Shown here piece after piece: positions 1 to 64,000 of a DNA stretch of 64,000 nt (its first letter is position 1; every line of letters begins with the position of its first letter). The DNA comes from Lysobacteraceae bacterium. GTDB lineage: Bacteria; Pseudomonadota; Gammaproteobacteria; Nitrococcales; AK92. A model generated the notes under the pieces. The model ran no database searches and had not been told where the DNA came from. It saw only the letters and a list, made by a program, of their open reading frames with translations. Location of the stretch: the NCBI GenBank assembly GCA_012523465.1, contig JAAYIK010000015.1:124001-188000 (forward strand), written 5' to 3'. The position numbers and the translations under genes were made by a program.

Positions 1-252
1 TGTCCACACCATAGCCACCGAAATGATGAGATTCACCCGCAGCAGAATGGCCAGCAGGGCGGCAATGGCCATCTGCCCGGGGGCGGGAATGAAGGCCACG
101 AACAAGCCGAGGGCGCATGCGCCTGCCACGGAGCGGCGATTGAGGTGCAGCAGGTACGGATCGTCCAGCAATCGGCCAAGGAAGCGGAGCTCGCGCCTGG
201 CGCGCAGGGTGGACGCATCCGGCAGAAGGCGGCGGATAAGCTTGCGGGGCAT
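1..252 (-). CDS. DUF2062 domain protein, partial (C-terminus beyond the window)
   Basis: The first 84 residues, read on the minus strand from an ATG at 252, are visible; the gene runs off the left edge. A basic N-terminus is followed by the HLNRRSVAGA segment and a hydrophobic run with FIPAPGQM, a pattern I recognise from DUF2062 membrane proteins, which often sit beside comEC in gammaproteobacteria. A transmembrane helix covers roughly residues 45-70. The function of the family is unknown. It is divergent from comEC, and only about 66 bases separate the two starts if comEC begins at 319. The start is well placed, but no strong ribosome binding site stands out. Confidence 0.8.
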   Translation of the reverse strand, partial: MPRKLIRRLLPDASTLRARRELRFLGRLLDDPYLLHLNRRSVAGACALGLFVAFIPAPGQMAIAALLAILLRVNLIISVAMVWT

Positions 253-318
253 GGTTGCCAGTTCGCTTTATCGAAGGCCCTAAGGGTAGCGGATTCCTCC
301 GCCGGCGGGAACGCGACC

Positions 319-2577
319 TTGACCCTGCTCGCCTTCGCTGCCGGCGTCATCATTCTGCAGCAGTTCTCCTCCCTGCCCGGCCCTGGTTTGCTGGCAGCCC
401 TCGCCCTGGGGGCTGGCGGCCTGCTGTGGCGGCCGCTGCGGCTGCCGGGCGCGTTCTGCGCCGGCCTGCTGTGGGCCGCCTGCCATGGCCACTGGGCGCT
501 CGCACAGCGGCTGCCGGCCGAGCTGGAGGGGCGCGACCTGGTGCTCGAGGCCGAGATCGTTGCCGTCGAGCGGCGCGACGATGCTGCCGTCAGCCTGCTG
601 CTGCAGCGCGCGCGGTTGCCCGATTACCCCGCTTGGCGGCCGCGCCAGCTGCGCCTGAGCTGGTATGGCCGCATGCCGCCGCTGCAGCCCGGCGAGCGCT
701 GGCGACTGCCGGTTCGGCTGCAGCGGCCGCACGGCGCCATGAATCCGGCCGGATTCGACAGCGAGCGCTGGCTGTTCGCCCAGCGCATCGACGCGCTGGG
801 CCACGTCACCGATGCCGACCAGACCGTGCGGCTGGGTCGGCGCTGGAGCCTACACCGGGTGCGGGACGCCATCGCCCGGGAGATCGCCATGCACCTGCAG
901 GGGCGTCCGGCCCAGGGCATCGTCGTGGCGCTGGCGGTGGGCGAGCGGCGCTGGATCGAGCGGCAGCAGTGGGAAGTGCTGCAGGCCACCGGCACGGCCC
1001 ACCTGGTCGCCATTTCCGGCCTGCACGTGGGGCTGGTGGCGCTGCTGACCGGGCTTGCCGTCCAGCGGCTGTGGCGGTTGTCCGCCACCGCTTGCCGGCT
1101 GTGGCCGGCCCGCCTGCCGGCGGTGCTCGCGGGCATGCTGGCAGCGACCGTTTACGCGCTGCTGGCCGGATTCACCCTGCCGACCCAGCGGGCCCTGATC
1201 ATGCTGCTGGTGCCGGCGCTGGCCTTGCTGGCGCGCCGCCGTATCCGTGCCTGGCACGGCTTCGCGCTGGCATTGGCCGCCGTGCTGCTGTGGGATCCAC
1301 TGGCGCCGCTCAGCGCCGGCTTCTGGCTGTCGTTCGGGGCCGTGTTGCTGCTGCTGGCGGCCGGCCTCGACCGCTCCCGCGAGCATTGGCTGCGGCAGCT
1401 GGTCAAGACGCAGCTGGTGGCGAGCTTCGGCCTGTTGTCGGTCAGCGTCGTTTGGCTGCAGCTCGCGCCCTGGATCGCGCCCCTTGCCAATGCCTTCGCC
1501 ATCCCGCTAGTCGGCTTCCTGGTGGTGCCGCTGACCTTGATCGGCACCGCCGGGCTCGCCTTCGGCGAGCGCGCCGCACTGCCGCTGGACGCCGCCGAGT
1601 GGTTGACGGCCAGGCTACTGGAGTGGCTGGATGTGCTGGCGGCCCATGCGCCGCCGGCCGTCGCGGCAGGCGTGCCCGGCTGGGCGGTGGCGTTGTCCGT
1701 GCTTGCCGCCCTGCTGCTGGTGCTGCCGCGTGGCACCGGGCTGCGTTGGCTGAGCCTGCCGCTGTTGCTGCCGCTGGCACTGGCGGCGCCGTCCCGATCG
1801 TCGGAGGAGGTGCTGCGGTTGACCCTGTTTGACGTCGGTCACGGCACGGCAGTGGTGCTGGAAGCCGGCGGGGAGGCGGCGGTGTTCGATGCTGGCCCGC
1901 GCCGGGGCGAGCACGACGCCGGCGAGCGCGTGCTGCTGCCCTATCTGCAAAGCCGCGGTCATCGCGCGCTGCGCTGGTTGTTCGTCAGCCATCGCGACTC
2001 CAGCCACAGCGGCGGCGTGGCGGCGCTGACCCGGCATTTCCCCATCGCCGGCATGCGGGTGGGCGAGTGGCTGCCGGAGCTGGGCGAGCAGCCCTTTTGC
2101 GTTGCCGGCGAGCGCCTGCTCTGGCAGGGCGTGGAGCTGGAGTTCCTGTGGCCGCTGCGGGCCGGGCAGGGAGGTGACGCGGGCTCCTGCGTGCTGCGGA
2201 TCCGCGCGGCCGGCGTCACCGTGCTGCTTACCGCGGACATCGGCGCGGCCAGCGAGCGGGCCCTGCTGCGCGAGCACGGCGGGAAGCTTGCGGCGGACGT
2301 GTTGCTGGTGCCGCGTCATGGCAGCCGCAGCGCTTCCAGCGAGGGCTTTGTAAAAGCCGTCGCGCCCAGGCATGCTCTCGTTGCAGCCGGCTATCGCAAC
2401 CGCTACGGCTTGCCGCATCCCGAGGTGCAGGAGCGTTACCGGGCGGTCGGCGCCGCGCTCCACGAGACCGCCGAGGAGGGGGCGATCCAGCTGCGGGTGC
2501 TGCGGGACGGCAGCATCCGGCTCGACAGCTACCGTCGTCAGCACGGACGCTACTATCACCGGAAACCCAAACTGTGA
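319..2577 (+). CDS. comEC: ComEC/Rec2 family DNA-uptake channel with altered metal-ligand motifs
   Basis: Inner-membrane protein of about 752 residues. It has an N-terminal membrane segment with a DUF4131-like periplasmic domain, the competence-domain motif ISGLHVG near residue 232 within many membrane helices, and a C-terminal metallo-beta-lactamase domain from about residue 500. In this family it forms the channel that carries one DNA strand across the inner membrane. I chose the TTG at 319 (GGCGGGA eight bases upstream) because the open frame back to 145 would overlap the DUF2062 gene. The beta-lactamase motif reads HRDSSH at 558-563 where the family usually has HxDxDH, and RHGS at 666-669 where HHGS is usual. 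The second aspartate and first histidine are therefore missing, and the domain may not bind metal normally. Confidence 0.9.
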   Translation: MTLLAFAAGVIILQQFSSLPGPGLLAALALGAGGLLWRPLRLPGAFCAGLLWAACHGHWALAQRLPAELEGRDLVLEAEIVAVERRDDAAVSLLLQRARLPDYPAWRPRQLRLSWYGRMPPLQPGERWRLPVRLQRPHGAMNPAGFDSERWLFAQRIDALGHVTDADQTVRLGRRWSLHRVRDAIAREIAMHLQGRPAQGIVVALAVGERRWIERQQWEVLQATGTAHLVAISGLHVGLVALLTGLAVQRLWRLSATACRLWPARLPAVLAGMLAATVYALLAGFTLPTQRALIMLLVPALALLARRRIRAWHGFALALAAVLLWDPLAPLSAGFWLSFGAVLLLLAAGLDRSREHWLRQLVKTQLVASFGLLSVSVVWLQLAPWIAPLANAFAIPLVGFLVVPLTLIGTAGLAFGERAALPLDAAEWLTARLLEWLDVLAAHAPPAVAAGVPGWAVALSVLAALLLVLPRGTGLRWLSLPLLLPLALAAPSRSSEEVLRLTLFDVGHGTAVVLEAGGEAAVFDAGPRRGEHDAGERVLLPYLQSRGHRALRWLFVSHRDSSHSGGVAALTRHFPIAGMRVGEWLPELGEQPFCVAGERLLWQGVELEFLWPLRAGQGGDAGSCVLRIRAAGVTVLLTADIGAASERALLREHGGKLAADVLLVPRHGSRSASSEGFVKAVAPRHALVAAGYRNRYGLPHPEVQERYRAVGAALHETAEEGAIQLRVLRDGSIRLDSYRRQHGRYYHRKPKL

Positions 2578-2588
2578 TCTGGAATGTT

Positions 2589-2616
2589 TTGGTCGGCATG
2601 CTGAATCCAGTATCAT
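2589..2616 (+). promoter_or_regulatory. Candidate sigma70 promoter for the exbB-exbD-msbA-lpxK-kdsB operon
   Basis: TTGGTC at 2589-2594 and TATCAT at 2611-2616 are separated by 16 bases. They lie between the comEC stop (2577) and the exbB GTG (2650). The -10 box matches the consensus at five of six bases; the -35 is weak. Inferred from sequence only. Confidence 0.4.
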
Positions 2617-2649
2617 CGCCGCGGAATTCTCAGAGGGGCAATCGCAACC

Positions 2650-3309
2650 GTGTTTGAGTTGATCAAAGCAGGCGGCTGGTTGATGCTGCCGCTGATTGTC
2701 TGCTCCGTGCTGGCCATGGCCATCACCCTGGAGCGCACCTGGAGCCTGCGGCGCAGCGAGATCATCCCGCCGCACCTGGTGGCGCAGGTCTGGCATCAGG
2801 TGAGCAATCGCCAGCTCAAGGCCGATCAGCTGAAGGCGCTGCGCGAGGGCTCGCCGCTGGGACGCATCCTGGCCGCAGGGCTCGCCAACCGGGACCAGCC
2901 GCGGGAAGTGATGGTGGAGCGAATCGAGGACGTGGGCCGGCACGAGGCGCACAACCTGGAGCGCTTCCTCAACACCCTGGGCACCATCGCCGCGGTCTCG
3001 CCGCTGATCGGTTTGCTTGGCACCGTGGTCGGCATGATCGAGGTCTTCAACGTCATCAGCGTGCAGGGGGTCGGCAAGGCCGGCGCCATGGCGGGCGGCA
3101 TCTCCAAGGCGCTGATTACCACCGCGGCCGGCCTGATCGTCGCCATCCCGTCCCTGATCGCCTACCGCTACTTCCGGCGTCGGGTCGACACCCTGATCCT
3201 GGAGATGGAGCAAGAGGCGCTGAAGCTGGTGGAAGTCATCTACGGCCAGCGTAGCCAGCGCGGCCAGAGCCGCCCGTCCCGGACCGGCAGCGGAGGAGCG
3301 AGCGCATGA
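2650..3309 (+). CDS. exbB: MotA/TolQ/ExbB proton channel family protein
   Basis: 219 residues with three hydrophobic helices, about 10-30, 115-137 and 155-178. The second contains SPLIGLLGTVVGMI, a hallmark of ExbB/TolQ proteins, which form the pentameric proton-channel core of energy-transducing complexes in the inner membrane. The GTG start at 2650 is preceded by GAGGGG at 2633-2638. Its stop overlaps the start of the ExbD gene (ATGA), so the two are translationally coupled. In this context (upstream of msbA-lpxK) such pairs are common in Chromatiales and pseudomonads. No TonB gene lies beside them, so the energised partner is not evident. Confidence 0.9.
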   Translation: MFELIKAGGWLMLPLIVCSVLAMAITLERTWSLRRSEIIPPHLVAQVWHQVSNRQLKADQLKALREGSPLGRILAAGLANRDQPREVMVERIEDVGRHEAHNLERFLNTLGTIAAVSPLIGLLGTVVGMIEVFNVISVQGVGKAGAMAGGISKALITTAAGLIVAIPSLIAYRYFRRRVDTLILEMEQEALKLVEVIYGQRSQRGQSRPSRTGSGGASA

Positions 3310-3734
3310 ACCTGCGACCACGGGGGCGTGAGGACGACGTCGACGTCAATATGGCGCCCTTCATCGACGTGGTGTTCCTGCTGCTGATCTTCTTCATGGT
3401 CACCACCACGTTCCTGCGCGAAGGCAACATCGAGCTGACCCTGCCCGAAGCCAGCCCAGAGCCGACCCAGGCGGAGTCGCCGGCGCTGGAGCTTACAGTG
3501 GACGCCAGCGGCAACTATGCGCTCAACGGCCAAGCCCTGGCCAACCGGCAGCCGCAGACCATACGGCGGGCGCTGGAGCAGGCGCTGGCCGAGACCGGCG
3601 CGCCGCAGGAGCTGATCATCCGCGCCGACGCCAACACGCCGCACCAGGCCGTGGTCACGGCCATGGACGCGGCCGGCCAGGCAGGCATTCAGAAGCTCGG
3701 CATCGCGACCATTCCTCATGAGCAAGAACCCTGA
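3306..3734 (+). CDS. exbD: ExbD/TolR family biopolymer transport protein
   Basis: 142 residues: a short cytoplasmic N-terminus, one membrane helix (about 17-37) beginning MAPFIDVVF, and a periplasmic domain. Asp21 in FIDVVF aligns with the proton-relay aspartate of ExbD/TolR. It works with the ExbB-type channel encoded just upstream, with which it overlaps by four bases (ATGA). It also overlaps the next gene, msbA, by 17 bases, so the operon is tightly packed. No unusual features. Confidence 0.92.
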   Translation: MNLRPRGREDDVDVNMAPFIDVVFLLLIFFMVTTTFLREGNIELTLPEASPEPTQAESPALELTVDASGNYALNGQALANRQPQTIRRALEQALAETGAPQELIIRADANTPHQAVVTAMDAAGQAGIQKLGIATIPHEQEP

Positions 3735-5496
3735 ACGCCGCCCGCCGCTGAGCGGGCTGCAGATTTATTTGCGCCTGCTCGGCTACGTGCAGCCGCACTG
3801 GCGTATGGGCGTCGGCGCGATCCTGGCCATGGTGGTGGCGGCGGCGACCGAGCCGGCGTTTGCCGCGCTCATCAAGCCCATGGTCGACGGCAGCTTCGTC
3901 AACCGCGATCCCTGGCTGGTCAAGGTGGTGCCGATGGCCATCGTCGCCGTGTTCCTGCTGCGCGGCCTCACCATGTTCGCTTCCAGCTATGCGATGAGCT
4001 GGATCAGCCGCCGGGTGGTCATGGACATCCGGCGGGACTTGTTCGCCAGCATGCTGCGCCTGCCGACCCAGTTCTACGATGCCACCACCAGCGGCCAGCT
4101 GCTGTCCAAGATCATCTACAACGTCGAGCAGGTGTCCCGGGCCGGCACCAATGCCGTCACCACATTGGTCCGTGACAGCCTGACCGTGATCGGGCTAATG
4201 GCCTACATGGCCTATCTCAGCGGCTGGCTGGTGTTGATCTTTCTGGTCGTCGGCCCGGTGATGGCGCTGCTGGTGATGTGGGTCAGCCGCCGCTTCCGCA
4301 AGATCAGCCATCGCATCCAGCGCTCGGTGGGCGACGTCACCAGCGTCTCCAAGGAATGCATCGAAGGCCATCTGGTGATCAAGCTGTTCGATGCCCAGGA
4401 CTACGAGCAGCGCCGCTTCGATGCCGCCAACGAGCGCAACGCCCGCCAGCTGCTGAAGTTCGAGGCCACCAAGTCGGCCAGCTCGCCGGTGGTGCAGCTG
4501 CTGGCCTCGACCGCGCTGGCGCTGGTGGTCTATCTGGCCACCCTGCCGTCGGTGGTGGATACCATCACCCCGGGCACTTTCGTCTCCTTCATCGCTGCTC
4601 TGCTGCTGATGATGCCGCCGCTCAAGCGGCTCACCGAGGTGATGTCACCCATTCAGCAGGGTATCGCCGCCGGCGAGTCGCTGTTCGAGATCATCGACGA
4701 GCCGCCGGAGCGCGATACCGGCACCCGCCGGCTGGAGCGGGCCGAAGGCCGGATCGAGTTCCGCAACGTGCGTTTCCACTACCCGGGCAAGAGCGATGTG
4801 CTCAAGGGCATCGACCTGCGCATCGAGCCGGGCGAGACGGTGGCGCTGGTGGGGCGCTCCGGCAGCGGCAAGACCACCCTGGCCAGCCTGCTGCCGCGCC
4901 TGTACGACGTCGCCGCTGGCGAGATCCTGCTGGACGGCTGCCCCCTGCAGGAGTATCGGCTGTCCGACCTGCGCCGCCAGATCGCCATGGTTGGCCAGCA
5001 CGTGGTGCTCTTCAACGACACCGTCGCCGCCAACATCGCCTACGGCCTGGGCGAGGTCGACCCGGAAGCCATTCGCCGTGCCGCCAAGGCGGCCTATGCG
5101 CTGGAGTTCATCGAGCGGCTGCCGCAGGGCTTCGACACCGTGATCGGCGAGAACGGGGTGATGCTGTCCGGCGGCCAGCGCCAGCGGCTCGCCATCGCCC
5201 GGGCTTTGCTGAAGGATGCCCCCATCCTCATCCTGGATGAGGCCACCTCGGCGCTCGACACCGAGTCGGAGCAGCAAATCCAGGCCGCTCTCGACGTGCT
5301 CATGCAAGGGAGGACCACTCTGGTGATCGCGCACCGGCTCTCGACCATCGAGAACGCCGACCGCATCGTGGTCATGCACGACGGGCGCATCGTCGAATCG
5401 GGCCGGCACGAGGAGCTCCTGGCCCTGGGCGGCCATTACGCGTCGTTGCATCGTCTCCAGTTCAAGGAGAGCCCACTGCCGACGGAACAAACATGA
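3718..5496 (+). CDS. msbA: Lipid A export ATP-binding/permease protein MsbA
   Basis: 592 residues, the usual size of an MsbA half-transporter. Residues about 20-310 form the six-helix ABC exporter domain. The nucleotide-binding domain follows, with Walker A GRSGSGKT at 379-386, signature LSGGQ at 483-487, Walker B ending LDEATSALD near 507-512, and an H-loop histidine in IAHRLST near 540. In the family it flips core-lipid A across the inner membrane. The start overlaps the end of exbD, and the stop overlaps the lpxK start (ATGA). Co-transcription with lpxK is the classic msbA-lpxK arrangement and supports the name over a generic ABC exporter. Confidence 0.95.
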   Translation: MSKNPERRPPLSGLQIYLRLLGYVQPHWRMGVGAILAMVVAAATEPAFAALIKPMVDGSFVNRDPWLVKVVPMAIVAVFLLRGLTMFASSYAMSWISRRVVMDIRRDLFASMLRLPTQFYDATTSGQLLSKIIYNVEQVSRAGTNAVTTLVRDSLTVIGLMAYMAYLSGWLVLIFLVVGPVMALLVMWVSRRFRKISHRIQRSVGDVTSVSKECIEGHLVIKLFDAQDYEQRRFDAANERNARQLLKFEATKSASSPVVQLLASTALALVVYLATLPSVVDTITPGTFVSFIAALLLMMPPLKRLTEVMSPIQQGIAAGESLFEIIDEPPERDTGTRRLERAEGRIEFRNVRFHYPGKSDVLKGIDLRIEPGETVALVGRSGSGKTTLASLLPRLYDVAAGEILLDGCPLQEYRLSDLRRQIAMVGQHVVLFNDTVAANIAYGLGEVDPEAIRRAAKAAYALEFIERLPQGFDTVIGENGVMLSGGQRQRLAIARALLKDAPILILDEATSALDTESEQQIQAALDVLMQGRTTLVIAHRLSTIENADRIVVMHDGRIVESGRHEELLALGGHYASLHRLQFKESPLPTEQT

Positions 5497-6491
5497 AGCT
5501 TCAGCGCCGACAGCTGCCTGCCTTCTGGCTGCGCGGCGGCTTGCCCGCGTTGCTGCTGGCGCCGCTCGGCTGGTTGATGGCGGGGGCGGTGCTGCTGCGG
5601 CGGCAGCTCTACCGCTCCGGCCTGCTGCGCAGCGAGCGGCTGCCGGTGCCGGTCATTGTGGTCGGCAACATCTTCGTCGGTGGCACCGGCAAGACGCCGC
5701 TTGTGATCTGGCTCTGCCAGCGGCTGCAGGCCAAGGGGCGCCGCCCCGGCGTGGTCCTGCGCGGCTACGGCGGGCGTGCCGAGTCCTGGCCGCAGCGGGT
5801 CACGGCCGACAGCGATCCCGACCTGGTCGGCGACGAGGCGGTCCTGCTGGCGCGCCAGGCCGGTGTGCCGGTGGCGGCCGGCCCGCGGCGGGCGGAGGCG
5901 GCGCGGCTGTTGATCGAGGCCGGCTGCGACGTCATCGTCAGCGACGACGGCCTGCAGCACTACGCCCTGGCGCGCGATGTCGAGATCGCGGTCATCGACG
6001 CCGGCAGAGGCCTCGGCAACGGTCGCTGCCTGCCGGCCGGGCCACTGCGGGAGCCGCGCCGGCGGCTCAAGTCGGTCGATCTGGTGATCGCCAACGGCGG
6101 CCCCAGCGCCTGGACGCCGTATTGTTTCCGCCTGGTGTCGGAGCCGCTGCAGCCGCTTGGCGCCAACCCCGGGCCGACGCCGGCCGGCGGCCGGGTGCAT
6201 GCCGTCGCCGGCATCGGCAATCCGCAGCGCTTCTTCGACCAGGTGCGCCGCCTGGGCTTCCAGCCCATCGAGCACCCCTTTCCCGATCACCACCGCTTTC
6301 GCCCCGAGGAGCTGGCGTTCGACGACGATCTGCCTATCCTTATGACTTCCAAGGATGCCGTGAAGGTCTCCGGCGCCATTGCCGATCGCTGTTGGGTGCT
6401 GCCGGTGCGCGCCGAGCCCGATGCGGCGGCGAGCAACGCCCTGGATGCGCTGCTGGTGCGAGTCTTGGAAGGTGCCCATGAGTCCCGTTGA
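5493..6491 (+). CDS. lpxK: Tetraacyldisaccharide 4'-kinase
   Basis: 332 residues. It phosphorylates the 4' position of the lipid A disaccharide precursor at the inner face of the inner membrane. There is a hydrophobic N-terminal segment (about 17-36), then the Walker A-like GGTGKT at residues 63-68 and the SDDGLQH segment expected in LpxK. It overlaps msbA by four bases and kdsB by 14 bases. The length and context are normal. The small Trm112-like gene often found between lpxK and kdsB in other gammaproteobacteria is absent here. Confidence 0.96.
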   Translation: MKLQRRQLPAFWLRGGLPALLLAPLGWLMAGAVLLRRQLYRSGLLRSERLPVPVIVVGNIFVGGTGKTPLVIWLCQRLQAKGRRPGVVLRGYGGRAESWPQRVTADSDPDLVGDEAVLLARQAGVPVAAGPRRAEAARLLIEAGCDVIVSDDGLQHYALARDVEIAVIDAGRGLGNGRCLPAGPLREPRRRLKSVDLVIANGGPSAWTPYCFRLVSEPLQPLGANPGPTPAGGRVHAVAGIGNPQRFFDQVRRLGFQPIEHPFPDHHRFRPEELAFDDDLPILMTSKDAVKVSGAIADRCWVLPVRAEPDAAASNALDALLVRVLEGAHESR

Positions 6492-7260
6492 ATTCACCGT
6501 CATCATTCCCGCCCGCGAGGGCTCGACCCGCTTTCCCGGCAAGCCGCTGGCCGATTTGCTGGGGCAGCCGATGATCCAGCACGTGCACCAGCGGGCGCTG
6601 GAGAGCGGCGCTGCCCGCGTGCTGGTGGCGACCGACAGCGAGCGTATCGCCGAAGTGGCCCGTGGCTTCGGCGCCGAAGTCGTCATGACCCGCGCGGACC
6701 ATCCTTCCGGCACCGACCGCCTGGCGGAAGCAGTGGAGCGGGAGGCCATGCACGATCCCGACATCGTGGTCAACTTGCAGGGCGACGAGCCGCTCATGCC
6801 GCCGGCACTGATCCGTCAGGTGGCGGCCATGCTGGCGCAGCGGCCGGATGCCGACATGGCGACCCTGGCCACGCCCATCGTCGATCGCGCCGAGGTGTTC
6901 AATCCCAACGTGGTCAAGGTGGTGCGCGCCCGCCAGGGCCGCGCGCTGTACTTCAGCCGCGCTCCCATCCCTTGGGACCGGGACGGCTTCGCGACGCAGG
7001 GCGCGCAAAACGGGGCGCTGGCGGCGGGCTACCTGCGCCATTTGGGCATTTACGCTTACCGGGTCAGCTTTCTGCGTCGCTATCCGGGGCTGTCCGAGGT
7101 GGAGCTGGAACGGGCCGAGAGCCTGGAGCAGCTGCGTGCCTTGTGGCATGGTGCCCGTATCTACGTGGACGTCGCCGACGATCTTCCGGGGCCGGGGGTG
7201 GATACGCCGGAAGATCTGGCGAAGGTCGCGGCCATCCTGCGCGCGCGGCGCGTCTCGTAG
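6478..7260 (+). CDS. kdsB: 3-deoxy-manno-octulosonate cytidylyltransferase (CMP-Kdo synthetase)
   Basis: 260 residues. It activates Kdo with CTP for addition to lipid A, in the cytoplasm. The N-terminus IIPAREGSTRFPGKPL (residues 9-24) is the nucleotide-binding signature. NLQGDEP near 99-105 and the FSRAPIPWDR segment are also typical of KdsB. The ATG at 6478 lies inside the end of lpxK (14-base overlap). Good agreement in length and motifs leaves little doubt. It is the last gene of the lipid A set, with a gap of 60 bases before the phosphatase gene. Confidence 0.96.
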   Translation: MSPVEFTVIIPAREGSTRFPGKPLADLLGQPMIQHVHQRALESGAARVLVATDSERIAEVARGFGAEVVMTRADHPSGTDRLAEAVEREAMHDPDIVVNLQGDEPLMPPALIRQVAAMLAQRPDADMATLATPIVDRAEVFNPNVVKVVRARQGRALYFSRAPIPWDRDGFATQGAQNGALAAGYLRHLGIYAYRVSFLRRYPGLSEVELERAESLEQLRALWHGARIYVDVADDLPGPGVDTPEDLAKVAAILRARRVS

Positions 7261-7320
7261 CATTTCCCGATCCAACGCCGGCCCGCTGGCCGTCACTCAA
7301 GCTCTATCCAGGAGGACAGA

Positions 7321-7812
7321 GTGCAGAAGGTCTTGTTCGTCTGTTTGGGTAACATCTGCCGTTCGCCGACCGCCGAAGGCGTGTTCCGGCGCGAAGTGGA
7401 AAAGCGCGGTCTGAGCGATCGCATCCAGGTGGATTCGGCCGGAACCGGTGACTACCACATCGGCAAGGCGCCGGACCGCCGCGCCATCGCGGCGGCGGCG
7501 CGGCGAGGCGTGGACTTGAGCAGCCTGCGGGCACGGCAGGTGAGCGCCCGGGACTTCGAGGAATTCGATTGGATCGTCGCCATGGACAAATCCAATCTCG
7601 CCAACCTGCAGCGGCTCTGTCCACCCCAGCACCGCGAGAAGCTTTCGCTGCTGATGGAGCATGTGCCGAACGCCCCGACGCAGGAGGTGCCGGATCCCTA
7701 CTACGGCGACGAGAGCGACTTCGAGCATGTGCTCGACTTGCTGGAGAACGCCGCCGGTCATTTGCTCGCCAAGGTCGAGGCCGCGCTGAGCAGCGTCGAA
7801 ACCGGTGCCTGA
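7321..7812 (+). CDS. Low-molecular-weight protein-tyrosine phosphatase
   Basis: 163 residues. The P-loop CLGNICRS (Cys8 to Arg14) and the DPYYG acid loop (Asp125) are the complete catalytic set of this family. The GTG start at 7321 has a clear AGGAGGACAG just upstream. In bacteria these enzymes dephosphorylate tyrosine kinases that control polysaccharide export, or arsenate-related and other targets. No Wzc-type kinase is visible in the window, so the substrate is unknown. It follows kdsB in the same direction and ends before a bidirectional hairpin shared with rne. Confidence 0.92.
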   Translation: MQKVLFVCLGNICRSPTAEGVFRREVEKRGLSDRIQVDSAGTGDYHIGKAPDRRAIAAAARRGVDLSSLRARQVSARDFEEFDWIVAMDKSNLANLQRLCPPQHREKLSLLMEHVPNAPTQEVPDPYYGDESDFEHVLDLLENAAGHLLAKVEAALSSVETGA

Positions 7813-7843
7813 AGCTCGCGCAGGCACGCGAGCAGGCAAACAG

Positions 7844-7878
7844 GAAGGCCGCCGTTGGCATGACCAACGGCGGCCTTC
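7844..7878. terminator. Bidirectional hairpin between the phosphatase gene and rne
   Basis: A perfect 15-bp inverted repeat (7844-7858 with 7864-7878) encloses a five-base loop. It lies between the two converging genes. There is no long T tract on either side, so it may stabilise 3' ends or act as a weak bidirectional terminator. Confidence 0.7.
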
Positions 7879-7911
7879 TGCGTCAGTGGCTTCTGCGCGG
7901 AAGCGGTCCGA

Positions 7912-10900
7912 TCACGGCTCCCTGTCGACAGGCCGGGTCGTCTCCGGCTGCTGCAGCTGGGACGGGTCGATCGGCTGCCGCTCCGGCGCCGACTCGCTGT
8001 CCTGCCGCGGTTGCTCCTGCCGCTCGGCAGGCTGCTCCGGCGCGGCGGACCGCTGCTTGGTCGCCTGCGGCGCGGCCGGCTGCTCGGCCGTTTGCGGCGA
8101 GGCTTGCGCCGGCGCTGCCGGCCGGTCGACCTTGACCAGGGCCATGCTCGAGGCCTTCTGGATCGGCTTGGTCTCGACCAGTTTCAGCGTGCGACCTTCC
8201 TCGGTCACGATCACGGTGACGGGCGGCTCGTCGCCTTCATCCTGGGCCGGGGCTGCCGGCCGATCAGTGCCGTTGGCTGCAGCCGGCTCGGCGGTTGCCG
8301 GTTCGGTTTCGGCCGCGGCAGGCTGTGTGGGTTGCGCCGCGCCATTGCCGCGCGCCGCCGGCTGCTCCTCGGCGGGCTGCGCGATGGGCTCGCTGCCAGC
8401 GGCAGCCTGCTGGACAGCAGTCTCTGCCGGCGCTGCAACCAGCTCGTCTTCCGTCGCGGCAGCCGCCGTCACGGCAGCTTCAGGAGCAGCCGGCCCTGCC
8501 GACCGCTCGGCAGGATTGGGCTCGGCAGTCGCCGTCTCGGGCTGCTCCGCCTTCGCTGTGGCCGGCTGCGGAGCAGGAGCGGCAGCCTCGGGCGCAGCGC
8601 GCTCGGCTGCAGCGACTGCCGGCGTCTGCGCCTTGTCACCGCTGGCGGCTGCAGCAGCGGCCGCCGCTTCAGCACGCGGGATGGTCGGACGGCCGGTGCG
8701 CTTCTGGCGGACCGGCTCGCTGCGGCCGCTGCCGGCCGGTGCGGCTTCCGCCGTCGCCACCGCTGGCTTCTCCTCGGCAGCCTGCTGCGGCGCTGCGACG
8801 GCAGCGGCGCGCTGTTCGTCGCCCTCGCCGCGACGGCGCCGTCTGCCGCCGCGCCGGCCGCGCCGGCGGCCACTGCTGGCGGCTTCGCCTTCGGCGGCTT
8901 GCTGCTCCTGGGCAGCGACGGCCTGCTTGAGCTCGGGCGCGGCGGCAGTCTGCTGCTGCTCGGCCGCTGGCGCCTGCTGCTGACCGTTGCCGCGGGCGCG
9001 GGGCGCGCGCTCATTGCGGCCGTTCTGCTTCTCCTCGGCTTGCTGCGGCTGCGCCTGGCGGCCGCGGTTCTCTGCCCGGGTGCGAGTGGTGCGGCGGTGC
9101 GACTTGATCTCGGTCGCGGCGCCGCGGTTGTTGCTGCGACCGGAGCGCTGCTTGTCGTCAGCAGCTTTCTTGCGCGGCGTCTCGGTTTCGGCCTCGTCAC
9201 GCACGAACAGGCTGCGCAGGCGCTTGAAGAAGGTCGCCAGGCCGGCGCCGGTGCTCGCCGCCGCCGGCGGCTCCGGCTTCTTCTGCTCCACGTGCTGCGG
9301 AGCGGGCGTGGCCGGGGCGACCCGCTGGACCGCCGGCTGCTCGGCCTTGGCCCGCTCCTGGAGCAGCGCCTTGGGAATCGCGTCCGCCAGGGACGGGGCG
9401 GTGGCCAGCTTGTAGCTGACCTCGTCGGCGCTGTTATCGTCCTCGCGGATGCGCTGGACTTCGTAGGCCGGCGACTGCAGGTGCTGGTTGGGAATGAGGA
9501 TCACGTCGACGTCGTAGCGCTGCTCGATCACGCTCAGCGCGGCACGCTTCTCGTTGAGCAGGTAGGTGCCGACGTCGAGCGGCACCTGGGCCAGCACCTT
9601 GCCCGTCTTCTCCTTCATCGCCTCTTCTTCGATGAGGCGCAGGATGGACATGGCCAGCGATTCGGTGCCGCGCACCGTGCCTTGGCCATTGCAGCGGCTG
9701 CAGACCTCGAGATGCGATTCGCCCAGCGAGGAGCGCAGTCGCTGGCGCGACATCTCCAGCAGGCCGAAGCGGGAGATGCGACCGATTTGCACTCGCGCCC
9801 GGTCCTGCTTCACCGCCTCCCGCAGCCGATTCTCGACCTCGCGCTGGTTCTTGGTCGAGTTCATGTCGATGAAGTCGATCACGATCAGCCCGCCGAGGTC
9901 GCGCAGCCGCAGCTGGCGCGCGATCTCGGCGGCCGCCTCCAGGTTGGTGGTGAGCGCGGTCTCCTCGATGTCGCTGCCTTTGGTGGCGCGCGAGGAGTTG
10001 ATGTCGATCGACACCAGCGCCTCGGTATGGTCAATCACGATGGCGCCGCCGGAAGGCAGCCGCACCGTCCGCTGGAAGGCCGACTCGATCTGGCTTTCGA
10101 TCTGGAAGCGGGTGAAGAGCGGGATCGGGTCGCTGTAGTGCTTGAGCTTGCTAAGGTTGTACGGCATGACCTGCTGCATGAATTCGCGGGCCTGCTCGTA
10201 CACCGCGGCATCGTCGATCAGAATCTCGCCGATGTCGGAGCGCAGATAGTCGCGCAGCGCGCGGATGATGACGTTGCTCTCCTGATAGATCAGGAAAGGC
10301 GCGGGCCGCTGCTCGGCTGCGGTCTGGATCGCCTGCCAGAGCTGCAGCAGGTAGTCCAGGTCCCACTGCAGTTCCTCCACCGAGCGGCCGACGCCGGCCG
10401 TGCGCACGATCAGGCCCATGCCTTCCGGGACCTTGAGCTCGCGCAGCACTTCGCGCATTTCCTGCCGGTCCTCGCCCTCGATGCGGCGCGAAACGCCGCC
10501 TGCCCGCGGGTTGTTGGGCATGAGTACGAGGTAACGGCCGGCCAGGCTGATGAAGGTGGTCAGGGCAGCGCCCTTGTTGCCGCGCTCCTCCTTGTCGACC
10601 TGTACGACGATTTCCTGTCCTTCCTTGATCAGGTCGCGGATGCTGAGGTTCTTGATGTCCTCTTCGTCATGGCCGTTGAGCTGAAAGTTGGAGCGGGCGA
10701 TTTCCTTGAAGGGCAGGAATCCGTGCCTTTCCGATCCGTACTGGACGAAGGCTGCTTCCAGGCTGGGCTCGATGCGGGTGATCTTACCCTTGTAGATATT
10801 GGCCTTTTTCTGCTCTTTCGAAGGTGTCTCGATATCGAGGTCGTAGAGGGTTTGACCATCGACCAGGGCGACGCGCAACTCTTCCGGTTGAGTTGCATTG

Positions 10901-10917
10901 ATTAACATTCTCTTCAT
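7912..10917 (-). CDS. rne: Ribonuclease E
   Basis: 1001 residues. The N-terminal half carries the S1 RNA-binding domain (about 38-120), the DNase I-like catalytic region with VSIDINSS (Asp near 305) and VIDFIDM (Asp near 348), and the zinc-link cysteines CSRC at 406-409. It makes the endonucleolytic cuts that start mRNA decay and process rRNA and tRNA, as the core of the degradosome. The C-terminal half, from about residue 520, is low-complexity Ala/Pro/Glu/Gln sequence with arginine patches ([11 protein letters not shown]), as expected for the disordered scaffold arm. It has an ATG start at 10917 and a long leader. Partner-binding motifs in the arm cannot be assigned by eye. Confidence 0.96.
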
Positions 10918-11225
10918 GTGAGTAAATTCTCCAGCGGCCCACCACGCCGCGTCTCATGGCATGAGCAGGCCGGGCGCGCCCGCTGGCGGGGCGCAGCACC
11001 ATAGCGGTCCGTTCGGGCAAGTTCCCGAACAGCCAAGCCAACAGTTGCACGACCAGTAGTCTCGTCATGATCCGTGAGAGGGCGAGGGGGCATCTACTAA
11101 CGTGCCACCCGCCAGGGTGGGTGAGGCGTACTTGAAACAAACAAGGCGAAACTCGTCCGCGACGAGTCCGCGAAAACCTTTGGCGTGCAGCCAAGGCGGA
11201 CAGGCCGCCTGGCGCGAACGCTCGC
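10918..11225 (-). promoter_or_regulatory. Structured 5' leader of rne
   Basis: About 300 bases separate the likely rne promoter from its ATG. I see several hairpins: CTCATG/CATGAG near 10953-10965, GTTCGGG/CCCGAAC at 11011-11030, CCACCC/GGGTGG at 11105-11120 and ACTCGTC/GACGAGT at 11151-11167. In E. coli the long rne leader lets RNase E autoregulate its own mRNA. The same role here is inference from position and structure, not from sequence similarity. Confidence 0.5.
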
Positions 11226-11231
11226 CTGTCG

Positions 11232-11261
11232 AATATATCAAGACCGCAGGCGGTGCAGCAA
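11232..11261 (-). promoter_or_regulatory. Candidate rne promoter
   Basis: Read on the minus strand, TTGCTG (11261-11256) is followed after 18 bases by TATATT (11237-11232), which matches the -10 consensus at five of six bases. Transcription would start near 11225. Confidence 0.4.
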
Positions 11262-11292
11262 ACTACTGAAGCACGCTTTCGCGTCCGTGTGC

Positions 11293-11301
11293 TGTTATGA
11301 T
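11293..11301 (+). promoter_or_regulatory. Candidate extended -10 promoter of rluC
   Basis: TG-T-TATGAT at 11293-11301 is an extended -10 element about 40 bases before the rluC GTG. No good -35 box is visible, as is allowed for this class. It lies about 60 bases from the opposing rne promoter. Confidence 0.4.
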
Positions 11302-11340
11302 GCACATCCGTTTGACTACCTGGTCAGCATAGAGGTTCCT

Positions 11341-12303
11341 GTGCAGGTACGCTACATCCGCATCACCGCCGAGCAGGCGGGGCAGCGCATCGACAACCTG
11401 CTGCTGCGCGAGCTCAAGGGCGTGCCCAAGTCGCGTATCTATCGACTGCTGCGCCGCGGCGAGGTGCGGGTCAACGGCGGCCGCAGCGACCCCAGCTACA
11501 AGCTCGCCGTGGGCGACGAGGTGCGGTTGCCGCCGGTGCGGGTCAGCGAGCACGACGCCGCGGCTCCGCCGCCCGGTAAGCGCCTGCTGGCGCTGCTGGA
11601 GGCCGCCATCGTTTACGAGGACTCCACCCTACTGGCGCTGAACAAGCCTGCTGGTGTTGCCGTGCACGGCGGCAGCGGCGTGCGCCACGGGGTCATCGAG
11701 GGGCTGCGGGCGCTGCGCCCGGAGGCGCCATTCCTGGAGCTGGTCCATCGGCTGGATCGGGATACCAGCGGGCTGCTCCTGGTCGCCAAGCAGCGCAGCC
11801 GCCTGCGGGAGCTGCACGAGCTGCTGCGCAACCAAAAGGTCGAGAAACGCTACCTGGCCCTGCTGGCCGGCAGCCTGCCGCGCGGTCCAGTGCCGGTGGA
11901 GGCCGCGCTGGATCGCTTCCAGGCCGGTGGGGAGCGGCTGATGCGGGTGGCCGACTCCGGCCGCGCGGCGCGCAGCGTGTTCCGTGCCGTCGAGCGCTTC
12001 CGCGGCGCGACCCTGGCCGAGGTCCGCATCGACACCGGCCGCATGCACCAGATCCGGGTGCACGCCCGCCACATCGGCCATCCGGTCATCGGTGACGACA
12101 AGTACGGCGAGCGCGAGATCAACAAGGCGTTTCGCCAGGTCGGCGTGCGCCGCCTGTTCCTGCACGCCTCCGGGCTGGTGCTGCCGCGGCAGGACGGTAA
12201 GCCGCTGGAGCTGAGCGCGCCGCTGCCGCAGGACCTGGAAGACGTGCTGGTCCGCCTGCGGATCCGGGAAGAAGAGCATGGCGAGCAATATCGACAGGAA
12301 TAA
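11341..12303 (+). CDS. rluC: 23S rRNA pseudouridine synthase RluC
   Basis: 320 residues from a GTG at 11341; the frame is open further upstream but has no good start. It has an N-terminal S4 RNA-binding domain (about 15-75), then the RluA-family catalytic domain with HRLDRDTSG at 136-144, where Asp139 is the catalytic residue. RluC modifies U955, U2504 and U2580 of 23S rRNA. Divergence from rne is the usual gammaproteobacterial arrangement and supports RluC over RluA or RluD. The last 26 bases overlap the S49 peptidase gene. Confidence 0.92.
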   Translation: MQVRYIRITAEQAGQRIDNLLLRELKGVPKSRIYRLLRRGEVRVNGGRSDPSYKLAVGDEVRLPPVRVSEHDAAAPPPGKRLLALLEAAIVYEDSTLLALNKPAGVAVHGGSGVRHGVIEGLRALRPEAPFLELVHRLDRDTSGLLLVAKQRSRLRELHELLRNQKVEKRYLALLAGSLPRGPVPVEAALDRFQAGGERLMRVADSGRAARSVFRAVERFRGATLAEVRIDTGRMHQIRVHARHIGHPVIGDDKYGEREINKAFRQVGVRRLFLHASGLVLPRQDGKPLELSAPLPQDLEDVLVRLRIREEEHGEQYRQE

Positions 12304-13231
12304 CGACGATCGCTGGGAGCGCGCCGCGCTTGAGCGGATCGCCACCGAGCTGGTGCGTGAGCAGCGGCGGGCGCGCCGCTGGAACATCTTCTTTCGGCTG
12401 GCGTTTCTGGCTTACCTGATCGCCTTGCTGGTGTTCGCGTCGCCGGCTTTCATGCTGGGCAGCAAGAGCGCCGTGGGGCGGCATACCGCGGTGATCAAGA
12501 TCGACGGCGTCATCAGCGAGGGCAGCCCCGCCAGCGCCGAGTCCATCATCGAGAGCCTGAACGCCGCCATCAAGGCGCCGGGGGTGGCGGGCATCATCCT
12601 GCAGATCAACAGCCCCGGTGGCAGCCCAGTGCAGTCGGGTATCATCAACGACGAAATCCGCCGCCTGCGCGGCCTGCATCCGGACATCCCGATCCATGCG
12701 GTGGTGGGCGACATGTGCACTTCCGGCGCCTACTACGTCGCCGTGGCGGCGGAACGCATCTTCGTCGACAAGGCCAGCCTCGTCGGCTCCATCGGGGTGT
12801 TGATCGACGGCTTTGGCTTCACCGGCGCGATGGAGAAGCTCGGCATCGAGCGGCGGCTTTATACCGCCGGCGAGCACAAGGGCTTTCTCGATCCGTTCTC
12901 GCCGGTGCAGTCGGAGGATGTCGCCCACGTGCGCACGTTGCTGAACGAGGTGCATCAGCAGTTCATCCAGGTCGTGCGCGATGGCCGGGGCGACCGGCTG
13001 GCGGACGATCCGCGGCTGTTTACCGGCCTGATCTGGTCCGGCGAGCAAAGCATCGCGCTGGGGCTGGCCGACGCCATCGGCAGCGTGCACAGCGTTGCGC
13101 GGGACGTGATTGGGGCGGAGAAGCTGGTCGACTACACCCGCCAGGTCAGCCTGCTGACGCGCCTGGCCGATCGTGTCGGCGCCAGCATCGCCAGGCAGTT
13201 GGAAACGCGGCTGTGGGGACAGCTGCGCTGA
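12278..13231 (+). CDS. sppA: S49 family signal-peptide peptidase (SppA-like)
   Basis: 317 residues with an N-terminal cytoplasmic tail, one membrane helix at about 38-60, and a periplasmic S49 serine protease domain. The nucleophile is Ser149 in MCTSGAYY. Lys201 in GEHKGF lies exactly 52 residues later, the spacing seen between the Ser and Lys of short-form SppA enzymes. The family degrades remnant signal peptides in the inner membrane. It overlaps rluC by 26 bases and is presumably co-transcribed. The HAD-type phosphatase gene often found between rluC and sppA in related bacteria is not present. Confidence 0.88.
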   Translation: MASNIDRNNDDRWERAALERIATELVREQRRARRWNIFFRLAFLAYLIALLVFASPAFMLGSKSAVGRHTAVIKIDGVISEGSPASAESIIESLNAAIKAPGVAGIILQINSPGGSPVQSGIINDEIRRLRGLHPDIPIHAVVGDMCTSGAYYVAVAAERIFVDKASLVGSIGVLIDGFGFTGAMEKLGIERRLYTAGEHKGFLDPFSPVQSEDVAHVRTLLNEVHQQFIQVVRDGRGDRLADDPRLFTGLIWSGEQSIALGLADAIGSVHSVARDVIGAEKLVDYTRQVSLLTRLADRVGASIARQLETRLWGQLR

Positions 13232-13271
13232 GGTGTGCTTGCGCTTGCCCTAGCCTCAGCCGGGCGGATGC

Positions 13272-13553
13272 TTACAGCAGGGGCTCTTGCGCGGGCTCCG
13301 GCTTGACGGCGGAAGCCAGCTCGTAGCCATCTGCCATGCGGCGCCGGTCCGTCTTCTCTAGGGCGGCGAAGGCGTCGGCGTAGGAGTCGAACACGCGCCG
13401 GCTCATGCGCTGCCCCTTGGAGCTGCCGGTCACGCCCCAGGTCCTGACCAGGCACCAGTCGCCGAGCAGGTCACGGTGCAGGTGGGCAATGTAGAAGCGA
13501 TCCCCGCGCTGCCACCGCAGCATCAGTTCCTTTTTCGAGTCCTCTCCGGCCAC
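13272..13553 (-). CDS. WGR domain protein
   Basis: 93 residues if it starts at the GTG at 13553; an ATG at 13523 (ten residues shorter) is also possible and has AAGGAA close upstream. The sequence has DWCLVRTWGVTGSSKGQ in the middle, a WGR-like core with V in place of R, followed by a helical tail rich in charged residues. WGR domains are nucleic-acid-associated modules known from PARPs and from bacterial MolR-like proteins. Stand-alone short versions in proteobacteria have no assigned function. It converges on sppA, with a gap of 40 bases that includes a GCTGAGG/CCTCAGC inverted repeat. Confidence 0.75.
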   Translation of the reverse strand: MAGEDSKKELMLRWQRGDRFYIAHLHRDLLGDWCLVRTWGVTGSSKGQRMSRRVFDSYADAFAALEKTDRRRMADGYELASAVKPEPAQEPLL

Positions 13554-14083
13554 AACGGCACCTCTGCAAACACGCGCACCGGCTTAAAGCTGCCGGCTTG
13601 CTCTTCCTGGCTGGGCGGTTGGTCGCAGGCGGACGAATATCTCCAACGCAGCGGCCACGGTCAATGATAAAGGGGCTCGTGCCGGGAATCTTCCCCCTGT
13701 CCGGCGGCCGGCGGTGCGCCGTGGCCAGCACGGCCGGGACCATGATGCTAAGGCGAATGAGGCTTGGCTTGCCTTCGCTGTGGCCGTATCCGAAGGGGTA
13801 CGCGCTTGGGTGGCGCGGTCCTGGCACCGCACGCCGGCCGATTCCAACAGCTCCCCGGAGCGGCGGCTGGTGGGCCGGTTTCCATGCCCTGCCTGATGGG
13901 AGGAGCGCATCGTCGCCCTGGGGCAAACCCCAGGTTCCCGCGCCTCGCTCGCTACATCCTCCCAGTCATGGTCTATAAGTTTTTTATTGCGGGCCCAGCC
14001 TGCCGTCGCCGCTGTCGGATGACTGCCGCTGTCAAGGGGCGCTCCTGCAGGGCAAACAATCAAAAGAGGGAGGAGGAGAGTTC
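13554..14083. other. 530-base gap without a convincing gene
   Basis: It contains the divergent promoter space for the WGR gene and the ABC transporter. A 60-codon plus frame at 13714-13896 has Trp/Ala-rich helical character but no clear start signal or recognised family, so I did not call it. Just before the binding-protein ATG there is a strong GGGAGGAGGAGAG ribosome binding site. Confidence 0.5.
13951..13979 (+). promoter_or_regulatory. Candidate promoter of the ABC transporter operon
   Basis: TATAAG at 13974-13979 is a good -10 box. The -35 position (GCTACA, 17 bases upstream) is poor, suggesting activator dependence. It would give a leader of about 98 bases. Confidence 0.3.
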
Positions 14084-15316
14084 ATGGCGAAGTTTCCAGT
14101 GCGTTCCCTGGCCACGGCCGCGGTCGTGGCCTTGGCCACCACGGTCGGGATGCTGGCGCCTCAGGCCATGGCGCAGCAGCAGATCCGGGTCGGGGGCATT
14201 TACATCATGTCCGGCACGGCGGCCGCTTATGGCCAGTTCGCCAAGCAGGGGCTAGAGCTGGCGGCGGAAGAGATCAACAAGAGTGGCGGCATCCTGGGCC
14301 GGCAGGTGACCATCGCCATGGAAGACAGCCAAGGCAAGGTCGACGTCGCCATCCAGGCCGCCCGCAAGCTGGTCTTCCAGGGCCGCGCCGACGTCCTGAT
14401 CGGGCTGGACAGCTCCGGTGTCGCCAATGGCCTGGTCCCCACTGTGCCGGAGCTGCGCAAGCCGCTCATCATCACCCATGCCGCTACCCCGGACGTGACC
14501 GGCAAGCTGTGTAACGCTTATACCTTCCGCATCAGCGTCAACGTCAACCAGAACATGATGGCGGCAGCCAAGGTGGCCCAGGAGACCGGCAAGAAGCGCT
14601 GGACCACCATCGGGCCCGATTACGCCTTCGGCCACCAGTCCTGGGAGTATTTCCAGGAATACCTGAAGCGGCTGGAGCCGGACGTTGAGCTGATGAACCA
14701 GGTGGCTTTCCCGCGCTTCGGCGCCGAGGACTTCACGCCCTTCATCAACAGCATCATGCAGGCCAAGCCCGAGGGCATCCTGATCTCGCTCTGGGGCGGG
14801 GATCTGGTCAACTTCATCCGCCAGGCCCGCAACCTGGGCTTCTTCGATCAGGGCTACGAGATCCTGTTCACAGTCGGCGCCGCCACCGAGGTGCTGGCTG
14901 CCATGGGTGAGGAGATGCCGGAAGGTGTGTGGGTCGGCACCCGCTACTGGTTCGGCAGCCACGACAACGAGATCAACCGGAATTTCGTCAAGGCCTACAT
15001 GGAGCGCTACAAGAACCCGCCCAGCTATAACGCGGAAGGCGCCTACGCCGCGCTCTACCTTTACAAGCAGGCGGTGGAGAAGGCCGGCACCACCGACGGC
15101 GAAGCCGTGGCCAAGGCGCTTGCCGGCATGACGCTGGAGGCGCCCAACGGCAGGATCACCATCCGCGCGGGCGACCACCAGGCCCTGGTCGGGCCGACCT
15201 GGGGCAGGGTGGCGCAGTACAGCCCCGAGTACGGGATTCGCATGCTGGATCCGGTGCGCAACTTCTCTGGCGAGGAAGTCACCCCGTCGGTCGAGGAAAC
15301 CGGCTGCAAGCTCTGA
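14084..15316 (+). CDS. Branched-chain-amino-acid-type ABC transporter substrate-binding protein
   Basis: 410 residues with a cleavable signal peptide (cleavage likely after AMA, near residue 29) and a type I periplasmic binding fold. The RVGGIYIMSGTAAAYGQ start and the NKSGGILGRQV segment are typical of LivJ/LivK-like proteins. It captures the substrate in the periplasm and hands it to the LivHMGF complex encoded downstream. The true substrate (amino acid, urea, amide or other small carboxylate) cannot be read from the sequence. It has a strong ribosome binding site and is followed by a hairpin that probably makes its mRNA more abundant than the rest of the operon. Confidence 0.9.
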   Translation: MAKFPVRSLATAAVVALATTVGMLAPQAMAQQQIRVGGIYIMSGTAAAYGQFAKQGLELAAEEINKSGGILGRQVTIAMEDSQGKVDVAIQAARKLVFQGRADVLIGLDSSGVANGLVPTVPELRKPLIITHAATPDVTGKLCNAYTFRISVNVNQNMMAAAKVAQETGKKRWTTIGPDYAFGHQSWEYFQEYLKRLEPDVELMNQVAFPRFGAEDFTPFINSIMQAKPEGILISLWGGDLVNFIRQARNLGFFDQGYEILFTVGAATEVLAAMGEEMPEGVWVGTRYWFGSHDNEINRNFVKAYMERYKNPPSYNAEGAYAALYLYKQAVEKAGTTDGEAVAKALAGMTLEAPNGRITIRAGDHQALVGPTWGRVAQYSPEYGIRMLDPVRNFSGEEVTPSVEETGCKL

Positions 15317-15328
15317 GCGCGTTAGAGT

Positions 15329-15358
15329 CCCCTGCTCGCCCGAGTGGGTGAGCAGGGG
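15329..15358 (+). terminator. Intercistronic hairpin after the binding-protein gene
   Basis: A 13-bp stem, including one G-T pair, with loop GAGT spans 15329-15358 in the 95-base gap before livH. No T tract follows. Such hairpins in transporter operons usually protect the upstream binding-protein mRNA or attenuate read-through. Confidence 0.6.
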
Positions 15359-15411
15359 CAGTCAGATAAACGATAACAATCGCACGCTCGAGCGCTGCGC
15401 AGAGGGGGGTT

Positions 15412-16278
15412 ATGGAGAGTTTTCTCGCTGCCTTGCTCAACGGCCTGGAAATCGGGCTGTTGCTGTTCGTCATCGCCGTTGGGCTCAACATCATCTTCGG
15501 GGTGCTGGGCGTCATCAATTTCGCCCACGGCGGCCTTTACATGCTCGGTGCCTATCTGACCTACACCCTGGTCAGCCGCGGCGGCCTGCCGTTCTGGCCG
15601 GCGCTGTTGCTGGCGCCGCTGGCCGTGGCGATCCTGGCCATCGTGCTGGAGCGCCTGGTGCTGCGCCACGTCTACGGCCGGCACGTGACCGACAGCTTGC
15701 TGCTGACCTTCGCCCTGCTGCTCATCATCGACGACGCCGTGCGCATGATCTGGGGCTCCGGCATCCAGGTGGTGACACCGCCGCCGGGGCTGCGGGGGGC
15801 GACCAGCGCGCTCGGCTTCAGCTATCCCGTCTACAGCTTCTTCGTGATGGGGGTGGCGATCGCCGTCATGGCCGCGCTCTGGCTGTTCTTCACCCGCACC
15901 CGGGCCGGGCGGGTGATCCGGGCCGCGGCCATCGACCGCGACATGGCGCAGACCATCGGCATCAACGTGCCGCTGGTGATCACCGGCGTATTCGCTCTGG
16001 GAGCCTGGATGGCGGCCCTGGCGGGCGTGGTGGCCGCGCCTATGCGGGCCATCAACCCCGGCATGGGCGATCGCATCATCATCGATTCCTTCATTGTGGT
16101 CGTCATCGGTGGCCTGGGCAGCTTTCCGGGTACGCTGGCCGGCGCACTGGTGCTGGGCATGATCTACGCCTTCGGCGGCCGCTTCTTGCCGGAACTCAAT
16201 CTGGTGCTGCCGTACATCGGCATGGCGCTGGTGCTGCTGTTGCGGCCGCAGGGGCTGATGGGCAGGAGGACCGGCTGA
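15412..16278 (+). CDS. livH: Branched-chain-type ABC transporter permease LivH
   Basis: 288 residues, almost entirely hydrophobic, with about eight membrane helices. The N-terminal GLNIIFGVLGVINFAHGGLYMLGAY motif region (split over residues 24-48) is diagnostic of LivH permeases. It pairs with LivM to form the translocation pore. The start lies 95 bases after the binding-protein gene, and its stop overlaps the livM ATG (TGATG). Length and motifs are normal. Confidence 0.93.
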   Translation: MESFLAALLNGLEIGLLLFVIAVGLNIIFGVLGVINFAHGGLYMLGAYLTYTLVSRGGLPFWPALLLAPLAVAILAIVLERLVLRHVYGRHVTDSLLLTFALLLIIDDAVRMIWGSGIQVVTPPPGLRGATSALGFSYPVYSFFVMGVAIAVMAALWLFFTRTRAGRVIRAAAIDRDMAQTIGINVPLVITGVFALGAWMAALAGVVAAPMRAINPGMGDRIIIDSFIVVVIGGLGSFPGTLAGALVLGMIYAFGGRFLPELNLVLPYIGMALVLLLRPQGLMGRRTG

Positions 16279-17222
16279 TGCGCAACGCCATCATCGCGCT
16301 GATTCTGCTGGCGCTGTTCGCGGCCCTGTTCTGGCTGCCGAGCTATGCGCCGTACTTCTACATCTTCGTGGCCACCGAGATCCTGCTGATGGGCCTGTTC
16401 GCTGCCAGCTTCAACCTGATCTTCGGCTATACCGGGATGCTCTCGTTCGGCCACGCCGCCTTCTTCGGCATCGGCGGTTATACGGCGGCCTTGCTGCTGC
16501 TGCACTTCCAGCTGCCGCTGTTCTGGGTGCTGCTGTTGTCCATGCTGGCGGGGATGCTGCTGGCTGCCGTGATCGGCTTCTTCTGCGTGCGGCTGGACGA
16601 AGTCTATTTCGCCATGCTCACCCTGGCCTTCGGCATGATGACCTACGCCGTGGTGCATCAGTGGCGCAGCCTCACCAATGGCAGCGACGGCGTCGCCGGG
16701 TTCGCGCTGCGGGAATTCGGTCTGGGATTGGATCTGCAGCTGGCCGACCCGGCGGTCTACTACCAGATGGTGCTGGTGATCGTGGTGCTGGCCTCACTGG
16801 CGCTCTACCTCATCACCCGCTCGCCCTTCGGCCTGCTGCTGCGCGCCATCAGCGAGAACGCCGAGCGGGTAGCCTTCTGCGGCATTAACGTGCGCCGCTA
16901 CCGGCTGCTGAGCTTCATCATCGCTGGCACCTTCGCGGGCCTCGCCGGCGGCCTGTTCGCGCCGTTCAATCGGGTCGCCAACCCCGACATGGTGCACTGG
17001 ACCGAATCGGCCCAGCCGGTGCTGATGACCATTCTGGGCGGCGCCGGCTACTTCCTCGGGCCATATTTCGGCGCGGCCGTGTTCGTGCTGCTGGAGACCT
17101 GGATCACCACCTACACCGAGCAGTGGATGCTGTTCCTCGGCGTCATCCTCGCCATCATGGTGATCTTCTTCCGGCGCGGCATCCTGGGCACCATTCTGGA
17201 CTGGCTGTTGAGGCGGCAATGA
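16278..17222 (+). CDS. livM: Branched-chain-type ABC transporter permease LivM
   Basis: 314 residues with about nine to ten membrane helices. The NLIFGYTGMLSFGHAAFFGIG signature spans residues about 46-66. It is the second pore subunit of the importer. It begins within the livH stop (TGATG) and ends overlapping the livG ATG (ATGA), so the four transporter genes are translationally coupled. It is shorter than E. coli LivM because it lacks the N-terminal extension, which is common for this subfamily. Confidence 0.93.
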   Translation: MRNAIIALILLALFAALFWLPSYAPYFYIFVATEILLMGLFAASFNLIFGYTGMLSFGHAAFFGIGGYTAALLLLHFQLPLFWVLLLSMLAGMLLAAVIGFFCVRLDEVYFAMLTLAFGMMTYAVVHQWRSLTNGSDGVAGFALREFGLGLDLQLADPAVYYQMVLVIVVLASLALYLITRSPFGLLLRAISENAERVAFCGINVRRYRLLSFIIAGTFAGLAGGLFAPFNRVANPDMVHWTESAQPVLMTILGGAGYFLGPYFGAAVFVLLETWITTYTEQWMLFLGVILAIMVIFFRRGILGTILDWLLRRQ

Positions 17223-17980
17223 ACGAACCCATTCTTTCCGTACGCGGGCTGAGCAAGTCGTTCGGCGGCGTGCATGCCGTGCAGAACGTCAGCCTCGACG
17301 TCTGGCCACGGGAGAAAGTGGCGCTGATCGGGCCCAACGGCGCCGGCAAGACCACTTTCTACAACATGCTCTCCGGCCGGCTCCGTCCCAGCGATGGCAG
17401 CGTGTCGTTCGAGGGCCAGGACATCACCGGGCTGCCGCCGCATCGGATCAGCCGCCTGGGGATCTCGCGCTCCTTCCAGATCACCAATATCTTCTCGGAG
17501 CTGAGTGTGCGGCAGAACGTGGAGGTGGCCCTGACCGCCCTGCACGGCAAGGGTCTGCAGATGTTCCGTATCGCCTCGCGCGACCGTGCGTTGCGCGAGG
17601 AGGCCGAGCAAATCCTGGCCCAGCTGGGGTTGGCCGAACTGGCCGACCTGCGGGCCGGTGTGCTCAGCTACGGCGACAAGCGGCTGCTGGAGATCGCCAT
17701 CGTGCTGGCTACCCGGCCGCGCCTAGTCCTGCTTGACGAGCCCACCGCCGGCATGACGCCGGAGGAGACCCGGCAAGTCACACGCTTGATCCGCGAGCTG
17801 GCGGCCTCCAACACCTACACCTTTTTGATCACCGAGCACGACATGAGCGTGGTGTTCGATCTGGCCGACCGCATCGTGGTCATGCACCGGGGCCAGCTGC
17901 TGGCGGAGGGCAGCCCGGAGGAGATCCGCAACAACAAGGCCGTGCGCGAGGCCTACCTGGGGGAGGAGGAAGAGCCCTGA
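17219..17980 (+). CDS. livG: Branched-chain-type ABC transporter ATP-binding protein LivG
   Basis: 253 residues. It has Walker A GPNGAGKT, a signature region reading LSYGDKR rather than LSGGQ (as usual in LivG), Walker B LVLLDEPTAGM, and the H-loop ITEHDMSVVF. It powers the importer from the cytoplasmic side. The ATG at 17219 overlaps the livM stop by four bases, and its own stop overlaps the livF start (TGATG). The C-terminus, with NNKAVREAYLGE, is the standard ABC_transp LivG tail. Confidence 0.94.
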   Translation: MNEPILSVRGLSKSFGGVHAVQNVSLDVWPREKVALIGPNGAGKTTFYNMLSGRLRPSDGSVSFEGQDITGLPPHRISRLGISRSFQITNIFSELSVRQNVEVALTALHGKGLQMFRIASRDRALREEAEQILAQLGLAELADLRAGVLSYGDKRLLEIAIVLATRPRLVLLDEPTAGMTPEETRQVTRLIRELAASNTYTFLITEHDMSVVFDLADRIVVMHRGQLLAEGSPEEIRNNKAVREAYLGEEEEP

Positions 17981-18681
17981 TGCTGGTCGTGGAAGACATC
18001 CATACCTACTACGGCGAAAGCCACGCGCTGCAGGGCGTGAGCCTGGAGGTGAAAGCCGGCGAGGTGGTCTGCCTGCTAGGCCGCAATGGCGCCGGCAAGA
18101 GCACGACCCTCAAGAGCATCATGGGAATCGTCTCGCCGCGGCGCGGCCGGATCGTGTTCGAGGGAGAAGAGATTCAGGGACGGCCGGCGCACTGGATTGC
18201 CCGCCATGGCATCGCCCTGGTGCCGGAGGATAGGCGCATTTTCGCCGGGCTGACGGTGCAGGAGAACCTGGACGTGGCCCAGGCGCGCAGACCACCCGGC
18301 GAGCGGCGCTGGTCGCTGGAACGGGTGTTCGACGAGTTCCCCATGCTGGCCGAGCTACGGGATCAGGACGGCGGCACGCTCTCCGGCGGCCAGCAGCAGA
18401 TGCTGGCCATCGCCAGGGCGCTGGTCACCGAGCCGCGCCTGCTCCTGTTGGACGAGCCCAACGAAGGACTGGCGCCGGTGATCGTGCAGCAGATCGGCGC
18501 GCTCATCGACCGGCTGGCGGAGACCACCACCATTCTGTTCACCGACCAGAGCGTGCCGTTCGCCCTCAAGCACGCCAGTCGTGGCTACATCCTGCAGAAG
18601 GGGCGGGTGGTCTATCAGGGCAGCATCGAGACCATACGCAACGATCCGGAGGTGCAGGAACGGTATCTGTCGGTGGCATGA
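17980..18681 (+). CDS. livF: Branched-chain-type ABC transporter ATP-binding protein LivF
   Basis: 233 residues with Walker A GRNGAGKST, signature LSGGQQQML, and Walker B LLLLDEPNEGLAP, the latter being diagnostic of LivF. It is the second ATPase of the importer and overlaps livG (TGATG). It is the last gene of the operon and is followed 60 bases later by a strong intrinsic terminator. It is unremarkable in length. Confidence 0.95.
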   Translation: MLVVEDIHTYYGESHALQGVSLEVKAGEVVCLLGRNGAGKSTTLKSIMGIVSPRRGRIVFEGEEIQGRPAHWIARHGIALVPEDRRIFAGLTVQENLDVAQARRPPGERRWSLERVFDEFPMLAELRDQDGGTLSGGQQQMLAIARALVTEPRLLLLDEPNEGLAPVIVQQIGALIDRLAETTTILFTDQSVPFALKHASRGYILQKGRVVYQGSIETIRNDPEVQERYLSVA

Positions 18682-18740
18682 CTGGCATCGAATGCAGGGA
18701 GTGCAAGGTGGGCGTCATGCTCGCCTTGCGGCAGGGAAGC

Positions 18741-18780
18741 CATCCCGCAAGGGCATCATGCCCTTGCGGGATGTTTTTTT
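18741..18780 (+). terminator. Rho-independent terminator of the liv-type operon
   Basis: A perfect 14-bp stem (18741-18754 with 18760-18773), a five-base loop, and seven T residues from 18774. This is the strongest terminator in the window. Confidence 0.93.
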
Positions 18781-18794
18781 GATGGCGGCGCTGC

Positions 18795-19901
18795 TCAGTC
18801 GAACACGATGACGCCGCGTGCATTGCGGCCGGACTTGAGGTCCTCGAAAGCCTGCACGGCTTCGTCGATGCTGTAGGTACGGGTCACCAGCTCGTCCAGC
18901 CGGAGCTTGCCGCGCCGGTAGAGCGAGAGCAGGCGCGGGAAGTCGTGCTGTGGCCGGGCCGAGCCGTACCAGCTGCCCTTGAGTGTGCGCTCGTCCGCGG
19001 GCAGGCTGAGGGTGCGGAACGATGTCTGATCGGCCGGGCTGGGCACGCCCATGGACACCGCCGTGCCGCCGCGGCTCAGGCTGTTGTAAGCCTGCTCGAC
19101 CACCTTGCCGACACCGACGCACTCGAATGCATAGTCCACGCCGCCGGTGAGCTTCTTGATCGCCTTGGCGACGTCTTCCTCGCGTGTGGCGTTCACGGTG
19201 TGGGTGGCGCCGAACTTGCGGGCCAGCTCCAGTTTCTCGTCGTTGGTGTCGATGGCGATGATGGTTTCCGCGCCGGCGATCACACAGCCCTGGATCACGT
19301 TCAGGCCCACGCCGCCGCAGCCGAACACCGCGGCGGTGGAGCCGGGCTTGAGCTGCGCTGTGTTGAAGACCGAGCCCACGCCCGTCATCACCGCGCAGCC
19401 CACCAGCGCAGCGACGCTGAGCGGGATGTCGGAGTCGATCTTCACCGCGTTGTTGACGTGCAGGGTGGCGTACTCGGCCATCACCCCGACCCCGCCGAAC
19501 ACGTTGAGCGGCTTACCGTCGGCATCGTACGTGCGCACCGTGCCGTCCGGCAGCGTATACAGCGCCTTGGCGGACTGCTCGCACAGCACCGGCCGGCCCT
19601 GGGTGCAGTAGCGGCACTTGCCACACATATAAATGAAGGAGGAGACCACATGATCGCCGACCTTGAACTCGGTGACGCCCTCACCGACTTCTACGACGAC
19701 ACCCGCGCCCTCATGGCCAAGCACGACCGGAGGCGGGAAGCGAATCTGGCCGGTGGCGGCGGAAAGATCGCTATGGCAGACGCCGCAAGCAGCCAGCTTG
19801 ATGGTGATCTCGCCATGCTTGGGCGGATCGACCCGAATCTCCTCCACCTGCAATGGAGCGTTCCATTCCCGACAGACGACCGCTTTAGCTGTTCTTGACA
19901 T
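18795..19901 (-). CDS. Zinc-dependent alcohol dehydrogenase (MDR superfamily, AdhC-like)
   Basis: 368 residues from the ATG at 19901, which has GGAGGAACC upstream. Catalytic zinc ligands are Cys42 (GVCHSD) and His63-Glu64 (GHEGAG). The structural zinc loop is Cys93, Cys96, Cys99 and Cys107. The coenzyme loop has GCGGVGLN near 200. This is the long class III-like MDR group that includes formaldehyde/S-hydroxymethylglutathione and aryl- or NDMA-dependent alcohol dehydrogenases; I cannot assign the substrate. It converges on the ABC operon across the terminator and is divergent from a small gene at 19977. The shared location suggests, but does not prove, that the alcohol or its product relates to the imported solute. 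Confidence 0.88.
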   Translation of the reverse strand: MSRTAKAVVCREWNAPLQVEEIRVDPPKHGEITIKLAACGVCHSDLSAATGQIRFPPPVVLGHEGAGVVVEVGEGVTEFKVGDHVVSSFIYMCGKCRYCTQGRPVLCEQSAKALYTLPDGTVRTYDADGKPLNVFGGVGVMAEYATLHVNNAVKIDSDIPLSVAALVGCAVMTGVGSVFNTAQLKPGSTAAVFGCGGVGLNVIQGCVIAGAETIIAIDTNDEKLELARKFGATHTVNATREEDVAKAIKKLTGGVDYAFECVGVGKVVEQAYNSLSRGGTAVSMGVPSPADQTSFRTLSLPADERTLKGSWYGSARPQHDFPRLLSLYRRGKLRLDELVTRTYSIDEAVQAFEDLKSGRNARGVIVFD

Positions 19902-19976
19902 GGTTCCTCCTAAATTTGGCGAGCAGGCAAGGCGGCTAGTATAGAACGATTGCAAGAATGTATCAGGGAGGTACAC

Positions 19977-20189
19977 ATGAGCAAACCGACTTACCGTCAC
20001 GACGCCCAGGAACGGCTGGCCGAAGCCATCCGCGACCGCTGCCTGCGGGAGCTGCAGCAAGCCTGGGAGCAGGCCGGCATCAGCGGCCTGTGCGGCGACG
20101 GCCGCTGGGAAGTCGCCATCGGGCGGCTACGCATGCTGACCGGGGAAGAGCTGCTGGGCGATTTGCCAGCGGCGGACGACGGCTCCTAG
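19977..20189 (+). CDS. Small conserved-looking hypothetical protein
   Basis: 70 residues from the ATG at 19977, which has GGGAGG eight bases upstream; an upstream in-frame start at 19950 is less likely. The protein is helical and charged, with a dozen acidic residues and no membrane segment, signal or cysteine motif. I do not recognise the family. It is divergent from the alcohol dehydrogenase with 75 bases between the starts, so the two could share a regulatory region. The good ribosome binding site and matching codon use argue that it is real. Confidence 0.65.
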   Translation: MSKPTYRHDAQERLAEAIRDRCLRELQQAWEQAGISGLCGDGRWEVAIGRLRMLTGEELLGDLPAADDGS

Positions 20190-20531
20190 ATGCCGTGTTC
20201 GCACCCCGCAGCCGTGCACGCTCGCAGGCCAGGCAGCGGCTGTCCGAGCGCGGTCCGAAGCGCGCATCGAGCGGGGAAGTGTGCGACGACTGGTAGAACC
20301 GGGCGGCTGCAAGCCTTGGCTACAGGCCCGCAAGCTGATGTCTGTTGGATCAGGAGCGGTTTGGATCGATTCTGCGGTCGGGACCGATCTCATCCGCGCA
20401 AGTGAGGAGCGCATCGTCGTGGTGCCCTGGCGTGCTGCTCAGCTGACGTGTTCGCTGGCGAAAAGCAAAGCCCGGCAGGGACCGGGCTTTGAAGATATCG
20501 TGTCCTTGTGTAGAAGACGCCACGGGATGGG
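20190..20531. other. Gap of about 340 bases
   Basis: No gene was supported here. The only clear element is the minus-strand terminator at 20461-20490, which ends the broken lipoprotein gene. Confidence 0.5.
20461..20490 (-). terminator. Rho-independent terminator of the broken lipoprotein gene
   Basis: A nine-base perfect inverted repeat (20467-20475 with 20482-20490) around a six-base loop. On the minus strand it is followed by GCTTTT, giving a T-rich tail. It lies about 40 bases after the lipoprotein stop. Confidence 0.75.
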
Positions 20532-21235
20532 TTACGATTGCTTTTGCAACAGATCCATTAGGATCATCTCGTTATTGCCAAAGCCGACGAAAAGAACATC
20601 GTCCCCAGCGTCGGTAGGGATGAGCGTTGCGTGACCATTGATCTGACCGTCGAACATGCCGCAGTTACTGATCGTTAGCTGAACACGATAGATGTTCTTG
20701 CTCGTGTCAGGCGCGGAGATCCTGCCGGAGTAGTGGCAACCTGAAGAGTCGCTTCCGTCGAAGGTTCCATCTGCTTGGATTGTGATCGTTGTGATGTCGC
20801 TGTAATCCAAAAATGAAGACCAGATGCCTTCAACAAGCCCCAACGACGAAGGGTGGTCAAAATAAGTGTTGTAAGCCAAGTTGAACGTCGATCCATTACC
20901 AGTACTGCCTTCTAGTCGCTGTCGCTCGCGGACGCTTCCTGAAATGGAATTTTTCCAATAAAATACCCATTATAGACATCGATCTGTCCGGAGAAATTGT
21001 TGCCTCTAGGATGCACCTTTCCATAGATCATGGAGCCGGTGCCGCTAATCGCGTACAGCGTATTGTCGTAAATCAGTGCTAGCAGATAGTATTGTCAGCC
21101 CTCTTCATCCACGGTCCCTTCCCAAATCCCATCGAGGCTGGCATTTTTGCCAGAGCTGCCTCCTCCTCCGCCCCCGCCGCAGCCAACGAGAAGAAAGAGC
21201 GCCAGTAGAATGGACCAAACTCCTTGGTGCCGCAT
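20532..21235 (-). pseudogene. Disrupted lipoprotein gene
   Basis: From an ATG at 21235 the minus strand reads a lipoprotein signal with lipobox LVGC (Cys at residue 19), then Gly/Ser linker and IWEGTV, but a TGA stop follows after 45 codons. The same frame continues with protein-like sequence (YYLLALIYDNTLYAISG...) to a TAG near 20915. The rest of the protein (115 residues, ending LLQKQS) is in a different frame, overlapping SVRERQRLEGS. One nonsense codon and one frameshift thus break a gene that would encode about 235 residues of repeated beta-strand sequence with a C-terminal conserved GCHYSGRIS segment. It is a secreted, outer-membrane-anchored protein of unknown function in intact form. 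Sequencing error is possible. Confidence 0.75.
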
Positions 21236-21518
21236 GATCTTACCTCTTTTTCCTTTCATATTGGGCTTTGATCAGTCCTGTTGGCAGGCTGACAAAAGGG
21301 AAAGTTAGCATATAAATCGATTGCAAAAAAGATTTGTTTCTTTGGCTTGGTCTGGTGGCAGGGTGCGGGATTTTTTGGTCGGTGCCTGGAACGGCCCGAT
21401 TCATGTTTAAGGGTGAATGATGCGTAAGTTAAATAGGGCAGGTCGGATGTCATCATCGGCACTGCTGTCCAGGCGCGGCCATTCCCAGGGCCGAGGGCAA
21501 GGCCGATTCTTGTCTGGG
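21236..21518. other. Relatively AT-rich gap
   Basis: About 280 bases between the broken lipoprotein gene and the HTH gene, noticeably richer in A and T than the flanks. I see no gene. It should carry the lipoprotein promoter, but no boxes are clear. Confidence 0.4.
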
Positions 21519-21728
21519 CTATCCCAGACTGTCCGGGTCGAAACGTAGCTTTTGGGCAATGGCTTCGATCGCCTCGCGGGAGGGGTTGGAGCGCTTACCA
21601 GTCTCGAACCGAGAGAGGTGGCCCCGGCTGGCCCCGGCGGTATCTGCCACATTCTGCTGGATGAATCCGCGGTACTCCCGCAAGCATGGCTCCGCGGCGC
21701 TTCGGGCCTGTGCGTGGCGGCCCTTCAA
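21519..21728 (-). CDS. Small XRE-type helix-turn-helix protein
   Basis: 69 residues. The core, IQQNVADTAGASRGHLSRFETGKRSNPS split around residues 24-50, is a classic XRE/Cro helix-turn-helix, and the tail EAIEAIAQKL completes the five-helix fold. The TTG start overlaps the TGA stop of the upstream beta-CASP gene (TTGA), indicating translational coupling. The first twenty residues are not helix-turn-helix and may be partly artefact if translation starts later. It has no partner toxin next to it. A role in regulating its own operon is a guess. Confidence 0.65.
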   Translation of the reverse strand: MKGRHAQARSAAEPCLREYRGFIQQNVADTAGASRGHLSRFETGKRSNPSREAIEAIAQKLRFDPDSLG

Positions 21729-23161
21729 TGCCGCTCGCCTGGATACTGCAGGGTCAGCTTCCTGAGCGGCTGGCTCAGGTCGAGCACGGCGCCCAGGCGT
21801 GGCTGCAGCACTTCGGCGGTCAATTCGTCCTGCAGCCGCCTGGCCAGCGTCTCCATGGCCGTCGGCTCGCCATGCACCAGGCAGACCGGCGGACGGCCGT
21901 CAAAGTTGGCGTACCAGTCGAACAGCCCCTGCTGGCCGGCATGCGCCGACAGGCCGCCGATGGTGTGAATCTTGGCCCTCACCTTCATGGTCTCGCCCCA
22001 TAGCCGGATGCGCCTGGCGCCGTCGACCAGCCGCCGCCCCAGTGTGCCCTCTGCCTGGAAGCCGACGATCAGCACCTGGGTCTCCTCACGCCAGATGTTG
22101 TGCTTGAAGTGATGGCGGATGCGGCCGCCCTCGCACATGCCGCTGCCGGCGATGATGATGGCGCCGGCGCGGATGCGGTTGAGGGCCATGGAATCCTCCG
22201 GCTCCGGCGTCAGGCGCAGGTTGGGCAGCTTGAGCGGGTCTTCGCCACGCGCCAGCATGGCCGAGGCCTCGCGGTCGAACAGATCGTCGTGGCGCCGATA
22301 GACCTGGGTGGCCTGGATCGCCATCGGGCTGTCGAGAAAGATCTGCCAGCGCCCCAGCCCCCATTGATCGAAGTGGCGATGGAAGCTGTAGAGCAGTTCC
22401 TGGGTGCGACCGACGGCGAAGGCAGGGATGAGGATGTTACCGCGGCCTGCGCGGGTTTCGGTGAAGATTTCCGCCATCTCTGCCCAGGTGGATTCCCAGG
22501 AACGGTGCTCGCGGTCACCGTAGGTGCTCTCGAGGATCACCAGATCCGCCGCGTCGATGAGTTCCGGGTCGCGCAGCATGGGTGTGCCGCGGTGGCCAAG
22601 GTCGCCGCTGAATACCAGCTTGCGGGTGAGGCCGCCTTCGCTCAGCCAGACCTCAACGATGGCCGACCCCAGAATATGGCCGGCGTCGCGCAGGCGGATG
22701 GCGATGCCGGGCAGGATCTGCCGCCGCTCGCCATATTCCAGGGCGCGCAGGTGCTGCAAGGTGCGCTCGACGTCAGCGGTGGTGAACAGCGGCTCCACCG
22801 GCGGCAGTCCCTTGCGGGCGCGCTTGCGGTTGTCGAGCTCGGCGTCCTGGGCGGCGAGGTGGGCGGCGTCGCGTAGCAGAATCTCGCACAGATCGCGGCT
22901 GGCGCGGTGGGTGAGGATCTTGCCCCGAAAGCCAGCCTTGACCAGTAGGGGCAGGCGGCCGCTGTGGTCGATGTGGGCGTGGGTCAGCACCACCGCATCG
23001 ATAGTCGCCGGGTCGAAGGGGAAGGGCTCGCGGTTGCGCAGTTCGTCGCGGCGGCGCCCCTGGATCATCCCGCAATCCACCAGCACCTTGTACCCGCCGC
23101 ACTCCAGCAGGAAGCAGGCGCCGGTGACTTCTTGCGCCGCACCCCAGAATTCGATCCGCAT
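21725..23161 (-). CDS. MBL-fold beta-CASP metallo-hydrolase (RNA-processing exonuclease-like)
   Basis: 478 residues from the ATG at 23161, which is preceded by GGAAGGAGC. The metallo-beta-lactamase motif HAHIDH is at 61-66. A beta-CASP domain follows with FSGDLGHRG, STYGDREH and GMCEGGRIRHH, and the C-terminal RMMBL region has GLSAHAGQ. These are the hallmarks of CPSF-73/Ysh1-like nucleases. Bacterial members are annotated as RNA exonucleases, although few have been studied. It overlaps the tiny HTH gene by four bases. It is paralogous in domain order to the gene at 31005-32456, at the other end of the polysaccharide region. Confidence 0.88.
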   Translation of the reverse strand: MRIEFWGAAQEVTGACFLLECGGYKVLVDCGMIQGRRRDELRNREPFPFDPATIDAVVLTHAHIDHSGRLPLLVKAGFRGKILTHRASRDLCEILLRDAAHLAAQDAELDNRKRARKGLPPVEPLFTTADVERTLQHLRALEYGERRQILPGIAIRLRDAGHILGSAIVEVWLSEGGLTRKLVFSGDLGHRGTPMLRDPELIDAADLVILESTYGDREHRSWESTWAEMAEIFTETRAGRGNILIPAFAVGRTQELLYSFHRHFDQWGLGRWQIFLDSPMAIQATQVYRRHDDLFDREASAMLARGEDPLKLPNLRLTPEPEDSMALNRIRAGAIIIAGSGMCEGGRIRHHFKHNIWREETQVLIVGFQAEGTLGRRLVDGARRIRLWGETMKVRAKIHTIGGLSAHAGQQGLFDWYANFDGRPPVCLVHGEPTAMETLARRLQDELTAEVLQPRLGAVLDLSQPLRKLTLQYPGERH

Positions 23162-23433
23162 GTCGTGCTCCTTCCGTTGCTCTCCCTGCATTGTAAGGTG
23201 CGGCCGAGTCACCGGAGATGACCTGGATCAGCCGCGGTATGTGGCCGGCATGTAGGTGCCATCTCCCTTGATTGATGTTGCGCGCATTCATGCTTTCATG
23301 CCCGCGGCGAGTGGCAAGCGCAACCCTGCACTTATCCTTGGCAATTCCGCCGCGAGCGGCCCTTAAGAGGAAGGGCCGCATGTGCTACCCTTGGCCGCAT
23401 CCTTCCCCTGGGCATAGGAACAATCAACACGTC

Positions 23434-24441
23434 ATGAAAATTCTTGTCACGGGCGCAGCCGGCTTCATTGGCTACCATGTCTCCCGTCTGCTGCTGGAGC
23501 GCGGCGAGGAGGTGGTGGGGGTCGACAACCTCAACGACTACTATGACGTGAGCTTGAAGGAGGCGCGCCTGGCGCGGCTTGTGGCGGGCAAGGGCTTTCG
23601 CTTCGTGCGCCTGGATGTCGCCGACCGCGAGGGCATGGCGGAGCTGTTTCGGCGCGAGCGTTTCCAGCGCGTGATCCACCTCGCCGCGCAGGCCGGCGTT
23701 CGCCACTCGCTCAAGGATCCGCACGCCTACATCGACGCCAACGTGGTCGGCTTCATGAACGTGCTGGAAGGCTGTCGGCACCACGAGGTGGAGCATCTGG
23801 TGTACGCCTCGACCAGCTCCGTGTACGGCGCCAACACCCGGATGCCGTTCTCCGAGCACCAGGGCACCAATCATCCGCTTGCCATCTACGCCGCCACCAA
23901 GAAGGCCAACGAACTGATGGCCCACAGCTACTCACACCTGTTCGGGCTGCCGACCACGGGGCTGCGCTTCTTCACCGTCTACGGTCCCTGGGGCCGGCCG
24001 GATATGGCGCTGTTTCTGTTCACCTGCAAGATCCTCGCTGGCGAGCCGATTGAGGTGTTCAATTACGGCCGCCACAAGCGGGACTTTACCTATGTCGATG
24101 ACATCGCCGAGGGCGTGGTGCGCGCTTGCGACAAGATTGCTGAGCCCAATCCCAATTGGAACAGCGATGATCCGGATCCGGCCAGCAGCAGCGCCCCGTA
24201 CCGCATCTACAACATCGGCAACAACCGCCCGGTGGACCTGCTGCGCTACATCGAGGTGCTGGAAGAGTGCCTGGGGCGCAAGGCCGAGCGCAAGCTACTG
24301 CCGCTGCAGCCGGGGGACGTGCCGGACACCTATGCCGACTCCAGCGCGCTGGTGGAGGCGGTGGGTTACAAGCCGGACACGCCGGTGGAGGTCGGCGTGG
24401 CGCGGTTCGTGGAGTGGTATCGGGAGTACTACAAGGTATGA
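23434..24441 (+). CDS. NAD-dependent UDP-glucuronate 4-epimerase family protein
   Basis: 335 residues of extended SDR fold. The glycine motif GAAGFIG is at 7-13, the catalytic Tyr152 and Lys156 are in YAATK, and the Ser/Thr-rich ASTSSVYG is at 125-132. [20 protein letters not shown] and the [14 protein letters not shown] segment are typical of bacterial GAE/LspL-type epimerases, which convert UDP-glucuronate to UDP-galacturonate. The ugd gene at 34157 would supply UDP-glucuronate. The weak ribosome binding site (AGGAA, about 15 bases upstream) leaves expression uncertain. An epimerase of other substrate range cannot be ruled out. Confidence 0.87.
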
Positions 24442-24478
24442 AGCCGCCCCGGCGTAGCTGTTGGCTGGCTTGAAGCGA

Positions 24479-24513
24479 CTTCGGCCCGGTCACAAACGGC
24501 AACCGGGCCGAAG
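24479..24513. terminator. Convergent hairpin between the epimerase gene and wzz
   Basis: A 12-bp perfect stem (24479-24490 with 24502-24513) with an 11-base loop lies in the gap. An outer GGCTGG/CCAGCC pair nests it, and TCTTTT follows at about 24528 on the plus strand. It probably ends transcription in both directions. Confidence 0.65.
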
Positions 24514-24584
24514 CGTAGAAACCAGCCAGTCTTTTCCTAACGGGGCACCTTTCCGGTTTTTCTCGCTACGGGCGCCGCTCAGCC

Positions 24585-25934
24585 TCACCGAGGCTGAGCT
24601 TGGTTGGCTGCTGTTGCCGCGATCACGTAAGTTTCCGGACGCATGCGCAAGACGGCTACGGTCTTGCGCTGCAGGTACATGGCGCGCAGCAGGGCGGCGA
24701 AGAGGCCGAGCATGACGCCCAGCACCAGGCCGAGGGCGAGCACGAGCGTCTTGCGCGGCTTGATCGGGTGCAGCGGAGTCACTGCCGGTTGGTCGATCTC
24801 GACCAGATTGACCGCGCTCAGATCGAGCTGCAGGGTTCTCAGCTGCGCCTCTTCCTCGCGGAAGGCGGCGATCTCGCTCAGGAACAGCTCCTCCTGCTCG
24901 CGCTGCAGCAGCAGCTCGATTTGGCGATTGCGCTCAAGTAGCTGCAGCTCCCTTTGGATCTCGGCGATGCGTGGCTCGGCGAAATCGTCCGAGGTACGCT
25001 CGAGCAGCACGTTGCGTTCAGCCTCGAGGGCCTCGGTGCCCATGAAGTAGAGTGGCAGCTGGCGGTTGTGGACCTCGGTGAGGATGACGCTGCCTTGCTC
25101 GGCGCGCAGGCCGCTGCTGCCGAGCGCCGAGGGGGTGGTGGGCCTGGTGATGCCGAGCGCCTTGGCGATCTTGATGGCCTCGTCCAGCTGCTGGATCCGG
25201 TTCTGGCGCTGGGTGTTGAGCGTCTGGCGCAGCGCGGCCAGCTCGTCCTCGAGCCGCTTGCGCTTGAGCTCGTCGGCTTCTCTCAGCCTGGCAATCTCGG
25301 AATCCTTCCAGGTCTCATATGCCGCCTTGGCGACGGCGATCCTGCGCTCCAGCTGGTTCAGGCGGTTGTTGACCATCGCCGCGATGTCGTCGGCGATGAC
25401 CTGCCGCTGGATTTGCAGGGCGTGCTGCACCAGGCCATTGACGATGGCCACGCCATCGAGGCCTTGCGGGTAGGTCAGCTGAATGCCGATGAACGGACTG
25501 AGAGACTGATCATTTTGATTCTTGGTGCCGGATTGCAAAATGTGAAAGGCTTTCGCGTTGAAGCGCTCGAAGGATTGCTCCAGCGTCAGGCCGGGCTCGA
25601 GAATCTTTTCGAACAGCTCCTGATTCTCGCGGAAAAAGCTCAGCCTCGCGTCATACGATTCCAGCGTCGCGCCAACCCGCCTGAGCGCAGCCTCGGGCGA
25701 GAGCGAATAGAGGTCGGAAATATTGATGACGTCCAGGTCCTTGATCGCCGCCGGGCGCAGCACGCTTTGCACCTGGTACATCGGGGTGGCCAGGAAGGCA
25801 TAGGCAGCCGCCGCTAGGGCTGCCAGGGCGATGGTCGCTATGACCACCAGTCTTTGTTCCCAGATCGAATCCAGCAGGTCAAAGAGATCGATCTCATCTT
25901 GCACAGCCGGTGGAAGAGTCTGGAGCTTCTCCAT
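24585..25934 (-). CDS. wzz: Wzz/chain-length determinant family protein
   Basis: 449 residues. A short cytoplasmic N-terminus contains EIDLFDLLDSIWEQR, then membrane helix 1 (about 30-50), a long periplasmic region with coiled coil at about 195-265 and 310-370, and helix 2 (about 402-425) preceded by the proline-rich PVTPLHPIKPRK. This is the polysaccharide co-polymerase layout. It would set O-antigen or exopolysaccharide chain length together with a Wzy polymerase not seen in the window. It lacks a C-terminal tyrosine kinase domain. It is transcribed opposite to the two shorter Wzz-like genes. Confidence 0.88.
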   Translation of the reverse strand: MEKLQTLPPAVQDEIDLFDLLDSIWEQRLVVIATIALAALAAAAYAFLATPMYQVQSVLRPAAIKDLDVINISDLYSLSPEAALRRVGATLESYDARLSFFRENQELFEKILEPGLTLEQSFERFNAKAFHILQSGTKNQNDQSLSPFIGIQLTYPQGLDGVAIVNGLVQHALQIQRQVIADDIAAMVNNRLNQLERRIAVAKAAYETWKDSEIARLREADELKRKRLEDELAALRQTLNTQRQNRIQQLDEAIKIAKALGITRPTTPSALGSSGLRAEQGSVILTEVHNRQLPLYFMGTEALEAERNVLLERTSDDFAEPRIAEIQRELQLLERNRQIELLLQREQEELFLSEIAAFREEEAQLRTLQLDLSAVNLVEIDQPAVTPLHPIKPRKTLVLALGLVLGVMLGLFAALLRAMYLQRKTVAVLRMRPETYVIAATAANQAQPR

Positions 25935-26471
25935 AGCTCTTGCCCTTTGAGTACGGGTCTAGTTGTGAGTAGCCTTGCCTTGCAGCGGAAGCTGGCCGCC
26001 GCATCCATCACGGCATCAGTCAGCTTCTAGGGAAATCCCTGCTACTTCGTTCTTGCCGGAATAGGTTGGTGCAAAGATACTTTGTTTGTCTGCGATTCAA
26101 GAACATCGCAAACAATATCAGGTTACATTCATTATAGTCGCAAATACAAATGGCTTAGCCTGGTGTACTCCGTTCTTCTTCAGTAGTTTATTATTAATTG
26201 CTTATGATTTTTGATTCGTTGAAACCTCGTGAAGTGGTAGTCCGTCACTTGTGAAAGCCTATGTCGTTTTTTCTTGGCTTTGAAAAATAAGAATCGGCTT
26301 GAATTTCAAAAAAGTCCAGTCGCCTGCCTTGGAAGCTGGCAGGTTTTCAGTGCGCCTTGGCCGTTTCGACGGACTCGCAGGCAGGAGCCGACGCAGCGGC
26401 AAACGCCTTTCTGGCAAGCCAGCGCCTGACGGCCCGATCGATCCAGGAAGCTTGATTACAAGGACGTTCGC
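25935..26471. other. AT-rich gap between divergent wzz genes
   Basis: About 537 bases with no open frame of note; the part from 26050 to 26330 is much richer in A and T than the genes around it. It must hold the promoters of the divergent wzz genes. A TATGAT at 26203 is a possible -10 box but has no partner. No JUMPstart/ops element was found. Confidence 0.5.
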
Positions 26472-27314
26472 ATGAATCCCCCCAGCAGCAACTTACTCAG
26501 TCTCGATGGCCCGCAAATGAGGCATACGAGGCATCCGGCGACGGACGACGAGATCAGCCTATTCGACCTCTGGGATATCCTGGTCGGCCGTCGCTGGCTG
26601 GTCGTCGGCGTCTGGGCATTGGTCGTCCTTGCCGCCGTCGCATACCTGCTGATCGCACAACCAGTCTTCGAGAGCCGTGCGGTACTGCGCGTGGGGCGCG
26701 TCGGGGGAGAGTTCGTTACGCCGCCGGCTGCGCTCGTCCTGGAGCTGAGGGAGCGTTTTGAGGTTGGCGAAACCGGGCGCGAGCGTCCTTTCCTCCAAAG
26801 TGTCAAGCAAGAAGGCGACGATGCGGTGGAGATGGTGGCGGAAGCTCACAGCGCTGAAGAGGCGCAGCGCTTCTTGTTGCAGAACCTGCAGGAGTTGCTG
26901 GACCAGCTAGAGCAGCGATACAACGCCGTTCGCAAGCTGCAGGAAGCCGCCCTCGCAACAGTCGATGCGCAAATCGCGGCCCTGGAAGAACAGATCCAAA
27001 AACTGGGCGAAACCGCGACCGAGCTTGACGTGGACGACGCCGTTCGGGCGCTGATCGTCCTGCAACGCAGTACCATCCAGGCCGACCTGCCCACCTTGCA
27101 AGAGCAAAGGCTGCGCCTGCAGCAGAGCCTGACGTCCTTGAGAACCTACCCCGCTCAGCTGGTGCGTGAACCAACCTTGCCCGAACAGGCCAGCTCGCCG
27201 CGCAAGGCGCTCACCTTGGCTCTTGCCCTGGTGCTGGGTGCCATGCTCGGCGTCATGGCCGCCTTTTTGGCCGAGTTCTTGGAGCAGGCAAGAAAAAGAA
27301 GGGCGGCGTCCTAG
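26472..27314 (+). CDS. Short Wzz-type chain-length determinant, copy 1
   Basis: 280 residues. The N-terminus DDEISLFDLWDILVGRRW precedes membrane helix 1 (about 45-65, VVGVWALVVLAAVAYLL). Next comes a short periplasmic segment with a coiled coil at about 140-190, then TLPEQASSPRKALTLALALVLGAMLG leading into helix 2. The two-helix layout with a proline-containing stretch before helix 2 fits Wzz. It lacks the long periplasmic arm of the 449-residue protein. It is paralogous to the next gene, in the same order and orientation. An AAGGA ribosome binding site sits before the ATG. Confidence 0.85.
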   Translation: MNPPSSNLLSLDGPQMRHTRHPATDDEISLFDLWDILVGRRWLVVGVWALVVLAAVAYLLIAQPVFESRAVLRVGRVGGEFVTPPAALVLELRERFEVGETGRERPFLQSVKQEGDDAVEMVAEAHSAEEAQRFLLQNLQELLDQLEQRYNAVRKLQEAALATVDAQIAALEEQIQKLGETATELDVDDAVRALIVLQRSTIQADLPTLQEQRLRLQQSLTSLRTYPAQLVREPTLPEQASSPRKALTLALALVLGAMLGVMAAFLAEFLEQARKRRAAS

Positions 27315-27328
27315 CCGCCAGGAGAACT

Positions 27329-27361
27329 GGCCGGGCGGGAAGCCTCCCGGCCCTTTTTCTT
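27329..27361 (+). terminator. Intrinsic terminator between the two short wzz-like genes
   Basis: GGCCGGG (27329-27335) pairs with CCCGGCC (27346-27352) around a ten-base loop, followed by a T-rich tract CTTTTTCTT. Each paralogue therefore probably has its own promoter. Confidence 0.75.
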
Positions 27362-27554
27362 CGTACCGCGCGGTGACGATCCCTAGGCTTGTCTGGAGGC
27401 CGGCTTGCCCTCGCCCGGCAGCCCTTGTTCTCGCTGTCGCCTCTTCGCTGCTGTACTATAGTGCGCCACCGCTTCACAGGGATGATGATTGCGTCGTCTT
27501 TCTGCCATCGAGGCAGTCCATTTTCTTGCAAGCGAAAAACCAGCATCGGCAACC

Positions 27555-28385
27555 ATGAGTTCTCCGTCTGCAATTCAACACCCCTCGGCTCATCTGCAAC
27601 ACCAGACCTACGCTGACGAAATCAGTCTGTTCGATCTCTGGGACATCCTGGTCCGCTACCGTTGGCGGCTGCTCGCTGTCTGGGCACTCGTCGTTTTGGC
27701 AGCGGCAGCCTACCTGGCCGTGGCGCAGCCGGTCTTCGAAAGCCGAAGCGTTGTGCGGGTAGGGCGCGTCGAGGGCGAATTCATCGTGCAGCCGGCCATC
27801 CTCGCCCTGGAGCTCAAGGAACGCTACGAGGTCGGTGAAAAAGGCCGAGAGCGGCCGTTTATGAAAAGCGTGAAGGTAGAAGACACCGACGCGATCGTTC
27901 TCCAGGCGGAAGCGCACAGCGCAGAAGAAGCTCAGAGCTTCTTACTGGAGGCTGTCTCTGAAGTCCTTGAGCAGCAGCTGCTCCAATACAATGACGCCAG
28001 GAGCCTGCGCGAAAGGGCGCTCGCTGATCTGGAAGCCGAAATCGAGCTCCTCAACGGGCAAGCTCAACAGCTCGCGGAGGTGGCCGAGAATGCCAACGTG
28101 GACGAGGCTGTAAGAGCCTTGATAGTGCTTCAGCGCAGCACGCTGCAGGCCGACCTGCCCGCTTTGCATGAAAAGAAATTGGAATTACAGAGGGCTCTCT
28201 CTCGAATACAGACCTATCCGACGCAGGTGATCCGAGAACCGACGTTGCCGGAGCATGCGAGCTCGCCACGCAAGGCGCTCACCTTGGGGTTAGCTCTTGT
28301 GCTCGGCGGCATGCTCGGCTGCCTGGCGGCTTTTCTGTCTGAATTCTTGCATCAGGCAAAAAACCGTCATCGTCAGTCTGCTTGA
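27555..28385 (+). CDS. Short Wzz-type chain-length determinant, copy 2
   Basis: 276 residues from the ATG at 27555; a TTG at 27489 would add 22 residues but adds no conserved sequence. It aligns with the protein at 26472 over its whole length without gaps I can see: the same DEISLFDLWDIL start, AQPVFESR, AEAHSAEEAQ, AVRALIVLQRST and SSPRKALTL blocks. I judge identity to be above half. The ribosome binding site is weak. It represents a tandem duplication whose copies have diverged mainly in the coiled-coil segment. It probably serves the same polysaccharide system with altered chain-length setting. Confidence 0.82.
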   Translation: MSSPSAIQHPSAHLQHQTYADEISLFDLWDILVRYRWRLLAVWALVVLAAAAYLAVAQPVFESRSVVRVGRVEGEFIVQPAILALELKERYEVGEKGRERPFMKSVKVEDTDAIVLQAEAHSAEEAQSFLLEAVSEVLEQQLLQYNDARSLRERALADLEAEIELLNGQAQQLAEVAENANVDEAVRALIVLQRSTLQADLPALHEKKLELQRALSRIQTYPTQVIREPTLPEHASSPRKALTLGLALVLGGMLGCLAAFLSEFLHQAKNRHRQSA

Positions 28386-28959
28386 GTATGCCTGCTGCGC
28401 TGTGGAAGGCAGTTTTCTATGCTGCGGCCAATCCGCAAACTGCAGCCACCGATCCCCTCGGAATTCTTCCAAGCGTCTATTGACCCTACTTCCCCGGTCT
28501 CGTACCCTCCTGCACGCAGCACGAGGGCGAGAGGTTTGCATTATTGCGACCAGCTCCAGCTGTATACTGGGGAAAATAGCGATATTCGTTAGCCATAAAA
28601 TGAGTTTTCTTGCTATTGTCTTATCGCCCTTGCTTCCATGACTCTGTAGCGCTGGGCAGGCGCTTCATATCAGGGCCTTATGATGGGCAAGGGAAGGGTT
28701 TTTAAGAAATGCAGTGGCAGGTATGCTAAGCCACTAGTTCTGAAACCCGAGAGGATGCTCGCCAAAAAAAGGCCATCATGCTTTATGGTTGCGGCCGCTG
28801 ACAATTGAACGGTGGATGGGCTCTTTCTAGGCGGCCGTTGCCGGTTGTGCAGGGATCGCGAGTTGGTTTTCGTCTTTCTTGCCCAAATGCTTAGGGCCCG
28901 CTACGCATCACTTCTCTCACCTGAGGGTTTGCTTTCGTTGCGATCTCTGGGGGCAGCGC
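28386..28959. other. Gap before the dehydratase gene
   Basis: About 570 bases with no gene supported. TATACT at 28563-28568 could be a -10 box but has no good -35. The extension of the dehydratase frame back to 28879 has no ribosome binding site. Confidence 0.4.
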
Positions 28960-30936
28960 TTGAATAACAAGGTAGGTCGGTTGATCCAGAGGCTGGGCAA
29001 GCTGCCACGGCCTTACAAGCGATTGATAACGATTGCTGTGGACCTGACGGCAATGCCCGTTGCTCTCTGGTCCGCGTTCGCGTTGCGCTTTGGAACACTG
29101 ACTCCACCGATCGACCGCTTCTGGTGGCTTTTCATCGTGGTGCCGGTTTTGTCGGTGCCCATCCTCAAGCTTTGCGGCCTGTACCGTGAGGTCCTGCGCT
29201 ATATGGGGCCACAGGCGGCGGTTGCCATCCTCAAGGGCGTGACCTTGTCGACGGCACTGCTGGGCGCCGTTGCCTTACTGGGCGGTTTGCGTGACCTGCC
29301 GCGCTCGGTGCTGATTCTCTACTGGATCAATTCGCTGCTCTATCTGGGCGGCAGCCGCATCCTTCTGCGCGCTATGCTGCAAACGTTGAGTCGCCGAGCG
29401 AGAGGCCGGGCTCCAGTGGTGATTTATGGCGCTGGCGCCGCCGGCGCGCAGCTGGCTGGTGCCTTGGACCTGAGCCCGGATTATGTGCCCGTTGCCATGG
29501 TGGACGATGACCCGGGGCTCTGGGGCAGTACGGTGCGGGGCCTTCGGGTGTATTCACCGGATGCGCTGGAGGCGCTGATTGCCGACTCTCATGTGCAACA
29601 CGTGCTGCTAGCGCTGCCGGCCGCCTCTCGCGAGCGGCGGCGGGCCATCGTCCGTTGGTTGGAGCCGTTCCCGGTACGTGTGAAGACAGTGCCCAATCTG
29701 GCCGACCTGGCGGCGGGTCGTGCGCAGCTCGAGGATATCCGCGACGTCGAAATCGAGGATCTGCTGGGGCGGGATCCGGTGGAGCCGGATCAAGCCCTGC
29801 TGCGGGCCTGCATCGACGGGAAGAATGTGCTGGTGACCGGCGCTGGCGGCTCCATCGGCTCCGAGCTGTGCCGCCAGATTGCCATGCTTTCGCCGCGTCG
29901 CCTGGTGCTCTACGAGCTTTCGGAATACGCGCTCTACCAGATCGAGCGCGAGCTGCGGGAGATGCTGGCGCGGACCGGCAAGGAGCTGGAGCTGGTGCCG
30001 GTTCTGGGTTCGGTGCTTAACCGCGCTCGCATGCAGGAGCTGATGCGCGCCTTCGAGATCCAAACCGTCTATCACGCCGCAGCCTACAAGCATGTGCCGC
30101 TGGTTGAGCACAACGTCCTCGAAGGCGTGCGCAACAACACCCTGGGCACCTGGCATGCGGCGATGGCGGCGCAGACGGCCGGCGTGGAGACCTTCGTTCT
30201 CATTTCCACCGACAAGGCGGTGCGGCCGACCAACGTCATGGGCGCCAGCAAGCGGATGGCCGAGCTGGTGCTACAAGGCTTAGCGGAGGAAGGCGGTAAG
30301 ACGCTGTTCTGCATGGTACGGTTCGGCAACGTGCTGGGTTCGTCTGGCTCCGTCGTGCCGCTGTTCCGCGAACAGATCCGCCGAGGCAGGCCGGTGACCA
30401 TCACCCATCCGGAAGTCACCCGCTATTTCATGACCATCCCCGAGGCGGCTACCCTGGTGCTGCAGGCCGGCGCCATGGCCGAGGGCGGGGACGTGTTCGT
30501 GCTGGACATGGGCGAGCCGGTGAAGATCGTCGATTTAGCCCGGCAGATGATCCGGTTGATGGGGCTCGAGGTGCGTGATGAGAGCAATCCGGATGGTGAC
30601 ATCGAAATCGTGTTCACTGGACTGCGCCCCGGCGAGAAGCTGTATGAGGAGCTGCTGATCGGCGACAACGTCACCGGCACCCGGCATCCGATGATCATGC
30701 GGGCGATCGAAAGCTCGCTGCCGTGGGCGGAGGTGGAGCAGCTCTTGATCCGTCTACAGAAGGCCTATGAGCGTTACGATTGTACCGAGGCGGAAGCCGT
30801 GCTGACGGAGGCCGTGGCCGGCTTCGTGCACGAGGGGCCGGATCAGGACGTGTTATGGCGGCAGATACGGGGTATCGCTCCTGCCGTGAAGGAGAAGGTT
30901 ACGTACCTGCGGCGGCCGCCGGCGATCGGAGACTGA
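28960..30936 (+). CDS. Membrane-bound UDP-sugar 4,6-dehydratase (WbpM/FlaA1/CapD family)
   Basis: 658 residues from a TTG at 28960, chosen because GGGGG lies six bases upstream. Four N-terminal membrane helices (to about residue 125) are followed by a CoA-binding-like Rossmann fold with GAGAAGAQL at about 157, and then the catalytic SDR domain with GAGGSIGS at 294-301. The catalytic triad appears as Ser416, Met427 and Lys431 (ISTDK, VMGASK), where WbpM-type enzymes have methionine in place of tyrosine. It should convert UDP-GlcNAc to a 4-keto-6-deoxy sugar, the precursor of QuiNAc, FucNAc or bacillosamine. The enzymes that follow in that pathway are not in the window. Confidence 0.9.
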   Translation: MNNKVGRLIQRLGKLPRPYKRLITIAVDLTAMPVALWSAFALRFGTLTPPIDRFWWLFIVVPVLSVPILKLCGLYREVLRYMGPQAAVAILKGVTLSTALLGAVALLGGLRDLPRSVLILYWINSLLYLGGSRILLRAMLQTLSRRARGRAPVVIYGAGAAGAQLAGALDLSPDYVPVAMVDDDPGLWGSTVRGLRVYSPDALEALIADSHVQHVLLALPAASRERRRAIVRWLEPFPVRVKTVPNLADLAAGRAQLEDIRDVEIEDLLGRDPVEPDQALLRACIDGKNVLVTGAGGSIGSELCRQIAMLSPRRLVLYELSEYALYQIERELREMLARTGKELELVPVLGSVLNRARMQELMRAFEIQTVYHAAAYKHVPLVEHNVLEGVRNNTLGTWHAAMAAQTAGVETFVLISTDKAVRPTNVMGASKRMAELVLQGLAEEGGKTLFCMVRFGNVLGSSGSVVPLFREQIRRGRPVTITHPEVTRYFMTIPEAATLVLQAGAMAEGGDVFVLDMGEPVKIVDLARQMIRLMGLEVRDESNPDGDIEIVFTGLRPGEKLYEELLIGDNVTGTRHPMIMRAIESSLPWAEVEQLLIRLQKAYERYDCTEAEAVLTEAVAGFVHEGPDQDVLWRQIRGIAPAVKEKVTYLRRPPAIGD

Positions 30937-30981
30937 CGCGTCCGGTTCCTCATTAGGCGTACCTTTCGATGCCGACTCGTT

Positions 30982-31008
30982 CTAGGGCAGGGCGTATCCC
31001 TGTCCTAG
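30982..31008. terminator. Convergent hairpin after the dehydratase gene
   Basis: An 11-bp stem, with one G-T pair, between 30982-30992 and 30998-31008 with a five-base loop. It overlaps the stop codon of the converging beta-CASP gene. No T tract. Confidence 0.5.
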
Positions 31009-32456
31009 GGGATGATCACTTCCATTCCTGCAGCCAGCTCCTCCAGCCGCTTCTTTAGGGCTAGCTTGGCTTCCAGCTCGCCGTGCACCAGGCGTACTTG
31101 CCTGGGCGGATGGCGCATGCGGCGGATGAAGTTGACCAGGTTGTTCTGGTCGGCATGGGCCGAGTAGCCGTCGATGCGGTGCACGCGGGCGCGGATGGTG
31201 TAGCGCTGGCCGTCGAGCTCGACCCAGCCGCCGCGCGGGCCGTGCTCGAGGATGTCGCGTCCCGGCGTACCGGGCGCCTGGTAGCCGACGAAAAGCACAT
31301 CGTTGCGCGGGTCGCCCAGCATGGCCTTGAGGTAATTGACGATGCGGCCGCCGGCGCACATGCCGCTGGCGGCGATGACCACGCTGGGGCGGCCGCTGCG
31401 GGCGAGATACTCCACCGTGCGCAGGTGATCCTCGTGGCTGTCGATGGTGGTGAGCTGCTCGAAGGCGAGCGGTCGCCGGCCTTGGGCGACGCGGCGCTTG
31501 GCCTCGGCATCCCACCAGGGCAGCAGCTCCCGATAGGTGGCGGTGAAGCGGCTGGCGAGCGGAGAGTCGACGATGATTTCCAGATCCTCCCAGCGCAGCC
31601 CGCTGTCTGTGCGGCGCCGGCGCGATTCCCGGTGGATGATGTCCTCCAGCTCGTACAGCAGCTCCTGCGTCCGGCCGATGCTGAAGGCGGGGATGAGTAC
31701 GGTGCCGCGGTCGGCCAGGGCGTGCTCGATGGTCTCGCGCAGCTGCTCGCGGCGGTTGGCGCGGTTGGCATGGATGCGGTCGCCGTAGGTGCTTTCCAGC
31801 ACCACCACGTCGGCGGCGTAGGGCGGCTTGGGCGCGGCCAGCAGCGGCGCGTAGGGCGCGCCGAGATCGCCGGAGAAGAGCACCCGCTGCTCCTTGCCGT
31901 TGCTGCGAATGCGGCACTCGACGTAGGCCGAGCCGAGCACGTGGCCGGCCGGCTTGAGCTTGATGGCGAGCCTCGCCGAGCCGGTGAGCTCCACTTCGTG
32001 CCATTGCCCGTACGGGATCGCCACGATGCGCTGCCGGAGTATGTCCAGGAAGCGCGCGATCAGCCGCGGCTCCTGGGTGAAGCCGAGCCGGATGGCGTCT
32101 TCCATCACCAGCGGCAGCAGCCGTGCCGAGGGTTCGCTGCAGAGGATGGGGCCCTGGAAGCCGGCGCCCATGAGGTAGGGGATGCGGCCGACATGGTCGA
32201 TGTGGACGTGAGTGACCACCAGAGCGCGGATGTGGTCGATGGGGAAGTCGATCTCCAGTTGCTCGGCGTCGGCCATGCCGCTGGGCGAGGCTTCGGCGCC
32301 CTGGAACAGCCCGCAGTCGATCAGGATGCCATCGGGGCCGATGCGCAGCTCGTGGCAGGAGCCGGTGACACCCTTGACCGCGCCATGGTGGAGGATGGAA
32401 GCCAGCGACGGTGCAGGCGTGACGATGCGTGGTTCCAGCTTGGTTGCCCTGTTCAT
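31005..32456 (-). CDS. MBL-fold beta-CASP metallo-hydrolase, second copy
   Basis: 483 residues from the ATG at 32456; the longer open frame upstream has no good start. HVHIDH is at 83-88. The beta-CASP core has SGDLGAPYAP, STYGDRIH, IPAFSIGRTQELLY and GMCAGGRIVNY, and the C-terminal part has GYSAHADQNNL. It is the same domain architecture as the protein at 21725-23161 but only moderately similar. It is divergent from manB. Both enzymes probably cleave RNA, although no substrate is known. Two such genes so close, flanking the sugar-nucleotide genes, are notable. Confidence 0.87.
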   Translation of the reverse strand: MNRATKLEPRIVTPAPSLASILHHGAVKGVTGSCHELRIGPDGILIDCGLFQGAEASPSGMADAEQLEIDFPIDHIRALVVTHVHIDHVGRIPYLMGAGFQGPILCSEPSARLLPLVMEDAIRLGFTQEPRLIARFLDILRQRIVAIPYGQWHEVELTGSARLAIKLKPAGHVLGSAYVECRIRSNGKEQRVLFSGDLGAPYAPLLAAPKPPYAADVVVLESTYGDRIHANRANRREQLRETIEHALADRGTVLIPAFSIGRTQELLYELEDIIHRESRRRRTDSGLRWEDLEIIVDSPLASRFTATYRELLPWWDAEAKRRVAQGRRPLAFEQLTTIDSHEDHLRTVEYLARSGRPSVVIAASGMCAGGRIVNYLKAMLGDPRNDVLFVGYQAPGTPGRDILEHGPRGGWVELDGQRYTIRARVHRIDGYSAHADQNNLVNFIRRMRHPPRQVRLVHGELEAKLALKKRLEELAAGMEVIIP

Positions 32457-32643
32457 TTTTCCGTTTTCCCTAACCTTACCCGCTGGAAGAGGCCGATTGT
32501 AGCGCGGCGGGTGGCTGGCAGCGGCGGCAGCGACGCCATGCTTCTTGGCCGCGTTTGGGATTACAATCCTTGCCCATTGTGCAGCGTGTTCCCGGTACGC
32601 ATAATCTTCGATTCGAATCCTGGGCTGTTGAAAGGGCGCTTCC

Positions 32644-34002
32644 TTGACCGAAAAGCTGAGCTGCTTCAAGGCCTACGACGTGCGCGGCCGCATTCCCGAT
32701 GAGCTGAACAAAGACATCGCTTACCGGATCGGCCGCGCCTATGCGGAATTCCTCGCGCCGAAGCGGGTGGTCGTCGGCCACGACATCCGGCTGTCCAGCC
32801 CGTCCATCAGCGAAGCGCTGACGCGCGGGCTGCTGGACGGCGGTGCCGACGTGTACGACATCGGCGTCTGCGGCACCGAGGAAGTGTACTTCGCCACCTT
32901 CGACCAGGACATGGACGGCGGCATCGTCGTCACCGCCAGCCACAACCCCAAGGACTACAACGGCATGAAGTTCGTCCGCGAAGGCGCCAAGCCGATCAGC
33001 GGCGACAGTGGGCTGAAGGAAATCCAGCGGCTGGCGGAAGCGGGGCGTTTTTCCGAGCCAGCCCGGCGCGGGCAGTACCGCACGCTGGCACACCTCGAGC
33101 GCTACATCGAGCACCTGCTGGGCTATGTCGATGCCGAGGCGCTCAAGCCGCTCAAGATCGTGGTCAATGCCGGCAACGGCGGCGCGGGCCGGATCGTCGA
33201 TGCGCTGGAGCCACACTTGCCGTTTACCTTCGTCAAGATGCATCACGAGCCGGACGGCAACTTCCCCAACGGGGTGCCGAATCCGCTGCTGGAGGAGAAC
33301 CGGGCGCCGACCATCGCGGCGATCACCGAGCATGGCGCCGATCTCGGCGTGGCCTGGGACGGCGACTTCGACCGTTGCTTCCTGTTCGACGAGAAGGGGC
33401 GCTTTATCGAGGGCTATTACATCGTGGGGCTCCTGGCCGAGGCGTTCCTGCGTAAGCACCCGGGCAGCAAGATCGTGCATGATCCCCGCCTTATCTGGAA
33501 CACCATCGACGTGGTCAAGGCCGCCGGCGGCGTACCCATCATGACAAAGACCGGCCATGCCTTCATCAAGGAGCGCATGCGCAAGGAAGACGCGGTCTAC
33601 GGCGGGGAGATGAGCGCGCACCACTATTTTCGCAGCTTCGCCTACTGCGACTCCGGCATGATCCCCTGGCTGCTGGTGGCGGAGCTGATGTCCCGGTCCG
33701 GCAGGCCGCTGTCCGAGCTGCTGGACGAGCGCATGCGGCTTTATCCGGCCAGCGGGGAGATCAACCGCAAGCTGGCCGATCCCAAGGCGGCGCTGGTGGC
33801 GCTGGAAGATGCCTACCGCCACCAGGCCAAGTCCATTGACCACACCGACGGCCTGAGCATGGAGTTCGACGACTGGCGCTTCAACCTACGGGCGTCCAAT
33901 ACCGAGCCCGTGGTGCGGCTCAATGTCGAATCCCGCGGTAACGAGGCGCTGATGCGGGAGAAAACCGAGGAGCTGCTGCAGCGGCTGGAGGCTTTCGTCT
34001 AG
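32644..34002 (+). CDS. manB: Phosphomannomutase (CpsG/ManB type)
   Basis: 452 residues. The N-terminus [18 protein letters not shown], the phosphoserine loop TASHNP (Ser99) and the Mg loop DGDFDR (239-244) define the alpha-D-phosphohexomutase family, and the sequence resembles the CpsG/ManB branch closely. It interconverts mannose-6-phosphate and mannose-1-phosphate, feeding GDP-mannose synthesis by the ManC homologue at 36842. The TTG start at 32644 has an AAAGGG site nine bases upstream. It is divergent from the beta-CASP gene with a 187-base gap. Confidence 0.9.
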
Positions 34003-34087
34003 AAGCCCGGGCGGCTGATGGCCAGAGCGTTCCCGCGGATGCGGCCATTTGTGCGCCAGGCCGTGCCTTGCTGCTTGTGAATCGAGG

Positions 34088-34093
34088 CATAAT
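34088..34093 (+). promoter_or_regulatory. Candidate -10 box upstream of ugd
   Basis: CATAAT matches the consensus at five of six bases and lies 64 bases before the ugd start. No convincing -35 box. Confidence 0.25.
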
Positions 34094-34156
34094 GCGTCCT
34101 CTTCGGGGTAGGGCGCCGTTTTTCCGTTTTTGAAGACACGATAACCGAGAAGGCTA

Positions 34157-35497
34157 ATGAGACTCACGATTTTTGGCACCGGCTATGTCGGTTTGGTGAC
34201 GGGTACCTGCTTTGCCGAGGTGGGCAACGACGTCGTTTGCGGCGACGTCGACGAGGACAAGATCGCCTGCCTCAACCGGGGTGAGATCCCGATTTACGAG
34301 CCAGGTCTGGAAGCGCTGGTCCGCAAGAATCAAGAAGCCGGCCGGCTGCGCTTCACCACCGATCCCGACGAGGCCGTGCGGCATGCCGCGCTGCAGTTCA
34401 TCGCGGTGGGCACGCCGCCGGATGAGGACGGCTCGGCCGACCTGCGCTACGTGCTGGAGGTGGCCCGCACCATCGCCGAGCGCATGGACGACTACAAGGT
34501 CATCATCGACAAGTCCACGGTGCCGGTGGGGACGGCCGACCGGGTGCGCGCCCAGGTGCAGGAAGTGCTCGATGCGCGCGGGGTGGATGTGCCGTTCGAT
34601 GTGGTGTCCAACCCGGAGTTCCTGAAGGAAGGCGCGGCGATCGATGACTTCATGAAGCCGGATCGCATCATCGTCGGCACGGACAATCCGCGCACGGCCG
34701 AGCTGCTGCGGGCCCTGTACTCGCCCTTCAACCGCAGCCACGACCGGGTGCTGGTGATGGACGTCCGCTCGGCCGAGCTGACCAAATACGCCGCCAACGC
34801 CATGCTGGCGACCAAGATCAGCTTCATGAACGAGCTCGCCAACCTGGCCGAGCGGCTGGGCGCGGACATAGAGAAAGTGCGCATCGGCATCGGCTCGGAC
34901 ACCCGGATCGGCTACCATTTCATCTATCCGGGCGTCGGCTACGGCGGCTCCTGCTTCCCCAAAGACGTCCAGGCGCTGACGCGCACCGCGCAGGAGGTGG
35001 ATTACGAGCCTAAGATCCTGCTGGCGGTGGAGGAGGTCAACCGGCGCCAGAAGCGGCTGCTGTTCAAGAAGATCGAGCGCTTCTTCGACGGAGATCTCAA
35101 GGGCCGCACCTTCGCGCTCTGGGGGCTGGCGTTCAAACCCAATACCGACGACATGCGCGAGGCGCCCAGCCGGGTGCTGATGGAATCCTTGTGGGAGGCG
35201 GGCGCCACGGTGCGCGCTTACGACCCGCAAGCCATGCAGGAGTGCCGCCGCATCTACGGCGACCGGCCGGACTTGATTCTCTGCGAGCATCCCGAGGATG
35301 TGCTGGAGGGCGCCGATGCGCTGGTGATCGTCACCGAATGGCAGGTCTTCCGCAGCCCGGACTTCGAGCGCATCCGCAACACGCTCAAGCAGCCGGTCAT
35401 CTTCGACGGTCGCAATATCTACGACCCGGTGCAGATGGCCAAGATGGGGCTGCACTACATTGCCATCGGCCGCCCGATCATCCCGCCGCAAGCGTGA
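34157..35497 (+). CDS. ugd: UDP-glucose 6-dehydrogenase
   Basis: 446 residues. The NAD-binding motif GTGYVG is at 7-12, and the catalytic cysteine is Cys266 in GGSCFPKD. It oxidises UDP-glucose twice to UDP-glucuronate, a building block for capsule or exopolysaccharide, and the substrate for the epimerase at 23434. Length and domain order (NAD domain, dimer helix, UDP domain) are normal. The ribosome binding site is GAGAAGG. It is followed by a mosaic 500-base gap with tandem hairpins. Confidence 0.95.
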
Positions 35498-35997
35498 TGT
35501 CGATCGTGGCGCCGGGGTCGGCATCCTCCTCGCCCTGAAGGGCGAGCAGTCCCGTTGCGCCCAGGGGCCATTTTGGCCGCCCCTGGGCCGCTTCGGCGAG
35601 CCCTAGTTTCCGACTGTTGGCCTGCCGGCCCAAACCGCGCAGGCCATCCAGCTGTGCCCCGCCCTGCGCTCGCCTCGGTTCCATCCCGCGAGGAGGTAGC
35701 ACCTCCCCCAATCCGTTCGCCCGGCAACCCCGCTCTGGTTGCGCTCGAGTCAGCCGGCGCTTGCAGTGCAAGAGGTCCATGGGGGCAACGTCCGGCGTTC
35801 TGTGGGCGCGCCGCCGACAAGGCTCTGATGTTGCTTTCTCCAAGACGGCTCGCATCTTGGGCATGCGGTTGATTTCCAGCCAGTACATGACGTATGCCTT
35901 GTACTGGCGCCAAATGAACTACTCCCACCAAGCCTTGCGGCGCAGTTTGGTAAACTAACCCTAAACGGAGAAGGTGGGCAATTCGGAGGATCCCCCA
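35498..35997. other. Mosaic 500-base gap after ugd
   Basis: No gene was supported. Two hairpins follow ugd in tandem: CTCGCCC/GGGCGAG at 35529-35546 and CCAGGGGC/GCCCCTGG at 35561-35586. Further on, a perfect nine-base inverted repeat GCCAGTACA/TGTACTGGC spans 35879-35908. Long weak frames run on both strands without a start signal. The stretch resembles degenerate mobile or repeat DNA, but I could not identify the source. Confidence 0.5.
35879..35908. repeat. Perfect inverted repeat
   Basis: GCCAGTACA at 35879-35887 and its exact complement at 35900-35908 are separated by 12 bases, 90 bases upstream of the small membrane ORF. It could be an operator or a stem of a mobile-element end. Confidence 0.6.
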
Positions 35998-36243
35998 ATG
36001 ACCCTGGAAACCGGGGCAATCATTGGAATGATCATTGGAATGATCGGCGTCATCGCTTTGACCGCGTTCGCTATTTGGTCGAAGCTCGACGAAGACAGGG
36101 GCGTCGCCAGTCAAGACGCCAGGATTAATTACTCAGGAGACAGAGGCCGGCAGCAATACCGGCCTTTTTTGTCTGGACTCCGGGATTTGGATGCCTCTTG
36201 CGTTTTTCGCGGCTCGCTAGCGGAGTCGAAGTACATCGTTTGA
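35998..36243 (+). CDS. Small single-helix membrane protein, uncertain 3' end
   Basis: 81 residues from the ATG at 35998, which has GGAGGA ten bases upstream. Residues 7-28 (AIIGMIIGMIGVIALTAFAIW split) form one membrane helix, with a charged tail after it. An intrinsic-type terminator (36144-36170) lies inside the open frame, so most transcripts would end about 49 codons in. Either the C-terminal 30 codons are not part of the normal product, or a frameshift has removed an earlier stop. I do not recognise the family. Confidence 0.45.
   Translation: MTLETGAIIGMIIGMIGVIALTAFAIWSKLDEDRGVASQDARINYSGDRGRQQYRPFLSGLRDLDASCVFRGSLAESKYIV
36144..36170 (+). terminator. Terminator inside the small membrane ORF
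   Basis: AGGCCGG (36144-36150) pairs with CCGGCCT (36159-36165) around an eight-base loop and runs into six T residues. It is a good intrinsic terminator. Confidence 0.8.
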
Positions 36244-36269
36244 TTAAGGCTTCAGCAATCTGGATTTGC

Positions 36270-36515
36270 TTAACCAGCGTTAGCAGGCGTCCACTGGCTT
36301 CTGCCATCCAGGAGCCAGTCTATAAAGCGCTTGGGTTCCTGGTTCCATGGAATATTCTCGGATGACTCAAATTTAGCCACCAGACGGCTTGCTGTCCGCT
36401 GATAGAGTTCTTTGGTTTTTTGGGTGCGAGTTTTTTTGACGAACTCACCATTCCCACCGTTATTGCGGTCCCATAGGGGTGTTATTACTGCGTTATGTGT
36501 TGTCGTGGGCGACAC
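36270..36515 (-). pseudogene. Truncated integrase-like N-terminal fragment
   Basis: About 81 codons from a GTG at 36515 to a TAA at 36272-36270. The stretch EFVKKTRTQKTKELYQRTAS, then FIDWLLDGRSQWTPA, resembles the SAM-like N-terminal domain of tyrosine recombinases/phage integrases. It stops abruptly where the following core domain should begin, and I find no catalytic Arg/His/Tyr region nearby. It is likely the remnant of an integrated element. Family assignment is from pattern memory, without alignment, so it should be tested. Confidence 0.5.
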
Positions 36516-36536
36516 AAAAAGTTGTCGTGGGCGACA
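36500..36536. repeat. Tandem palindromic 15-bp direct repeat (operator-like)
   Basis: TTGTCGTGGGCGACA occurs at 36500-36514 and again at 36522-36536, centre to centre 22 bases. Each copy contains the inverted repeat TGTCG/CGACA around TGGG. Two identical palindromes about two helix turns apart look like a cooperative repressor site. They lie at the 5' end of the integrase fragment. Confidence 0.75.
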
Positions 36537-36841
36537 ATGCACTAGTGTATGGAGTGTTGACAGGATAGGTTGGAGACCCTGCGTGGCGTTCCGCCTGGCA
36601 AAACCATACCGCACCATGCAGGGGGAGAGCATCGGATGAATGGCGCGCTTGCTTGCCCTATCTGCGCTGCCCGTGCCGGTCTCGCTCTCCTGATCCCGGC
36701 GCCCGGTTGGAGTGCCGTCCTCCCTAGCCCGGCGCCGCTTGCCTCCCTCCACCGCCGCCCCAAGTACTTGCATCACCAAGCTCCATGCGGGCCAACGGTC
36801 GGCAAGACGAACCAATCCCAGCGGGCGGTGGAGGAATAACA
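36537..36841. other. Gap upstream of manC
   Basis: About 300 bases with no supported gene. A TTGACA at 36557 lacks a matching -10 at normal spacing. GGTGGAGGAA at the end is the manC ribosome binding site. Confidence 0.4.
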
Positions 36842-38248
36842 ATGCTCGTTCCGGTCATTTTGTCCGGCGGCTCCGGCACCCGGCTTTGGCCGCTCTCGCG
36901 CAAGCATTACCCCAAGCAATTCATTCCGCTGACCGGTGAGCACTCGCTGTTCCAGAACACCTTGGAGCGGATCGCACCGCTGCGGCAGCAGGGGCCGCTG
37001 GTGGTGGTGTGCAATCACGAGCACCGTTTCATGGTGGCAGAGCAGTTGCAGGCGTGCGGGGAGCGGGAGGCGCGCAGCCTACTCGAGCCGGTGGCGCGGA
37101 ACACGGCGCCGGCGGTGGCGGTGGGAGCGCTGGAAGCGCTCAAGGAGGTGCCCGATGCCGTGCTGCTGGTGCTGCCCGCCGACCACGTGATCCGGGATCG
37201 GGAAGCGTTTCTCGCCGCGGTGGAGCTGGGGCGGGAGGCGGCGCTCGGCGGCAGTCTGGTGACCTTCGGCGTCGCGCCGACGCGTCCTGAGGCGGGCTAC
37301 GGCTACATCAAGGCGGCCCAGGTGGAAGGCGCCGTGCGGCCGGTGGAGCGTTTCGTCGAGAAGCCAGACCTGCAGACGGCGCAGGAATACGTGGACTCGG
37401 GCCAGTATTTCTGGAACAGCGGCGTGTTCATGTTCCGGGCGGATCGCTTCCTCGAAGAGCTGGCCGCCTTGGAGCCGGACATGCTGGCCGCCTGCCGGGC
37501 GGCCAGCGAAAGGGCCAGCCGTGACCTGGATTTCATCCGGCTGGATGCCGAGGCCTTCGCCGCCAGTCCCAGCAGCTCCGTCGATTACGCGGTGATGGAA
37601 CGCACCCGGCATGCCGTGGTGGTGCCGCTGGAGGCCGGCTGGAGCGATGTCGGCTCCTGGGATGCGCTGCAGGAGGTGGGCCCGGCCGACGAGCATGGCA
37701 ACGTCGTCCTGGGGGACGTGGTCTGCGCCGACAGCAGCGACTGCTACATTCGCTCCGAAAGCCGGCTGGTGGCCGTGCTCGGTGTGCGCAACCAGGTGGT
37801 GATCGAGACTCCGGATGCGGTGCTGGTCGCCGACCGCAGCCGGGCGCAGGAGATCAAGGCGCTGGTGGAGCGGCTGCAGCGCGAGGGGCGGGGCGAGTGC
37901 GAGGCGCACCGGCGGGTGCTGCGTCCCTGGGGGTCCTACGAAGGCATCGCCAGCGCCGATCGCTTCCAGGTCAAGCGCATCGTCGTGCGGCCCGGCGCTA
38001 GGCTCAGCCTGCAAATGCACCATCATAGGGCCGAGCATTGGATCGTGGTTCGCGGCACGGCGCGGGTCCATAAGGGCGAAGAAAGCTTTCTCTTGTCGGA
38101 AGATCAATCCGCCTATATTCCATTAGGAACCGTTCATCGGCTCGAGAATCCAGGCGTCATTCCGCTGGAACTAATCGAAGTTCAGACCGGCAGTTATCTC
38201 GGCGAGGACGATATTTTGCGCTTCGATGATAGCTACGGCCGCGCCTGA
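36842..38248 (+). CDS. manC: Mannose-1-phosphate guanylyltransferase / mannose-6-phosphate isomerase
   Basis: 468 residues from the ATG at 36842 with GGAGG close upstream. The N-terminal nucleotidyltransferase domain has GGSGTRLWPLSR at 8-19, and the VEKPD loop near 175. The C-terminal cupin (from about residue 355) has RPWGSYEGI and MHHHRAEHWIVVRG, the type II phosphomannose isomerase. This bifunctional AlgA/ManC/XanB-type enzyme makes GDP-mannose, with ManB supplying mannose-1-phosphate. It was chosen as the real start because the open frame back to 36785 has no signal. It is followed by the four-helix gene. Confidence 0.93.
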   Translation: MLVPVILSGGSGTRLWPLSRKHYPKQFIPLTGEHSLFQNTLERIAPLRQQGPLVVVCNHEHRFMVAEQLQACGEREARSLLEPVARNTAPAVAVGALEALKEVPDAVLLVLPADHVIRDREAFLAAVELGREAALGGSLVTFGVAPTRPEAGYGYIKAAQVEGAVRPVERFVEKPDLQTAQEYVDSGQYFWNSGVFMFRADRFLEELAALEPDMLAACRAASERASRDLDFIRLDAEAFAASPSSSVDYAVMERTRHAVVVPLEAGWSDVGSWDALQEVGPADEHGNVVLGDVVCADSSDCYIRSESRLVAVLGVRNQVVIETPDAVLVADRSRAQEIKALVERLQREGRGECEAHRRVLRPWGSYEGIASADRFQVKRIVVRPGARLSLQMHHHRAEHWIVVRGTARVHKGEESFLLSEDQSAYIPLGTVHRLENPGVIPLELIEVQTGSYLGEDDILRFDDSYGRA

Positions 38249-38299
38249 CGATGACGGTGTCGAAATGGGCGAAGAAGACTAAGGCGCCACGGAGGGTGC

Positions 38300-38716
38300 A
38301 TGTCAGCTGTCATTCGGAATCTCAACGAAGTCAAGGCCTACCGTGCCGCTTTCCATTTGCAGCAGCGCATCTACGTCCTGAGCCGTCATTGGCCGCGGGA
38401 AGAAGCTTATTCGCTGACGGCGCGTCTGCTGCGCTCGGTCCGCGCCATCGGGGCGGATCTCGCGCAGCTGTGGACGCGCCGGCCGGAGCCGGCGGAATTC
38501 ACGGCGCGGCTCAGCATCGTCGATGCCGAGGTCGCCGAAACCGTGCACTGGCTGGAAACGGCCTATCGGTGCGGTTATCTGGAAAAAGAGCAGTACCAGA
38601 GCCTAATAAAAGAGTGCGATGCCTTGTGCAATATGCTGACCGCCATGGCCAGAGCGAGCCAGAAAATCAGCGTGGAGGACGAAGCCGAACATAAAGTGTT
38701 CTGGCTGGATCGATAG
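38300..38716 (+). CDS. Four-helix-bundle protein (S23/bAvd-like)
   Basis: 138 residues, all helical, with an ATG at 38300 preceded by CGGAGG. The pattern YRAAFHLQQRIYVLSR, then ARLLRSVRAIGADLAQ and an ETVHWLETAYRCGYL helix matches the family known from 23S rRNA intervening sequences and from retroelement avidity proteins. Stand-alone copies such as this occur near sugar-nucleotide and polysaccharide genes. No reverse transcriptase or rRNA intervening sequence is near. A role as a scaffold or regulator is only inference. Confidence 0.8.
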   Translation: MSAVIRNLNEVKAYRAAFHLQQRIYVLSRHWPREEAYSLTARLLRSVRAIGADLAQLWTRRPEPAEFTARLSIVDAEVAETVHWLETAYRCGYLEKEQYQSLIKECDALCNMLTAMARASQKISVEDEAEHKVFWLDR

Positions 38717-39038
38717 GCGTGCGGTTTACGGGCCGTAACCGTTTCGGCCCTCGAGCGTTCAAGACGAAACCCTTGTCAGGGCGGCGCTGCCGCCGCGGGG
38801 AAAAACGGCGGCGGCCTTGCGGTCGCGCGCCGTTGGCAGCCAGCCCCAGGATTTGCTCGGCGGGACAAGTAAGAACAAGAACCGACCTGCCCGGCAGGAG
38901 TCCCTAGACGTCCCCATATTTAAAGACGTGCGTTCAGCGCGCCGTGCCGGCGGCGGCTGATTTGGCTGCGTCGGTTTACCGTCGGCCAGGACGGCGCTAT
39001 CCTTGGCGGCCATCCACGGATTTTCGGTGATATTCCGA
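38717..39038. other. Gap between the four-helix gene and miaB
   Basis: About 320 bases with no supported gene. A GCCGCCG/CGGCGGC hairpin at 38789-38812 is present, without a T tract. Confidence 0.4.
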
Positions 39039-40385
39039 ATGGCGAAGAAGGTTTACGTCAAGACGCACGGCTGCCAGATGAACGAGTACGACTCGGCCAA
39101 GATGGCCGAGCTACTGGCGGCCGAGCGCGGGTTCGTGCGGGTGGACACGCCCGAGGAGGCGGACCTCATCCTGCTCAACACCTGCTCCATTCGGGAGAAG
39201 GCCCAGGAGAAGGTGTTCTCGCAGCTGGGGCAGTGGCGGCCCCTGAAGGAGCGGAACCCGGATCTTGTCATCGGCGTCGGCGGCTGCGTGGCCAGCCAGG
39301 AAGGCGAGGCGCTGGTCACGCGCGCGCCCTTCGTCGATATCGTGTTCGGGCCGCAGACGCTGCACCGGCTGCCGGAGCTTTACGACGAGGCGCTGCGCAG
39401 CCGGCGGCCGCAGATCGACGTCAGCTTCCCCGAGATCGAGAAGTTCGACCGCCTGCCGGAGCCGCGCGCCGAGGGGCCGACCGCCTACGTGTCGATCATG
39501 GAAGGCTGCAGCAAGTACTGCACCTTCTGCGTGGTGCCCTACACGCGGGGCGAGGAGGTCAGCCGGCCGTTCGACGACGTCATCGCCGAGGTCGCCATGC
39601 TGGCCGAGCAGGGCGTGCGCGAGGTCAACCTGCTGGGGCAAAACGTCAACGCCTATCGCGGCCCCATGCACGACGGCACCATCGCCGACCTGGCCCTGCT
39701 GATCCACTACATCTCCGCCATCGATGGCATCGAGCGCATCCGCTACACCACCTCGCACCCGGCCGAGTTCTCGGACGCGCTGATCCAGGCCTATGCCGAC
39801 AATCCCAAGCTGGTGGACTACCTGCACCTGCCGGTGCAGTCCGGCTCCGACCGCATTCTGCGGATGATGAAGCGCGGCTACACGGTGGCGGAGTACGTTG
39901 ACAAGATCCGCCGGCTGCGGGAGATCCGGCCCAACATCAGCATCTCCACCGATTTCATCGTCGGCTTCCCGACCGAGACCGACGAGGACTTCGAGGCGAC
40001 CATGGCGCTGATCGACGAGGTTGGGTTTGATCAGTCATTCAGCTTCATCTACAGCCCGCGGCCGGGCACGCCGGCAGCGCAGCTGGTGGACAACATTCCG
40101 CCGCAGGTGAAGTCGGAACGGTTGCAGCGGCTGCAGGCGGCCATCAACGCCAACGCCCAGCGTATCAGCCAGGCCATGGTCGGCACGGTGCAGAACGTGC
40201 TGGTCACGCAGCCGTCCAAGAAGGATCCGCACCAGCTCGCCGGGCGCACCGAGAACAACCGGGTGGTGAACTTCTCCGGGCACCCGCGGCTGATCGGGCA
40301 CTTCGTGCAGGTGCGGATCACCGAGGCGCTGCCCAACTCGCTGCGTGGCGAGCTGGTGCGGGTGGACGAGGCCCAGGCTGTCTGA
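39039..40385 (+). CDS. miaB: tRNA-2-methylthio-N6-isopentenyladenosine synthase
   Basis: 448 residues. N-terminal UPF0004 cysteines are Cys12, Cys49 and Cys83 for the second cluster. The radical-SAM CxxxCxxC motif (Cys157, Cys161, Cys164, in [10 protein letters not shown]) follows, and a C-terminal TRAM domain ends the protein. It adds the methylthio group to i6A37 of tRNAs. I chose the ATG at 39039 because [15 protein letters not shown] is the standard N-terminus. First gene of the miaB-phoH-ybeY-corC-lnt order. Confidence 0.96.
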
Positions 40386-40480
40386 TGCGAACGGGCTGTA
40401 CTTCCGATATGATTTTTGGTATACGGCGCCGTCGGCATGCGCCGGCCCCATAGTGCGTACCGCAAACCGAGAGGAGCGGC

Positions 40481-41452
40481 TTGAAAGAGCAACCCCGCTT
40501 TCGGGACTTTTACCTAGAGCCTGCCGACAACAAGCGCCTGGCGCGCCTGGGCGGGCAGTTCGACGAGAATCTGAGGCAGGTCGAGCGCCGCCTTGGAGTG
40601 GAAATCAACAACCGCGGCCATCGCTTCCGCGTCAGCGGCGAGCCGGACAACATCGACGCCGCCGTGCGCGTGCTGCATGAGCTGTATGACGCAACCGAGC
40701 GGGAGGAGCTGACCCCCGAGCGGGTGCATTTGTATTTGCAGGCTGCCAGCGTGGCCGAACACCGATCCGTCAACGGCGAAGACAAGCAAGAAGTGGTGAT
40801 CCGGACCCGGCGCGGCGAGATCCGCGGCCGCGGCCCGAACCAGCGTCGTTACCTCAAGGCCATCCGCGAGCACGATCTCAACTTCGGTATCGGCCCGGCC
40901 GGCACCGGCAAGACCTATCTTGCCGTCGCCTCGGCGGTTGAGGCGCTGGAGACCGAGCGCGCCAAGCGCATCGTGCTGGTGCGCCCGGCGGTGGAGGCGG
41001 GCGAGCGGCTGGGTTTCCTGCCCGGGGATCTCGCGCAGAAGGTCGACCCCTACTTGCGGCCGCTCTATGATGCCCTCTTCGACATGCTGGGCTACGACCG
41101 GGTCGGCAAGCTGATCGAGCGTAACGTCATCGAGATCGCGCCGCTGGCCTACATGCGCGGGCGGACTCTGAACAACTCCTTCATCATCCTCGACGAGGCG
41201 CAGAACACCACCGTCGAGCAGATGAAGATGTTCCTCACCCGGCTCGGCTTCGGCTCCACCGCGGTGGTGACCGGCGACGTGACCCAGATCGACCTGCCGC
41301 CCGGCAAGCCTTCCGGGCTGCGCGATGCCATGCGCATCCTCAAGAACGTGGAAGGGATCAGCTTCACCTACTTCGACCACAGCGACGTGGTGCGCCACCC
41401 GCTGGTGCAGCGGATCGTTCAGGCCTACGATCAGGCCGAGGACAAGAAGTGA
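40481..41452 (+). CDS. phoH: PhoH-like ATPase
   Basis: 323 residues from a TTG with GAGAGGAGCGG upstream. An N-terminal KH-like region precedes the PhoH domain. Walker A is GPAGTGKT at 138-145; Walker B is IILDEAQN near 229-236, and [17 protein letters not shown] is the family block. It probably acts with YbeY in rRNA maturation or as an RNA-associated ATPase. It overlaps the next gene's open frame, and an extra dehydrogenase gene separates it from ybeY, its usual neighbour. Confidence 0.94.
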
Positions 41453-41460
41453 GCGGAGCG

Positions 41461-42417
41461 ATGCGGGCAGCATTCCTGGACCTTGCCAGCTTCGAACCCG
41501 AGGATCTGGATCTTGCGCCGCTGCGGCGGGTGCTGCCGGATCTTACGCTCTACGACGAGACCGCGCCCGAGCAGGTCGAGGCGCGGCTTGCGGGGGTGGA
41601 GGTAGCCATCATCAGCAAGGTGCGAATGACGGCCGAGGTGCTTGCCGCGGCGCCGGCGCTCAAGCTCATCCTGGTCGCCGCCACCGGCACCGACAACGTC
41701 GACCTGCAGGCGGCGCAGGAGCGCGGCATCGCCGTCTACAACTGCCAGGCCTACGGCACTGCCGCCGTCGCCCAGCACACCATGGCGCTCATGCTGGCAT
41801 TGGCGACCAGGCTGCTGGATTACCATGCCGCAGTGCGCGAGGGACGCTGGCAAAGGGCGCGTCACTTCTGCCTGCTCGACTACCCCATCGCGGAGCTGGC
41901 CGGGCGCACGCTCGGCATCGTCGGCTATGGGGAGATCGGCAAGGCTGTGGCGCGGCTGGCGGAGGCGTTCGGCATGCGCGTGCTGGTGGCAGCGCGTCCG
42001 GGCGGGGGGCCGGCACCAGAAGGACGGCTGCCGCTTGACGAGCTGCTGCCGCAGGTGGACGTGCTCAGCCTGCACTGCCCGCTCACCCCGGCCACCCGCA
42101 ACCTGATCGGCGAGCGCGAGCTGCGGCGCATGCCCCGGCATGCCTTCCTCATCAATGTCGCCCGTGGCGGTCTGGTCGACGAGGCGGCGCTCGCCAAGGC
42201 CCTGCGCGAGGGCTGGATCGCGGGGGCGGGCGTGGACGTCCTCAGCAGCGAGCCGCCCCGCGACGGCAACCCGCTGCTCGAACCCGACATCCCCAACCTC
42301 ATCGTCACCCCGCACAGCGCCTGGGGCAGCCGCGAGGCGCGCCAGCGCATCATCGAACAAATGGCGGAGAACGTTCTCGCCTTCCGGGCGGGGGACGGCC
42401 GTCGCCGCATCGTCTGA
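41461..42417 (+). CDS. D-2-hydroxyacid dehydrogenase family protein
   Basis: 318 residues from the ATG at 41461, with GAGCGGAGCG just upstream. The Rossmann motif is GYGEIG at 155-160. Catalytic Arg235 (NVARGG), Glu264 and His285 (TPHSAW) form the full triad of this family. It reduces 2-keto acids (glyoxylate, hydroxypyruvate or others) with NAD(P)H; the substrate cannot be told. It lies between phoH and ybeY, which are normally adjacent. It is intact and matches its surroundings in base composition. Confidence 0.9.
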
Positions 42418-42504
42418 GCGGGAGCAGGTCCCGCTTGCCACCACGAGCGGCCGCCGGCGCCGGCCGGCGAAGCCATCCCGGGCTAGGGACCACGGAGCGC
42501 GAGC

Positions 42505-42975
42505 ATGCAACTGGAAGTCGACGTTCAATACGCCAGCAACCTTCCCGATCTGCCAGACGAGGACACGCTCCGCTGCTGGGTGGCGGCGGCTCTGGCCGAT
42601 GAGCGGCAGGAGGCCGAGCTCACCATCCGCATCGTCGACGAGGAGGAGAGCCGGATCCTCAACCGCGACTACCGCGGCAAGGACAAGCCGACCAACGTGC
42701 TCTCGTTCCCCTTCGAGGCACCGCCGGGCCTGGACGCTTGGCCGCTGCTGGGGGATCTGGTGATCTGCGCGCCGGTGGTGGCGCGCGAAGCGGTGGAGCA
42801 GGGCAAGCCGCTCATGGCGCACTGGGCGCACATGGTGGTCCATGGCGTCTTGCACCTGCTTGGTTATGATCACGAGGAGGACGAGGACGCTGAGATCATG
42901 GAGGCGCTGGAGATCCAGCGGCTTGAGGGTTTGGGGATAGCGAACCCATATATCGATCGAAGCGCCGATTCCTGA
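42505..42975 (+). CDS. ybeY: Endoribonuclease YbeY (rRNA maturation factor)
   Basis: 156 residues. The zinc motif [11 protein letters not shown] (113-123) holds His113, His117 and His123. NVLSFPFE and LGDLVICAP are also diagnostic. It matures the 3' end of 16S rRNA and takes part in ribosome quality control. It has a clear GGAGCGCGAGC upstream of the ATG. Length and motifs are standard. Confidence 0.96.
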
Positions 42976-43262
42976 ATCGCTCCGTCCTCGAGCGGGCTGT
43001 CGCATCCGCAGCGACACTGACCGGCGAGTCTTTTGGGTAGAGCCTGTTTCGGTAGAGCAGCCGAAGCGCGCAGGTCTACCGAAATGGGTTCAACAAGAAG
43101 ATTGCCGAGCGCAGGGCGTGCCAGCCGGCGTGCTGCCGTCGTGCGGCGTTTTTGCCAAACGCTATGCGCTCGGCGGCCCGAGAGGTCGCACAACGGCGGC
43201 CTTTCGTACTAAACTCGCCCTTGGGCGTCTTGCCCGGAATGTACGGAGCCGTTTCACAGCGA
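42976..43262. other. Gap between ybeY and corC with an inverted repeat
   Basis: About 290 bases, larger than usual between these genes. TTTCGGTAGA at 43047-43056 is repeated inverted at 43075-43084. No gene was supported, and there is no T tract. Confidence 0.5.
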
Positions 43263-44147
43263 ATGAGCGACGACCAACCTAGTCACAGTAACGGCCAGCG
43301 ATCGTGGCTGGAGCGCCTGACCCAGGTTCTGGCAGGCAACGAGCCGAGAGACAAGGACGATCTGATCGAGCTGTTACACGACGCGCATCAGCGGGGCCTG
43401 CTCGAAGCCGATGCATTGGCGATGATCGAAGGCGTACTGCATGTCTCCGAGCAGCAAGTACGCGACATCATGGTTCCCCGCTCCCAAGTCGTAGTCCTTT
43501 CCAAAACCGACGACCCTCGCGAGTGGCTGCCGACAGTGCTCGAGCACGGCTTCTCCCGCTACCCCGTGGTGGGGGAGAACCGCGACGACGTGCTGGGCAT
43601 CCTGATCGCCAAGGACCTGCTGCGCTACTTCGGCAAGGAGCCCGTCGAGTTCAACATGCGCGAGCTGCTGCGGCCGGCCTTGTTCATCCCCGAGAGCAAG
43701 CGCCTCAATGCGTTGCTCAAGCAGTTCCAGGAGAGCCGCAACCACATGGCCATCGTGGTTGACGAGTACGGCGGCCTGGCGGGGCTCGTGACCATGGAGG
43801 ACGTGATCGAGCAGATCGTCGGCGAGATCGACGACGAGCATGACTTCGACGAGGACAGCTACATCCTGGAGCACGAGCACGGCCACAGCCTGGTCAAGGC
43901 CCTTACGCCCATCGACGAGTTCAATGCCCATTTCGGCACCCAGCTCAGCGACGATGAGTTCGACACCATCGGCGGCCTGGTGGCCCACCACTTTGGGCAT
44001 GTGCCTCGTCGCGGGGAGTCGGTGATCATCGGCTCGCAGCAGTTCCAGGTGATTCGAGCCGACAACCGGCGCATCCATCTGTTGATGGTGTCGCCCGCAC
44101 CGGTCGAGAGCCCCCGCCTGGAGGCGACCGGCAGCAATCCGCACTAG
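43263..44147 (+). CDS. corC: HlyC/CorC family transporter-associated CBS protein
   Basis: 294 residues. Two CBS domains (about 66-125 and 133-190) with DIMVPRSQVVVL at the first, then the CorC/HlyC transporter-associated domain (about 210-285). Members of this soluble group are linked to magnesium and cobalt efflux or to envelope maintenance. I chose the ATG at 43263 because MSDDQPSHSN starts the usual soluble form; no good ribosome binding site precedes it. It lies 12 bases before lnt. Confidence 0.9.
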   Translation: MSDDQPSHSNGQRSWLERLTQVLAGNEPRDKDDLIELLHDAHQRGLLEADALAMIEGVLHVSEQQVRDIMVPRSQVVVLSKTDDPREWLPTVLEHGFSRYPVVGENRDDVLGILIAKDLLRYFGKEPVEFNMRELLRPALFIPESKRLNALLKQFQESRNHMAIVVDEYGGLAGLVTMEDVIEQIVGEIDDEHDFDEDSYILEHEHGHSLVKALTPIDEFNAHFGTQLSDDEFDTIGGLVAHHFGHVPRRGESVIIGSQQFQVIRADNRRIHLLMVSPAPVESPRLEATGSNPH

Positions 44148-44159
44148 GCGTAGCCGTCC

Positions 44160-45686
44160 GTGACCCGGCTGCAGGAGATCCTGACTTGCCGCTGGGCGCC
44201 GGCGCTCGCGCTGGCTGCAGGCGCGCTCCTGCCGCTGGCGTTCGCGCCGTTCGGCTGGTGGTGGCTGGCGCCGCTGGCGCTGGCCTTGCTGTTCGCGATC
44301 GGCGCGGCGGCGCCTGCCCGCACCGCCGCCTGGGCCGGCTACTGCTTCGGCCTGGGGTTCTACGGCATCGGCGTCTCCTGGATCTTCATCAGCATCAGCC
44401 GCTACGGCCAGAGCGGGCCCGTGCTGGCCGGCCTGGCGACGGTGCTGTTCGTAGTGTTCCTGGCGTTGTTCCCCTGGCTGTGCGTGAGAATCGCCAGGCG
44501 ACTGCGTCCGGGCACGGGCTTCGCGGCGGTGGCGGTCGCCTTTCCGGCGGTCTGGCTGCTGCTGGAATGGGTGCGGACCTGGCTGTTGACGGGATTCCCC
44601 TGGCTGCTGCTCGGCTACAGCCAGACCGATGGGCCGCTGGCGCCGCTGGCGCCGGTGACCGGGGTGCTGGGGCTGCGCCTGGCGCTGGGCTTTGTCGGCG
44701 GGCTGCTGGGCTGGCTGCTGCTGGTGCCGCGTCCGCGGCGGTGGCTGCCCGCCCTGGCGGCGCTGGCGCTGATCCTGACCGGCGCCAGGCTGCTGGAGCG
44801 TGACTGGACCCAGCCCTCCGGGGAGCCGCTGTCGGTGGTGCTGATCCAGGGCAACATCCCGCAGGAGCTGAAATGGTCGCCGGAGTTCCTGCAGTTCACC
44901 CTGGATCGCTACCGCGAGCTGACTGAGCGGCATTTGGGCGTGGACCTGATCGTCTGGCCGGAAGCCGCGCTGCCCAACTGGTATCACGCGCTGGCCGTTG
45001 ACTATCTGGATCCGCTGGCCGAGCGGGCGCTGGCGCACGGCACTGAGCTGGTGCTGGGGATACCTTTCGCCGACCTGCGTACGGGCGACGCCTATAACAG
45101 CATCATCAGCCTGGGTGTTGAGCCCGGGATCTACCACAAGCGACACCTGGTGCCGTTCGGCGAGTACGTGCCGCTGCGGGATTTCTTCGGGCGGACGCTG
45201 GACATCCTCGGCGCGCCCATGTCGGACTTCCAGGCCGGCAAGGAAAGCCTGCCGCTGCGGGCAGCGGGGCGCGACGTCGGGGTCTCGGTCTGCTACGAGG
45301 TGGCGTTCGGGCCGGAGGTGGCGGATCCGCTGCCGGCGGCGGAATTCCTCATCAACGTCAGTAACGACGCCTGGTTCGGCGACTCGCTGGCGCCGCACCA
45401 GCATCTGCAAATGGCGCGCATGCGCGCGCTCGAGACCGGCCGCGCCATGCTGCGGGCCACCAACACCGGCATCACCGCGGTTCTGGACCACAAGGGGCGC
45501 ATCGTCGCCCAGGCGCCGCAGTTCGAGGTGGCGACCCTGAGCGCGGAAATCACCCCGCGCCAGGGCGCGACGCCCTACGTGCTCTGGCGTGACAAGCCGG
45601 TGCTCGGGGCGTTGGCGCTGATCTTCGCCGCGCTGCTGGTTGCCCGCGCACTGGAGAGCCGTCAGCTGGACCGCCCGGCCGCGTAA
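44160..45686 (+). CDS. lnt: Apolipoprotein N-acyltransferase
   Basis: 508 residues from a GTG at 44160. Six to eight membrane helices precede a periplasmic nitrilase-like domain, and the catalytic triad is Glu268 (WPEAALPN), Lys327 (YHKRHLVPFGEYVP) and Cys378 (VCYEVAF). It adds the third acyl chain to lipoproteins in the inner membrane. Position after corC is the normal arrangement. It ends just before the converging zinc-ribbon gene. Confidence 0.95.
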   Translation: MTRLQEILTCRWAPALALAAGALLPLAFAPFGWWWLAPLALALLFAIGAAAPARTAAWAGYCFGLGFYGIGVSWIFISISRYGQSGPVLAGLATVLFVVFLALFPWLCVRIARRLRPGTGFAAVAVAFPAVWLLLEWVRTWLLTGFPWLLLGYSQTDGPLAPLAPVTGVLGLRLALGFVGGLLGWLLLVPRPRRWLPALAALALILTGARLLERDWTQPSGEPLSVVLIQGNIPQELKWSPEFLQFTLDRYRELTERHLGVDLIVWPEAALPNWYHALAVDYLDPLAERALAHGTELVLGIPFADLRTGDAYNSIISLGVEPGIYHKRHLVPFGEYVPLRDFFGRTLDILGAPMSDFQAGKESLPLRAAGRDVGVSVCYEVAFGPEVADPLPAAEFLINVSNDAWFGDSLAPHQHLQMARMRALETGRAMLRATNTGITAVLDHKGRIVAQAPQFEVATLSAEITPRQGATPYVLWRDKPVLGALALIFAALLVARALESRQLDRPAA

Positions 45687-45695
45687 GCCGCGCGC

Positions 45696-49508
<3,813 letters not shown>

Positions 49509-49520
49509 GAGTAGCGGACC

Positions 49521-50534
49521 TTGATCCGGCCGGACGAGCTGGAACGCCACCTGTCCCGCCGCTTGGCACCGGTTTACCTGATCGGCGGCGAGGAGCCGCT
49601 ATTCGTCCGCGAAGCGCAGGATGCGGTGCGGGCAGCGGCCCGCAAGGCAGGCTATGCCGAGCGGGTGGTGCTGGATGTCGAATCGGGGTTCGATTGGAAC
49701 CGCCTGGCCGAGGCCGCCGCCAATCTGTCCTTGTTCGGTGACCGCCGCCTGATCGAGCTGCGGCTGCCGACCGGCCGGCCGGGCTCCGCCGGCAGCAAGG
49801 CCATCGCCGACTACTGCCAGGCGCCCAGTCCGGACGCCATTCTGCTCATCCTTACCGGCGCGTTGGACGCCGGCCAGCGGCGCGCCGCTTGGGTCAACAC
49901 GATCGAAAAGGAGGGCGTGTTCGTCTACGCCTGGCCGCTGCCCTTGCCGCAGCTGCCACAGTGGGTCGAGGAGCGGCTGCGGCGGCACGGGCTGAGCGCC
50001 ACGCCGGAGGCGGTCGAGCTGCTGGCGCTGCGCTCCGAAGGCAACCTGCTGGCCGCGGCGCAGGAGGTGGAAAAGCTCGCCCTGCTGTTCGACAAGGGCG
50101 CTCGGCTGGATGCCGAGCAGGTGGCGGCGGCCGTTGCCGATAGCGCGCGCTATACGGTGTTCGACCTGTCGGATGCCGTGCTGCGCGGGCAGCTTGGCCG
50201 CTGCGTGCGCATCCTGCGCGGCCTGCAGGACGAGGGCGAGGAGCCGGTGCTGGCGCTGTGGGCGCTGGCCCGCGACCTGCGGGTGGCGACCGGGCTGGCC
50301 GAGGGCGCGCCGGCGCAGGAGCTGTTCAAGCAGGAGAAAGTGTTCGGCAAGGTGCAGCAGGCGGCGTTGCAGCGGCTGGCCCAGCAGGCGCCGGCAGCGG
50401 CGCTGCGCGAGCTGTTGCAGCAGGCAGCCAGGATCGACCGGATCATCAAGGGCGTGGCCACCGGCAGGCCGTGGGACGAACTGTTACAATTGACGACAGC
50501 CGCGGCGCGCCTTGCGGGCCGCGGCGGGCGCTGA
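49521..50534 (+). CDS. holA: DNA polymerase III subunit delta
   Basis: 337 residues from a TTG at 49521, with GGAG upstream. The AAA+-like clamp-loader arm has [19 protein letters not shown] near 19-37. It opens the sliding clamp as part of the DnaX complex. The sequence has the usual three-domain size and lies downstream of lptE. No anomaly. Confidence 0.93.
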
Positions 50535-50601
50535 CCAGGAGCCTTGCCGCCGCCAGCGCGGCCGGTCGGCGCGCGCTGGCGAATCAATGCAGGAATCAGC
50601 C

Positions 50602-51867
50602 ATGACCGACATCGATATCCAAACCTACATGCAGACCTTGGGCCGGCAGGCGCGCCAGGCTTCGCGTGCGCTGGGCCGGGCCGAGACCGGCGTCAAGAAC
50701 GACGCCCTGCTGCAGATCGCGGCCGCGATCGAGCAGTCCACCGAGCGGCTGCTGGCCGCCAACGAAAAGGACCTGGCGGCCGGCCGTGCCAACGGCCTGG
50801 ACGCAGCGCTCCTGGATCGGCTGGAGCTCAATGCCGAGCGCATCGCCACGATGGCGGAAGGGCTGCGCCAGATCGCCGCGCTGCCCGATCCGGTCGGCGC
50901 GATACGGGATATGGCTTATCGGCCCAGCGGCATACAGGTGGGCCGCATGCGGGTGCCGCTGGGGGTGGTCGGGATCATTTACGAATCCCGGCCCAACGTG
51001 ACCGCCGATGCGGCAGGGCTGTGCCTTAAGGCCGGCAACGCCACCATCCTGCGGGGCGGGTCCGAGGCGCTGCACTCCAACATGGCCATCGCCGAATGCA
51101 TCCACGCCGGCCTGCGCCGGGCCGGGTTGCCGGAGACGGCGGTGCAGGTAGTGGAGACCACCGACCGGGCGGCGGTGGGCGAGCTGATCCGCATGAACCG
51201 ATACGTCGACGTGCTGGTGCCGCGCGGCGGGAAGAGCCTGATTGAGCGGATCACGCAAGAGGCGACCGTGCCAGTGATCAAGCACCTGGACGGCGTCTGC
51301 CACGTCTACATCGACGACCGCGCCGACCGCGAGAAGGCGTTGCAGGTGGCGCTGAACGCCAAGACCCAGCGCTACGGCACCTGCAACACGGCCGAGACCC
51401 TGCTGGTCGCCGCCGGCATCGCCGAGTCCATCCTGCCGGAGCTGGCCGAGCGCTACAGCGCCGCTGGGGTGGAGCTGCGCGGCTGCGAGCGGGCGCGGGC
51501 GCTGGTGCCCTCCATGCGGCCCGCGACCGAGGAGGACTGGAGCGAGGAATACCTGGCGCCGATCCTGGCGGTGCGCATCGTCGACGACCTGGACCAGGCC
51601 ATCGAGCACATCGAGACCTATGGCTCGCACCACACCGACGCCATCGTCACGGAGGATTACAGCCGGGCCTGGCGCTTCCTGCGGGAAGTGGATTCCAGCT
51701 CGGTCATGGTGAATGCGTCCACCCGCTTCGCCGACGGCTTCGAGTACGGTTTGGGCGCCGAGATCGGCATCAGCACCGACAAGCTGCACGCCCGCGGTCC
51801 GGTGGGGCTGGAGGGCCTGACGACGGAGAAATTCGTCGTCCTGGGAGATGGTCATATCCGCCGTTGA
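50602..51867 (+). CDS. proA: Gamma-glutamyl phosphate reductase
   Basis: 421 residues from the ATG at 50602 with AGGA upstream; an ATG at 50587 would add five residues. The aldehyde-dehydrogenase fold has catalytic Cys261 in [13 protein letters not shown]. It reduces gamma-glutamyl phosphate in proline synthesis. No proB is near. The order holA-proA-nadD is common in Chromatiales-like genomes. Confidence 0.96.
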
Positions 51868-51870
51868 CGC

Positions 51871-52596
51871 TTGCCGGCTCGGGCAGGCGCCGATGCAGGA
51901 GCAATCGCCATTTCAGCAGCGCCCATAGGAATTTTCGGCGGGACCTTCGATCCGGTTCATTTCGGCCACCTGCGCTCGGCGCTGGAAGTGCTGGAAGAGC
52001 TGCAGCTGGCCGAGGTGCGTCTCGTTCCCTGCCATGTTCCGCCGCACCGCGAGCGCCCCCGGCACGATGCCGACTGCCGCCTGGAGCTGCTGCAGCTGGC
52101 GGTCCAGGGCGTGCCGGGGCTGCTGGTCGATGACCGCGAGCTGCGCCGCGACGGGCCGTCCTACACGGTGGACACGCTGGCCAGCCTGCGGGGGGAATTT
52201 TCCCAAACCCCGCTGTGTCTAATCATTGGCATGGACAGTTTCTTGAATCTGCCCAGCTGGCACCGTTGGCGGGAGTTGACCGATCTTGCCCACATCGTCG
52301 TGCTGAGCCGCCCTGGCTATGCCTTCGACGGCAGCGGCGAGCTGGCCGAGTGGCTGCAGGGGCGGCGGATTACGCAGCCGCAGCAGCTGGCAGTCGAACT
52401 GGCCGGAAGCGTTTATTTCCACCCTGTCACCCAGCTCGATATCTCGGCGACGCGGATACGCAGCCTGATCGGCAGCGGCCGCATCCCGCGCTTCTTGATG
52501 CCCGATGCCGTTTGGCAGCGGATCGCGGCGCTGGGGTTGTACGGTTGGCCCGGCGGGGACATTCATCCACAACCTGCAAAAGGTGGTCATGACTGA
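51871..52596 (+). CDS. nadD: Nicotinate-nucleotide adenylyltransferase, unusual start
   Basis: The catalytic part is normal: IGIFGGTFDPVHFGH with the HxGH motif, and ISATRIR near the C-terminus. It adenylates nicotinate mononucleotide in NAD synthesis. The start is problematic. The nearest in-frame TTG is at 51871, with no ribosome binding site. An in-frame ATT at 51910 has AGGAG eight bases upstream (51897-51901) and would give the normal N-terminal length. A third possibility is the ATG at 51894 (MQEQSPFQQRP), which is out of frame and needs one missing base in the C run near 51923-51926 to join. The coordinates given use the TTG. Confidence 0.9.
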   Translation: MPARAGADAGAIAISAAPIGIFGGTFDPVHFGHLRSALEVLEELQLAEVRLVPCHVPPHRERPRHDADCRLELLQLAVQGVPGLLVDDRELRRDGPSYTVDTLASLRGEFSQTPLCLIIGMDSFLNLPSWHRWRELTDLAHIVVLSRPGYAFDGSGELAEWLQGRRITQPQQLAVELAGSVYFHPVTQLDISATRIRSLIGSGRIPRFLMPDAVWQRIAALGLYGWPGGDIHPQPAKGGHD

Positions 52597-52972
52597 AGCT
52601 GAACTGCGTCTGGAGCAATTGGAGCAGGTCGTCCGGGAGGCGCTGGACGAGATGAAGGCGCTCGATCCGGTCGCGCTCGACGTGCGCGGCAAGACGCCGT
52701 TGACCGACATGATGTTCATTGTCTCCGGCAGCTCGACTCGGCACGTCAAGTCGATCGCGGACAACGTGGTCGAGAAGGTGCTGGAGGCGGGCTGGCGCCC
52801 CATCGGCATCGAGGGTGAAGAAGCAGCGGAATGGATTCTGGTGGACCTCGGCGACATCGTCGTGCACGTGATGCTGCCGGCGGTGCGCGAGCTGTACCGG
52901 CTGGAGGGCATCTGGGGCATCGATGCCGACGAAGAGATGGAAATGCCGCTGCTGAGCCGCACCAGGCGGTAA
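52589..52972 (+). CDS. rsfS: Ribosomal silencing factor RsfS
   Basis: 127 residues from the ATG at 52589, overlapping the nadD stop by eight bases. The MMFIVSGSSTRHVKSIADNV block is diagnostic of the RsfS/Iojap family. It binds L14 and blocks ribosome-subunit joining in stationary phase. The nadD-rsfS-rlmH trio is standard. Confidence 0.95.
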   Translation: MTEAELRLEQLEQVVREALDEMKALDPVALDVRGKTPLTDMMFIVSGSSTRHVKSIADNVVEKVLEAGWRPIGIEGEEAAEWILVDLGDIVVHVMLPAVRELYRLEGIWGIDADEEMEMPLLSRTRR

Positions 52973-52975
52973 TCC

Positions 52976-53440
52976 ATGCGCATTCTGATGATCAGCGTCG
53001 GGCAGAAAATGCCCGACTGGGTGGCGGCCGGCGTGCGCGAATACTGTGGCCGTCTGCCCGCGAATTTCCTGCAGCTGGTCGAGCTGCCGTTGGCTGTCCG
53101 CACCAATTCCAGCGATCCCAGGCGAGCGCAGGCGGAAGAAGCGCAGCGCCTGCTCAAGGCCATCCCTGACGGCGCCCATGTCATCGCGCTCGATCCCCGC
53201 GGCCGCGCCCTGAGCACCGAGGAGCTGGCCGAGCGCCTCGACGGCTGGCAGCACGAAGGCCGCGACGTGGCCTTTCTCATCGGCGGCCCGGACGGACTGA
53301 CCGCCGAATGCCTGGCGCGCAGCGACGAGCGCTGGTCGCTATCCAGGCTGACCTTCCCCCACATGCTGGTGCGCATCATCCTAGCCGAGCAGATCTACCG
53401 CGCCTGGACCATCTTGCGCAACCATCCTTATCATCGCTGA
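52976..53440 (+). CDS. rlmH: 23S rRNA (pseudouridine-1915-N3) methyltransferase
   Basis: 154 residues, SPOUT fold. The SAM-binding knot has FLIGGPDGL (GGPDG at 103-107), and the C-terminus ends HPYHR, the typical RlmH tail. It methylates pseudouridine 1915 in helix 69. Three bases separate it from rsfS. Nothing odd. Confidence 0.96.
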   Translation: MRILMISVGQKMPDWVAAGVREYCGRLPANFLQLVELPLAVRTNSSDPRRAQAEEAQRLLKAIPDGAHVIALDPRGRALSTEELAERLDGWQHEGRDVAFLIGGPDGLTAECLARSDERWSLSRLTFPHMLVRIILAEQIYRAWTILRNHPYHR

Positions 53441-53726
53441 AGCGGCCGCCGTGGCCCGGAGGGTCCGGAGCGTGCCGGCGGCGCGTTGACGGCTTCCGCT
53501 GACGCCAGCGCTACTTCTGGCGCATCTCCTGCAGCGCTTCGTTCATCGCCGCGCCTTGGTCTATCCCGAGAGCGTAGCGTCACATGAGCCCCGTCTTGGC
53601 ATAGACTAGAGCTTGCATTATTTCGCCAGCGCGTTCAGGTAGAGCGTGCTTGCGAAATGAAATCAGGATCAGTCACCGCCGATGGCGCTGTGCTGTAGGC
53701 TCATACGGTTGCACAGGGAAGAATTT
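53441..53726. other. Gap between rlmH and maf
   Basis: About 290 bases. A minus-strand tail reading GAAMNEALQEMRQK then stop (near 53515-53560) looks protein-like but has a stop just upstream and no start. A weak TTGGCA at 53597 could be a -35 box. No gene was called. Confidence 0.4.
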
Positions 53727-54329
53727 ATGCAGACGGAACATACCCCGGACATTTACCTTGCCTCGCGTTCGCCGCGACGACGCGAGCTGCTCGATCAGAT
53801 CGGCGTGCGCTACGCCTGGGTGGCGGCGGATACCGAGGAGACGGCCAAAGAGAACGAAGCGCCCGAGGTCTACGTGCTGCGGCTGGCGCTGGACAAGGCG
53901 CGCGCCGGGCTGAAGGCGCGCGAGAGCGGGCTGGAGCTGCCGGTGCTGGGCGCCGATACCATCGTGGTGCTGGACGACGAGCTGCTGGGCAAGCCGGAGA
54001 CCGAGGAACAGGGCGGCGCCATGCTGCTGAAGCTTTCCGGCAGGACCCACAAGGTGCTGACGGCGCTCGCCATGGTTGACGGCGAGCGGGAGGCGACCCG
54101 GCTGTCGGTCAGCCATGTGACGTTTCGCGAGCTCAGTCGCGAGGAGGCCGTGCGCTACTGGCATACCGGCGAGCCCTGGGACAAGGCCGGGGGATACGCC
54201 ATCCAGGGGCGGGCGGCCGTGTTCATCGAGCGACTGGAAGGCAGTTATTCCGGCGTGATGGGATTGCCGCTGTTCGAGACAGCGCAATTGCTCGAGGAAT
54301 TCAACGTTGCCTACCAGCGGCACTGGTAG
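53727..54329 (+). CDS. maf: Maf-like nucleotide pyrophosphatase (YhdE type)
   Basis: 200 residues from the ATG at 53727 with CAGGGAAG upstream. The SRSPRRRELL motif is at 13-22, and GADTIVVLDD and DKAGGYAIQG are family blocks. YhdE-type enzymes hydrolyse dTTP and UTP or modified nucleotides. It lies directly upstream of rng, as in E. coli (yhdE-rng), which supports the subtype. Confidence 0.92.
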   Translation: MQTEHTPDIYLASRSPRRRELLDQIGVRYAWVAADTEETAKENEAPEVYVLRLALDKARAGLKARESGLELPVLGADTIVVLDDELLGKPETEEQGGAMLLKLSGRTHKVLTALAMVDGEREATRLSVSHVTFRELSREEAVRYWHTGEPWDKAGGYAIQGRAAVFIERLEGSYSGVMGLPLFETAQLLEEFNVAYQRHW

Positions 54330-54336
54330 CACGCGC

Positions 54337-55806
54337 GTGGCACAGGAAATACTAATCAACGTCACTCCACGCGAAACCCGCGTCGCCCTGGTCGAAAATG
54401 GGGTGCTGCAGGAAGTCAGCATCGAGCGGGCACGGCGCCGCGGGCTGGTGGGGAATCTTTACATGGGCCGGGTGGTGCGAGTGCTGCCCGGCATGCAAGC
54501 GGCCTTCATCGATGCCGGTCTGGAGCGAACGGCGTTCCTGCACGTCAACGACATCATCCAGCCGCCGCCGGGTGCCGAGGGCGCGCCGGTACGGCGCAGC
54601 GACAACATCAGCGACCTGCTCACCGAGCAGCAGCGGGTGCTGGTGCAGGTGATCAAGGACCCGATCGGCAGCAAGGGGGCGCGGCTCACCACCAACATCA
54701 CCATTCCATCCCGCTACCTGGTGCTGCTGCCGCATCAGCCGACGGTGGGTGTCTCGGCCCGCATCGAGGACGAGACCGAGCGCAGCCGCCTGAAGGCCAT
54801 CGTCCAGGGCTTTCTGGAAGAGGGCGACGACAACGGCTATATCGTGCGCACCGCGGCGGAGCTGGCCAGCGAGGAAGCCTTGCGGGCTGACCGGGACTTC
54901 CTGCGCAAGCTGTGGGATTCGATCCGGCGCCGGGCCGAGATCGCCCAGCCGGGCACGCTGGTGTACGAGGACTTGCCGCTGGCGCTGCGGACCCTGCGCG
55001 ATCTGGTCGGCAGCGAGGTGGAGCGGATCCGGATCGACTCGCGGGAGAATTACCAGCGGCTGGTCGAGTTCTGCGAGCAGTTCCTACCGGAAATCGCGCC
55101 ACGCATCGAGTACTACCCCGGCGAGCGGCCCATTTTCGACCTCTACGGCGTCGAGGACGAGCTGCAGAAAAGCCTCGAGCGCAAAGTCGTGCTGAAGTCG
55201 GGCGGTTATCTCATCATCGACCAGACCGAGGCGATGACCACCATCGACGTCAACACCGGCGCCTATGTCGGGCATCGCACGCTGGAAGAGACCATCTTCA
55301 AGACCAACCTAGAGGCCGCTCATGCGATCGCCCGGCAAGTGCGGCTACGCAACCTCGGGGGCATCATCATCATCGATTTCATCGACATGGTGGACCCGGA
55401 GCACAGGCGCCAGGTGCTGCGCGCCCTGGAGAAGGCGCTGGAGCGCGATCACGCCAAGACGCAGATCAGCGGCGTTTCCCCACTGGGCCTCGTCGAGATG
55501 ACGCGCAAGCGAACGCGGGAGAGCCTGGAACACATCCTCTGCCAGCCTTGTCCTACCTGCTCGGGACGAGGATCGTTGAAGACGCCGGAAACCGTCTGCT
55601 ACGAGATCTTCCGGGAGATCATGCGGGCAGCGCGTCAATTCGAGGCGCGGCAGCTGCTGGTGCTCGCCTCGCAGGACGTGGTTGATCTGATGCTCGACGA
55701 GGAAAGCGCTTCGCTGGCTCAATTGGAAGAGTTCATTGGTCGTCCGATCAAACTGCAGGCCGAGCCGTTGTACACGCAGGAACAGTACGACGTCGTCCTG
55801 GTGTGA
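54337..55806 (+). CDS. rng: Ribonuclease G
   Basis: 489 residues from a GTG at 54337. The RNase E/G core has the S1 domain, Asp304 (TIDVNTG) and Asp347 (IDFIDM) for Mg, and zinc-link Cys405 and Cys408 (CPTC). It lacks the disordered arm of RNase E. It trims the 5' end of 16S rRNA. The order maf-rng-yhdP-nit-tldD is the classical mre-downstream gammaproteobacterial set. Confidence 0.96.
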   Translation: MAQEILINVTPRETRVALVENGVLQEVSIERARRRGLVGNLYMGRVVRVLPGMQAAFIDAGLERTAFLHVNDIIQPPPGAEGAPVRRSDNISDLLTEQQRVLVQVIKDPIGSKGARLTTNITIPSRYLVLLPHQPTVGVSARIEDETERSRLKAIVQGFLEEGDDNGYIVRTAAELASEEALRADRDFLRKLWDSIRRRAEIAQPGTLVYEDLPLALRTLRDLVGSEVERIRIDSRENYQRLVEFCEQFLPEIAPRIEYYPGERPIFDLYGVEDELQKSLERKVVLKSGGYLIIDQTEAMTTIDVNTGAYVGHRTLEETIFKTNLEAAHAIARQVRLRNLGGIIIIDFIDMVDPEHRRQVLRALEKALERDHAKTQISGVSPLGLVEMTRKRTRESLEHILCQPCPTCSGRGSLKTPETVCYEIFREIMRAARQFEARQLLVLASQDVVDLMLDEESASLAQLEEFIGRPIKLQAEPLYTQEQYDVVLV

Positions 55807-55835
55807 CTGGCGCTTGAAAGCGGTGGGAGCGCAGA

Positions 55836-58800
55836 TTGCGCACATCCTGGTTGGTCAAATTGAGATGGGGCGTGGCGGCGGTGCTGGTCGCCCTGCTGGT
55901 GCTGCTGGCCGTCAGCATGAGCCTGCTGCGGCTGGCGGTGGCCTATGCGCCGCAGCTGCGTGGGCAGGTCGAGCAGGTGCTGGCGCAGGCGCTAGAGCGG
56001 CCGCTGACGCTGGGCGGCTTGCGCGCTACCTGGGCTGGCCGCCACCCGCGCTTGATCCTGGAAGACGTGCGCCTGACCGGCGGCTCGCTGGCAGGGCTGG
56101 AAGTCGCCGAGCTGAAGGTCGACATCGACCTGCTGCGATCGCTGCGGACCATGCGGCTGCACCTGGCGCAGGTGGAGGCTGCCCGCCTGGACGTGCATGC
56201 CGCTTATGCCGATGACGGCTCGCTGCGGCTGACCCGCATCGGCAATGCCGACATTTCCGCCGCCGCCCTGGAGGAGGGCGGCGGGCCGCGCCGCCTGCCG
56301 GCGCAGGTGCGTCTGCGCGACGCCAGGGTGCAGATCGTCGATCTGCCCGCTGACACCACCTATCGCTTCGGCGACGTTGAGCTCGAGCTCGCCAGCGTGG
56401 GGCAGGGCTATGCTCTGGGCGGCTACATACCGCTGCCCGGCGTGCTGGGGCAGAGCATCCGCTTCCGCGCCGAGTGGCAGGGCGGCCTCGGCTCGCCCGC
56501 GCCTTTCACCGGCCAGCTCTATGTCGACGCCCGCCGGCTGCGCCTGCAGCCCTTGTCCTCCCTGCTGCAGCGGCTGGGGCCGGTGCCGGCCGTCCAGGGC
56601 AGCGCCCATGTCGAATTCTGGGCGGATCTGACTCCGCGGGGCCTGGCCCAGGCCAGTGGCCGCCTCACCCTGCTCGACATAGCCCTGCAGGACGAGGCGC
56701 AGGCCTGGCGGACGGTGGCCGGGCAGCTCAAGGGCGTGTTCCATTGGCAGCAGCAGGAGCAGGGTTGGGATCTGGCCGTGGCGGACTTGTCAGTGGCGTC
56801 GGCGTACCGCGTCTGGCCGCCCACCGAGCTGGCCTTGCGCCTGCGGCGGCAGGCCGGGTCGCACACCCTGGAGCTGGCGAGCGAATACTTGCATCTGGGC
56901 GATTTTGTGACCGCGGCTGGCATGCTGCCGCTGGTCCCAGAGCCGCTGCGGCAGTGGCTGCTGGCGGCGCAGCCAACCGGCGAGCTGCTGCAGCCGCAGC
57001 TGGTTCTGCGCTGGGGGGAGCAGGGGCTGGAAGATTTTGATGCGCACGCCGTCTTTCGCGCCGCCGGCCTGCGGCCGTACGGGCGGGTGCCGGGCGCCAA
57101 GGGGCTGGCCGGCAGCCTGCGGATCGATCGCCGCGGCGGGCGGGTCGTCCTCAACGCCGGCCGTGGGGAGCTGGAGTTTGCCGCCGTCTTCCGCGAGCCG
57201 CTGCCCTTCGATCAGCTGCAAGGGGAAGCGTTTTGGCGGGTGGATGACCATGGCTGGCAGGTGAGCGCGCCGCTGATCGAGGTCGCGAATGAGGACGGCA
57301 GGGCCAAAGCGCGTCTGCTGCTGCTCGGCGGCGAGGGGGGCGCGCCCTTCATGGATTTGCGCGCCCAGGTGACCGACGCCTACAGCACGCATCTGAGCCG
57401 CTATCTGCCGGTCCCGGTGCTGCCGCCGTCGGTGCTCTCCTGGCTCGACCGCGCTGGCATCCGCAGCAAGGTGCCGCAGGCCGACCTGATCCTTTACGGC
57501 CGTCTCGACGAGTTCCCCTATACCCGCAACAACGGCCTGTTCCTGGTACAGGCTGATTTCGCCGACCTGAGCCTGGACTACCATGCTGGCTGGCCGCCGG
57601 TGGAGGCGGCGACGGGCCAGCTGCGCTTCCTCGGCAACAGCATGGCCATCCGCGTCGACAGCGGGCGCATCCACGGCGCGACCATCGAGAGCGCCGTCGC
57701 TCGCATCGACCGGTTGGGTGGGGAGCCGCTGCTGATCGACGGGCAGGTGCGCGGCAGCGGGCAGCAGTACCTGGCGTTTCTCCAGGCGATGCCCGTGGTC
57801 GGCGACGGGCTGCGCGAGCAGCTGGCGGCGATGGAGCTGACCGGCAGCCATCCGCTCGAGATCAGCCTGAACATTCCCCTGAAGCCGGGGGCCAGGGTGC
57901 AGCTGCAGGGCAGCGTGACGCTGGAGGGCGCCGATTACCGCCTGCCCAAATGGGATCTGGCGCTGGATCAGCTGCAGGGGGTGGTCCAGTTCGATGAACG
58001 CGGCGTGACCGCGCAACAGGTAGTCGGCTTCTATCGCAACGTGCCGGTGACGCTGAGTGCCGAAACCATCCGCCAGTCCGAGCGGGAGCGGATACGGCTG
58101 AGCGGTCATCTGCGGGCGCCGCCGGCCGTGCTGCTCAGGGACGCGCCGCCACCGATTATCAAAGGAGAGACGAGCTGGCAGGTACGCTTGCTGCTGCCGG
58201 GATTTCAGTCGCCGCCACCGGCCGCGGGTCCCTTGCTGGAGCTGCAGATCGTCTCCGAGCTGCAAGGTATCACGGTCGCGCTGCCGCCGCCGCTCGGCAA
58301 GGCGGCCGCGGACAGACGCCCGCTGCGGATCAGCGTTCCCATCGGTGAGAGCGGGGTTGGCGCGGTCAGCGTCCGCTACGGCGACGAGCTGCGGGCCTTG
58401 CTCGGACTCGCGCGCGACGGTTTCGAGGTCACCCGAGCCGCGGTGCAGTTGGGCGCAGGCCGACCGACGCTGCCGCGGCAGGGGGTGGTGATACGCGGCG
58501 CGCTGGATGTCCTCGATCTGCAGGGCTGGAGCATGCCGGCCTGGTCGGGGCAGGGAGCGGCGGCGCCGCGGCTCAAGCTGCAGGACGTCGACGTCCGCCT
58601 GGGGCAGCTGCGGGTCTGGGGACAGCAGTTCCGCGATGCCGCGATTCGCGCCCAGGCGATCGATACGGGCTGGACGATAGCGCTGGATGGGCCGGACATG
58701 CGCGGCTTCGTGGTGCTGCCCGCGGACAGGGGGCAGCCGATCCTGGCCCAGCTGGAGCGCCTGCGGCTGCAGGTCCCTGCCTTCGACGGCCAGCCGAAGC

Positions 58801-59672
58801 AGGCGGCATCGCGGACGGCGGAATTGCCCATCCTTGATGTGACCGTGGCCGAGCTGGCGCTGGGCGAGCAGACGCTGGGCCAGCTGACGCTGCAGACGCG
58901 ACAGGCGGACGACGGCGTGGCCATCGAGCAGCTGCGCATCGACGGGCCTTTCTTCGAGCTGCAGGCCAACGGCAGCTGGAATCGCGCCAGCGGACGCTCG
59001 CGGCTGCAGGCCAGTCTGGGCAGCTCCAACGCCGGCCGGTTGCTGGATGCGCTGGGCTACCGCAACGCCATGCGCGGCGGCAGGCTGCGGGGCGGCATGG
59101 ATGTCTCCTGGGAAGGCCGCCTGCTCGACTTTTCGCTGCCGGCGCTGTCCGGCAATCTGGATTTGAGCTTGCGCGACGGCCAGATCCTGGCGGTCGAGCC
59201 TGGCGCCGGGCGGCTGTTCGGCCTGCTCAGCATCGCCGATTTGCCGCGACGCCTGAGCCTCGACTTCTCCGATCTGTTCGGCAAGGGCTTCTCCTACGAT
59301 AAGCTGGAGATACACCTGCTGCTGGCGGATGGCGACGCCCACACGCGCGAGTTCTATATGCAGGGGCCGGCCGCCAAGGTGGAGCTCAAGGGCCGCATCG
59401 GCCTGGCGGCGCGCGATTACGATCAGCGCATCACGGTGACGCCCAACGTGTCGACCGCGTTGCCCGCCATCGGCGCTGTGGCGGGCGGGCCGATCGGGGC
59501 CGTGGCCGGATTCGTGACCCAGAAGCTGCTGGAAGACGAGATCAACAAGCTGTCGCGCTATCGTTACCGGGTTGCCGGCAGTTGGGATGCGCCCAAGATC
59601 GAGCCGGTAGCGACACAGGACAACGACGGTCGCGAGCAGGCGGAAGCCGGGGAGGAGGTGACGACGCCATGA
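55836..59672 (+). CDS. yhdP: YhdP/AsmA-like envelope lipid-transport protein
   Basis: 1278 residues from a TTG at 55836 with GGGAG upstream. A single N-terminal membrane helix (about 10-35) anchors a huge periplasmic domain, and the C-terminal part (PNVSTALPAIGAVAGG, KLLEDEINKLSRYRYRV) is the AsmA-like/DUF3971 signature. In E. coli YhdP and its relatives carry phospholipids to the outer membrane. It follows rng by 29 bases. Its last bases overlap the nitrilase gene (ATGA). Confidence 0.92.
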   Translation: MRTSWLVKLRWGVAAVLVALLVLLAVSMSLLRLAVAYAPQLRGQVEQVLAQALERPLTLGGLRATWAGRHPRLILEDVRLTGGSLAGLEVAELKVDIDLLRSLRTMRLHLAQVEAARLDVHAAYADDGSLRLTRIGNADISAAALEEGGGPRRLPAQVRLRDARVQIVDLPADTTYRFGDVELELASVGQGYALGGYIPLPGVLGQSIRFRAEWQGGLGSPAPFTGQLYVDARRLRLQPLSSLLQRLGPVPAVQGSAHVEFWADLTPRGLAQASGRLTLLDIALQDEAQAWRTVAGQLKGVFHWQQQEQGWDLAVADLSVASAYRVWPPTELALRLRRQAGSHTLELASEYLHLGDFVTAAGMLPLVPEPLRQWLLAAQPTGELLQPQLVLRWGEQGLEDFDAHAVFRAAGLRPYGRVPGAKGLAGSLRIDRRGGRVVLNAGRGELEFAAVFREPLPFDQLQGEAFWRVDDHGWQVSAPLIEVANEDGRAKARLLLLGGEGGAPFMDLRAQVTDAYSTHLSRYLPVPVLPPSVLSWLDRAGIRSKVPQADLILYGRLDEFPYTRNNGLFLVQADFADLSLDYHAGWPPVEAATGQLRFLGNSMAIRVDSGRIHGATIESAVARIDRLGGEPLLIDGQVRGSGQQYLAFLQAMPVVGDGLREQLAAMELTGSHPLEISLNIPLKPGARVQLQGSVTLEGADYRLPKWDLALDQLQGVVQFDERGVTAQQVVGFYRNVPVTLSAETIRQSERERIRLSGHLRAPPAVLLRDAPPPIIKGETSWQVRLLLPGFQSPPPAAGPLLELQIVSELQGITVALPPPLGKAAADRRPLRISVPIGESGVGAVSVRYGDELRALLGLARDGFEVTRAAVQLGAGRPTLPRQGVVIRGALDVLDLQGWSMPAWSGQGAAAPRLKLQDVDVRLGQLRVWGQQFRDAAIRAQAIDTGWTIALDGPDMRGFVVLPADRGQPILAQLERLRLQVPAFDGQPKQAASRTAELPILDVTVAELALGEQTLGQLTLQTRQADDGVAIEQLRIDGPFFELQANGSWNRASGRSRLQASLGSSNAGRLLDALGYRNAMRGGRLRGGMDVSWEGRLLDFSLPALSGNLDLSLRDGQILAVEPGAGRLFGLLSIADLPRRLSLDFSDLFGKGFSYDKLEIHLLLADGDAHTREFYMQGPAAKVELKGRIGLAARDYDQRITVTPNVSTALPAIGAVAGGPIGAVAGFVTQKLLEDEINKLSRYRYRVAGSWDAPKIEPVATQDNDGREQAEAGEEVTTP

Positions 59673-60487
59673 CGATGAGAGCCTTGGTCGCAGCGGTGCA
59701 AATGGTCAGCGGGCCGGAAGTCGGGGACAACCTGGCGCAGGCAGCTGCGCTGCTGGAGGAAGCGGCCGCGGCCGGGGCCAGGCTGGCGGTACTGCCGGAG
59801 AATTTCGCCTTGCTCGGCAGCGACGAGCACGACAAGCTCGACATTGCCGAAACCGATGGCAACGGCCCCGTCCAGGCCTTCCTGGCTGAGCAGGCGCGCC
59901 GGCACGGCATCTGGCTGGTCGGCGGCAGCGTCCCGTTGCGCAGCGAGGAAGCCGAGCGGGTCTATTCGGCCTGCCTGGTCTATGACTCGGCGGGCGAACG
60001 CCGGGCGCGCTATGACAAGATCCATCTGTTCGATGTCGAGGTGGGGGCCCAGGAAGCCTACTGCGAGTCGCGCACCGTGAAGCCGGGCCGGCTGCAGCCG
60101 GTCCTGGTCGATACCCCGTTCGGCCGGCTGGGGCTGAGCATTTGCTACGATGTCCGCTTCCCGGAACTCTTTCGCCGGCTGGTGGCCGAAGGTATGGAGC
60201 TGCTCGCGATTCCTTCGGCCTTCACCGCCACCACCGGAGCCGCCCACTGGCAGACGCTGGTACGGGCGCGGGCCATCGAGAACCAGTGCTTCGTCATCGC
60301 GCCCGGCCAGGGCGGGGAGCATCCCGGCGGCCGCCGCACCCACGGAGAGAGCATGATCGTAGGTCCGTGGGGCGAAATGCTGGCCCGGCTGGACAAGGGC
60401 CCCGGAGTCGCGCTCGCCGAAATCAACCTGGAGGCGCTGCACCATTTGCGCCGCCGCTTCCCGGCACTGACACACCGCCGCTTCTGA
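59669..60487 (+). CDS. Carbon-nitrogen hydrolase (Nit1/deaminated-glutathione amidase type)
   Basis: 272 residues. The nitrilase triad is Glu44 (LPENF), Lys117 (DKIHLFD) and Cys159 ([11 protein letters not shown]). The sequence matches the Nit1/YbeM-like group that removes deaminated glutathione. The ATG at 59669 overlaps the yhdP stop by four bases. It sits between yhdP and tldD, the usual position. Confidence 0.9.
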
Positions 60488-60500
60488 GGTGAGGGATTGC

Positions 60501-61955
60501 ATGACCGATACTGCTGCTAACAATCTGCAACTGGTACGCCAGCACATACTGGAGCCCGCCGGCCTGACCGAGCGGGACCTTGAGCGGGTGTTTGGCCAGC
60601 TGATGGCGCCTGGCGTGGACGCCGCCGATCTTTACTTCCAGGCCAGCCGTCACGAGGGCTGGGTGCTCGAGGACGGCATCGTCAAGGAGGGCAGCCGGAG
60701 CCTGGACCAGGGCGTGGGTGTGCGCGCGATCAGCGGCGAGAAGACCGGCTTCGCCTACTCCGACGAAATCATCCTGCCGGCGCTGCTGGAAGCCTCCGGC
60801 GCCGCCCGGGCCATCGCCCGCAGCGGCCAGAGCGGCCGCTTGCAAGCCTGGCAGGCCGGTGGAGGGCTGTCGCTTTATGCCCCCATCAACCCGCTGGATT
60901 CGCTGACCGCGGAGGAGAAGATCGCGCTGCTGCAGCGGCTGGATGCTGAGGCGCGCCGTCTCGACCCGCGGGTCGAGCAGGTCATCGTCAGCCTTGCGGG
61001 CGTGCACGACATGATTCTGGTCGCCAACAGCGACGGCCGCCTTAGCGCCGACGTCCGGCCGCTGGTGCGGCTCAACGTCACCGTGATCGCCCAGCAGAAC
61101 GGCCGCCGCGAGACCGGCTCCAGCGGCGGCGGCGGGCGCTTCGGCTACGAGTATTTCCTGGAAGGCGACCGCGCGCTCAACTATGCCCGCGAAGCGGTGC
61201 GGCAGGCGGTGTTGAACCTGGAGGCGGTGGAGGCCCCGGCCGGCACCATGCCGGTGGTACTGGGGCCCGGCTGGCCTGGCGTGCTGCTGCACGAGGCGGT
61301 CGGGCATGGCCTGGAGGGGGACTTCAACCGCAAGGGCACCTCGGCCTTCGCCGGCCGGATCAGCGAGCGGGTCGCATCGCCGCTGTGCACGGTGGTGGAC
61401 GACGGCACGCTCGACCGGCGCCGCGGTTCGCTCAACATCGACGACGAGGGCACGCCCACGCAGACCACCGTGCTGATCGAGAAGGGCGTACTCAAGGGCT
61501 ACATGCAGGACAACCTGAACGCCCGCCTGATGGGCACCGTCTCCACCGGCAACGGCCGGCGCCAGTCCTACGCCCATCTGCCTATGCCGCGCATGACCAA
61601 TACCTACATGCTCGCCGGCCCGCACGATCCGGAGGAGATTATCCGCTCGGTGAAGAAGGGCCTGTACGCGGTCAATTTCGGCGGTGGCCAGGTGGACATC
61701 ACCTCGGGCAAGTTCGTTTTTTCCGCGAGCGAAGCCTATTTGATCGAGGACGGCCGGATCACGGTTCCGGTCAAGGGCGCCACCCTGATCGGCAGCGGGC
61801 CGGAGGTGATGACCCGGATCAGCATGGTCGGCAACGACCTGCAGCTGGACGGCGGGATCGGCACCTGCGGCAAGGACGGCCAGAGCGTCCCGGTCGGCGT
61901 CGGTCAGCCGACGCTGAAAGTGGATGCGCTGACGGTTGGCGGGACGGCGGCTTGA
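60501..61955 (+). CDS. tldD: Metalloprotease TldD
   Basis: 484 residues from the ATG at 60501, with GAGGTGAGGG upstream. The zinc motif HEAVGH is at 264-269. TldD and TldE/PmbA form a heterodimeric protease that processes modified peptides such as microcin B17 and degrades CcdA. The partner gene pmbA lies nine bases downstream. It is the catalytic subunit. Confidence 0.95.
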
Positions 61956-61964
61956 GGAGTGGCG

Positions 61965-63323
61965 ATGTTGGTGACTGAAACGAAAGCGGCGCAGGCTGGA
62001 CTGCCGCCGCAGGAAACTTTGGAAGAGCTGGTCAGCCTGGCGCTGGCCGAGGCCAGGAAGCAGGGTGCCAGCGCGGCCGAGGCCGGCGTGGGCGTGGACA
62101 TCGGCCTGTCGGTGAACGTGCGCCGGGGCGAGGTGGACACCCTGGAGCACCAGCGCGACCGCGGGATCGGTGTCACAGTCTATTTCGGCCACCGCAAGGG
62201 GAGCGCCAGCTCCTCGGACTTCCGCCGCGAGTCCATCATCGAAACCGTGCAGTCGGCCTGCGCCATCGCCCGCCATACCTCGGAGGACCCCTGCCAGGGG
62301 CTGGCCGACCCGGACCTGCTAGCGCGCGAGATACCGGACCTGGACCTTTATCACCCCTGGGATCTGGATGCGGAGGAGGCGATCCGCATCGCCCGCGACT
62401 GCGAGGCGGTAGCCCTGGCGGCCGACCCGCGCATCTGTAACTCGGACGGTGCCAGCCTCTCCACCTATTCCGGCATCCGGGTCTATGGCAACACCAACGA
62501 TTTCCTTGCCGGTTACAAAACCAGCCGGCATAGCCTGAGCTGCATGGTGGTCGGCAAGGAAGGCGACGCCATGCAGCGGGATTACTGGTACACCGTCTCC
62601 CGCGTCCCCGAGGAGCTCGAGGACGCCGAGAGCGTCGGCCGCAAGGCGGCCGAGCGCACCCTTAAGCGCCTGGGTGCCCGCCGCCTAAAGACCTGCACTG
62701 CGCCGGTGCTGTACGCGCCGGAAGTGGCGCGGGGGGTGCTGGCGCATTTCATCTCCGCCATCAGCGGCGGCGCCTTGTACCGCAAGGCGAGCTTCCTGCT
62801 CGATCACCTGGGCAAGCAGGTGTTCCCTGGGTTCGTGCGCATCGAGGAGCAGCCGCATCGCCCGCGCGGGCTGGGCAGCGCGCCTTTCGACCAGGAAGGC
62901 GTGGCGACCCGACAGCGGGTGCTGGTCGAGGACGGCGTGTTGCAGGGCTACGTGCTGTCCAGCTACTCGGCGCGCAAGCTGGGCATGCGCAGCACCGGCA
63001 ACGCTGGCGGCGTGCACAACCTGGTGATCCAGCCCGGCGAGCGGGACTTCCGCGGCATGCTGAAGGAGCTGGATCGAGGCTTGCTGGTGACCGAGCTGAT
63101 GGGGCAGGGGGTGAACATCACCACCGGCGACTACTCGCGCGGCGCCAGCGGTTTCTGGGTGGAGAACGGCGAGATCGCCTATCCCGTCGAGGAAATCACC
63201 GTGGCCGGCAACCTGCGTGACATGTTCCAGCGCCTGCGCGCCGTCGGCAATGACGTCGACCCCCGCGGTAACATTCTCACCGGCTCGCTATTGATCGACG
63301 GCATGACCATCGCCGGGGAGTGA
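61965..63323 (+). CDS. pmbA: Metalloprotease-like subunit PmbA/TldE
   Basis: 452 residues from the ATG at 61965 with GAGGAG upstream. It is homologous to TldD but lacks the HExxxH zinc motif, as expected for the non-catalytic partner. TRQRVLVEDGVLQGYVLSSYSARKLG is the family block near 305-330. The gene is directly downstream of tldD and is normally co-expressed with it. Confidence 0.94.
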   Translation: MLVTETKAAQAGLPPQETLEELVSLALAEARKQGASAAEAGVGVDIGLSVNVRRGEVDTLEHQRDRGIGVTVYFGHRKGSASSSDFRRESIIETVQSACAIARHTSEDPCQGLADPDLLAREIPDLDLYHPWDLDAEEAIRIARDCEAVALAADPRICNSDGASLSTYSGIRVYGNTNDFLAGYKTSRHSLSCMVVGKEGDAMQRDYWYTVSRVPEELEDAESVGRKAAERTLKRLGARRLKTCTAPVLYAPEVARGVLAHFISAISGGALYRKASFLLDHLGKQVFPGFVRIEEQPHRPRGLGSAPFDQEGVATRQRVLVEDGVLQGYVLSSYSARKLGMRSTGNAGGVHNLVIQPGERDFRGMLKELDRGLLVTELMGQGVNITTGDYSRGASGFWVENGEIAYPVEEITVAGNLRDMFQRLRAVGNDVDPRGNILTGSLLIDGMTIAGE

Positions 63324-63331
63324 CGCACTCG

Positions 63332-63360
63332 CGATCCCCGCCCGCGCAGGGCGGGGATCG
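63332..63360. terminator. Hairpin between pmbA and npr
   Basis: A perfect 12-bp inverted repeat (63332-63343 with 63349-63360) with a five-base loop, nine bases after the pmbA stop. No T tract follows, so it may be a weak or Rho-assisted terminator. Confidence 0.65.
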
Positions 63361-63516
63361 TATGGGCTCGAGCCCCGACGTGGTGGCCGCCGTCCGTCCA
63401 TCCCCGCGCCCTTGGTTCCGTGTGAGCATGAGAGCTGGAGAAGGGCCGCTCGGCTTTCACGGTGGACAGGGACAAGGCGCTGCATCCGGCACGGCCTTTC
63501 TGCCGTCGCGCCGGCG

Positions 63517-63786
63517 CTATTCGGCTTCCCCGAAGCGGTTGTTGACTAGGCTTTCCAGGGCGTCGAGGGCGGCGTCGGCGTCAGGACCTTCGGCGGTGAG
63601 GATTAGCCTGGTGCCGCGGCTGGCGGCCAGCATCATGATGCTCATGATGCTCTTGCCGTTGGCTTCACGATTGTCCTTGCGCAAGCGGATCTCGGAGCTG
63701 AAGGTCGAGGCGAGGGTGACGAATTTGCTGGCGGCACGGGCATGCAGCCCGAGCTTGTTGATCACCTGGATCTCTCGGCTCGGCAC
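63517..63786 (-). CDS. HPr family phosphocarrier (NPr/HPr)
   Basis: 89 residues from a GTG at 63786. The phosphorylation site is His15 in GLHARA, and the regulatory Ser46 lies in NGKSIMSIM. It passes phosphate in the phosphotransferase relay. It sits next to a mannose-type EIIA gene, and no sugar permease is near, which points to the regulatory PTS branch. It has AGAGGAAC upstream. Confidence 0.93.
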   Translation of the reverse strand: MPSREIQVINKLGLHARAASKFVTLASTFSSEIRLRKDNREANGKSIMSIMMLAASRGTRLILTAEGPDADAALDALESLVNNRFGEAE

Positions 63787-63815
63787 GCGTCGGTTCCTCT
63801 GGCAGTGGAAAGCGC

Positions 63816-64000
63816 TCAGTCGCAGAAAGCCTGCATGACGCCGTCGCGTCCGCCGCTGAGGGCCTTGCTGGCTAGCTCGCGCAGGCTCAGGTGGGGATAG
63901 TTCAGCACCCGCAGCAGCATGGGCAGATTGAGGCCGGCTACGACGGCGGTCCGGTGCTTGTAGCGCAGGGCGCAGGCGATGTTGCTGGGGGTCGAGCCGT
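63816..64000 (-). CDS. PTS mannose-type EIIA domain protein, partial
   Basis: Only the last 61 residues are in the window, ending GVMQAFCD before a TGA at 63818-63816. GSTPSNIACAL and VVAGLNLPMLLRVLNY are diagnostic of the mannose-family EIIA. The phosphorylated histidine lies beyond the edge. It is adjacent to the HPr-like gene on the same strand, 29 bases upstream of it. Confidence 0.9.
   Translation of the reverse strand, partial: GSTPSNIACALRYKHRTAVVAGLNLPMLLRVLNYPHLSLRELASKALSGGRDGVMQAFCD

Follow-up and report, generated by a model that had tools for sequence, protein, structure and literature searches.

Two exact tandem copies of a short palindrome stand in front of the remnant of an integrase (tyrosine recombinase) gene in the window analysed here, a stretch of 64,000 nucleotides of DNA from a Lysobacteraceae bacterium. 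The explanation that we favour, with a probability of roughly 0.45, is that this doublet represents cis-acting protein-binding sites of a decayed plasmid-type integrase module. Each palindrome would have been the site of one dimer, and the pair would have formed an operator over the integrase promoter. We infer that the doublet once bound a protein and that its role was a transcriptional one. The positions of the features are given in Table 1.

Table 1. Positions of the palindrome doublet, the integrase relic and the flanking host genes in the window
Feature	Position	Strand	Remarks
Palindrome copy 1, TTGTCGTGGGCGACA	36500..36514	+	arms TGTCG/CGACA (5 bp), core TGGG
A-rich spacer CAAAAAG	36515..36521	.	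38 bp also readable as one quasi-dyad centred here
Palindrome copy 2, TTGTCGTGGGCGACAA	36522..36537	+	6-bp arms TTGTCG/CGACAA
Integrase relic part 1, KKTRTQKTKELYQRTASRLVAKF...WLLDGRSQWTPA	36282..36451	-	27.3 and 19.3 bits with two profiles
Insert splitting the integrase, ~370 bp	35913..36281	.	small plus-strand ORF, intrinsic-terminator-like hairpin
Integrase relic part 2, WRQYKAYVMYWLEINRMPKMRAVLEKA...	35799..35912	-	second-ranked of 836 frames with both profiles
UDP-glucose 6-dehydrogenase-like gene (presumably ugd), upstream host gene	34157..35497	+	ORF list; synteny
ManC-type mannose-1-phosphate guanylyltransferase / mannose-6-phosphate isomerase, downstream host gene	36842..38248	+	family search; synteny

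The sequence TTGTCGTGGGCGACA is found exactly at 36500-36514 and at 36522-36536 of the plus strand, in the same orientation and with a period of 22 bp. Each copy contains the 5+4+5 palindrome TGTCG-TGGG-CGACA. An earlier note on this DNA had described exact tandem palindromes with TGTCG/CGACA symmetry at 22-bp spacing, and a repeat search of the window bears this out and extends the identity between the copies to 16 nt (36499-36514 and 36521-36536). The TGGG cores of both copies are in direct, not inverted, orientation. As in a dimer operator, the sites are two-fold symmetric, and their 22-bp period is suited to cooperative binding. When up to 3 mismatches were allowed, TTGTCGTGGGCGACA had 8 matches in the window versus 1.8 expected, a number that none of 100 shuffles reached; the exact ones among the 8 are the two doublet copies only.

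Does this pattern call for a bound protein at all? The doublet may have arisen by slippage duplication of one palindrome, and intergenic DNA commonly contains short tandem duplications. The window holds 147 single 5+4+5 palindromes, and the doublet has neither a second copy in the genome nor conservation in the relatives compared, all of which would suit a neutral tandem duplication of one chance palindrome in non-coding DNA with no protein bound to it. We think this unlikely, since a tandem pair of identical 5+4+5 palindromes was present once in the real window and in none of 60 windows simulated with a model that contains no slippage, and since the two copies show zero drift between them and are positioned just 5' of the integrase start.

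A terminator scan listed the minus-strand sequence TTGTCG-CCCA-CGACAA (6 pairs), which is followed by CTTTTTG. The weakness of the stem and the modest minus-strand fold (-11.7 kcal/mol, z -2.4) nevertheless make it very improbable that the doublet is a transcription terminator or RNA hairpin of that strand; besides, no gene ends at the doublet, which is located in front of the integrase start. No RNA family matched the region (best E 0.53). A promoter scan, which covered sigma-70-like sites only, found no such promoter at the doublet region.

The doublet sits within a gap of 1344 bp between the ugd-like gene and manC, both of which are on the plus strand. Between roughly 35800 and 36600 the G+C content of the gap is ~50%, compared with ~65% around it, and the doublet is located near the GC edge of this inserted DNA. 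In a genome of the same genus (G001) and in one of the same family (G002), ugd and manC are adjacent, with ~450 bp and ~170 bp between them respectively, and neither interval contains such a palindrome. A DNA search of 59 related genomes with the gap returned short matches only (25-37 bp). Taken together, these comparisons indicate that the gap DNA is a gain or replacement in this lineage. DNA similarity searches of the region against plasmids and against phages gave no match. Two further elements were observed at the borders of the locus. After ugd, the hairpin stretch CTCGCCCTGAAGGGCGAG at 35522-35573 matches G003, G008 and G012 at 88-90% over 31-34 bp and is likely a dispersed element. Directly 3' of manC there is a gene of the 23S rRNA intervening-sequence / bAvd-like family (38300-38716, plus strand), which is kept in the same-genus genome.

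The integrase fragment that the earlier note had placed beside the doublet came out as the top frame of the window with two profiles built from different sequences. A hand-written integrase consensus, used as a plasmid query, led to a natural family of 38 records, several of which are annotated 'site-specific integrase'. With the first profile, made of the N-termini of 12 plasmid integrases, relic part 1 scored 27.3 bits, whereas none of 2000 shuffles exceeded 8.4; the consensus query was shaped by the fragment, and this profile and its score could lean towards it. The next best of the 836 window frames (at least 40 aa) was the minus-strand frame 35481-35918 with 10.3 bits; the continuation expected for the gene, WRQYKAYVMYWLEINRMPK (WRQYKAYVMYWLE), is in this frame. 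The second profile, intended to reduce the bias of the first, was made of 10 other members, none of them in the first, out of 198 plasmid records found with the natural member L202, a query that itself came from the consensus search. These ten were hand-picked for diversity, with most Pseudomonas, all Xanthomonas and all Acinetobacter records left out. The same two frames ranked at the top, with 19.3 and 10.1 bits, while the best shuffle had 5.8.

Profile positions 4-54 and 60-87 are covered by the two relic pieces, which lie on one strand, in the right order and ~370 bp apart. Profile positions beyond 87 do not align, and the relic is without the catalytic half (R...K...RHQ...GH...Y). The likely ATG of the integrase is at 36451-36449; its frame differs from that of the conserved part, from which an A7 tract separates it. 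The doublet lies 49-86 bp upstream of this ATG, which agrees with the upstream position that it had been assigned before. Judging from the alignments, the minus-strand pieces are a real integrase fragment and not a working integrase. The frame break near the start, the insert and the loss of the catalytic half indicate that the gene is dead in three ways. Pfam, PHROGs and NCBIfam gave no match for the minus-strand integrase frame. The fragment stayed below the cut-off of Pfam Phage_integrase and of other curated families, as did the four intact relatives that were tested. Direct searches with the short integrase fragment yielded chance-like matches only, and an AlphaFold2 model of a 71-residue fragment (two helices, mean pLDDT 66.9) was too weak to use.

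The insert between the two pieces has features of its own. Its edge beside part 2 carries GGTGGGAGTAGTTCA (minus strand) and resembles an IS200/IS605-type right end, and 25 bp of this edge (24 identical) recur in a genome of the same genus (L040:1501-1525). A small membrane-like ORF within the insert, starting MTLETGAIIGMIIGMIGVIALTAFAIW (35998-36243, plus strand), runs into a strong terminator-like hairpin (36142-36167, plus strand, fold z -5.0).

The closest likeness of the relic is to plasmid tyrosine recombinases ('site-specific integrase') of DotD/TraH-type plasmids, with which it has in common the N-terminal pattern RT-x-x-T-x3-Y...WL...(T)WRQY-x-A. Unlike these, the window gene is a split pseudogene whose catalytic half is missing, and it is chromosomal, with no conjugation genes beside it. 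The 12 family members that were read are 27-36% identical to the first member. In the alignment of 12 intact relatives (A2), the positions fitting the catalytic R, K, RH, H and Y, which we take to be the residues that act in tyrosine-recombinase catalysis, are invariant. The neighbourhood is annotated for 20 relatives: 13 adjoin DotD/TraH, DotI, conjugative DNA transfer or T4SS ATPase genes, one adjoins a 'type II secretion protein E' in the same layout, and six are without such neighbours, while two further records are unannotated there. The A2 profile matched 5 of the 369 genomes of the class at E <= 1e-10, the window's genome not being among them, and no viral relative of the integrase family was found with it. 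A prophage or toxin-antitoxin origin had been suggested for the doublet; plasmid relatives that are mostly next to DotD/TraH-type genes, and a region that matches no phage DNA, argue against it. Another family member, in G221, is present in two pieces ~1.4 kb apart (L213 and L215), possibly another interrupted copy.

Repeats upstream of the gene are also seen in these relatives. Exact direct repeats of at least 11 bp within 120 bp were found in the upstream 600 bp of 10 of the 24 relatives, compared with 1 of 24 gene bodies and 10 of 250 Markov sequences, the window being left out of the first two counts (11/25 and 2/25 with it). The remaining 14 relatives had no such repeat. For these counts the upstream region of a relative began at the annotated or conserved-region start, not at a mapped promoter, and for the window it began 10 bp inside the likely ATG. 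The ten positive relatives include six (L203, L206, L207, L209, L210 and L224) that have one motif, TGTTGACA, in common and so are not independent. Other upstream repeats are TAGGTCACCTGTGAC (L208) and ACTCGCTGTAACAC (L201), as well as those in L222 and L223. The TGTTGACA repeats are 37-105 bp apart upstream of the integrases, and on four of five plasmids they are mostly absent elsewhere on the record. Record-wide, the share of CNWTGTTGACAM matches that lie at the integrase was 2/2, 3/5, 3/4 and 4/5 on four plasmids, 3/12 on a fifth (W05) and 2/6 in genome G079; two plasmids with other or no motifs had no matches. The upstream counts and the record-wide counts together indicate that iterated upstream sites linked with the integrase occur often in these sequences but not in all of them, and that the motif changes between lineages. 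Compared with the window doublet, the relatives' upstream motifs differ in sequence, are mostly non-palindromic and lie further out (-150 to -580). None of the relatives examined has a TGTCG-N4-CGACA doublet upstream.

These repeats allow a broader reading, to which we give little weight and which we judge quite unlikely. The DotD/TraH-linked integrases would form a family with iterated upstream cis sites of its own (TGTTGACA, TAGGTCACCTGTGAC, CTCGCTGTAACAC and others), used for plasmid resolution or chromosome entry; the window would then show an integration footprint between ugd and manC, and the doublet would be the surviving att-like or accessory sites.

A related question is whether the integrase itself acted on the doublet. 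Taken as a single dyad, the 38 bp consist of 15-bp arms, symmetric at 11 of 15 positions, around the 8-bp spacer CAAAAAGT, with only 5 contiguous bp beside the spacer. Because of this dyad the doublet folds as one long hairpin on the plus strand (z -4.6; 0/200 shuffles equal). Core sites of tyrosine recombinases consist of inverted arms of 9-13 bp around a spacer of 6-8 bp, and att or plasmid-resolution sites often adjoin the integrase gene. A core-type site of the integrase, left over from attachment or resolution, would be compatible with the hairpin, with the position near the GC edge of the inserted DNA and with a perfect dyad (12-bp arms, 8-bp spacer) that L201 has 476 bp upstream of its integrase. 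However, the inner arms match over 5 bp only, most relatives are without such a dyad, and the repeat search of the window found no second copy of the doublet at another junction of the inserted DNA. The direct orientation of the TGGG cores, moreover, is what would be expected for two copies of one dimer site. This explanation is therefore an unlikely one in our estimate. Direct cores, 22 bp apart and immediately 5' of the start codon, fit two dimers placed next to each other, and a dimer operator is the function that we prefer, with a recombination core site as a less likely one; the sequence by itself is compatible with both.

In the whole genome (2,995,147 bases in 35 contigs), the only exact copies of TTGTCGTGGGCGACA are the two of the doublet, which makes it likely that the doublet is an orphan, as had been supposed. 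With up to 2 mismatches there were 16 matches genome-wide, compared with 24 for a reversed-pattern control. A common dispersed repeat, which the earlier note had named as evidence against its reading, is ruled out for this genome by these counts. A regulon was also rejected, because the genome has no further exact site. Genome sites of TGTCGNNNNCGACA numbered 8, versus 2 for the control, and six of the 8 are single. Of 144 related genomes, 6 contain the 14-bp motif TGTCGTGGGCGACA, with a single occurrence in each one other than the window's genome. The exact doublet is absent from the genome_contigs collection and from the viral contigs. A search of 398 genomes of the phylum with up to 2 mismatches matched 6 genomes, and apart from the window's own all of these matched at 2 mismatches. 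Tandem palindromes in the genome collection gave 51 stretches, which were compared by core, spacing and covering frame only; many are within long coding frames and may be chance. In the literature searched, no published operator or motif had the doublet sequence in any of its spellings, in line with the earlier statement that it matches no operator that can be named.

In view of a possible phage source of the motif, we searched viral contigs for tandem TGTCG-N4-CGACA with a gap of 5-20 bp. The search returned 22 stretches, compared with 3 for a permuted control pattern, and 16 of the 22 are inside genes that PHROGs score as replication initiation or O-like (L032, L123-L131, L134, L135, L138, L139, L141 and L143). 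For this assignment individual scores were obtained for 19 covering genes; L140 and L142 were included only in the scan of a 35-member batch, and L137 had no covering frame of 100 aa. The periods are mostly 19-24 bp, the sites are mostly downstream of the HTH part, and copies with the same arms often have different cores. In lambda O, the iterons of the initiator are inside the initiator gene. By analogy, the viral tandem sites look like candidate in-gene origin iterons of initiators. Such lambda-O-type iterons resemble the window doublet in being tandem short palindromes with the same TGTCG-N4-CGACA arms, and L032 shows the same 22-bp period and identical cores. Nevertheless, a remnant of a phage replication origin, with iterons of an O-like initiator, is a minor rival and an improbable one, because the window's genome has no HTH_36 match and the doublet, unlike the phage iterons, is in no initiator gene. 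Nor is there an initiator family at the doublet site or phage DNA similarity in the region, and the neighbour is a plasmid-type integrase. One of the viral stretches is of another kind: L137:131-177 has two identical TGTCGTCAACGACA palindromes 33 bp apart, beside a TATAAT-like stretch and outside any 100-aa frame, and looks like a phage operator rather than iterons.

According to the operator explanation, which we prefer, an integrase module such as those found on plasmids that have DotD/TraH-type conjugation genes would have entered the ugd-manC gap in this lineage and then decayed. What is left of the gene would be the two minus-strand pieces, split by the ~370-bp insert and deprived of the catalytic half, and the doublet would have survived in front of the likely start codon. 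One dimer would have occupied each 16-bp palindrome. With about two helical turns between them and the same orientation, the pair of dimers would have acted cooperatively over the integrase promoter as an operator. Cooperative operators for dimers of the repressor type have the same general layout, in which a pair of identical palindromes, spaced by about two turns of the helix, precedes a start codon. The window doublet differs from them in that no candidate for a regulator gene was found next to it, as had been noticed before, and today it is probably orphaned.

As a genomic relic the locus is of an ordinary kind; what is unusual is the doublet. If our explanation is right, it is a case in which plasmid-type integrase DNA has left a legible footprint in a chromosome. 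It would also draw attention to a family of plasmid recombinases that is poorly annotated, with several members labelled 'hypothetical protein', and that has integrase-linked upstream repeats. The palindrome architecture that recurs in phage replication-initiator genes offers a simple pattern for locating candidate phage origins. The leads worth following are the repeats at the plasmid integrases and the iteron pattern seen in phages.
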